DNA from: Anaerolineales bacterium
GTDB taxonomy: Bacteria; Chloroflexota; Anaerolineae; Epilineales; JAANWY01
Assembly: GCA_018263655.1 (NCBI GenBank)
Contig: JAANWY010000334.1
Location: 1 to 32,674, forward strand
Length of the DNA stretch: 32,674 bases
Direction of reading: 5' to 3'
Position numbers and translations under genes: made by a program. The notes under the pieces are model-generated. The model saw nothing but the letters and a program-made list of their open reading frames with translations. It had not been told where the DNA came from and searched no databases. Positions 1-32,674 of the stretch are shown one piece after another (positions within the stretch are counted from its first letter, which is position 1; the number at the start of each line of letters is the position of its first letter).

Positions 1-110
1 GAAGTGGAGATCGTATCGAAGGGTGCGGCTCAAGCAACGCCTCGAGGCAAACCCGCACCCTTCGATACAGCTTTCGCTTCGCTACAGCTTACTCAGGATG
101 CTGGTCAACG
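1..110. repeat. Partial palindromic repeat at window edge
   Basis: A 15-bp perfect inverted repeat, GTATCGAAGGGTGCG at 13-27 and its complement at 54-68, encloses a GC-rich loop. In reverse complement the sequence resembles the core of the MITE at 197-444 (GTATCGAGG, GGTGCGGGTTTGC, GCAAGCCGCACCC). It is therefore probably the inside of a related element, cut by the window edge and in the opposite orientation. No gene is visible here. Confidence 0.5.
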
Positions 111-196
111 AATTAAGCATAATCGGCACCATTATTTACTTGCAGTTCCCTAAAGTGGTCAACATGCCCCTCGGGACACCATGAAGTAAAAAATAG

Positions 197-444
197 GTAA
201 CCGTTCAGGAGGTATTAGGACTAGCATCCCGAGTAGCGCGAAACAACGTTGAGCGCGTATCGAGGGGTGCGGGTTTGCGACGATTCTTCGCGCAAGCCGC
301 ACCCCCTTCGATGAACTCGGGACGTCGCTTCGATACGACCTCGGCTTCGCCTCGGTCTACTCAGGCGGCGTCCTGAGCGGCGTCCTGAGCCTGTCGAAGG
401 GCCTGTCGAAGGGATGCTCCATGGGTTACCCCCTGAACGCTTAC
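197..444. mobile_element. MITE, IS66-like termini, copy 1 (248 bp)
   Basis: Non-coding element. Its left end reads GTAACCGTTCAGG and its right end, read as complement, GTAAGCGTTCAGGGGG, giving imperfect terminal inverted repeats that begin GTAA. It is flanked by a perfect 8-bp direct repeat AAAAATAG at 189-196 and 445-452, the mark of a transposition event. The interior is a large GC-rich palindrome around GGTGCGGG/CCGCACCC plus several CCTGAGCCTGTCGAAGGG words. GTAA-starting ends and 8-bp target duplications are typical of the IS66 family, so an IS66 transposase encoded elsewhere is the likely mobiliser (inference). It ends about 100 bp upstream of the BMP lipoprotein gene. Confidence 0.85.
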
Positions 445-547
445 AAAAATAGTTCTGGCTCGGTCTGTAAGCGAAGCGGCGACCGGCCAGAGCGGCATTC
501 ATAGATCCCCCAAGAATCACCGGACGACAAGGAAAGGAGCAAGAGAG

Positions 548-1855
548 ATGGGAAGCAAACTGTTTGGGAAAAACGGCATTACGGTATTCAGGGCGGTTAT
601 CATCTCCGTAGTATTGGCCGTCGTGGTTATGGGATGTGCACCGTCCTCGCCGGCGCCATCACCTACGGAGGCGACGGGAGCCGGCCAAGAGGCCACAGAG
701 GCTCCTGAAGCAGCCGAGGAGGGTGTCACTCTAACCATCGAGCATTTTAGCATCATCGAAGGGACAACCTGGTCGGGCGCCCACGATCGCGCGGGAAAGC
801 GGCTCGCTGAGAAATACCCAAACGTAGAATACGTCTACCGCGAGGAAGTAGGTCCGGACCTCACCGTTCCCTACGCCGAAGAGTTGATCTCTAACGGGGC
901 CGACATTGTCGTCGGTAACGCAGAGTTCATGGGGCTGCCCCTGGAGGATATCGCTGATAAGTATCCGGACGTTTATTTCGCCTCGGTCATCGCCAGTGAT
1001 CTGAGCACGCAGCGGAACTTCATCAGGTTCTTCCCCAGGCAATATCAGGCGCTGTACCTGGAAGGCCTCATCGCTGGGGCGTTGACCGAGACCGGTAACA
1101 TCGGCATCGTCTCGGCATTCCCATCGGGCCAGGTCGCCCGGCGGCAGAACGGCTTTTACCTCGGGGTGCAGGATGCGGCCGAGATGCTTGGAAAAGACAT
1201 CACGGTGTATGTGAAGTACGCCGGCGACTGGTACCTGCCCTCGGAAGAGCGCGATATCGCGAAAACCTTGATCTCTCAGTACGACGTGGACGTCTTGACC
1301 CAGCAGACCGATTCCGGCTCCCCGCTGGACGTGGCCCAAGAAGAGGGCATCTGGTTCGTGGGGAAGGACATGGACATCGTAGGGTTCTACGGCTGGGCCG
1401 GCACGGATACGGTAGCCGTGTCCTTCGATACGCGTTGGGAAGTCCTCTACGATCAGATGACCCGGGATTGGATGGCCGGCAAGGACGATCCGGCAACGGT
1501 GCTGTACTTGGGCATGGACAGCAGTATGACGCTGGCTGACGGGACAGAGGTTGCCACTGTCGACATCATGAACGACGGCAAGGTGGGGGTTGACGCCATC
1601 AGTCCAGCGGCACGACCATCGGTGCCGGATGAGATCGTAGAACTCGTCGAGCAGAGGCGAGAGCAGATGATGAACGGCGAGTGGGATCCGTTCGCCGAGC
1701 GCGAGTTCGTGAGCAACGGAACCGGCTTTGCGCTGGAGAATTTGCCGATTCCGGATGCTGGGGCAGTGGTCAAGCCGGCCGGCGAAATGCCGTCGAGCGA
1801 GTGGCTGCTTTCACAGTTCAACTTCGACCTGGAAGGCATGCAGATATTGGAGTAA
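548..1855 (+). CDS. BMP-family ABC transporter substrate-binding lipoprotein
   Basis: Substrate-binding component of a BMP/PnrA-type (nucleoside or nucleobase) ABC importer. The N-terminus has basic residues, a hydrophobic segment (about 11-28) and a Cys at residue 30 in VVMGC, a slightly atypical lipobox, followed by a Ser/Pro/Ala/Glu-rich linker to about residue 60 that should tether the domain outside the membrane. The binding domain begins near VTLTIEHFSIIEG and carries BMP-like blocks such as the LEGLIAGALTETGNIGIVS region, then the DVLTQQTDSGSPLDVAQEEG and DTRWEVLYDQM regions. At 435 aa it is longer than the usual ~350 aa, mostly through the linker and C-terminal tail. AAGGAG at 534-539 supports the ATG at 548. 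It is followed by its own ATPase and permeases. The substrate is not determined by sequence; a nucleoside or base is the family expectation. Confidence 0.88.
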   Translation: MGSKLFGKNGITVFRAVIISVVLAVVVMGCAPSSPAPSPTEATGAGQEATEAPEAAEEGVTLTIEHFSIIEGTTWSGAHDRAGKRLAEKYPNVEYVYREEVGPDLTVPYAEELISNGADIVVGNAEFMGLPLEDIADKYPDVYFASVIASDLSTQRNFIRFFPRQYQALYLEGLIAGALTETGNIGIVSAFPSGQVARRQNGFYLGVQDAAEMLGKDITVYVKYAGDWYLPSEERDIAKTLISQYDVDVLTQQTDSGSPLDVAQEEGIWFVGKDMDIVGFYGWAGTDTVAVSFDTRWEVLYDQMTRDWMAGKDDPATVLYLGMDSSMTLADGTEVATVDIMNDGKVGVDAISPAARPSVPDEIVELVEQRREQMMNGEWDPFAEREFVSNGTGFALENLPIPDAGAVVKPAGEMPSSEWLLSQFNFDLEGMQILE

Positions 1856-1858
1856 GAT

Positions 1859-1945
1859 ATGGAGAATGGAAGATGGAAAATGGAGGGACGGAGAATGGAC
1901 TTCCCCTTTCCATCTTCCATTCCCCCCTTTCCATCTTCCCCCCTT
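1859..1945. repeat. Purine-rich imperfect inverted repeat (GGAGAATGGAAGATGG type)
   Basis: Just after the BMP gene, a run of GGAGAATGGAAGATGGAAAA-like words is followed by the complementary CTTTCCATCTTCCATTC-like words, so the two halves can fold into a long imperfect stem. Related words reappear at 31397-31490 inside the epsI reading frame. It could act as a processing or attenuation hairpin between the binding-protein gene and the ATPase gene, as often seen when the binding protein is needed in excess (inference). Confidence 0.6.
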
Positions 1946-2101
1946 CCATCTGCTTCTAGAAACCAGCCAAGTTTCTGGTCCCAACCTTCTTAAATATCCA
2001 ATGTCAAATATCCAGTTCCCCATATTTTGGTGGTCGAAATACCGACTTTAGCTCTGAGGATAGAACAGTTTTAACGGAGAGAATCCCAGGAGGAGAGATA
2101 G

Positions 2102-3676
2102 ATGCAAGCAGGGCTCCTGGACGGGGTACAATATGGAGACACGGTCTTAGAGGCGCGGGGAATCACCAAGCGATTCCCGGGCGTCGTCGCGAATGACCAC
2201 ATCGATTTCGAGATAAGGGCCGGCGAGATTCACGCCATCCTCGGGGAGAATGGCGCCGGGAAGACTACCCTGATGAATATCCTGTTCGGACTGTTGCAGC
2301 CCGACGAGGGCGAGCTCTATATCGGCGGTAAGAGAGTCGAGTTCAGGTCACCGCTGGATGCCATCGATCTGGGGATCGGGATGGTTCATCAAAACCGCAA
2401 ACTGGTGTCTGCTCACACGGTGATCGAAAACATCATCCTCGGGCGCCCGCGGGCTGGGACAGTCCTGAACCTGAAGCGGGCGGAGGAGGAAGTCAACGAA
2501 CTCTGCGAGAGATACGGGTTCAAGATAGACCTCCGGGCGAAAGTCTGGCAGCTTTCAGAGGGAGAAAAGCAAATCGCCGAGATCCTGAAGGCCCTCTATC
2601 GCGGCGCCAAGGTCCTCATCCTGGACGAGCCGACTTCCGCGCTGGCGCCTCCTCAAACGAAGAACCTCTTGGCATCCATCCAAGCCATGGCTAGCGACGA
2701 ACTCGCCATCGTCCCTTTCATCACCCACAAGTTACCCATCGTGCTGGAGATCAGCGACCGGGTGACGGTTTTGAGACGCGGGAAAGTCACCGCTCGCTTA
2801 GAGACGCAGGACGCAACGGAGGAGAGCCTGGCCAGGCAAATGGTGGGGCGCGAAGTCATCTTCAGGGTCGAGAGCACGAAGGTTGAGACGGGGAAACGAA
2901 TACTCCAAGTAGAAAACCTTTCCACTCGCAGCGACAAAGGGTTTCTGGCGTTGAAGGGTGTTTCGTTTTCCATTCGTGAAGGCGAAATCTTCGGCATAGC
3001 CGGCATCTCCGGCAATGGGCAACACGAGCTAGCCGAAGTGCTCGCCGGCCTCCGCAAGGCGGAGGAGGGGCAAGTGATTCTTGAAGGCCAAGACATCACT
3101 CATTCCTCCAGCTTAGAAAGATGGCGGATGGGTGTAGGCTACATCCCCTCCGAGCGCGTAGATGTGGGTTCGATCGGCGATTTCTCCCTCGTGGAAAATG
3201 TCGCGATGAACTTCTACTTCGATGACGATTTCTCCGGGCCGGGAATCGTGAATTACGGCGATATACGGCAGCTCACAGAAGAACTCATCTCCGAGTACGA
3301 TGTGGCCGCCCCGAGTCCAGACACGAAGGCTAAGAACCTCTCTGGCGGAAACCTCCAAAAAATCATCCTGGCGCGCGTGCTGGCACGCAAACCGCGGCTC
3401 GTGATCGCCAATCTGCCGACTCAGGGACTTGACGTCGGGGCGACGGAGTTTGTGCGGAACAAGCTCGTGGAGGCGAAGGAGGCAAAAGCCGGCGTTCTCC
3501 TCATCTCCGAGGATCTCGATGAGGTTTTGTCGTTGAGTGACCGGGTGGCACCGATTTATGAAGGCAAGTTCATGGGCATCATCCCGGGGGACGTGGCCAA
3601 GCTGGAGCAGGTGGGCGCGATGATGGCCGGCTTGCGACTGGAGGGAAATATAATAGAGGAGACAGGGGACACATGA
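2102..3676 (+). CDS. ABC transporter ATP-binding protein, nucleoside type (double ATPase)
   Basis: Cytoplasmic energising subunit with two fused ABC domains in 524 aa, the normal size for the sugar/nucleoside (RbsA/NupO-like) class. Domain 1 has Walker A GENGAGKTT (about 48-56), a signature-like LSEGEKQ and Walker B VLILDEPTSAL. Domain 2, from about residue 260, has the degenerate Walker A typical of this class (GISGNGQHEL, no Lys), signature LSGGNLQK and a Walker B variant LVIANLPTQGLD. GGAGGAGA at 2089-2096 is a strong ribosome binding site for the ATG at 2102. The stop overlaps the next start (ATGA), showing translational coupling to the first permease. Confidence 0.93.
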   Translation: MQAGLLDGVQYGDTVLEARGITKRFPGVVANDHIDFEIRAGEIHAILGENGAGKTTLMNILFGLLQPDEGELYIGGKRVEFRSPLDAIDLGIGMVHQNRKLVSAHTVIENIILGRPRAGTVLNLKRAEEEVNELCERYGFKIDLRAKVWQLSEGEKQIAEILKALYRGAKVLILDEPTSALAPPQTKNLLASIQAMASDELAIVPFITHKLPIVLEISDRVTVLRRGKVTARLETQDATEESLARQMVGREVIFRVESTKVETGKRILQVENLSTRSDKGFLALKGVSFSIREGEIFGIAGISGNGQHELAEVLAGLRKAEEGQVILEGQDITHSSSLERWRMGVGYIPSERVDVGSIGDFSLVENVAMNFYFDDDFSGPGIVNYGDIRQLTEELISEYDVAAPSPDTKAKNLSGGNLQKIILARVLARKPRLVIANLPTQGLDVGATEFVRNKLVEAKEAKAGVLLISEDLDEVLSLSDRVAPIYEGKFMGIIPGDVAKLEQVGAMMAGLRLEGNIIEETGDT

Positions 3677-4788
3677 GGATCGGTGGCTGTCAATTGAAAC
3701 TCGAGCAGCGGGTGACGCTAGCCGGCTGGGAGGCAGCGCTCATGTCGATCCTCGCCATCGTCTTCGCCCTCTTCCTCTTCGGCTTCGTCTTCATCCTGGA
3801 CGACGTCGACCCGCTGTCGGCTTATCAGGAGATCTTTTCCTTCGCGTTTGCAAATCCTTATGGCCTGCCGCTGACGATCAACAGGTTCATATTCCTGTTG
3901 CTGTGTACATTCGCATTCATCATCCCGTTTAAGGCTGGGCTCTGGAACATCGGAATGGCGGGGCAGCTTTACGCCGGCGCGTTGGCCGCATTCGGTGCCC
4001 TGTTTGCCTTTGGTGGAAAAGAGCTTCCGTCCCCGGATCTTTCTCCTGGAATCGTCATCCCACTTATGTTGATGGCAGCGGCCCTGGGCGGTGCAGGGGT
4101 TGGAGCCATTGCCGGGTTTCTGAAGGGGAAGTACAACATCAACGAGATTGTGGTGACCATGATGCTGAATTTCATCGCTTTCTGGCTGGTTGCCTACATG
4201 ATCAAAGAGGGAGGTCCCTTCATGAATCCTGGCGGGAGAGGTGAGAGCTTTGAGCTCCCCTCTTCTGTATACGCGCCCTTGGTCATGGACGTCCCCTTCA
4301 CCATTTTCCTCGTCCTCGGGATAGCCGTGTTGCTGTACTTCCTGTTCGCCAAATCCAAAATCGGATATCAGATCAAGGCCCACGGTCATAACCCGGCTGC
4401 GGCCCGATATGCCGGCATCAGTACATTCAAGATACCGCTCTGGGTCTTTGTCGTGGGAGGGGGGCTGGCCGGCCTGGCTGGATATCACTATTTCGCCGCG
4501 GTTCCCGGTGTCTACAAGATCGCGCGGAACTACGGGTTTTTCGGCGATCTAGCCTTCTATGGTATCATATGTGGGCTGATCTCTCTCGGAAACCCCCTAG
4601 CCGCGATTCCCGTAACGCTGCTCTTCGGGGGATTGTCTATCGGTGGCCGATTCGTCCAGGGCAAACTCAATATGGGTTTCGGTTTGGATTATGCTCTGCT
4701 CGGCGTTTTGATGATTACGCTCGTCGCTTTCCAGTTCTTTTACCGCTATAAGCTTGTCCTGAGCCCGTCGAAGGGATCGTATTGGTAG
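3673..4788 (+). CDS. ABC transporter permease 1 (NupP/YufP-like)
   Basis: Integral-membrane permease of the nucleoside-type importer, of the branched-chain amino acid/BMP permease superfamily. It has about ten hydrophobic segments, the characteristic NIGMAGQLYAGALAAFG block near residue 92, and the cytoplasmic coupling region containing IGYQIKAHGHNPAAARYAGI. The start overlaps the ATPase stop by four bases. The extreme C-terminus (about KLVLSPSKGSYW) is encoded by the dispersed repeat word GTCCTGAGCCCGTCGAAGGG at 4756-4775, so the original terminus has probably been replaced by repeat DNA. A 112-bp palindromic repeat separates it from permease 2. Confidence 0.92.
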   Translation: MRIGGCQLKLEQRVTLAGWEAALMSILAIVFALFLFGFVFILDDVDPLSAYQEIFSFAFANPYGLPLTINRFIFLLLCTFAFIIPFKAGLWNIGMAGQLYAGALAAFGALFAFGGKELPSPDLSPGIVIPLMLMAAALGGAGVGAIAGFLKGKYNINEIVVTMMLNFIAFWLVAYMIKEGGPFMNPGGRGESFELPSSVYAPLVMDVPFTIFLVLGIAVLLYFLFAKSKIGYQIKAHGHNPAAARYAGISTFKIPLWVFVVGGGLAGLAGYHYFAAVPGVYKIARNYGFFGDLAFYGIICGLISLGNPLAAIPVTLLFGGLSIGGRFVQGKLNMGFGLDYALLGVLMITLVAFQFFYRYKLVLSPSKGSYW

Positions 4789-4792
4789 GGTA

Positions 4793-4904
4793 TGATCATC
4801 GTTTCGGCCACTAGCTCGGCTTGGATTGCCAAATCCAAGCCATAACCGCTGGATTTGGCAATCCAGCGGGAGCAGGCGGAAGCCAATGGCCGAAACGATG
4901 ATCA
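4793..4904. repeat. 112-bp palindromic element (TGATCATCGTTTCGG family), copy 1
   Basis: The terminal inverted repeats TGATCATCGTTTCGGCCA and TGGCCGAAACGATGATCA match perfectly. Two internal hairpins follow, GCTTGGAT...ATCCAAGC and CGCTGGAT...ATCCAGCG. A nearly identical copy lies in reverse orientation at 15638-15750. The words TATTGGTA at 4780-4787 and 4910-4917 flank it symmetrically at 5 bp and could be a target duplication, but the other copy does not confirm this. It sits between two permease genes of one operon. Confidence 0.85.
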
Positions 4905-4951
4905 AGGCTTATTGGTAAAGATAACAGGGAGAACGGAGGAGAAGCGATTAG

Positions 4952-5827
4952 ATGTGGGAGTTTATCGCTAGAAGCCTAGAGGCCTCGACGATTTTCACCG
5001 TTGCCGCTCTCGGCGAGCTCATCGACCAGCGCTCGGGCATTCTGAACGTTGGGATTGAGGGGGTGATGCTTTTTGGCGCCACCTTCGGTTTCATCGCCGC
5101 CCAATCTACGGATAGTTACTTGCTCGGCTTTTTGGTGGGGATTGCTATCGGCAGCCTGCTGGGCCTGCTCCACGGCTTCTTTTCCGTCACGCTGGGCGCC
5201 GATCAGGTGGTGGTCGGGATGGGCATCTGGATCTTCGGCTTCGGCCTCACGACCTACATCGGCAACCCGTACACCGGACCATTGGGGATGGAGAGGGTCC
5301 CGCCTATTTTCGGGCTTTCCCCCTTCTTTTACCTCGGAATCGTGCTGGCAGCCGTTTCGTGGTTCACGCTCTCCAAAACGAACCTGGGCCTGAGGATAAG
5401 ATCGGTGGGGGAGAACCCATCGGTCGCGGAAGTTTCGGGTATAAATGTCACGAGGACCCGCTATCTGTGTGTCACAATCGGTGGGATGTTGGGGGGGCTC
5501 GCGGGTGCAATTTACTCCCTGTTCTACAACCCGGTCTGGAACTACAATTTTCTCATGGGCTGGGGTTTCATCGCGCTGGCCCTCGTCTTTTTCTCCATGT
5601 GGAATCCTTGGGTCCTGCTGGGTGGCTCTTTGCTTTTCGGAACCTTGTGGCAACTATCGCTCAACCCACAACTCGTACTCCCCGGCCTCCTGTCCAGGTA
5701 CATCTGGCGGACGATTCCCTTTGCCGTAACCATCGGGGTACTGCTGATCATCTCGACAGCGTGGTTTCGGCGCCGATGGGGGGCAGCAAAACCTGAAGCG
5801 CTCGGAGAACCCTACGTAAAAGAGTAA
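4952..5827 (+). CDS. ABC transporter permease 2 (NupQ/YufQ-like)
   Basis: Second membrane permease of the importer, 291 aa, the usual size for this subunit. It is hydrophobic throughout, with the family block AALGELIDQRSGILNVGIEG near residues 19-38 and the coupling region LGLRIRSVGENPSVAEVSGI. GGAGGAG at 4935-4941 lies 10 bases upstream of the ATG at 4952. It completes the set of binding protein, double ATPase and two permeases. The final residues (WGAAKPEALGEPYVKE) look cytosolic. Confidence 0.93.
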   Translation: MWEFIARSLEASTIFTVAALGELIDQRSGILNVGIEGVMLFGATFGFIAAQSTDSYLLGFLVGIAIGSLLGLLHGFFSVTLGADQVVVGMGIWIFGFGLTTYIGNPYTGPLGMERVPPIFGLSPFFYLGIVLAAVSWFTLSKTNLGLRIRSVGENPSVAEVSGINVTRTRYLCVTIGGMLGGLAGAIYSLFYNPVWNYNFLMGWGFIALALVFFSMWNPWVLLGGSLLFGTLWQLSLNPQLVLPGLLSRYIWRTIPFAVTIGVLLIISTAWFRRRWGAAKPEALGEPYVKE

Positions 5828-5849
5828 GTAGCCGCCAGCCCAAATGCGG

Positions 5850-5878
5850 TTGACACCACCCAAGCTGACGTATACAAT
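5850..5878 (+). promoter_or_regulatory. Sigma70-type promoter upstream of the acyl-CoA synthetase
   Basis: TTGACA at 5850-5855, a 17-bp spacer, then TACAAT at 5873-5878. It lies in the 149-bp gap after the importer operon and would give a leader of about 90 nt before the ATG at 5977, marking a separate transcription unit. Confidence 0.55.
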
Positions 5879-5976
5879 TTTGGCCCAGAGGGTGTGGGAA
5901 ATCGGGAAGGTGACACCAAGACCGTGAATCGGGAGCGTGCTGAATTTGAAGTGACGCCAAGCGGCGAGTAGGATTT

Positions 5977-7491
5977 ATGAATCTCCACGATCTTTTCGCA
6001 ATTGCTCGACACCGGACCCCCGATAAGCTCGCTCTGCAGTTTCGAACGGGGGACAAGCCGGCAGAAACGTTTAGCTACGCCGAACTTTTCGGCGCCGCTG
6101 ACCGCCTCGCCGCCGGCCTCCATGATTGGGGCCTCCAGAAGGGCGATCACGTCGCCTTCTACCTGGACAATTGCCCCGAGTTCGTCATCGCCTACCTGGC
6201 CGTGATTCGGCTGGGGGCCGTGATGGTGCCCATCAACCGGCGCTATCGCCGGCGCGAAATCGGCCACATCCTGACCGACGGCACGCCGCGCCTGCTCATC
6301 ACGGAAGCGGCGCAGCTCCCCATCCTGGACGACGTCGACGCCGAAGCTAAAGCCAGTCTGGAGGACATTCTCGTCGTCGAAGACTTGAGCGAGTGGCAAA
6401 CCGACGCTGCCGAGTTCGCGCCCCCCGTCGTCGAGGGTGACGATACGGCGTTGATCATGTACACGTCCGGCACGACCGGACGCAGCAAAGGCGCCATGAT
6501 CAGCCACAACAACGTTCTGGCGACGATGACGGGCTTGCTTTCAGCCTGGGCCTGGGAGCACGACGACGTGCTGTTGCTCGTATTGCCCCTGTTTCACACC
6601 CACGGACTCGTGGTGGGATTGCACTGCGCGCTGGCCGCCGGCGCCACCACGCTCCTACGTCGCAAATTCGACTCAACGGAAACCGTGAACGAGCTGCTGA
6701 GCGGTGAGTCGACGCTGTTCTTCGCCGTGCCGACGATCTACGTCCGCGTCGTGGATGAGTTGCGCCAACGGTCTGAGCCCATCGACATGAGCCACATGCG
6801 ACTGTTCTGTTCCGGGAGTGCGCCGCTGGCTCCAGAGACGCTCAAGGCCTTTCGCGATCTGACCGGCCACACGATTCTGGAGCGCTACGGCATGACGGAG
6901 ACTGGCATGAATCTGAGTAACCACTACGCCGGCCCGCGCGTGCCCGGCAGTGTCGGCGCCCCGCTGCCCGGCGTTGCCATGCGCATCGTGAACGAGCAGG
7001 GCGAGGATGTCACGCCTGGCGAGGAAGGTGAAATCTGGCTACGCGGCAGTAACGTGTTCAGTAGTTACTGGCAGGCACCGGAGAAAACCTTAGAAAGTTT
7101 TACGCGCGATGCGTTAGGCCGGCGCTGGTTTCACACCGGCGATATGGCGCGACAGGATCCGGAATCTGGCTACGTCACGCTGCTGGGCCGGCAGCACGAT
7201 CTCATCATCAGCGGCGGTTTCAACATCTATCCCCGCGAAATCGAGGAGACGCTGACGACGTTCGCCGGCGTGCGCGAGGCTGCCGTGATCGGTGCACCAC
7301 ATCCCGAATGGGGCGAGGTTCCGGTGGCCTGCCTCGTCGTGGAACACGAGATTGATGAAGACGAAATCATCGCTTTTTGCAAGAGAGAGCTTGCCGGCTT
7401 CAAGGCGCCGCGCGAGTTCCGCTACTTCGACGAACTGCCGCGCAATGCTATGGGCAAGCTCCAGAAGCATTTGATTGAGTTAGAGGACTGA
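5977..7491 (+). CDS. matB: Acyl-CoA synthetase, malonyl-CoA synthetase (MatB)-like
   Basis: ANL-superfamily acid-CoA ligase of 504 aa: carboxylate + ATP + CoA gives acyl-CoA + AMP + PPi. The phosphate loop is YTSGTTGRSKG (162-172). LPLFHTHGL (203-211), a Thr-rich PTIYVRVVDEL, and LERYGMTETGMN (301-312) followed by SNHYAGPRVPGSVG match the pattern of malonate-CoA ligases better than general fatty-acid ligases. The hinge/A8 region is LLGRQHDLIISGGFNIYP, and the catalytic Lys is expected in MGKLQKH near the C-terminus. Malonate is therefore the favoured substrate; oxalate, methylmalonate or another short dicarboxylate cannot be excluded. It precedes the FdrA/DUF1116 genes, so it may activate the residual dicarboxylate of their pathway. 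Confidence 0.85.
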   Translation: MNLHDLFAIARHRTPDKLALQFRTGDKPAETFSYAELFGAADRLAAGLHDWGLQKGDHVAFYLDNCPEFVIAYLAVIRLGAVMVPINRRYRRREIGHILTDGTPRLLITEAAQLPILDDVDAEAKASLEDILVVEDLSEWQTDAAEFAPPVVEGDDTALIMYTSGTTGRSKGAMISHNNVLATMTGLLSAWAWEHDDVLLLVLPLFHTHGLVVGLHCALAAGATTLLRRKFDSTETVNELLSGESTLFFAVPTIYVRVVDELRQRSEPIDMSHMRLFCSGSAPLAPETLKAFRDLTGHTILERYGMTETGMNLSNHYAGPRVPGSVGAPLPGVAMRIVNEQGEDVTPGEEGEIWLRGSNVFSSYWQAPEKTLESFTRDALGRRWFHTGDMARQDPESGYVTLLGRQHDLIISGGFNIYPREIEETLTTFAGVREAAVIGAPHPEWGEVPVACLVVEHEIDEDEIIAFCKRELAGFKAPREFRYFDELPRNAMGKLQKHLIELED

Positions 7492-7514
7492 TGAGCTACC
7501 AAGAAGAGAGCCAT

Positions 7515-7614
7515 CGAATGAATTCGACGTCTGGTAATGAAAAACCCGTTAAAACGGGTTGCCATAACTCGACGCGTTTTAACGCGTTCTCCGTATCAGC
7601 TGCGAATTCATTCG
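7515..7614. repeat. Nested-hairpin intergenic element
   Basis: The outer inverted repeat CGAATGAATTCG (7515-7526) / CGAATTCATTCG (7603-7614) encloses two further hairpins: AACCCGTT/AACGGGTT (7543-7560) and ACGCGTT/AACGCGT (7572-7587). The element is symmetric and non-coding. It begins 24 bp after the matB-like stop and may act as a transcription terminator or mRNA end-stabiliser. Confidence 0.65.
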
Positions 7615-7663
7615 CGGTGCCACGACGAACTGCCCCAGTTCCCTCCAACAACCTCCATCCATT

Positions 7664-7714
7664 ATGACAATCATCAAGTCCGACGTCCGCCCCGGTGTCT
7701 ACTACGATTCTCAA
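7664..7714 (+). pseudogene. 5' fragment of an fdrA-like gene
   Basis: An ATG opens a reading frame whose first 17 codons, MTIIKSDVRPGVYYDSQ, closely resemble the start of the intact FdrA at 9026 (MSATKVEIRSGAYYDSVVLM). Similarity stops after YYDS and the frame continues into unrelated sequence and the Rpn gene promoter. It looks like the left-over start of an earlier fdrA copy disrupted when the Rpn region was inserted or rearranged. The match is short, so this is a moderate-confidence call. Confidence 0.5.
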
Positions 7715-7808
7715 AACGGGTTGGGGGCTCGGTCGGAGACCGGCCCCAGCGGCAGATTGCTACCCTCTGCGCGAGCCAGATCCCACGCTCGATCAGCCAC
7801 GATAGCTT

Positions 7809-7837
7809 TTGACAGGCCGGCCTTCACAGCCTATACT
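7809..7837 (+). promoter_or_regulatory. Sigma70 promoter of the Rpn-like gene, leaderless
   Basis: TTGACA at 7809-7814, a 17-bp spacer and TATACT at 7832-7837. The ATG at 7845 begins eight bases after the -10 box, so transcription should start at or next to the A of the start codon, giving a leaderless mRNA. There is no Shine-Dalgarno sequence. The alternative in-frame TTG at 7809 falls inside the -35 box and is rejected. Confidence 0.6.
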
Positions 7838-7844
7838 TGTTGGC

Positions 7845-8927
7845 ATGGGAGACATCGGCTCACCCCATGACCACTTCTTTCGCATGGCCTTTGGCCGGCC
7901 CGAAGTGGCCAGGGACTTTCTACACCACTACCTGTCACAACCCGTGCGGGACCTGGTGGACCTGTCCACGCTGACCCCGCACAAAGACTCATTTGTCGAC
8001 GAGGAGCTGCGCGACCACTTTTCGGACCTCCTGTACGAGGTCCGCTTGCACAGCGAGAAGCCGGCCTACGTCTACCTGCTCTTCGAGCACAAGAGCTACT
8101 CGGAGCCGCTGATCGCGTTTCAACTGCTACGCTACATGGTGCGCATTTGGGAAGTCGTTCCACGTGGCGCGAAGAACAAGCTGCGGTCCATCATTCCGCT
8201 GGTGCTGTATCACGGCGAGCGGGTGTGGAAGGTAAAGCTGAACTTCGGATCGTTGTTCGAGGGGCCTGAGGAGCTCAAGCGTTACTTTCCGGATTTCGAG
8301 TACCATCTCATTGATCTGTCGGACTACAGTGACGAAGAGATCATCGGTGAAGTGTTGCTACAGGCGTCGCTCCTGCTGCTCAAGCACATCTTTGACCCGG
8401 CGCTGGCGGAGCGACTGCCGGACATTTTTGGGCTGCTGCGCGAGTTGGCACAGCAGCAAACGGGGTTGGAGTATCTGTACGCAGTGTTGCGTTATGTGTC
8501 ACAAGCTGGCAAGACAGTCACAGAAGAAGACCTACGACAGGCCGTAGAGACGGCGTTTTCTAAAGAAGGAGGTGCACTGGTGGCAACCATTGCTGAACGC
8601 TGGACCGAGCAAGGATTTGAGAAGGGGATCGAGCAGGGAATAAAGCAAGGCATCGAGCTTGGTAAGCAAGAAGGGATTCAGCTTGGCAAACAAGCAGGAA
8701 GACACGAGGGGTTGTTGGCCGGCATCGAGATGGCTCTGGAATTGAGATTCGGCGAAGCGGGGTTGCAACTGCTTTCCGAGGTGCAGAAGACCGAGGACTT
8801 GGAGGCCCTACGGGCGCTCTATGCCGGCATCATCACGGCAACCACGTTAGACGAGTTGCGTGAGCGGCTTCAGTCACGGACAACGGAGCAAAAATCGCAG
8901 CCCGAAGAAGAATCTGACGAGACCTGA
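7845..8927 (+). CDS. Rpn-family recombination-promoting nuclease / putative transposase (PD-(D/E)XK)
   Basis: Protein of 360 aa. The N-terminal GSPHDHFFRMAFGRPEVARDFL and the following segments are typical of the Rpn/YhgA-like (transposase_31) family. The PD-(D/E)XK nuclease core is seen as Asp61 in FSDLLYEV and Glu81-x-Lys83 in LLFEHKS. The C-terminal half has the Gly/Gln/Lys repeat (EKGIEQGIKQGIELGKQ and continuation) that commonly varies in length in this family, then a helical tail. E. coli Rpn proteins are DNA endonucleases that promote RecA-independent recombination, and some act in phage defence. The gene has its own promoter and lies beside an fdrA fragment, consistent with an accessory gene inserted in a metabolic cluster. 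Confidence 0.85.
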   Translation: MGDIGSPHDHFFRMAFGRPEVARDFLHHYLSQPVRDLVDLSTLTPHKDSFVDEELRDHFSDLLYEVRLHSEKPAYVYLLFEHKSYSEPLIAFQLLRYMVRIWEVVPRGAKNKLRSIIPLVLYHGERVWKVKLNFGSLFEGPEELKRYFPDFEYHLIDLSDYSDEEIIGEVLLQASLLLLKHIFDPALAERLPDIFGLLRELAQQQTGLEYLYAVLRYVSQAGKTVTEEDLRQAVETAFSKEGGALVATIAERWTEQGFEKGIEQGIKQGIELGKQEGIQLGKQAGRHEGLLAGIEMALELRFGEAGLQLLSEVQKTEDLEALRALYAGIITATTLDELRERLQSRTTEQKSQPEEESDET

Positions 8928-9025
8928 GCTGCCTGAGCGCCCCATCAGGCCATTGAACCACTGAATGCGCTGAGAGCTCCGAATGAGGCCCAATTTCAGT
9001 GTCCTCAGTGATTTAGGAGTGTGTC

Positions 9026-10735
9026 ATGTCAGCCACCAAAGTCGAAATCCGATCCGGCGCCTACTACGATTCCGTCGTCCTGATGCAATTGCAGGCGTCT
9101 CTGCTTGGCCTGTCTGGCGTAGTCGATGCCGGCGTCGTCATGGGCACGGCGGCCAACAAGGATTTGCTGGAGCAGAGCGGCTTGCTGCCGGCCGACGCCG
9201 AAGTGGCCAAGGCCGATGATCTGGTGATCGTGGTCAAAGCCGAGGATGATGCCGGCGCCACCTCCGCGCTGGACCAGGTAGATGAGCTGCTCACCCGCCG
9301 GCGCTCCGCCACCGAGCAAGAATACCTGCCGCAGAGCGTGGAGGCCGCCGCCCAGATGTTGCCCGACGCGCGTTGGGCGCTCGTGTCGGCGCCGGGGCGC
9401 TACGCCGCCGGCGTGGCGCGCGACGCCCTGCGAGCCGGCAAGAACGTCTTCCTCTACAGCGACAACGTCTCCCTCGATGACGAAATTGCGCTGAAGAAAT
9501 CGGCGGCCGAAAAAGGTCTGTTGGTCATTGGGCCGGACTGCGGCACGGCCATCGTCAACGGTGTCGGCCTGGGCTTTGCCAACCGCGTGCGGCGCGGACC
9601 AATTGGGCTGGTGGCAGCGTCGGGAACCGGCTTGCAAGCTGTCACGACGCGCATCCACCGATTGGGCAGCGGCATCACCCACGCCCTGGGCACCGGCGGG
9701 CGCGATCTGGCTGAGTCCGTAGGCGCGGTCACGGCTCGACAGGGACTCGATCTCCTCAGCCGAGACGCCGAGACGCAAGTGATTGTGCTGATTTCGAAGC
9801 CGCCGGCGCCCAAAGTCGCCCATAATCTGCTGCGTGTCGCGCGAGCCGTGGGGAAGCCGGTCGTGGTGGATTTCGTGGGCTACGCGCCGCCGGCCTCGCA
9901 GCAGGGCAACATCCACTTTGCCACGACGTTTGACCAGGCCGCCAAATTGGCTGCCGAACTGACTAGCTCAGCGTCCGATGAGGGGCCGGCCGCCGACCTC
10001 GACGCCGATCGCTTTGCGGCGGGGCAGCGCTATCTGCGCGGGCTCTTCTCCGGCGGCACGCTGGCCTACGAAGCGTTGCTGGTGCTCCAGGAATACGTGC
10101 CGGCCGTCTACTCCAACGTCCCGCTGGACAAGGACTATCGCCTGGAAGACCCACTGGTCAGCCAGGCGCACACTGTCGTCGATCTGGGCGAGGACGCGTT
10201 CACCGTGGGCCGGCTTCACCCGATGATGGACAACGAGCTCCGCATCCGCCGGCTCCGCCAGGAAGCTGCTGATCCCGAGGTGGCCGTGATCTTGCTGGAC
10301 ATCGTTCTCGGCTACGGCGCCCATCCCGATCCCGCCGGCGAGCTGGGGCCGGCCATCGCCGAAGTGCGGGCGCAGGCGGAGGGTGCCGGCCGGCGCCTGG
10401 AAGTCGTCGCCGTCGTTGTCGGCACGGACGAGGACCCGCAGGACTTCGAATCGCAGGTTGAGCAACTCGAAGCTGCCGGCGCCCACGTCGAGACGAGCAA
10501 TGAAGCGGCTGCGCGCTATGCCGGCCGGCTGGTCCGCGCCCGCAACACGCCCTCCGGCCTACCCCCAGTCGATCTCGCCGTCTTGCATGATCCACTGACC
10601 GCCATCAACGTCGGACTGGAAACCTTCACTGAGAGCTTGCGGGCTCAGGGTGCCCAAGTCGTGCAAGTCGATTGGAAGCCGCCGGCGGGCGGAAACGAGC
10701 AGTTGATGGCGATCTTGGAGCGAATGAAAAGCTAG
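9026..10735 (+). CDS. fdrA: FdrA/AllF family protein (acyl-CoA synthetase-like; carbamoyltransferase subunit)
   Basis: Protein of 569 aa, close to E. coli FdrA (about 555 aa), a homolog of the succinyl-CoA synthetase alpha chain. A short N-terminal domain (IRSGAYYDSVVLMQLQ) precedes a Rossmann-like CoA-ligase region (about 117-270) with LLVIGPDCGTAIVNGVGLGF and the VAASGTGLQAVTTRI and GTGGRDL turns, then a C-terminal ligase-like domain. FdrA, YlbE and YlbF have been reported to form oxamate carbamoyltransferase (AllF, AllG, AllH), making carbamoyl phosphate from a ureido acid. AGGAG at 9013-9017 supports the ATG at 9026. Its usual partner, the DUF1116 gene, follows after a 700-bp insertion carrying two small genes. 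Confidence 0.9.
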   Translation: MSATKVEIRSGAYYDSVVLMQLQASLLGLSGVVDAGVVMGTAANKDLLEQSGLLPADAEVAKADDLVIVVKAEDDAGATSALDQVDELLTRRRSATEQEYLPQSVEAAAQMLPDARWALVSAPGRYAAGVARDALRAGKNVFLYSDNVSLDDEIALKKSAAEKGLLVIGPDCGTAIVNGVGLGFANRVRRGPIGLVAASGTGLQAVTTRIHRLGSGITHALGTGGRDLAESVGAVTARQGLDLLSRDAETQVIVLISKPPAPKVAHNLLRVARAVGKPVVVDFVGYAPPASQQGNIHFATTFDQAAKLAAELTSSASDEGPAADLDADRFAAGQRYLRGLFSGGTLAYEALLVLQEYVPAVYSNVPLDKDYRLEDPLVSQAHTVVDLGEDAFTVGRLHPMMDNELRIRRLRQEAADPEVAVILLDIVLGYGAHPDPAGELGPAIAEVRAQAEGAGRRLEVVAVVVGTDEDPQDFESQVEQLEAAGAHVETSNEAAARYAGRLVRARNTPSGLPPVDLAVLHDPLTAINVGLETFTESLRAQGAQVVQVDWKPPAGGNEQLMAILERMKS

Positions 10736-10762
10736 ATTGAGAGTTGCCGAGCAGGGATAGCG

Positions 10763-11017
10763 ATGGAGAAACAGCTCGAAACGCCTAGCGGTACAGCAAT
10801 TGAGGCGCTGCAATTGGAGCCCATTGATTGGCAACAGCTTGAACTACTGGCGCGGCTTACGCCGGCCCAACGTGTCCTGGCCACGATCCGGGCTGCGGAG
10901 TTCGTCCGCGCCGGCCTGCGAGGCACGTTCCGCCGTCGATTCCCGGAGCTATCCGATGAAGAGATCAATATGAAAGTGCTGGCACATCTGACACCGCTGC
11001 GCGGATACAACGCATGA
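10763..11017 (+). CDS. Small conserved-looking protein upstream of nucleotidyltransferase
   Basis: Protein of 84 aa, charged and probably helical, with the core LTPAQRVLATIRAAEFVRAG and then RGTFRRRFPELSDEEINMKVL. No domain is recognised with certainty. Its stop overlaps the start of the nucleotidyltransferase-like gene (ATGA at 11014-11017), so the two form a coupled pair of the kind seen in toxin-antitoxin-like or DUF6036-type modules. The pair interrupts the fdrA-DUF1116 neighbourhood. A toxin-antitoxin role is possible but not demonstrated by sequence. Confidence 0.65.
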   Translation: MEKQLETPSGTAIEALQLEPIDWQQLELLARLTPAQRVLATIRAAEFVRAGLRGTFRRRFPELSDEEINMKVLAHLTPLRGYNA

Positions 11018-11464
11018 GCAGCCTGGGATTCTACTTCGATGTAGTGCGAGCGTTGGAGAAAATCGGCGCGCCGTACATATTGATTGGCGCTTTCGCCGCA
11101 TCAGCCTTTGGCGTGACTCGGGCAACGTTCGACGTGGATATCATGGTTGATTTGCAGGAATCCCACTTTGATGCTCTGGCAAGACGTTTCCCACCGCCTC
11201 GCTATTACGCAGATCCTCAACAGATGCGCAATTCTACTCGTGTGGGGATCATGTTCAATATCATCGATACCAGTCAAGGGGTCAAGGCCGATCTTGTTCC
11301 GTTATCTGGCAAGCCGGCCTATCGTGAAGCGTTTACGCGACGTATCCGTCGAACCTTCCAGGATGAGAGCGGAGACGAATTCGAAGGTGTTGGAGATCTG
11401 GCAAGCGTTGCTTGAGCAGGCGAGGACAGAGATCGCAGGCCGAGATCAGTCAGCAAGCAGTTGA
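11014..11464 (+). pseudogene. Nucleotidyltransferase-like protein, internally deleted and frameshifted
   Basis: The open frame 11014-11415 encodes 133 aa with an MNT/AbiEii-like nucleotidyltransferase start: YILIGAFAASAFG and then TRATFDVDIMVDL, containing a DxD metal motif. The family is normally longer (roughly 180-200 aa). After RRTFQDESGDEFE the frame runs quickly to a stop. The +1-shifted frame then reads KVLEIWQALLEQARTEIAGR (about 11386-11464), which looks like the missing C-terminal helix of this family. The simplest reading is an internal deletion of some 50-60 codons that also shifted the frame. The truncated protein could still be made, coupled to the upstream 84-aa gene. Confidence 0.6.
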
Positions 11465-11484
11465 TTGATGAGGAGACACAATCT

Positions 11485-12726
11485 ATGGACATAGAAGAAG
11501 CAAACACTGATGCCGCGCAACGCATGATCGAAGCCCGCCCGGTGCTGGTTGGACTGCGGAAGGCGCGGGATGTGATTCCCGGCATGCGTGACAATCTGCT
11601 ATTGCACGCCGGCCCACCCATCACGTGGGACCGCGCTTCGGGACCGCTGCGGGGCGCCATCATCGGCGCGTTGATCTTCGAGGGCCTTGCTGATGACGAA
11701 GACGCCGCTGAGGCAATGGTCGTGAACGGCGAGATCGATCTGGAGCCGTGCCACCACCACCAGACTGTCGGGCCGATGGCCGGCGTGATCTCGCCCTCCA
11801 TGTCAGTCTACATCGTCGAGAATGAGACCCACGGCAACAAATCGTACTCGAACATCAACGAGGGCTACGGCAAGGTGCTGCGCTACGGCGCCTACAGCGA
11901 GGACGTGCAAGAGCGCCTGCGTTGGATGGAAGACGTGATGGCGCCCGTCCTGGCCGATGCCATCGCTGCCAGCGAGGGAATTGACATTCGCACGTTGCTC
12001 TCGGAAGCTTTGCACATGGGTGACGAAGGCCACAACCGGAACAAGGCCGGCTCGTTACTTTTCTTGAAGGCACTCTCGCCGCATGTGGCGAAGGTCGCCG
12101 GCAGCGTCGAGACCGCTTCGGAGGTTCTCGGATTCATCGGCGACAACGCGCTGAGCGTGCTGAACCCGGTTATGGCAGCCTGCAAGGCCATGGCGGATGC
12201 CGGCCACGACGTCGAAGGCAGCACCATCGTCACCGTCATGGCGCGCAACGGCACCGACTTCGGGATTCGCATCAGCGGGCTGGGGGAGCGGTGGTTCACG
12301 GCGCCGGCCGACGTGCCAGACGGCCTCTATTTTCCGAGCTTCGAGGCGGACGATGCCAACGCCGATATTGGCGACAGCACGATTACGGAGACAGCCGGCA
12401 TCGGCGGATTCGCCATGGCAGCAGCCCCGGCCATTGTCACCTTCGTCAGCGGCACGCCCAAGGACGCCGTGAACACGACGATGGAGATGTACGAGATCAA
12501 CTACGCGGAGCACAAGCACTTCACCATCCCGCAACTCGACTTCCGGGGCACGCCCACCGGCATCGACGTACGCAAAGTGGTCGAGAAGGGCATCACGCCC
12601 TGCGTCAACACCGGCATCGCGCACAAGGAGCCGGGCATCGGACAGATTGGGGCCGGCCTGGTGCGCCCACCGATGGCGATTTTTGAAGAGGCGCTGGTCG
12701 CCTTCGCTGAAGAGTATGGATACTAA
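11485..12726 (+). CDS. allG: DUF1116 protein, AllG/YlbE homolog
   Basis: Protein of 413 aa, the same size as E. coli YlbE. Family blocks are LHAGPPITWDRASGPLRGA, a His-rich CHHHQTVGPMAGVISPSM (His90-92) and MARNGTDFGIRISGLGERW. Together with FdrA (AllF) and DUF2877 (AllH) it is reported to form oxamate carbamoyltransferase; the His cluster may bind metal or phosphate (inference). GAGGAG at 11469-11474 selects the ATG at 11485 over an upstream TTG at 11461. It is followed by a hairpin repeat and the double cyclase gene, so it probably belongs to the same pathway. Confidence 0.9.
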   Translation: MDIEEANTDAAQRMIEARPVLVGLRKARDVIPGMRDNLLLHAGPPITWDRASGPLRGAIIGALIFEGLADDEDAAEAMVVNGEIDLEPCHHHQTVGPMAGVISPSMSVYIVENETHGNKSYSNINEGYGKVLRYGAYSEDVQERLRWMEDVMAPVLADAIAASEGIDIRTLLSEALHMGDEGHNRNKAGSLLFLKALSPHVAKVAGSVETASEVLGFIGDNALSVLNPVMAACKAMADAGHDVEGSTIVTVMARNGTDFGIRISGLGERWFTAPADVPDGLYFPSFEADDANADIGDSTITETAGIGGFAMAAAPAIVTFVSGTPKDAVNTTMEMYEINYAEHKHFTIPQLDFRGTPTGIDVRKVVEKGITPCVNTGIAHKEPGIGQIGAGLVRPPMAIFEEALVAFAEEYGY

Positions 12727-12730
12727 ATTG

Positions 12731-12795
12731 GAGACTGGAGATTAGAGATCAGAGATTGGAGACTGTAATATCCGCAATCTCTAATCTCCAGTCTC
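12731..12795. repeat. 19-bp-stem inverted repeat between allG and the cyclase gene
   Basis: GAGACTGGAGATTAGAGAT at 12731-12749 pairs perfectly with its complement at 12777-12795, and extra GAGACT/AGTCTC words extend the similarity. It lies only 4 bp after the allG stop and 23 bp before the cyclase ATG. It could serve as an attenuator or processing hairpin that uncouples the two genes. The purine-rich word is of the same low-complexity style as the repeat at 1859-1945. Confidence 0.75.
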
Positions 12796-12818
12796 TAGTC
12801 TCTATCTTGGAGGATTAT

Positions 12819-14492
12819 ATGGACAGAGAAGCATTCATCAAAACCCTAGCCGATGCCGAACTCTACGACCTGACCCAGGGGTGCAGCATCTTCACCCCTC
12901 CCTTTCCCGGTGAAAAGGCACTGGACATTCACTTCTTCAAGCGGGTGACGGGGGCCCAGGGCGGCGGTCGGGGGGCCAATGGGCAACTGATCAGCTGGAG
13001 CAACACCGCCGGCACGCATTTGGTAGGCGAGCGGGCGTTTCATTCTGCCGGCCGGGCCATCGCCGACGTCCCGCTGGAAGACCTGTGCGGTCCCGGCGTC
13101 GTCGTCGACATCTCGGACGCCGTCTCAGACTACAGTCTCTACACGCCCGAGATGATCACCAGCCGCGCCGACGTCCGCGAGGGCGATATTCTGATCATCA
13201 ACACGGGCTATCACCGCTATTCCTGGGATCAGCCCGATATCCACAACGAAAGCGCTCAGGGCGGTGTGGAGTCCAAAGAATTCGGCTTCCTGGTCCGACA
13301 TCCGGGGCCACATCCGGATTTCTTTCAGTGGGCGCTGGACATGAACCTCAAGGTGATCGGCGTCGACTGTGGCTCGGCGGAGCATCCTATGAACACCCCC
13401 ATACGCTACATGCACGAGCGGGAGTTCCAGAAGGCTGAAGCGAAGCTGGAGGCAGAGTACGGGAAATCCTGGGACGAAATGTTCCCGCCCGAAGAATACT
13501 ACGCGATGACGCACATCAAGATGCCCAAGTCGCATCTCTTGCTGGCCGAATCCATCGTGGGCGACATCGACAAATTGAACAATCAGCGCGCCTGGCTCAT
13601 GATTCAGCCTATTCCGTTCATGGAAGTCGGGACAGCCTGGTCACGCGTCGTCGCTTATCAGCCGCCGGCCAACATGGACGAAGACGCTTTCTTCGACATC
13701 ATGGGCTCAGCCGAAACGCTGGACCTCACACTGCCCTTCAGCGTTCAGACGCCGCAGTGGGCCAACTACGAGCCGCTCACCGTGACCTACACCAAGCGCG
13801 TTGGCGGCCAGGCCTTCGGGATGGGCAGAAACGGCGCGACCTGCAAAGCCAGTTTCCACCTGGCGACCCACATGGACGGCGAGAAACACTTCTGGCCCAA
13901 CGGTCGCACGATTGGCGAGGTCCCGCTGGAGCATTGGGTCGGACCGGGCGTGATTGCCGACATCTCAGACATGGTGAGCGATTCCAGCGTCTACACACCG
14001 GAGATGATCGAAAGCGTCGTCGATGTTCGCAAAGGCGATATCCTCCTCATCAAGACCGGCTGGCACAAATACGGCTGGAACAGCCCCGACTCCGACGAAT
14101 TCCGCTACATGATCAAACACCCCGGTCCGTCGCCGGACTTCTCCCAGTGGTGCGTCGATAAGGAGATCAAGTGGCTGGGCATCGACGCTGTGAGTCAGGA
14201 TCATCCGATGAACACCATTCAGCGGATCTGGCATCCCAAAACGTTCGAGGAAGCCAACCTCAAGCTCCAGGAGCAGTTCGGCAAAGATTGGGACGAGATG
14301 TATCCGCTGGATCAGTACTATCAAGACACGCATCTGAATCTCTTCCCGAAGGGCATCGTGCACGCCGAGAACTTGGGGAAGGATATTGCCGGCGCGCCCA
14401 GCGGACGGTACTACCTCGGCTGCTTCTTGCAGAAGGGGATGGAGTGCGCGTCGATGTGGGGGCGCTTCGTGGCTTTCCGTGAAGGAGGTTGA
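12819..14492 (+). CDS. Tandem cyclase-family (PF04199-type) amidohydrolase, two domains
   Basis: Protein of 557 aa made of two homologous cyclase-family domains (about 20-280 and 295-557), about twice the usual size. The family includes kynurenine formamidase and isatin hydrolase, which hydrolyse amide bonds using a metal held by an HxGTHxDxPxHF motif. Domain 2 retains it as HLATHMDGEKHF (His347, His351, Asp353, His357). In domain 1 the equivalent TAGTHLVGERAF (63-74) keeps only Thr-His and lacks the first His, the Asp and the last His, so it is probably non-catalytic. Repeated blocks such as VxDISDxVSDxSxYTPEMI and HPMNT show the duplication. GGAGG at 12809-12813 selects the ATG at 12819 over an upstream TTG inside the repeat. 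It probably opens a ring or hydrolyses an amide; the substrate is unknown. Confidence 0.87.
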   Translation: MDREAFIKTLADAELYDLTQGCSIFTPPFPGEKALDIHFFKRVTGAQGGGRGANGQLISWSNTAGTHLVGERAFHSAGRAIADVPLEDLCGPGVVVDISDAVSDYSLYTPEMITSRADVREGDILIINTGYHRYSWDQPDIHNESAQGGVESKEFGFLVRHPGPHPDFFQWALDMNLKVIGVDCGSAEHPMNTPIRYMHEREFQKAEAKLEAEYGKSWDEMFPPEEYYAMTHIKMPKSHLLLAESIVGDIDKLNNQRAWLMIQPIPFMEVGTAWSRVVAYQPPANMDEDAFFDIMGSAETLDLTLPFSVQTPQWANYEPLTVTYTKRVGGQAFGMGRNGATCKASFHLATHMDGEKHFWPNGRTIGEVPLEHWVGPGVIADISDMVSDSSVYTPEMIESVVDVRKGDILLIKTGWHKYGWNSPDSDEFRYMIKHPGPSPDFSQWCVDKEIKWLGIDAVSQDHPMNTIQRIWHPKTFEEANLKLQEQFGKDWDEMYPLDQYYQDTHLNLFPKGIVHAENLGKDIAGAPSGRYYLGCFLQKGMECASMWGRFVAFREGG

Positions 14493-14494
14493 CG

Positions 14495-14935
14495 ATGCAG
14501 GGAATTATCGCGAGACACGGGCCAGAAGGATTCACACAAAGAGAGGAAATCCGTGAGATTATGGAGCCTCTTTTGAGGTCGGAAGAGCTGGGCGGCATCA
14601 TCCGATTCTCGGGCTTGACCGTCGAGGATGGGCGAAAGTTGCTGGAGTTGCTCCCGCCGGCCAACAGAGAATGCTATCATAACGCTGCACCTTCTTTCTC
14701 CGAGTTCGTCCTCGAGGTCGGCGAAAGATTCCCGGATGCGCTCTTTTTCGGCCATCAGGTAATTCCCGAACGGGAAGACGAGTGTATCTCGATTGAGGGA
14801 GTTCTGTTACCGATGACGTCTCCTTCCTCGGACAGGGTGTTGGGTGTCATGAAGCAGTTCGCTCAAAGCGAACCTGACGAACTCGATCCGTGGGAGCACG
14901 AAGATAAGTCGTACTGGCGACTGTGGTGGGATTGA
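14495..14935 (+). CDS. Protein of unknown function, 146 aa
   Basis: No family recognised. The protein is acidic, soluble and without signal peptide or membrane segment. It ends in a Trp-rich DKSYWRLWWD. A central stretch, CYHNAAPSFSEFVLEVGERF, and a C-terminal ERED/ISIEGVLLP segment suggest a compact alpha/beta fold. GGAGG at 14484-14488 supports the ATG at 14495. It starts 2 bp after the double cyclase stop and ends 1 bp before the DinB gene start, so it is almost certainly co-transcribed with both. Confidence 0.75.
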   Translation: MQGIIARHGPEGFTQREEIREIMEPLLRSEELGGIIRFSGLTVEDGRKLLELLPPANRECYHNAAPSFSEFVLEVGERFPDALFFGHQVIPEREDECISIEGVLLPMTSPSSDRVLGVMKQFAQSEPDELDPWEHEDKSYWRLWWD

Positions 14936-14936
14936 C

Positions 14937-15455
14937 GTGAAACAGATGAATCCGGAAGTAGAACAGTACTTGTCCATGATCGAAGACTTGCGTGAGCAGG
15001 CCGGTGAACTGATCGCTGATTTGCCGGTCGAAGCCCTCAACTGGCGCCCCATCGAGGGCGCCGACGACCACGCGACGAACTCGCTGGCTGCCCTGGCGGC
15101 CCATGTCGCCGGCGCGGAACGCTTCTGGATCGCCGAAGTGATCGGGCGCCGGCCCCCAACCCGAGACCGCGACGCCGAATTCGCCACTCAGGCCGCCGAC
15201 GCCGCTGAGGTGCAGCGCCGGCTGGAAGAGGTAGGCTCCGAGACGCGTGAGGTCTTGTCGAACCTTTCCGAATCGGAGTTGGGAAGTACGCGCGAGGCGA
15301 GGGGGCGCGAGGTTCCCGTCCGGTGGGCGATTCTGCACGTGATCGACCACACGGCGTTGCACCTGGGCCACATGCAACTGACGTACCAGTTATGGATGTC
15401 GGGGCGTGCCGGCCCCTCACCGCGTTGGTTTCAACGGCTGTCTTCGGGTCCGTAG
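14937..15455 (+). CDS. DinB-family (DUF664-like) metal-dependent protein
   Basis: Four-helix-bundle protein of 172 aa related to DinB/mycothiol-dependent enzymes. The expected metal-binding triad is visible as His56 (AALAAHVAGAERFW) and His138/His142 (VIDHTALHLGH), with the conserved NWRP near residue 35. Such proteins are thiol transferases or isomerases, or have unknown roles. It starts at GTG 14937, one base after the preceding stop; an ATG at 14946 is the alternative. It is followed by two intergenic repeat elements, which probably end the operon. Confidence 0.87.
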   Translation: MKQMNPEVEQYLSMIEDLREQAGELIADLPVEALNWRPIEGADDHATNSLAALAAHVAGAERFWIAEVIGRRPPTRDRDAEFATQAADAAEVQRRLEEVGSETREVLSNLSESELGSTREARGREVPVRWAILHVIDHTALHLGHMQLTYQLWMSGRAGPSPRWFQRLSSGP

Positions 15456-15456
15456 C

Positions 15457-15629
15457 TTGACATTGTTGAATTCGGTTCAGAAACAGTCTTTTGATCGCCG
15501 AAGAGCCTGTGCTGAGCGTAGCCGAAGTATCTCCTGGCCGAGGCGAATCGGGCTCGGTCAGGCCTGCCTGTGCATCGCACGCAGACAGGAGACCTTCGCC
15601 CAACACGTCAGGTAATTTAACATTGTCGA
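15457..15629. repeat. TTGACAATGTCACATT-family palindromic element, copy A (diverged)
   Basis: Starts TTGACATTGTTGAATTCGG and ends AATTTAACATTGTCGA. Inside are CTTTTGATCGCCGAAG, a GAGGCGAATCGGGCTCGGTC core and CAGGAGACCTTCGCCCAACA, the same order as copy C at 25459-25604, with extra insertions and mismatches. It lies directly after the DinB gene and may terminate or stabilise its transcript. Confidence 0.75.
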
Positions 15630-15637
15630 GGTGGCTT

Positions 15638-15750
15638 TGGTCATCGTTTCGGCCGTTGGCTTCCGCCTGCTCCCGCTGGATCGCCAAATCCAGCGGTTAT
15701 GGCTTGGATTTGGCAATCCAAGCCGAGCTAAGTGGCCGAAACGATGATCA
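15638..15750. repeat. 112-bp palindromic element (TGATCATCGTTTCGG family), copy 2, inverted
   Basis: The reverse complement of the element at 4793-4904 with only a few substitutions and one single-base indel. It has the same ends (GGTCATCGTTTCGGCC and GGCCGAAACGATGATCA) and the same two internal GGATT/AATCC hairpins. It lies immediately after repeat copy A. The rest of the 428-bp gap, 15751-15883, holds no recognisable gene. Confidence 0.87.
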
Positions 15751-15883
15751 TACTTGTCGAAGTAGATAGCAAATAGTAGGTCGGAAGGAGATGATGCTGT
15801 GTCACAGCGAAGAGTCGCTCGTGAAGACGGTCACGCTTGATGAGCCACGTTCCGGCTGAGTTACGACGGGAAGAGAGAGTGAT

Positions 15884-16774
15884 ATGAAACCACCGCCCTT
15901 CGAATACTTCGCTCCAACCACTATCGAAGAAGCGCTCGATCTGCTGGACGAGCACGGATGGGACGCCAAGCCGCTGGCCGGCGGCCAGAGCCTGATTCCG
16001 ACACTTAACTTCCGCTTAGCTCAGCCGGCCGTCCTCGTCGACCTGAACAACATTTCGGATCTGTTCTACGTTCGCCCCGGGATCAACGGCAGCGTCCGCA
16101 TCGGAGCGATGGCGCGTCATTCCCAGGTAGAGCGCGATGCGCTGATCGCCGAACGCGTGCCGCTGGTGCACGAGGCGATACCGCTGATCGCACACGCACA
16201 GATTCGCAATCGGGGCACGTTCGGTGGTAGTTTGGCACACAACGATCCAGCGGCGGAATTGCCGGCAGTCACACTGGCCCTGGACGGCCGGCTGCGGGTG
16301 CGGAGTCTGTCGCGGGAGCGCTGGGTGCCGGCTGGGGAGTTCTTTCTCGGCCTCTTCGCCACCGCGCTGGAGCCGGACGAGCTGCTGGTGGAAGTCGAGG
16401 TGCCGGCGCTCCCACCCCGCAGCGGCTGGGCGATCCGCGAGATGGCCCGCCGGCCGGGCGACTTCGCCCTCCTCGGCGTGACGGCCGTGATCACGTTGGA
16501 TGATGAGAATGAGTGTCAAGCGGCGCGCCTCGTCTTCTTCAGCACCGGCGGCGAGGATCCGACTGATGCACGTCAAGCCGCCGAAGTGCTCATCGGCGAG
16601 GCGCCGACGCCAGACGTCATTCGGGCCACAGCCGAGACGGCGGCCAGCGAAGACATCGATCCGACGGGCGACATTCACGCCTCGGCCGAGTACCGCCGGC
16701 ACCTGGCGAAGGTGTTGGCATGCCAGGCGTTGGAACAGGCACTGGAGCGAGTGACCACGGGCGCTCTGTACTAA
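15884..16774 (+). CDS. Molybdenum hydroxylase FAD-binding subunit (CoxM/XdhB-like)
   Basis: Medium subunit (296 aa) of a xanthine dehydrogenase-family enzyme. It carries electrons from the 2Fe-2S clusters to FAD. The FAD motifs are PLAGGQSLIPTLNFRL (about 31-46) and RNRGTFGGSLAHNDPAAELP (about 107-126), and the C-terminal domain is normal in length. A purine-rich AAGAGAGAG lies before the ATG at 15884. The 2Fe-2S and Mo subunit genes follow but are separated from it by a truncated Uma2 gene whose frame begins at this gene's stop codon. With BMP-type uptake genes nearby, a purine or other N-heterocycle is the likely substrate class (inference). Confidence 0.93.
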   Translation: MKPPPFEYFAPTTIEEALDLLDEHGWDAKPLAGGQSLIPTLNFRLAQPAVLVDLNNISDLFYVRPGINGSVRIGAMARHSQVERDALIAERVPLVHEAIPLIAHAQIRNRGTFGGSLAHNDPAAELPAVTLALDGRLRVRSLSRERWVPAGEFFLGLFATALEPDELLVEVEVPALPPRSGWAIREMARRPGDFALLGVTAVITLDDENECQAARLVFFSTGGEDPTDARQAAEVLIGEAPTPDVIRATAETAASEDIDPTGDIHASAEYRRHLAKVLACQALEQALERVTTGALY

Positions 16775-16776
16775 GG

Positions 16777-17280
16777 TTCTTTGTCCAATCCTTCCAGTTG
16801 GGTAAAATTCTGACGGCGCCGTACGAGATGAAAATCGACCCACCCACTGGCCCGGCACGAGAACCTGATATTCTGTTCATCGCTAGCGAAAACCTTGACC
16901 GCATCACCGAAAATAAGCTGGAGGGGCCGGCTGACTTGATCGTCGAAATCATCTCCGATGACAGCGTAACGCGTGATCGGGCTACCAAGTTCTACGAGTA
17001 TCAGGGCGCCGGCGTACGCGAATACTGGATTATCGATCCCCGCCCCGGTAAGCACGAGGCTGATTTCTGGATCCTCGATGACGACGGTCAATACCGCCAG
17101 GTGCCTGTCGACGACGATGGCATCTATCGTTCTGAGGTCGTCTCTGGCTTCTGGCTCCGCGTGGATTGGTTATGGGCCGAAGGACTGCCGGACCCCCAAC
17201 TGACCTTTGCTGAGATCGCCGATTTTCCACCCGACGCGGTGGATACGTTGCGAGAAATCGCTGCCAGGTATCAGACATAG
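16777..17280 (+). pseudogene. 5'-truncated Uma2-family (DUF820) endonuclease remnant
   Basis: The frame entering from inside the FAD-subunit gene gives, right after that gene's stop, RFFVQSFQLGKILTAPYEMK and then REPDILFIASENLDRI, DLIVEIISDDSVTRDRATKF and GVREYWIIDP. This is the typical core of Uma2 PD-(D/E)XK proteins (Asp of EPD, Glu of VEIIS). The normal first ~60 residues are absent and no ribosome binding site is seen at the junction. It is most likely a fragment inserted between two subunit genes of one enzyme. The downstream part is intact, so a short protein from an internal ATG (16828) is possible but unlikely to be active. Confidence 0.7.
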
Positions 17281-17397
17281 AGGACTGACCCGCCCGTTGG
17301 AATCAGCTCTATCGGTTCGGGTGTGGCCAAAATCTGTGAGTAGTAACGGTTTCAACGCCAAAGGGAAAAAGTAACACACCATGATGATTGCGTCGAC

Positions 17398-17480
17398 GGC
17401 CCTCTCCCCCCTAGCCCCCCTCTCCCAACCCTGGGCGAGGGGGGAACGAAGCTCCCCTCCCCTAAATTTTGGGGAGGGGG
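17398..17480. repeat. C/G-rich dispersed repeat with hairpin upstream of the 2Fe-2S subunit gene
   Basis: CCCTCTCCCCCCTAGCCCCC-type sequence is followed by CCCAACCCTGGGCGAGGGG and then CCCCTCCCC (17454-17462) pairing with GGGGAGGGG (17471-17479) around TAAATTTT. Related sequence interrupts the allH reading frame at 23953-23982. Together with the Uma2 remnant it fills the 757-bp space between two subunit genes that are normally adjacent. Confidence 0.6.
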
Positions 17481-17520
17481 TGTCTACTACGCAGACCTGG
17501 GGGGTGGGGGCCAGCCCACA

Positions 17521-17525
17521 GGAGG
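17521..17525 (+). promoter_or_regulatory. Ribosome binding site selecting a TTG start
   Basis: GGAGG at 17521-17525 with 6 bp to TTG at 17532. This start gives a protein beginning at the ferredoxin-like beta strand (LFTVTVTVNG), as expected for the family. Upstream in-frame starts lie in repeat DNA. Confidence 0.65.
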
Positions 17526-17531
17526 CCCAAT

Positions 17532-18044
17532 TTGGAGAATCTGTTTACAGTTACCGTTACAGTCAACGGCCGGCAATACGAACGAGCCATTGAGCCCCGA
17601 TTGTTGCTGAGCGATTTCCTGCGCCACGAACTCGGGCTCACGGGTACGCACGTTGGCTGCGAACACGGCGTATGTGGCGCCTGCACCATCCTCTTCGACG
17701 GCCAGCCAGTCCGCTCCTGTATCATGCTCGCCGTGCAAGCCAACGGCCACGAGATCCAAACCGTCGAGAATCTGGCGCTGGACGCAAAGCCCGAAAACCT
17801 GCACCCCCTGCAAGTCGGATTCTGGGAGGCTCACGGTTTGCAGTGCGGCTTCTGCACCCCGGGCTTCTTGATGACTCTCCTACCGTTTCTGGAGGAACAT
17901 CCCGATCCCTCGGAGGAGGAAATTCGTGAAGCGATCTCGGGGAACCTCTGTCGGTGCACTGGATATCAGAACATCGTCGACGCGGTGAAGCTGGCGGCCG
18001 GCAAGATGCAAGAGACCCAAGCAGGACCGGGAGGTGCAGCATGA
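17532..18044 (+). CDS. Molybdenum hydroxylase 2Fe-2S subunit (CoxS/XdhC-type)
   Basis: Small iron-sulfur subunit of 170 aa. The N-terminal ferredoxin-like domain binds one cluster through Cys43, Cys48, Cys51 and Cys63 (GCEHGVCGACTILFDG ... SC). The C-terminal helical domain binds the second through Cys105, Cys108, Cys140 and Cys142 (QCGFCTPG, NLCRCTGY). The length is standard. TTG at 17532 with GGAGG at 17521-17525 is the best start. The stop overlaps the large-subunit ATG (ATGA at 18041-18044), so synthesis of the two subunits is coupled. Confidence 0.94.
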   Translation: MENLFTVTVTVNGRQYERAIEPRLLLSDFLRHELGLTGTHVGCEHGVCGACTILFDGQPVRSCIMLAVQANGHEIQTVENLALDAKPENLHPLQVGFWEAHGLQCGFCTPGFLMTLLPFLEEHPDPSEEEIREAISGNLCRCTGYQNIVDAVKLAAGKMQETQAGPGGAA

Positions 18045-20389
18045 CGACGCGCTACCTCGGCAAACCCATCAAGCGCAACGAGGATCCGCAACTACTGACC
18101 GGACAGGCCCAATTTGTGGATGATGTCGATCTGCCGGAGATGCTCCACGTGGCCTTCAAACGCAGCGACTACGCTCATGCCAGGATCGTGAGTGTGGACG
18201 TGGAAGCGGCGAAGGCCATGCCGGGCGTGATTGCGGTCTACGTAGCCGAGGATTTGGGCGATTACTGGCAGCCATCGCCGTTGCTGGTGCCTCCACCGCC
18301 GGCCCAGCACGTCGTCTTCAACGAACGCACAGCCGGCCAACTCGCCAAGGACAAAGTCCGCCTCGTCGGCGAGCCCATCGCCATGGTCATAGCGAGGAGC
18401 CGCTATCTCGCCGAAGACGCTGCTGAGACGATCTTCGTCCAATACGAGCCACTCGATCCGGTGATGGATTTGGAAGCTGCTCTTGCTGAAGATTCGGCGC
18501 TGGTGCACGAAGGTGTCGGCTCGAATGTGGCGGCGCACGTGATCCAGGAGAAAGGCAGCTACGAAACGGCGCGCGCCGAGGCCGATGTCGTCGTTTCGCG
18601 GCGTATGCTCTACGACCGAGGCGCCTCCGCGCCGATGGAGACGCGGGGCGTCGTGGCTCACTACGACGCGCTGTCCCAGGAGCTCGTCGTGTGGGATTCT
18701 ACGCAAGCCCCCATCCCCATTCGCAATGGTCTGGCGAGCATGTTGGGCCTCTCCGAGCGGCAGGTGCGTGTGATCGCGCCCTTCGTCGGCGGTGGCTTCG
18801 GGCCGAAGATCATGATGTTCTACCCCGAGGAAACACTGATCCCGTGGGCCGCTATACGGTTGGAGCGCCCGGTCAAGTGGATCGAGGATCGGCGGGAGCA
18901 CTTCTATGCCACGACGCAGGAGCGCTCCCAGCTCCACGATTCCGAAATCGCGCTTACTCGGGATGGAAAGATTCTCGGTATGAAAGATGTTTTTCTACAC
19001 GATACCGGCGCCTACATCCCCTACGGTCTAACTGTACCTCTCAATACCCAGTGTACACTCCTCGGCCCGTACGTCGTGCCGCACTACTACTCCGAATTCC
19101 GGGCGATATTCACCAACAAAACGATCGTCACGCCCTACCGCGGCGCCGGCCGGCAGCAGGGGGTGTTCGTCATGGAACGCTTGCTCGATCTGGCGGCGAA
19201 GGAGATGGAGATGGATCCACTGGAACTGCGCCGGCAGAACTTCATCCCGCCGGACCAGTTCCCCTGGAACAACGAAATCATCTATCAGGACTTCTCCGAG
19301 CTGACTTACGACAGCGGCGACTACGAGCCCATCCTGGACAAAGCGATGGACATGATCGGCTGGGAGGACTTTCGCGAGAACGAACAGCCACGCCTCCGCG
19401 CCGAGGGCAAGCACGTCGGCATTGGGCTGGTGATGTACGTCGAAGGCACCGGCATCGGGCCGTACGAGGGTGCGCGCGTCCACGTCGAATCGTCGGGCAA
19501 AGTGACGGTGGTGACGGGCGTCGGGACGCAGGGCCAGGGACACTACACCAGCTTCGCGCAGGTCGTCGCCGAGGCGCTGGGCGTCCCGCCTGAAGACATC
19601 GCTGTGACGACGGGCGATACGGGTCAATTCGATTGGGGGACGGGCACGTTCGCCAGTCGCGGGGCGGTGGTGGCCGGCTCCGCCATCCACGCGGCGGCAG
19701 AGATGGTGCGCGAGAAAGCCATCCAACATGCTGCCGAACATCTAGAGGCCCGCGAAGAAGACATCGAGCTGGCGGACGGGTTTGCACAGGTGCGGGGATC
19801 GCCCGACGCCCGCGTGAGTCTGGCGGAGTTGGCAGCCAATGCCAACCCCTTGCGCGGCGCTGTCCGTCCGGGAACTGAGCCCGGCCTGGAGGCGACGGCC
19901 TATTTCGGTCCCGAGATGGGGGCCACGGCTAACGGCGCCCACGCCATCATCCTGGAAGTCGATCCGGAGACGTTCGATGTCAAGGTTCACCGCTATGTGG
20001 TCGTTCACGACTGCGGCACACTCATCAACCCTCTGATTGTCGCCGGCCAGGTGCACGGCGGTGTGGCCCAAGGTCTGGGTAATGCCTTCTACGAGCAACT
20101 CGTCTACGACGATGCATCCGGGCAGTTGCTGAATGCCTCCTTCATGGACTACCTGCTTCCGACATCGGAGACGGTGCCGCGCGTGGAGGTAGGACACGAG
20201 GAGACGCCTTCGCCGCTCAATCCGCTGGGCGTCAAGGGGGCGGGCGAGGCCGGCGCCATCCCCGTCGGGCCTGCCTTCGCCCAGGCGATTGAGGATGCGC
20301 TGGCTGACACCGATATCGAGATTCTCGAAATCCCGCTTAGCCCGAACCGCCTGTTCGAAATTGTGCGGCGCGCAACGACGGAGACCTGA
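18041..20389 (+). CDS. Molybdenum hydroxylase large (molybdopterin-binding) subunit, form-II CoxL-like
   Basis: Catalytic subunit of 782 aa that binds the molybdenum cofactor and hydroxylates the substrate with water-derived oxygen. It has the N-terminal ald_Xan_dh domain (YLGKPIKRNEDPQLLTG onward), the Mo-binding FVGGGFGPKI motif near 248, and the catalytic Glu736 in VKGAGEAGAIP. The active-site loop reads PYRGAGR (366-371), like the AYRGAGR of 'form II' CoxL-type proteins. True CO dehydrogenase has AYRCSFR with a Cys, so this is not a CO dehydrogenase. The residues after the loop are QQG rather than the more usual PE. Substrate is unknown; an N-heterocycle is likely from the gene context. 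Confidence 0.93.
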   Translation: MTTRYLGKPIKRNEDPQLLTGQAQFVDDVDLPEMLHVAFKRSDYAHARIVSVDVEAAKAMPGVIAVYVAEDLGDYWQPSPLLVPPPPAQHVVFNERTAGQLAKDKVRLVGEPIAMVIARSRYLAEDAAETIFVQYEPLDPVMDLEAALAEDSALVHEGVGSNVAAHVIQEKGSYETARAEADVVVSRRMLYDRGASAPMETRGVVAHYDALSQELVVWDSTQAPIPIRNGLASMLGLSERQVRVIAPFVGGGFGPKIMMFYPEETLIPWAAIRLERPVKWIEDRREHFYATTQERSQLHDSEIALTRDGKILGMKDVFLHDTGAYIPYGLTVPLNTQCTLLGPYVVPHYYSEFRAIFTNKTIVTPYRGAGRQQGVFVMERLLDLAAKEMEMDPLELRRQNFIPPDQFPWNNEIIYQDFSELTYDSGDYEPILDKAMDMIGWEDFRENEQPRLRAEGKHVGIGLVMYVEGTGIGPYEGARVHVESSGKVTVVTGVGTQGQGHYTSFAQVVAEALGVPPEDIAVTTGDTGQFDWGTGTFASRGAVVAGSAIHAAAEMVREKAIQHAAEHLEAREEDIELADGFAQVRGSPDARVSLAELAANANPLRGAVRPGTEPGLEATAYFGPEMGATANGAHAIILEVDPETFDVKVHRYVVVHDCGTLINPLIVAGQVHGGVAQGLGNAFYEQLVYDDASGQLLNASFMDYLLPTSETVPRVEVGHEETPSPLNPLGVKGAGEAGAIPVGPAFAQAIEDALADTDIEILEIPLSPNRLFEIVRRATTET

Positions 20390-20449
20390 CAGGGCATGTG
20401 TAGAGTCAGCAACCGACTTTCTCTTCTTCAGGATCGAGCTGCCGAGTAA

Positions 20450-21592
20450 ATGCGCTCCGTCAGCGTTGTTGGGGTTGGGCAACTGCCTGTCAGGAAGCAG
20501 GCGACGGCGAGTTTGCGTGAGTTGGGGGTGCGAGCCGCGCAGCTCGCACTGGAGGATGCCGGCGTCGATCGAGTGGCTGTGCTGTTTGCCGGCAACATGC
20601 TCTCCGACGAACTGCAGGGCCAGAAACACGTTGCGACCCTGATTGCCAGCGAAGCCGGCTTGCACGGCATCGAAGCGCTGCAGGTACGGGCGGCGACAGC
20701 AACAGGGGCGGCGGCGCTACGGATGGCGTACCTGGCCGTGGCGAGCGGCGACGTGGAACTGGCGCTGGCCGTCGGATTTGAGAAAATGAGTACGGCGCCC
20801 CCTACCAGCGCCCTGGCGAAAGCGATGGATGCCGAACTCGAAGTGCCGACGGGTGCGACGCTGATTTCGCAGAACGCTGACCTGATGCGAGCCTACCTGG
20901 AGCGCTACGATGTCGCCTACGAGAGCTTCGTGAACTTCGCCATCAACGCCCACCGCAACGCCACCATGAATCCCTACGCTCGCTTTCAGAGCGAAATCTC
21001 GGCGAAAGAGGTGTTGGAATCGCGCATCGTCAACGCCCCAATCCGCCTGTTCGACTGCTCCCCAATCTGCGATGGGGCAGCGGCCGTCGTTTTAGCTCCT
21101 ACCGATGCGGCCACTGCATTCACCGATTACCCCGTTCGGGTGCTCACCGGCACTGTCGCGACCGACTGGCTCCGCGTCGAGGACCGGCCCGAGCCGCTGG
21201 CGGTGGAGGCAGCGCGGCTCTCGGCGCAGAAAGCCTACGCGCAAACCGGCCTCACACCAGACGATGTTGACTTCTTTGAAGTGCACGATGCGTTCTCCAT
21301 CATGGCCTGTCTCCTGCTGGAGGCGGCCGGCTTCGCGGAGCAGGGACACGGCTGGCGATTGGCGGCCGAGGGCGAAATCTTCCGTGAGGGCCGGCTTCCC
21401 ATCGCCACGCTGGGTGGGCTAAAAGCCCGCGGCCATCCCATCGGTGCGACCGCCCTGTACCAGACCTGCGAGATTGTGCAGCAATTGACAGGCCAGGCCG
21501 GCACCAACCAACTGGCGCACGCCGAGATCGGGATGCTCCAGAGCGTCGGTGGGGCTGCGGCCACCGTCTTAACCCATCTCTTTGCCGCGTAA
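20450..21592 (+). CDS. Thiolase-family protein lacking the nucleophilic cysteine
   Basis: Protein of 380 aa with the SCP2/archaeal-type thiolase fold. Visible are FAGNMLSDELQGQKH, the helix QVRAATATGAAALRMA (78-93), CSPICDGAAAVVLAP, the catalytic-His block HDAFSI, and LKARGHPIGATALYQ near the C-terminus. Where thiolases have E-A-A-C-A-S-G with the acyl-accepting Cys, this protein has RAATATG, with Thr83 encoded by ACA at 20696-20698. Normal thiolysis or condensation through an acyl-enzyme is therefore not expected. It may be structural, use a different chemistry, or be degenerating. It lies 60 bp after the Mo subunit and 214 bp before the amidase. Confidence 0.85.
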   Translation: MRSVSVVGVGQLPVRKQATASLRELGVRAAQLALEDAGVDRVAVLFAGNMLSDELQGQKHVATLIASEAGLHGIEALQVRAATATGAAALRMAYLAVASGDVELALAVGFEKMSTAPPTSALAKAMDAELEVPTGATLISQNADLMRAYLERYDVAYESFVNFAINAHRNATMNPYARFQSEISAKEVLESRIVNAPIRLFDCSPICDGAAAVVLAPTDAATAFTDYPVRVLTGTVATDWLRVEDRPEPLAVEAARLSAQKAYAQTGLTPDDVDFFEVHDAFSIMACLLLEAAGFAEQGHGWRLAAEGEIFREGRLPIATLGGLKARGHPIGATALYQTCEIVQQLTGQAGTNQLAHAEIGMLQSVGGAAATVLTHLFAA

Positions 21593-21609
21593 GGGGATTC
21601 CAGAATTTA

Positions 21610-21622
21610 CCCCCCCCCCCCC
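21610..21622. repeat. Homopolymer run of 13 C
   Basis: Thirteen consecutive C followed by AAAAACCC, 18 bp after the thiolase stop. Such a tract is prone to slippage and to assembly error. No gene lies in it. Confidence 0.9.
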
Positions 21623-21752
21623 AAAAACCCAAGATTTCTGAGGATAATGGGCCATTTTTGGGAGGTTTATTTCCCCGGAAGTTCCATACCATTCTTCGAT
21701 GCAAGCCAGCAAATCCCCCGCCACTTGTTTTCCCACTCGATGATCCTTGTGA

Positions 21753-21758
21753 TATAAT
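21753..21758 (+). promoter_or_regulatory. Possible -10 box upstream of the amidase gene
   Basis: A perfect TATAAT at 21753-21758, 48 bp before the amidase ATG. The -35 region (TTGTTT at 21725-21730 or TTCCCA at 21730-21735) is weak or badly spaced, so this is tentative. Confidence 0.35.
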
Positions 21759-21806
21759 CTCCTGGTATGCACCCGGATCGCCGAAATCGACAGGAGGGAG
21801 CCATCC

Positions 21807-23120
21807 ATGCTGATCGTTCCAGCCCCGCTGGCTAAACTCGCCGCTGCGCTGCACAGTGGCGAGTTGGAACTGACGAAACATATCGATGAGGTCTGTGATC
21901 GCGTTGAGAGCGTCGACCGGCGTGTGCAAGCGCTGCTGCCTGAGCCGGTGCGCCGCGTGCGCTTGCTGAACGAGGCGCGGCGCCTACAGGAACGCTTCCC
22001 CGATCCCACCGAGCGCCCCCCACTCTACGGTATTCTCGTCGGCGTGAAAGACATCATCCACATCGATGGGTTTCTCACGCGCGCCGGCTCGAACTTGCCG
22101 CCCACAGCGTTGGAAGGGCCTGAGGCGACTGTTGTCACGACGCTCCGGGAAGCCGGCGCGTTGATCCTTGACAAGACTGTCACGACGGAGTTCGCCTGGT
22201 TTGATCCTGGCCCGACCCGTAACCCCCACAACGTACAGCACACGCCAGGTGGGTCAAGCAGTGGTTCGGCAGCAGCAGTGGCGGCCGGGCTTTGCCCCCT
22301 GGCGCTTGGCACGCAGACCATTGGATCGGTGATCCGGCCGGCGGCCTTCTGCGGTATTGTCGGCTTCAAACCCAGCTTCGGGCGCATCCCGACGGATGGC
22401 GTGATCATGTTCTCAGAGTCAGCCGATCATGTTGGGCTGTTCACGCAGGATGTGGCCGGCATGCGGTTAGCGGCCGCCGTCGTCTGCGATGGCTGGAAAG
22501 TGCCAACACGAGATCGGAAGCTTGGGGGCCGGCCGGTGCTGGGTGCTCCGGAAGGTCCGTACCTCGAACAAGCCTCGGAGGAGGGGCTGGCTGCCTTTCG
22601 GGACCAGTTGCAGCGATTGGAAGCCGCCGGCTACACCGTGCGCCGTGTGCCGGCTTTCGACGACATCGAGACCATCAACCAGCAGCATCGGCGCATGATC
22701 GCCGCCGAAGTCGTGCAGGTACACGCCGATTGGTTCGCACGGTACGAGTCACTCTACCGACCACGCACGGCCGCCGTGATCCGCGAAGGGCAGCAGGTTA
22801 GTGCTGATGAGTTGGCGGAGGCCCGGGCTGGCCGTGAGGTGCTGCGATCTGATCTGGAGCAGCGGATGCAGAAGGCGGGTATTGTCATCTGGGTCAGCCC
22901 CGCTGCGCTTGGTCCCGCACCCCGCGGGATCGACGCGACTGGCGATCCCGCCATGAACCTGCCGTGGACCTATGCCGGCTTGCCGACGGTTACGGTACCG
23001 GCCGGCGGCGCTGAGAATGGTCTCCCCCTCGGTCTGCAGTGTACGACGTCTTTCATGACCGATGAGCGGCTCCTGGCCTGGGCGGAGTCAATCGCTGAAA
23101 CCCTCACTGATCGGAGGTAA
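21807..23120 (+). CDS. Amidase-signature family hydrolase
   Basis: Protein of 437 aa with the Ser-cisSer-Lys catalytic triad of amidase-signature enzymes: Lys81 in VGVKDIIHIDG, cis-Ser150 in PGGSSSGSAAAVAAG and nucleophile Ser174 in LGTQTIGSVIRPAAFCG. The two Ser are 24 residues apart, as in the family. It hydrolyses an amide, or a ureido group as in allophanate- or ureido-acid-type relatives, releasing ammonia. Specificity cannot be read from sequence. In this locus a deamidase for an amide acid such as oxamate or malonamate is attractive (inference). AGGAGGGAG at 21791-21799 is a strong ribosome binding site for the ATG at 21807. Confidence 0.9.
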   Translation: MLIVPAPLAKLAAALHSGELELTKHIDEVCDRVESVDRRVQALLPEPVRRVRLLNEARRLQERFPDPTERPPLYGILVGVKDIIHIDGFLTRAGSNLPPTALEGPEATVVTTLREAGALILDKTVTTEFAWFDPGPTRNPHNVQHTPGGSSSGSAAAVAAGLCPLALGTQTIGSVIRPAAFCGIVGFKPSFGRIPTDGVIMFSESADHVGLFTQDVAGMRLAAAVVCDGWKVPTRDRKLGGRPVLGAPEGPYLEQASEEGLAAFRDQLQRLEAAGYTVRRVPAFDDIETINQQHRRMIAAEVVQVHADWFARYESLYRPRTAAVIREGQQVSADELAEARAGREVLRSDLEQRMQKAGIVIWVSPAALGPAPRGIDATGDPAMNLPWTYAGLPTVTVPAGGAENGLPLGLQCTTSFMTDERLLAWAESIAETLTDRR

Positions 23121-23162
23121 GGAAGTCAACAGAACTCCCCAGACATTTCAGTTAGAGTTAGC

Positions 23163-23281
23163 TTGACAATGACACATTACCGCCTATGATGGGCGAAGGT
23201 CTCCTGACCGGGCGAAAAGGGCTCGGTCAGGAGACCTGCGGCGATCAAACAGCGCTGTTTTGCGAAATGTGCCATTGTCAA
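23163..23281. repeat. TTGACAATGTCACATT-family palindromic element, copy B
   Basis: Ends TTGACAATGACACATTACCG and AATGTGCCATTGTCAA. The centre has GGTCTCCTGACCGGGCG and GGGCTCGGTCAGGAGACC as facing arms. The interior orientation (GGGCGAAGG first, GCGATCAAA last) matches copy D and is opposite to copies A and C. It follows the amidase gene by 42 bp. Confidence 0.85.
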
Positions 23282-23292
23282 GTTAGGAATTG

Positions 23293-23344
23293 TGTGAACG
23301 AAATGTTTGAACGAAATGTTTGAACGAAATGTTTGAACGAAATG
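23293..23344. repeat. Four tandem 13-bp repeats
   Basis: Four units of TTTGAACGAAATG, the first reading TGTGAACGAAATG, in direct tandem in the gap between the amidase and allH genes. They could be a slippage product or a set of iterated protein-binding sites. No gene lies here. Confidence 0.9.
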
Positions 23345-23407
23345 ATCGACGACATTCTGGCGGCGCTATAGAGGTTCAGATAATGTTTTTGACTCTGCTT
23401 ACCCGGA

Positions 23408-23492
23408 TGTCATTGCGAGGAGGCACGACGAAGCAATCTCCTGGACTGCGGCAATCCAAGGGATTGCTTCGCACAAAACGCTCGCAATGACA
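23408..23492. repeat. GTCATTGCGAGG-type palindromic intergenic repeat
   Basis: The terminal inverted repeat TGTCATTGCGAG / CTCGCAATGACA encloses an inner pair CGAAGCAATC / GATTGCTTCG. This is a word combination widespread between bacterial genes. It lies 53 bp upstream of the allH GTG. Confidence 0.8.
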
Positions 23493-23545
23493 CGCTGAGT
23501 CAAGATCTTTTTCTGAAAGTCTATACCAGCACAAGGCTGACTGTC

Positions 23546-24478
23546 GTGCATCGTCTGACGTCTGGCGGCAGCCTTGCGGCTGTCACGATTGCTAGTCCCA
23601 GCGCGACGTGGCTCCAAGCGGAGCCGCGCCGTTTGTTTGTGCATTCGGCCTTCTCACGGGTTGTCAATTTGCGTAGTGCGGATGGTCAGTTTTTGACACT
23701 CTTGACAAGGGACAACGACGCTGGCCCGTTTGCGATGCGCTTGGCTGGCCGGCAGTTGCCATCGGTGCCGGTCGGCGTGCCGGCCAGTGCTGAGGGAGGC
23801 ACGATCACCCTGGGGGATTGGCAAATCGACTGGCACGGGGCAGCGGGTTGGAATCCGACGCTCGGGTCGCTGGAACAACCGTCGGATGTCTCGCTGTCGT
23901 CGCTGCTGAATTCTTTGCGTAAGGTTGATTCTATCTTTGCGGAGGCGGTGCTGCCCCTCTCCCCGAAGACTGGGAGAGGGGCAAGGGGGGAGAGGGCTCA
24001 CGCCTCTCTGTTCCACGACTACCTCGCAGTTCAGACCATGCATCTGCTGACGATGTTGTGTGCTGGCCTCCAGGGCAACGAACGCGCGCTGACCGAAGCC
24101 GTGCGTGGACTGTTAGGCTTTGGCCCTGGGTTGACGCCGGCCGGCGACGATTGCCTGTTGGGCGTGTTGGCGGCGCGGCGCATGTCGGGTGAGCCGGCGA
24201 GGATACTCAAAACACTCGTCGGTGACTTAGCTGGGCGCACAACGGCGCTCAGCGCTGCGTTTTTGCGGGAAGCGTGTAATGGGCGTTTTGCCGGCCAGTG
24301 GCATCACCTTCGCGATGCGTTGGCGGCTAAGCAGGCGGCACTGATCGAGGCATCACTCCGCCGAATCCTGGCATACGGCGCTTCCTCGGGTGCAGATGCG
24401 CTGGGCGGATGGGTTATTGGGATGTCGCTGAGGAATCCGTCTACGGAGGCTAGTGCTCCGCGTTACCTCGCCGGCTAA
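23546..24478 (+). CDS. allH: DUF2877 protein, AllH/YlbF homolog, with repeat-derived insertion
   Basis: Protein of 310 aa; E. coli YlbF is about 271 aa. The signature GFGPGLTPAGDDCLLG (191-206) identifies DUF2877. With FdrA and DUF1116 it is reported to form oxamate carbamoyltransferase (AllFGH). Residues about 136-153 (LPLSPKTGRGARGERAHA) are encoded by a dispersed GC-rich hairpin repeat, GCCCCTCTCCC/GGGAGAGGGGC at 23953-23982, that keeps the frame open and lengthens the protein just before the helix YLAVQTMHLL. The GTG start at 23546 has only a weak ribosome binding site. It lies 11 kb from allG, whereas in E. coli the three genes are contiguous. Its 3' end overlaps the converging coxG-like gene by 29 bp. 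Confidence 0.87.
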   Translation: MHRLTSGGSLAAVTIASPSATWLQAEPRRLFVHSAFSRVVNLRSADGQFLTLLTRDNDAGPFAMRLAGRQLPSVPVGVPASAEGGTITLGDWQIDWHGAAGWNPTLGSLEQPSDVSLSSLLNSLRKVDSIFAEAVLPLSPKTGRGARGERAHASLFHDYLAVQTMHLLTMLCAGLQGNERALTEAVRGLLGFGPGLTPAGDDCLLGVLAARRMSGEPARILKTLVGDLAGRTTALSAAFLREACNGRFAGQWHHLRDALAAKQAALIEASLRRILAYGASSGADALGGWVIGMSLRNPSTEASAPRYLAG

Positions 24479-25097
24479 GGAGGTAGAGAATCACCAGGAC
24501 GACCAGTGCGCCAATCAACACAGGCCGCCGCTCCGGTGGAACGAAGTCTTCTGCTACGTCCTTCGCAACGGTTACAGCCACTTCGGTCTGACTCGGTGTG
24601 GCAAGTTCAGGCTTCACTTCCGGTTTCACTTCAGCTTCAGTGGCCTCGGGCGGCTGCCGGCGCGCCTGAATCTGTGCGTCAATGCTTTCCAGTCCCTGAC
24701 GCGTCAGAGACTTAGCTGTGCTGTCCAACAGGCGTTGTCCCACGCTCGCGACGCGGCCTCCGACCTGGACATTGCCGACGTAGTGCATGGTCGTGGAGCC
24801 ATCCTGCTCTTCCAGCGAGGCGTCACCCTCGCCATTGACGAATCCGGGAGCACCTTGACCACTGACCTCCATGTGGCAACTCTCCGGCGGATTCAGGTCT
24901 GACAGGCTGACGCTGCCTTTGAAGCGGCCCTGCACTGGCCCGATTCGGATGTTCAGTGTAGCTTTGTACTCGTTATCATCAACCTGTTCGAGTTCTTCGC
25001 AGCCCGGAAGGGCTTTACTGAGCACTTCCGGATCGAGCATCGCTTCCCACACTTCATCGCGTGGGGCAGCGAAAGTGTAGTTTCCTTCAAGTTTCAT
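24450..25097 (-). CDS. coxG: CoxG-like SRPBCC protein with C-terminal membrane anchor
   Basis: Protein of 215 aa. The N-terminal ~145 residues are the CoxG/SRPBCC fold (MKLEGNYTFAAPRDEVWEAM, LPGCEELEQVDDNEYKA, VQGRFKGSVSLSDLNPP, VGGRVASVGQRLLDS). A Pro/Glu/Thr/Val linker with PEVKPEVKPE repeats follows, then a single membrane helix (about 191-207, PVLIGALVVLVILYLLS). CoxG anchors molybdenum hydroxylases of the CODH type to the membrane, so this protein probably tethers the enzyme encoded at 15884-20389, although it is on the opposite strand. It is the only clear minus-strand gene of the window. Its promoter region holds a 16-bp inverted repeat at 25124-25189. Confidence 0.92.
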   Translation of the reverse strand: MKLEGNYTFAAPRDEVWEAMLDPEVLSKALPGCEELEQVDDNEYKATLNIRIGPVQGRFKGSVSLSDLNPPESCHMEVSGQGAPGFVNGEGDASLEEQDGSTTMHYVGNVQVGGRVASVGQRLLDSTAKSLTRQGLESIDAQIQARRQPPEATEAEVKPEVKPELATPSQTEVAVTVAKDVAEDFVPPERRPVLIGALVVLVILYLLSRRGNAEH

Positions 25098-25123
25098 TTA
25101 GTACCGCTCCTACGTGGTGTAAG

Positions 25124-25189
25124 TCAGTTTTGACTATCAGGATCGGTAATAGAGCGGACAGGATTACCGTGTTTGATAGTCAAAACTGA
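25124..25189. repeat. Double inverted repeat upstream of the coxG-like gene
   Basis: TCAGTTTTGACTATCA (25124-25139) and its perfect complement (25174-25189) enclose a second pair, CGGTAAT (25144-25150) and ATTACCG (25163-25169). It begins 27 bp upstream of the coxG start on the minus strand, so it may be an operator or a small palindromic mobile element. From here to 25361 nothing gene-like is seen. Confidence 0.7.
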
Positions 25190-25361
25190 TTTAGGGAAAT
25201 TGACTCAACGTCATCTCGCAAAAGCTCGACGTCGTGGGATGGCCCTATATCGAGACGAGCTACGGGTCTACAGGCGGAAAGTGTGCATATTCTATCAGGG
25301 GCAAAGTGCCCCGTCAAGCTTCACTGTGAGCATGTGACCAGCCTCCGCGGCGTATCGGGAA

Positions 25362-25390
25362 TTGACATGGTCTAGCAGGACCAGCATAAT
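25362..25390 (+). promoter_or_regulatory. Sigma70-like promoter without an adjacent gene
   Basis: TTGACA at 25362-25367, a 17-bp spacer and CATAAT at 25385-25390. The next gene (surE, 25963) is 570 bp downstream beyond two inserted repeats. It may be the original surE promoter displaced by them, or drive a non-coding transcript. Confidence 0.4.
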
Positions 25391-25458
25391 GTATGCGTTC
25401 CCCCCGCCGACCCCTTTTTCCCGGGTTGCGCAACTGCGAGGGCGGTCGCCTGAGTAGC

Positions 25459-25604
25459 TTGACAATGTCACATTCGGCTCAGGAACAGTCCTTTGATCGC
25501 CGAAGGTCTCCTGACCGAGGCGAAACGGGCCCTTCGTCAGGCTCAGGACGCCGCTCGGTCAGGAGACCTTCGCCCAACGTGGGGCGGTAATGTGACATTG
25601 TCAA
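25459..25604. repeat. TTGACAATGTCACATT-family palindromic element, copy C
   Basis: The ends TTGACAATGTCACATT and AATGTGACATTGTCAA are a perfect 16-bp inverted repeat. Inside, CGAAGGTCTCCTGACCGAG faces CTCGGTCAGGAGACCTTCG, a perfect 19-bp pair. The loop contains a CTTCGTCAGGCTCAGGACG word, a dispersed repeat nested within this element. The best-preserved copy in the window. Confidence 0.9.
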
Positions 25605-25645
25605 AGCAGTTACGTATACGGATAACTGATCACTGTTGACGCTAG

Positions 25646-25930
25646 GTAACCGTTCAGGGGTATCACGACTAGCATCCCGAGTAGCGCGAAACGACGTCCT
25701 GAGCTTGACGAAGGGCGACGTTGAGCGCGTATCGAGGCAACGTCCTGAGCCCAGTCGAAGGGGGTGCGGGTTTGCGACGGTTCTTCGCACAAGCCGCACC
25801 CCCTTCGACTGGGCTCAGGACGTCGCTTCGATACGACCTCGGCTTTACCTCGGTCTACTCAGGCGGCGTCCTGAGCCTGTCGAAGGGCCTGTCGAAGGGA
25901 TGCTCCATAGGTTACCCCCTGAACGCTTAC
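25646..25930. mobile_element. MITE, IS66-like termini, copy 2 (285 bp)
   Basis: Same ends as copy 1 (GTAACCGTTCAGGGG and, complemented, GTAAGCGTTCAGGGGG) and the same interior, with two extra GTCCTGAGC...GAAGG words that account for the greater length. It is flanked by a perfect 8-bp duplication GACGCTAG at 25638-25645 and 25931-25938, different from the duplication around copy 1. It lies 32 bp upstream of the surE ATG and so separates surE from any upstream promoter. Confidence 0.9.
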
Positions 25931-25962
25931 GACGCTAGAAGCTGAGAGAAGCGAGCCATAAC

Positions 25963-26757
25963 ATGTCTGAACAACCACGCCCCTACATCCTCGTGACCAA
26001 CGACGACGGCGTCGAGGCGCCCGGGCTCCTAACACTGAAGCGCGCCCTAGACGAGGTCGGGGAAACCGTCGTGTTTGCCCCAGACCACAACTGGTCGGCG
26101 GCCGGCCACACCAAGACCATGCACAAGCCGCTGCGCGTCGCGTACGCCGAGCTGGACGACGGCTCGCCGGTCTATACCACCAACGGTGCCCCGTCAGACT
26201 GCATCGCGCTGGCGCTACTGGGTATCCTGGACCGCGAGCCCGACTTGGTGGCCTCGGGCATCAACAATGGCCCGAATCTCGGTCACGACATCACCTATTC
26301 GGGGACGGTGGCCGCCGCCATGGAGGCCGTGATCTTCGGCCTGCCAGCGCTGTCTGTGTCGCTGGACACGTACGAGGCGCCGGAGCCGGCCGCGCTCCAA
26401 GCCGCAGCGTCATTTGCGGCGAAGTTGGCGTCGGCGGTGCTGGAACGTGGGCTGCCGCCCGGGCATCTGCTCAACGTCAATGCCCCGAACCGGCCGGCGG
26501 ATGAGCTTGCGGGTGTCGAGATCACGCGGCTGGGCCGGCGAGTCTATCAGGACGTGCTCATTGAGCGCACGGACCCTCGGGGCCGGCCCTACTACTGGAT
26601 CGGCGGCGATGCACCAACCGGCTTTGACGAAGAAGGAACCGACATCGGCGCAGTGTCACAGGGCAAAATCTCCGTGACGCCAATCCATCTGGATATGACT
26701 GCCTCTGACCTGACGGCAGAGATTGAGCGTTGGGACCTAGCATTCGCTTGCACATGA
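25963..26757 (+). CDS. surE: 5'/3'-nucleotidase SurE
   Basis: Metal-dependent phosphatase of 264 aa acting on nucleoside monophosphates (and in some bacteria polyphosphate). The signature VTNDDGVEAPG (Asp14, Asp15) lies at the N-terminus, followed by APDHNWSAAGHTKT and GINNGPNLGHDITYSGTVAA, which supply the remaining metal and phosphate ligands. Length is normal. It could supply nucleosides from nucleotides for the neighbouring catabolic region, but surE is a housekeeping gene and the link is only positional. A MITE ends 32 bp before the ATG. Confidence 0.95.
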   Translation: MSEQPRPYILVTNDDGVEAPGLLTLKRALDEVGETVVFAPDHNWSAAGHTKTMHKPLRVAYAELDDGSPVYTTNGAPSDCIALALLGILDREPDLVASGINNGPNLGHDITYSGTVAAAMEAVIFGLPALSVSLDTYEAPEPAALQAAASFAAKLASAVLERGLPPGHLLNVNAPNRPADELAGVEITRLGRRVYQDVLIERTDPRGRPYYWIGGDAPTGFDEEGTDIGAVSQGKISVTPIHLDMTASDLTAEIERWDLAFACT

Positions 26758-26774
26758 CGTACATTCTCCGGCGC

Positions 26775-26803
26775 TTGACGCTCTTCTTCGATACACCTAT
26801 AAT
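26775..26803 (+). promoter_or_regulatory. Sigma70 promoter of the PEP-CTERM-like gene
   Basis: TTGACG at 26775-26780, a 17-bp spacer and a perfect TATAAT at 26798-26803. It would give a leader of about 145 nt before the ATG at 26956. Confidence 0.65.
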
Positions 26804-26955
26804 CCAGTTGAGGTTCCCACGTCCCCTTGCCCGGATGCGTATCTGACCAGACAGGTTGTGCGTTCTGAATATGTTGAAGCTGTTTGTGTCTAGCAGGCCG
26901 ACGTACCTCGTTTTCAGCCTTTCGAACGTCCCATTCAGTGCCCAGGAGTAACAGC

Positions 26956-28392
26956 ATGCGCCGACATTTTGTCTCGGTTTTTCTACTCACTCTCGCCCTC
27001 ACCATCAGCGGTAGTTTAGTTGCCAACGCCCAAGGCACCAAGGGGGGCGAAGACCCGCAGCAGGCTGGCGAACCCCCAGCCGTCACAATCGATAATGACT
27101 ACATCCGCGTCTCTGCCGATGACGACGGTCAGTTTGTCATCGGCACAACCGGCGGCGATCCTGGCCTCCCCACGGACGACAACAAACGTCTGCTCTACGG
27201 TTATCCGGACGAAATCTGGTCGTCGTTTGCGACAGTGCGCGTGATCGTCGACGGGCAGACTCGAGACATTCGTCTTCTAGACCAGGTGCCGGTCGAAGGT
27301 CCGATCCGACAGGGAAATGCCATCATCACGACGTGGCTCGTTGATGGGATCCGCGTAACCCAGAGACTTGAGCTGGCCTTCAACGTATACACAAACCGGG
27401 AAGACACCATCCGCATTCAGTACACGTTGACGAACACAGCCGGCACCTCTCACGCGGCCGGCGTCCGCTCGATGCTCGATATCGCAATCGGTCGCGTCGG
27501 GCCTGTGGTCGAGGGGGACGGGGCGCCGTACTTCGTCCCTGGTGCCGGCAACTTGACGCACGAGGCGGAGTTCACGGGAAACATCCCCGCCATTTGGAAG
27601 GCCTTTGAGTCGCTCACCTTCGACCCGGCCAGCACCAAGGGCCAGGGCATTCTCGTGGGCCCCGGAGCGACACCACCGGACCGCCTCGTACTGGCCCGGT
27701 GGGGGCGCTTCGAACAGGAGGATGGCATCCGCTTTCACCCGTGGGACTACACCGTCAATCCTGCGGCCGGCTTAACGCTTGACAGCGCAGTCGCGATGTA
27801 CTGGAATCCTCGAGACCTGGCGCCTGGTGCCTCGCGGACGGTCACCACGTTCTACGGGCTCGCCGGGCCGGGCGGTGGTCAGGCGTGGATTGACGCCCCT
27901 GTGACGCTACAATGTCCGGACCTTACCTTCTCAGCCACACACTGGGTCGCCAATACCGGCGACGAGCCGTTTACGGGTGGCAGTTCGACGATCACACTGC
28001 CGGGCGAACTGGAGATCGTTGATGGCCCCGCCACCCAATCGCTGGGCGCCATCGAGCCCGGCGCGGCTCGTTCAGCCACGTGGATACTGCGACCTCTCTC
28101 CGACGCCCAGGGGGACTTCAGCTACAGTGTGGCGAGCGAGTTCGAGACAGGTTCAGAGCCCTTGACAGCCGAGTCGAGTGTTCACGTGCCTGTGTGCACC
28201 ACGCCCACGCCACCCACACCGACGCCGACGCGGGTCGTAACGCCGGCAGGTCCCACCCCCACGCCTGTGCCGCCAGCAGAGGTGCCTGAGGCTAACACAT
28301 TGATCCTGCTGGCCAGTGGTCTCGGCGCCCTGGCCGGCTACGCACAATTGCGCCGCAGAGCGCGGGGGAGTGAGGACGGCGCTGCGAAGTAG
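26956..28392 (+). CDS. Secreted protein with PEP-CTERM-like exosortase sorting signal
   Basis: Protein of 478 aa. N-terminal signal peptide ([20 protein letters not shown] then VANAQG, cleavage expected near ANA-QG). The body is beta-rich, with no recognised domain, and contains Gly/Asp-rich strands such as [15 protein letters not shown] Thr-Pro-rich linker ([20 protein letters not shown]) is followed by [19 protein letters not shown] and an RRRAR stretch from residue 443. This is the tripartite architecture of a PEP-CTERM substrate: short motif, hydrophobic helix, Arg-rich tail, here with VPEA instead of VPEP. An exosortase and EpsI are encoded 2.2 kb downstream. AGGAG at 26944-26948 selects the ATG at 26956. 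Confidence 0.82.
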
Positions 28393-30385
28393 GGGGGAAG
28401 AGAAGACGTCGATTCCCCGACCGGCGAAGGCCTCGGGTGCGTTAGCTTGGTCGCTCGCCCTCATACTCATCGGCGCGGTGACCTGGTCAGGATGGCACGT
28501 TGCACGGCAAGCCAGTGGGTTCATGAAGCCCCTGGCTGCACACGCCATCCAGGAATCCCTCTGGAAGACAACGGGCGACAACATCCCCATTCTGCGGCGA
28601 GCGGCGGATCAGGAATGGCCGGCTGTCGCGCACAACTCACAAGTCGGTGAATATTTGGTGGTCTGGCAGGACCAGCGCAATTTCGACACCACGCGCCTGG
28701 ATGTTTTCGCCCAGCGGCTAGCAGCTAATGGCACTTTCATCGGGGACGCGTTTCCTGTCGTTCAGCAGCCAATGAACCAGAGTTTCCCCCACGTTGCCTA
28801 CAATCCGATCCGCAACGAGTTCTTGGTCGTGTGGTCCGACCAGCGGGATGTTCGCACCGCCGGCTCTGATGTATACGCTCGCCGGGTTGGTGCTGATGGG
28901 GCACTCGTTGGGGCAGAAATCCCGATCGCGACCGCGTTCCGTCCACAGCTGTACCCTCGGGTCGCCTACAACCCTGATGCGGATGAGTATCTGATCGTCT
29001 GGCAAGATAGCCGGCAGAGCTTCGTGACGAGTTCAGACATCTACGGCCAGCGGATAGACGGCGATGGTTCACTGCTCGACGCCAACTTCGTCATCTCCGA
29101 CAACGCGGCGGCCCAGAACCAACCCGATGTCGCCTATAGCTCCGCCACCCAGCACTACTTGGTCGCGTGGGATGATGAGCGCAATTCGGACGGGACCGGC
29201 GTCGATATTTACGCTCAATTGGTGGCCGGCACAGGAATACTGAACGGTGGAGACTTCGCGCTGTCGACAGTTCCCCTCAACCAGGGAAACGTCAATATCG
29301 GCTATAACACGCATCAAGACGAGTTTCTCGTTGCCTGGGAGGACTTTCGCGATCTCAGCGTCACTAACATTGACATCTACGGCCAAGCGGTGAATGCCAA
29401 TGGTGCGCTTCGCGGGGACAACATCCCGCTGTCGACGGGGAACAATGCCGAAAGGGAGCCACATGTGGCTTTCGACTCCAGTTTGAACGGGTATCTGCTG
29501 GTTTGGCGGGACGATCGAAACGAAGCCGGAACTGGCGGGGACATCTTTGGTCGCGCGCTGGACGGTGCCGGCGCTCAGGTGGGGGGCGAGTTCGAAGTCG
29601 CCGTCGAAATCGGTACCCAAAGGAGAGCACAAGTAGCCTATGACGCTGTGGCAGGGGAGTTCCTGGTGACGTGGGAGGACGCACGCAACTTCTTCCTGGG
29701 CGGCCGCGATATCTACGGGCAGCGCATTGAACAGCGTGCGCAGCCAACGGCCACGCCAACGAACACCGCCACGCCGACGGGCACACCGACGGGCACGCCC
29801 ACGTCGACCACAACCCCGACGGTTGACCTGACGCCTACAACGACGCTCACGCCAACGCCGACGGGCCCGACCAACACACCGACAGCGACGCCAATACTAC
29901 CCACACCGACGAATACGCCGTGTGCCTACCCGCCCTGTACGGGTGGGGCGGGCACGGTGTATGTGCCGCTGATACGGCGCGATCACCTGCCGTGCGGCTA
30001 CGACAACCCAGACGCTGACGAGCCGGCCAACAATCAGTGGGAGAGTGCCACACCTTACGGCTACGGTCGTTGGGATGGCCGGACATTCTGGGATCCCAGT
30101 GCCCCGCCGGGCCAGGAGGGTGATGACGTCGACTGGTACGCGTGGGTCGTGGAATGGACGGGGCCCCACTGGATCTGGCCCGAAAACGCGAGCCACAATG
30201 TCGTGGTCTACTCTGAGGTCTTCCGCGCCACCGGTGATCCACGGCGGCCGCTGGAACTGCTAGCTTTCGGAAAGGGCGTACACGAGGTGGAACTAGAAGC
30301 CGGCACCACGTACTATGTGAAGGTCAAGAATGTAGGTGCGAATCCGCCATCCGTCGGTTGCTATGACCTCATCCTCGATCCGTAA
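28370..30385 (+). CDS. Secreted protein with seven ~55-aa repeats, Thr-Pro linker and C-terminal domain
   Basis: About 671 aa from the GTG at 28370, which overlaps the previous gene by 23 bp; the start is uncertain and another in-frame GTG further upstream cannot be excluded. A membrane segment (about 25-40, [16 protein letters not shown]) serves as signal or anchor. Seven tandem repeats each carry a variant of E-[YF]-L-V-V-W-x-D-x-R followed by D-[IV]-Y-x-x-R ([63 protein letters not shown]). Seven such units suggest a seven-bladed beta-propeller (inference). A TPT-rich linker, a VYVPLIRR segment typical of Chloroflexota surface proteins and a C-terminal beta domain ([10 protein letters not shown] ... 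[10 protein letters not shown]) follow. It has no exosortase tail. Confidence 0.8.
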
Positions 30386-30398
30386 GGCTGTATTGATG

Positions 30399-30432
30399 CG
30401 ACTACTCAGGCACTTCGCACCTACACAAGAAG
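30399..30432. repeat. Short dispersed repeat, copy 1 (CTCAGGCACTTCG)
   Basis: ACTACTCAGGCACTTCGCAC then CTACACAAGAAGA, 13 bp after the seven-repeat protein gene. It is nearly identical to 32207-32240 after epsI. Both copies lie just after a stop codon. Confidence 0.75.
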
Positions 30433-30435
30433 AGA

Positions 30436-30489
30436 CCGGAAAAAGGGGTCGGTGGAGGGCGGCCGCCCTCCACCGACCCCTTTTTCCGG
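30436..30489 (+). terminator. 54-bp perfect palindrome, probable bidirectional terminator
   Basis: A perfect inverted repeat centred at 30462/30463: each 27-base arm reads CCGGAAAAAGGGGTCGGTGG and continues to GAGGGCGG. The stem is GC-rich with A5/T5 runs near its base, as in an intrinsic terminator working in both directions. It separates the seven-repeat protein gene from the exosortase gene. Part of one arm (CCGACCCCTTTTTCC and the following GCGAGGGC) recurs near 25404-25435. Confidence 0.75.
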
Positions 30490-30560
30490 ATTTCCCACCT
30501 GCGAGGGCAGTAGCCGGGCGATAGCCTGGGTAGTTACGTATTGATTCGATTGATAACGCG

Positions 30561-31385
30561 ATGCTAAACCGAGACCGGGAACACATTTTTGGCATTACGG
30601 CCATGGTGGCGCTTCTGGGCCTTGTCTTCCTGCCGACGCTGCGCTGGCTGGTCGACTCTTGGCTGGGGGATCCGTACTACTCGCATGGGTTTCTTGTCCC
30701 AGTTGTGGCCGGCTATCTCATCTGGCGCCAACGCCATGTGAAAATCGAGCCGTGGGACGCCGGCCTGGCGGTCGTGACGCTGGGCGTGATCTTGCACATT
30801 GCGTCTCTGCCCACGCGAAATCATATCCTGTCGGCGGCTGGTCTACTCGTTGTGCTGGTCGGACTGACGCTCACCTTTGTCGGCCGGCGGGCGGCGAGAC
30901 GCTGGGCCTTCGCGTTTGCGTTCCTGGGCACCGCGATCCCCCTGCCGTTTGTGGAACGCTTCAGCCCGCCGCTGGAGGCCTTCGTTGCTCGCTACGCAGC
31001 CGTGTGCGTGCGTCCGTTAGGCGTTGTCGCTACGACGATCGGTTCTCAAGTGCAGCTCGCATCGTCAGCCTTCACTGTTGGCGCCCCGTGCAGCGGTCTG
31101 CGATCGATCGTTGCGTTGTTCACCCTGACGATCCTGTTTATCTACCTTGTGCGGGGGCCATGGTGGGGTAAGGTGACCCTCCTTGTCGCTGCACTGCCTA
31201 TCGCTGTTGCAGCCAATCTGATGCGCGTGTCATCGTTGTTTTTCGTCGCGGACAATCTGGGAGCGGACGCCGGCCTGCGCTACTATCACACGCTCTCCAG
31301 TCCAACCCTCTTCCTCTTCGCCCTCGGCATGCTGCTGCTTACCAGCCGAGGCGTAAAGTGTCACGCTATCCGATCGGACATTTAG
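30561..31385 (+). CDS. Exosortase (XrtA-like transpeptidase)
   Basis: Polytopic membrane protein of 274 aa with eight or so hydrophobic segments. The exosortase catalytic residues are present: Cys177 in GAPCSGLRS, Arg222 in ANLMRVSS and His243 in RYYHTLSS. It is expected to cleave PEP-CTERM-type tails and attach or release the protein at the outer surface. The likely substrate is the protein encoded at 26956-28392. The ribosome binding site before the ATG at 30561 is weak. The EpsI gene follows closely (11 bp), the usual exosortase partner. Confidence 0.92.
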   Translation: MLNRDREHIFGITAMVALLGLVFLPTLRWLVDSWLGDPYYSHGFLVPVVAGYLIWRQRHVKIEPWDAGLAVVTLGVILHIASLPTRNHILSAAGLLVVLVGLTLTFVGRRAARRWAFAFAFLGTAIPLPFVERFSPPLEAFVARYAAVCVRPLGVVATTIGSQVQLASSAFTVGAPCSGLRSIVALFTLTILFIYLVRGPWWGKVTLLVAALPIAVAANLMRVSSLFFVADNLGADAGLRYYHTLSSPTLFLFALGMLLLTSRGVKCHAIRSDI

Positions 31386-31396
31386 GGAGCTGGTGT

Positions 31397-32197
31397 ATGG
31401 AGGATGGAGAACGGAAAATGGAAAATGGAAGGGAGCGGATAGCCGATGAAGCTCCGTCTTCCGCCTTCTCTTTTCCATCTTCCCTTCCCCGTTTCAGCCT
31501 GGTTGCCGGCTTGTTGCTTCTGGCATTCGGTGCCTCACTCCTCTTTCAGCCTGGGATGCTGGGAGCCGTGCCGGGAGAGGGTGAGCGCCCGGCGGCGGGT
31601 GCCGGCACGAGGGGGGACGTGTACTTCACCGACACCGAAGGCTGGTACCGCATCACCGACAACGAGCGCGCCGTTCTCAGCCCGTATGCGCTGCACCTCG
31701 ATGCCCTGCCGGACAGCTTGCCGATGGACCTCGGCCCGTGGCGTGGCAGAGAGCTACCCCTTGGCCCCGAAATCGACGAGTGGTTCGACGAACCAGAGGT
31801 TGCCCTCCAGCGCGAGTATCGGAATGCCGGCGACGACATCGTCTGGCTCAGCGTCTTCGGCAGTCGGGGTCCCAAGAGTTTCCGGCTGTTCGAACACACG
31901 CCGGCAACATGCTACCCTTTATCCGGCTGGGAGATGACGCGGGAGGATGTGGACACGATCCCGATTGGCAGCGGCGAGATCTACGCGCGACGTGGTTTCG
32001 CTGTGAACGGTGCACACGAACTGATCGTCCTGTACCTGTATCTCTGGGATAATCCAAACCGTGACTCGGCCGATGGTGTTGTGTCCATTCGGGCGAGTGC
32101 CCCCATTCTGACCAGCGAGGCGGAAACGCTCCGCTTACTGAAGCAGGAGTTTCTGCCCTATCTGTTCACGGACGTCGTGCCGTGGCGCCGGTTCTAG
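31397..32197 (+). CDS. EpsI-family exosortase-associated protein
   Basis: Protein of 266 aa. A polar start is followed by a membrane segment (FSLVAGLLLLAFGASLLF) and a periplasmic/extracellular EpsI domain with PMDLGPWRGRELPL and the family hallmark HTPATCYPLSGWEM. AGGGAG near 31383-31388 supports the ATG at 31397; a GTG at 31358 overlapping the exosortase gene is an alternative. The first ~33 residues (MEDGERKMENGRER and on to SSLPRF) are encoded by a GGAGAATGGAAAATGG / CTTTTCCATCTTCCC repeat like that at 1859-1945, so the cytoplasmic N-terminus is repeat-derived. It forms an operon with the exosortase. Confidence 0.87.
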   Translation: MEDGERKMENGRERIADEAPSSAFSFPSSLPRFSLVAGLLLLAFGASLLFQPGMLGAVPGEGERPAAGAGTRGDVYFTDTEGWYRITDNERAVLSPYALHLDALPDSLPMDLGPWRGRELPLGPEIDEWFDEPEVALQREYRNAGDDIVWLSVFGSRGPKSFRLFEHTPATCYPLSGWEMTREDVDTIPIGSGEIYARRGFAVNGAHELIVLYLYLWDNPNRDSADGVVSIRASAPILTSEAETLRLLKQEFLPYLFTDVVPWRRF

Positions 32198-32206
32198 AAT
32201 TTTCGT

Positions 32207-32240
32207 GACTGCTCAGGCACTTCGTGCCTACACAAGAAGA
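32207..32240. repeat. Short dispersed repeat, copy 2 (CTCAGGCACTTCG)
   Basis: GACTGCTCAGGCACTTCGTG then CCTACACAAGAAGA, matching 30399-30432. AGGCAC/GTGCCT can form a small hairpin around TTC. It lies 9 bp after the epsI stop and directly before palindromic element copy D. Confidence 0.75.
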
Positions 32241-32256
32241 CAGCAGCCTGAGTAGT

Positions 32257-32376
32257 TTGACAATGTCACATTACCGTCCCACGTTGGGCGAAGGTCTCCT
32301 GACCGAGCCCGATTCGCCTCGGTCAGGAGACCTTCGGCGATCAAAGGACTGTTTCTGAGCCGAATGTGACATTGTC
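32257..32376. repeat. TTGACAATGTCACATT-family palindromic element, copy D
   Basis: Ends TTGACAATGTCACATTACCG and CCGAATGTGACATTGTC. The inner arms CGAAGGTCTCCTGACCGAG and CTCGGTCAGGAGACCTTCG are perfect. The interior is inverted relative to copy C, yet both are preceded by CCTGAGTAG. It lies between epsI and the cvpA-like gene. Confidence 0.9.
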
Positions 32377-32412
32377 GGTGAGAATTAGGCCGTGTAGTGG
32401 GTATCGCTCGCT

Positions 32413-32674
32413 ATGGTGAATTGGCTAGACCTTGTCTTCGTTGTCGTACTGCTGTGGGCTGTGCGCTCGAGCTGGGAGGCGGGCCTCGTTCAAGAGACGT
32501 TCACCTTGTTGGGTTTGGCCGCCGGCATCATCGTCGCCGGCCAGCTCTACGCGCTCGTGGCGCGGGGGCTATTCGGTCAGGTGCCGAGAGAGGCAGCGAA
32601 CGCCGTCACATTCTTGGCGATCCTGGTGGCTGTCTGGTTCGCGGTTGGCTTCCTCGGCCGGCTGGTCCAGCAGA
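32413..32674 (+). CDS. CvpA-family membrane protein, N-terminal part (runs off the window)
   Basis: The ATG at 32413 opens a frame of 87 codons to the window edge: MVNWLDLVFVVVLLWAVRSS, then WEAGLVQETFTLLGLAAGII, VAGQLYALVARGLFGQVP and a further hydrophobic segment AVTFLAILVAVWFAVGFLG. The spacing of membrane helices, the early LDLV and the later GLxAG match CvpA (colicin V production) family proteins. The C-terminus is outside the window. It is separated from epsI by two repeats and is probably its own transcription unit. Confidence 0.72.
   Translation, partial: MVNWLDLVFVVVLLWAVRSSWEAGLVQETFTLLGLAAGIIVAGQLYALVARGLFGQVPREAANAVTFLAILVAVWFAVGFLGRLVQQ

What the first reader, a model, noticed from the sequence alone, without database searches (positions are those of the whole stretch)
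189..452. MITE with IS66-like ends and perfect 8-bp target duplications at two sites
The elements at 197-444 and 25646-25930 share ends beginning GTAA[CG]CGTTCAGG. Each is flanked by its own perfect 8-bp direct repeat: AAAAATAG (189-196, 445-452) and GACGCTAG (25638-25645, 25931-25938). Different duplications at the two sites prove independent insertion. GTAA ends and 8-bp duplications are known features of the IS66 family. The elements carry no transposase, so they must be mobilised in trans.
Basis: partly seen in the sequence, partly recalled or inferred. Interest (0 to 1): 0.7.

Follow-up and report, generated by a model that had tools for sequence, protein, structure and literature searches.

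The report
IS66-type mini-transposons with swapped palindromic cores
The two short repeats are real, gene-less jumping elements whose ends match IS66-family transposons; this uncultured Chloroflexota genome holds several hundred such elements, and the same hairpin-forming cores also sit inside the ends of unrelated transposons, which hints that cores are swapped or captured between them.

Summary
Confirmed. Window 197-444 and 25646-25930 are MITEs with GTAASCGTTCAGG ends and perfect, different 8-bp duplications. A third GTAA-type/8-bp element lies at 30398-30537 (end variant GTRACTRCTCAGGC). The genome (3.83-Mb MAG) has 557 copies of the first end (23 in the reversed control) and 306 of the second (6 in control). 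In 1.09 Mb sampled, 55 of 77 paired first-type ends carry a 7-8/8 target duplication, and two other copies have matching empty sites. Transposase-bearing elements with the same ends and 8-bp duplications exist: single-ORF, ISBst12-type IS66 elements in the same order (L083), the same class (L077) and other phyla. No IS66 transposase with these ends is in this genome's assembly (79% complete), so mobilisation in trans is inferred. One B core is identical over 50 bp between shells no more alike than chance, while cores within one shell can be only ~70% identical. In other genomes of the class, core C occurs bare and in several shells. Element: new member of a known kind; core modularity: new variant.

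The parts
189..196 (.). target-site duplication AAAAATAG, left copy, element 1
197..209 (+). left terminal inverted repeat GTAACCGTTCAGG, element 1
   Evidence: same type of end as IS66 elements L083 and L077
197..444 (+). IS66-type (T1) MITE, 248 bp, B core
   Evidence: DNA fold z-score -6.4
223..418 (+). palindromic B core (AGCATCC...GGATGCT), subtype B2
432..444 (-). right terminal inverted repeat GTAAGCGTTCAGG, element 1
445..452 (.). target-site duplication AAAAATAG, right copy, element 1
25638..25645 (.). target-site duplication GACGCTAG, left copy, element 2
25646..25930 (+). IS66-type (T1) MITE, 285 bp, B core with extra inserts; ends 32 bp before the surE start (25963)
   Evidence: DNA fold z-score -11.6
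25671..25904 (+). palindromic B core (AGCATCC...GGATGCT), subtype B2
25931..25938 (.). target-site duplication GACGCTAG, right copy, element 2
30390..30397 (.). target-site duplication GTATTGAT, left copy, element 3
   Evidence: ends like ISDge4 of the ISBst12 group
30538..30545 (.). target-site duplication GTATTGAT, right copy, element 3
1..127 (-). truncated T3 element (end GCCGATTATGCTTAATT) carrying the B core; cut by the contig start
25458..25605 (+). T4 palindrome (CTTGACAATGTC...GACATTGTCAA, 4-bp duplication), apparently inserted in the end of a T2 element relic

Best explanation
Both elements are non-autonomous transposons of the IS66 family, ISBst12-like (single-ORF) branch. Mechanism: an IS66-type DDE transposase made elsewhere binds the ~13-bp ends GTAASCGTTCAGG and joins the element to a new site with an 8-bp stagger, giving 8-bp duplications (duplications, and empty sites of two sister copies: shown; action of the transposase in trans: inferred). 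Because cores behind these ends are unrelated to each other, the terminal 13-16 bp seems to suffice for recognition (inferred). The interiors are strong palindromes that behave as modules: core B is found inside three unrelated end types, so palindromic cores were captured or exchanged between elements moved by different transposases (pattern shown; route, by recombination or by insertion of the core, unknown).
For: Exact ends and duplications. Genome-wide ends 557 vs 23 control; 46 of 77 pairs with 8/8 and 9 with 7/8 duplications against 0 and 44 in 20,000 random pairings. Empty paralogous sites with a single copy of the 8-mer: L040 18780-18912 (GAAAATAA) vs L035 17046-17126; L058 2583-2854 (TCTTCGCT) vs L111 and L059. 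IS66 transposase elements with the same ends: L083 (same order, 1445 bp, GAGTGCCT twice), L077 (same class, 1597 bp, ends identical over 13 bp, 7/8 duplication); proteins above the NCBIfam IS66 cut-off; invariant acidic positions D222, D273, E393. 10 of 35 related IS66 loci from several phyla have resolvable GTAA ends with 7-8/8 duplications. Literature: IS66 repeats begin GTAAGCG, with 8-bp repeats (PMC11946415); ISDge4, ISBst12 group, has ends GTGACTACTCAGCA/GTAACTGCTCAGCA, an 8-bp repeat and one 449-aa ORF (PMC12898284), like the T2 set here. Core modularity: 35 of 36 B-like units sit in a shell: 24 T1, 5 T3, 6 T5; T1-B1 vs T3 core 91.5% mean, up to 100% over 50 bp, shells 44% vs 42% for shuffles, B1 vs B2 cores within T1 70%. 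C core in related genomes bare, in T1, in T4 and in T2-like ends.
Against: No IS66 transposase with these ends in the 79%-complete assembly; the only PF03050 hit is weak and lacks such ends. 22 of 77 pairs have no 7-8/8 duplication. Only ~13-16 bp is shared with autonomous elements, so descent from one specific IS66 is not shown. No transposition was observed. The shells T3 and T5 were not tied to a transposase.
Confidence: 0.88

Rival explanations
1. The elements are internal-deletion derivatives of one IS66 parent that then diverged; different cores are just diverged remnants of the parent.
For: MITEs often arise this way (e.g. the IS982-derived MITE of Cardinium, PMC9769881); left/right asymmetry (GTAAC/GTAAG) is shared with L083 and L077.
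Against: Cores A, B, C, D, E share no evident similarity beyond the ends, and cores B and C also occur behind unrelated ends, which deletion alone cannot give.
Confidence: 0.08
2. The ends belong to another 8-bp-duplicating transposon family, not IS66.
For: No IS66 transposase with these ends in the assembled genome; other IS families also make 8-bp repeats (own knowledge).
Against: The same end sequence flanks IS66 transposase genes with 8-bp duplications in several phyla; published IS66 ends agree.
Confidence: 0.03
3. Core sharing between T1, T3 and T5 shells is independent capture of a common genomic palindrome rather than exchange between shells (this competes only with the route of core sharing, not with the IS66 assignment).
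For: The C core occurs bare in G053 and G091, so palindromes can exist on their own; the core boundaries AGCATCC/GGATGCT are the same in all shells.
Against: In the sampled part of this genome no bare B core was found, and one core is identical over 50 bp across two shells, which points to recent transfer.
Confidence: 0.4

Closest known systems
ISBst12 group of the IS66 family (e.g. ISDge4 of Deinococcus geothermalis, PMC12898284)
   Same: GTAA/GTGA-type 13-14-bp ends, slightly different left and right, 8-bp duplication; partner elements in relatives have one ~460-490-aa transposase ORF
   Different: The window elements carry no transposase and are 140-285 bp; interiors are palindromes unrelated to the transposase gene
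High-copy bacterial MITEs (e.g. MITECca01 of Cardinium, 169 copies, IS982-derived, PMC9769881)
   Same: Short, non-coding, terminal inverted repeats, many copies
   Different: Here several unrelated cores share one end set, and no parental IS is in the assembly
CGTC-tagged REPs (PMC3733652)
   Same: The C core (TGTCATTGCGAG..GAAGCAATCTCCA and mirror) has a TGTC tag, an AT-first stem and a CCA-like tail, as an inverted pair
   Different: Stem and loop lengths were not shown to fit; here copies can sit inside IS66-type ends with 8-bp duplications, whereas CGTC REPs are reported to lack a dedicated transposase

Membership tests
IS66 family (non-autonomous member) | termini starting GTAA | tested here: met
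   all four ends of the two elements
IS66 family (non-autonomous member) | 8-bp target duplication | tested here: met
   both copies perfect; 55 of 77 genome pairs 7-8/8; empty sites of two sister copies
IS66 family (non-autonomous member) | ends match those of elements encoding an IS66 transposase | tested here: met
   L083, L077 and others
IS66 family (non-autonomous member) | matching transposase source in the same genome (expected for an active MITE, not a defining feature) | tested here: inconclusive
   none found: PF03050 gives one weak hit without such ends and the L083 transposase finds none, but the assembly is only 79% complete
ISBst12 group | single transposase ORF, no tnpA/tnpB, in the matching autonomous elements | tested here: met
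   L083 460 aa in 1445 bp, L077 489 aa in 1597 bp
MITE | short, no coding capacity, inverted-repeat ends, many copies | tested here: met
   248/285 bp; overlapping 99/100-aa ORFs have no Pfam match; hundreds of ends
MITE | demonstrated movement by a transposase in trans | not testable with these tools
   needs an experiment
CGTC-tagged REP superfamily (for core C only) | CGTC/TGTC tag, 8-9-bp stem beginning AT, 4-5-nt loop, CCA tail | tested here: inconclusive
   tag, AT start and tail look right in the sequences; stem and loop lengths not shown to fit; consensus figure of PMC3733652 not held
IS5-like (YTAR) element, for T4 only | 4-bp YTAR target duplication | tested here: inconclusive
   16 of 26 pairs with 4/4, several TTAG/CTAA/CTAC; no transposase linked

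The most novel reading that the evidence does not exclude
Hairpin-forming cores, including REP-like palindromes (core C) that spread without a known transposase, are modules that travel by lodging inside the shells of several unrelated DNA transposons, with IS66/ISBst12-type ends as one main vehicle; MITE families in these Chloroflexota are therefore combinations of a transposase-specific shell and an interchangeable palindromic cargo.
Probability: 0.35. Interest if true: 0.75.

Novelty: new variant of a known kind. Interest (0 to 1): 0.5.

Why it matters
No description of IS66-mobilised MITEs turned up in the open papers searched; subscription papers were not searchable. Here such elements number several hundred in one genome. 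If cores are interchangeable between shells, this gives a testable route for the spread of palindromic repeats: PMC3733652 notes that CGTC REPs lack a dedicated transposase and suggests that a broad range of transposases might move them. The shared 13-16-bp ends also suggest how little DNA an ISBst12-type transposase needs.

Tried and rejected
The one weak PF03050 hit (L031, 724 aa; also resembles IS6 and ISL3 transposases) was considered as mobiliser and rejected: no GTAASCGTTCAGG ends around it and no terminal repeats of its own found. A 25-base pattern of the A-core left end gave 0 matches in genome contigs, where the own genome may be left out. A text search for the C core in papers found nothing relevant. 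Empty sites from other strains could not be tested: the nearest genomes are of other families. Several junction-spanning BLAST hits were self-overlaps and were discarded.

Full report
Observation. Element 1 is 248 bp (197-444) between AAAAATAG repeats, element 2 is 285 bp (25646-25930) between GACGCTAG repeats. Both have a left end GTAACCGTTCAGG and a right end GTAAGCGTTCAGG; the fifth base differs between left and right in both copies. As single-stranded DNA both fold far better than shuffled sequence (z -6.4 and -11.6). The short ORFs that overlap them have no Pfam match.

Copy number and insertion. The window lies in a 3.83-Mb, 401-contig MAG (78.6% complete). The end GTAASCGTTCAG occurs 557 times at up to one mismatch, its reversed control 23 times, i.e. 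roughly 270 elements. In 1.09 Mb of fetched stretches I found 77 paired ends 80-450 bp apart: 46 have a perfect 8-bp duplication and 9 have 7/8, against none and 44 in 20,000 random pairings of flanks. The remaining 22 (one of them cut by a contig end) may include decayed copies, recombinants and chance pairs; I did not sort them. For two other copies the joined flanks match an unoccupied paralogous stretch that has the 8-mer once: L040 18780-18912 against L035, and L058 2583-2854 against L111 and L059. This is direct evidence for precise insertion with 8-bp duplication in the family; it was not available for the two window copies themselves.

Transposase. PF03050 has one weak hit in the whole assembly, without these ends, and the L083 transposase finds nothing there. 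Of 100 genomes searched as relatives (own included), 27 have PF03050 matches. Two relatives carry the matching ends around the gene: L083 (same order; 1445 bp, one 460-aa ORF, GAGTGCCT duplication, ends GTAACCGTTCAGCC and GTAAGCGTTCACCC) and L077 (same class; 1597 bp, one 489-aa ORF, both 13-bp ends identical, 7/8 duplication). Both proteins pass the NCBIfam IS66 cut-off and share the acidic positions D222, D273, E393 (assignment as the DDE triad is from knowledge of the family). The record of L083 is titled Ardenticatenales bacterium, which places the window in Chloroflexota, same order as that genome. Of 35 related IS66 loci examined, 10 had resolvable GTAA ends with 7-8/8 duplications, among them cyanobacterial, planctomycete, actinobacterial and Omnitrophota records with ends such as GTAACCGTTCAGGGGG and GTAACCGTTCAC (two of the ten are re-finds of L083 and L077). 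Published IS66 ends and 8-bp repeats agree (PMC11946415; PMC12898284). I therefore file the elements as non-autonomous IS66-family transposons of the ISBst12-like branch; the act of mobilisation in trans is inferred.

A second end set. A related set, GTRACTRCTCAGGC (T2), has 306 ends against 6 in the control; of 24 pairs listed, 16 have 8/8 and 4 have 7/8 duplications. One is in the window at 30398-30537 with GTATTGAT on both sides. Its ends resemble those of ISDge4, an ISBst12-group element seen to transpose.

Several cores, shared between shells. Behind the T1 ends lie at least six unrelated interiors (A, the 133-bp class; B, the window copies; C; D; E; F, seen once). Core B begins AGCATCC and ends GGATGCT. 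Of 36 B-like units, 24 are in T1, 5 in T3 (ends RCCGATTATGCTTAATT), 6 in T5 (ends CTCGGCAKAAATNNNTCACCAGTTA), and 1 looks like a spurious match. T3 copies show 6-7-bp flanking repeats in three cases by eye. The first 50 bp of the B1 subtype in T1 and of two T3 cores are 91.5% identical on average and identical in the best case, although the T1 and T3 shells are no more alike than shuffled sequence (44% vs 42%); B1 and B2 cores inside the same T1 shell are only 70% identical on average (partly because of inserted units) while their left shells are 92% identical. So core and shell histories differ. In other genomes of the class, T1-ended MITEs, several with 8-bp duplications, carry core C, a B-like core (L172) or an E-like core (L184), and core C also occurs bare, in T4 ends (L208, L218) and in T2-like ends (L193). 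Whether cores insert on their own, are captured at MITE birth, or move by recombination cannot be told from these data.

Verdict. The finding is correct and its interpretation supported. As an IS66-type MITE it is a new member of a known kind; the scale and the sharing of palindromic cores between unrelated shells make it a new variant. Main limits: a MAG with gaps at repeat copies, no transposase in the assembly, no experiment, and T3 and T5 not linked to a transposase.

Noticed in passing
window 25458-25605, 23162-23282, 32256-32379, 15456-15630: Another palindromic element family, T4 (CTTGACAATGTC..GACATTGTCAAG), with 4-bp duplications often of YTAR type (IS5-like); several copies sit at CTAC inside the ends of T2 elements.
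   Followed up: partly
window 1-127; L052 3325-3497; L301, L304: T3 element family (ends RCCGATTATGCTTAATT, mostly 173 bp, 50 exact ends in this genome, none in 30 relatives) carrying the B core; apparent 6-7-bp flanking repeats. No transposase identified.
   Followed up: partly
whole genome G000; e.g. inside the L031 ORF: The unit CTTCGACARGCTCAGGAC occurs 194 times (0 in the reversed control), inside MITE cores and in frame inside a transposase gene (peptides such as RPEPVEG and PSTGSG).
   Followed up: partly
L031 1270-3444 (contig C137): A 724-aa DDE transposase-like protein with matches to IS6, ISL3 and IS66 models but over no NCBIfam cut-off; its terminal repeats were not found.
   Followed up: partly
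window 26884-28392, 30561-31385, 31358-32197: A protein with a borderline PEP-CTERM motif, an exosortase (EpsH family) and a DUF3485 protein close together: a likely exosortase sorting locus in a Chloroflexota genome.
   Followed up: no
window 7809-8927: A YhgA-like putative transposase (PF04754), E 1e-62.
   Followed up: no
contigs of G000 (e.g. C38, C47, C96, C263): Many contigs of the assembly start or end inside B-core MITE copies, so near-identical copies seem to break the assembly and the copy number is likely undercounted.
   Followed up: no
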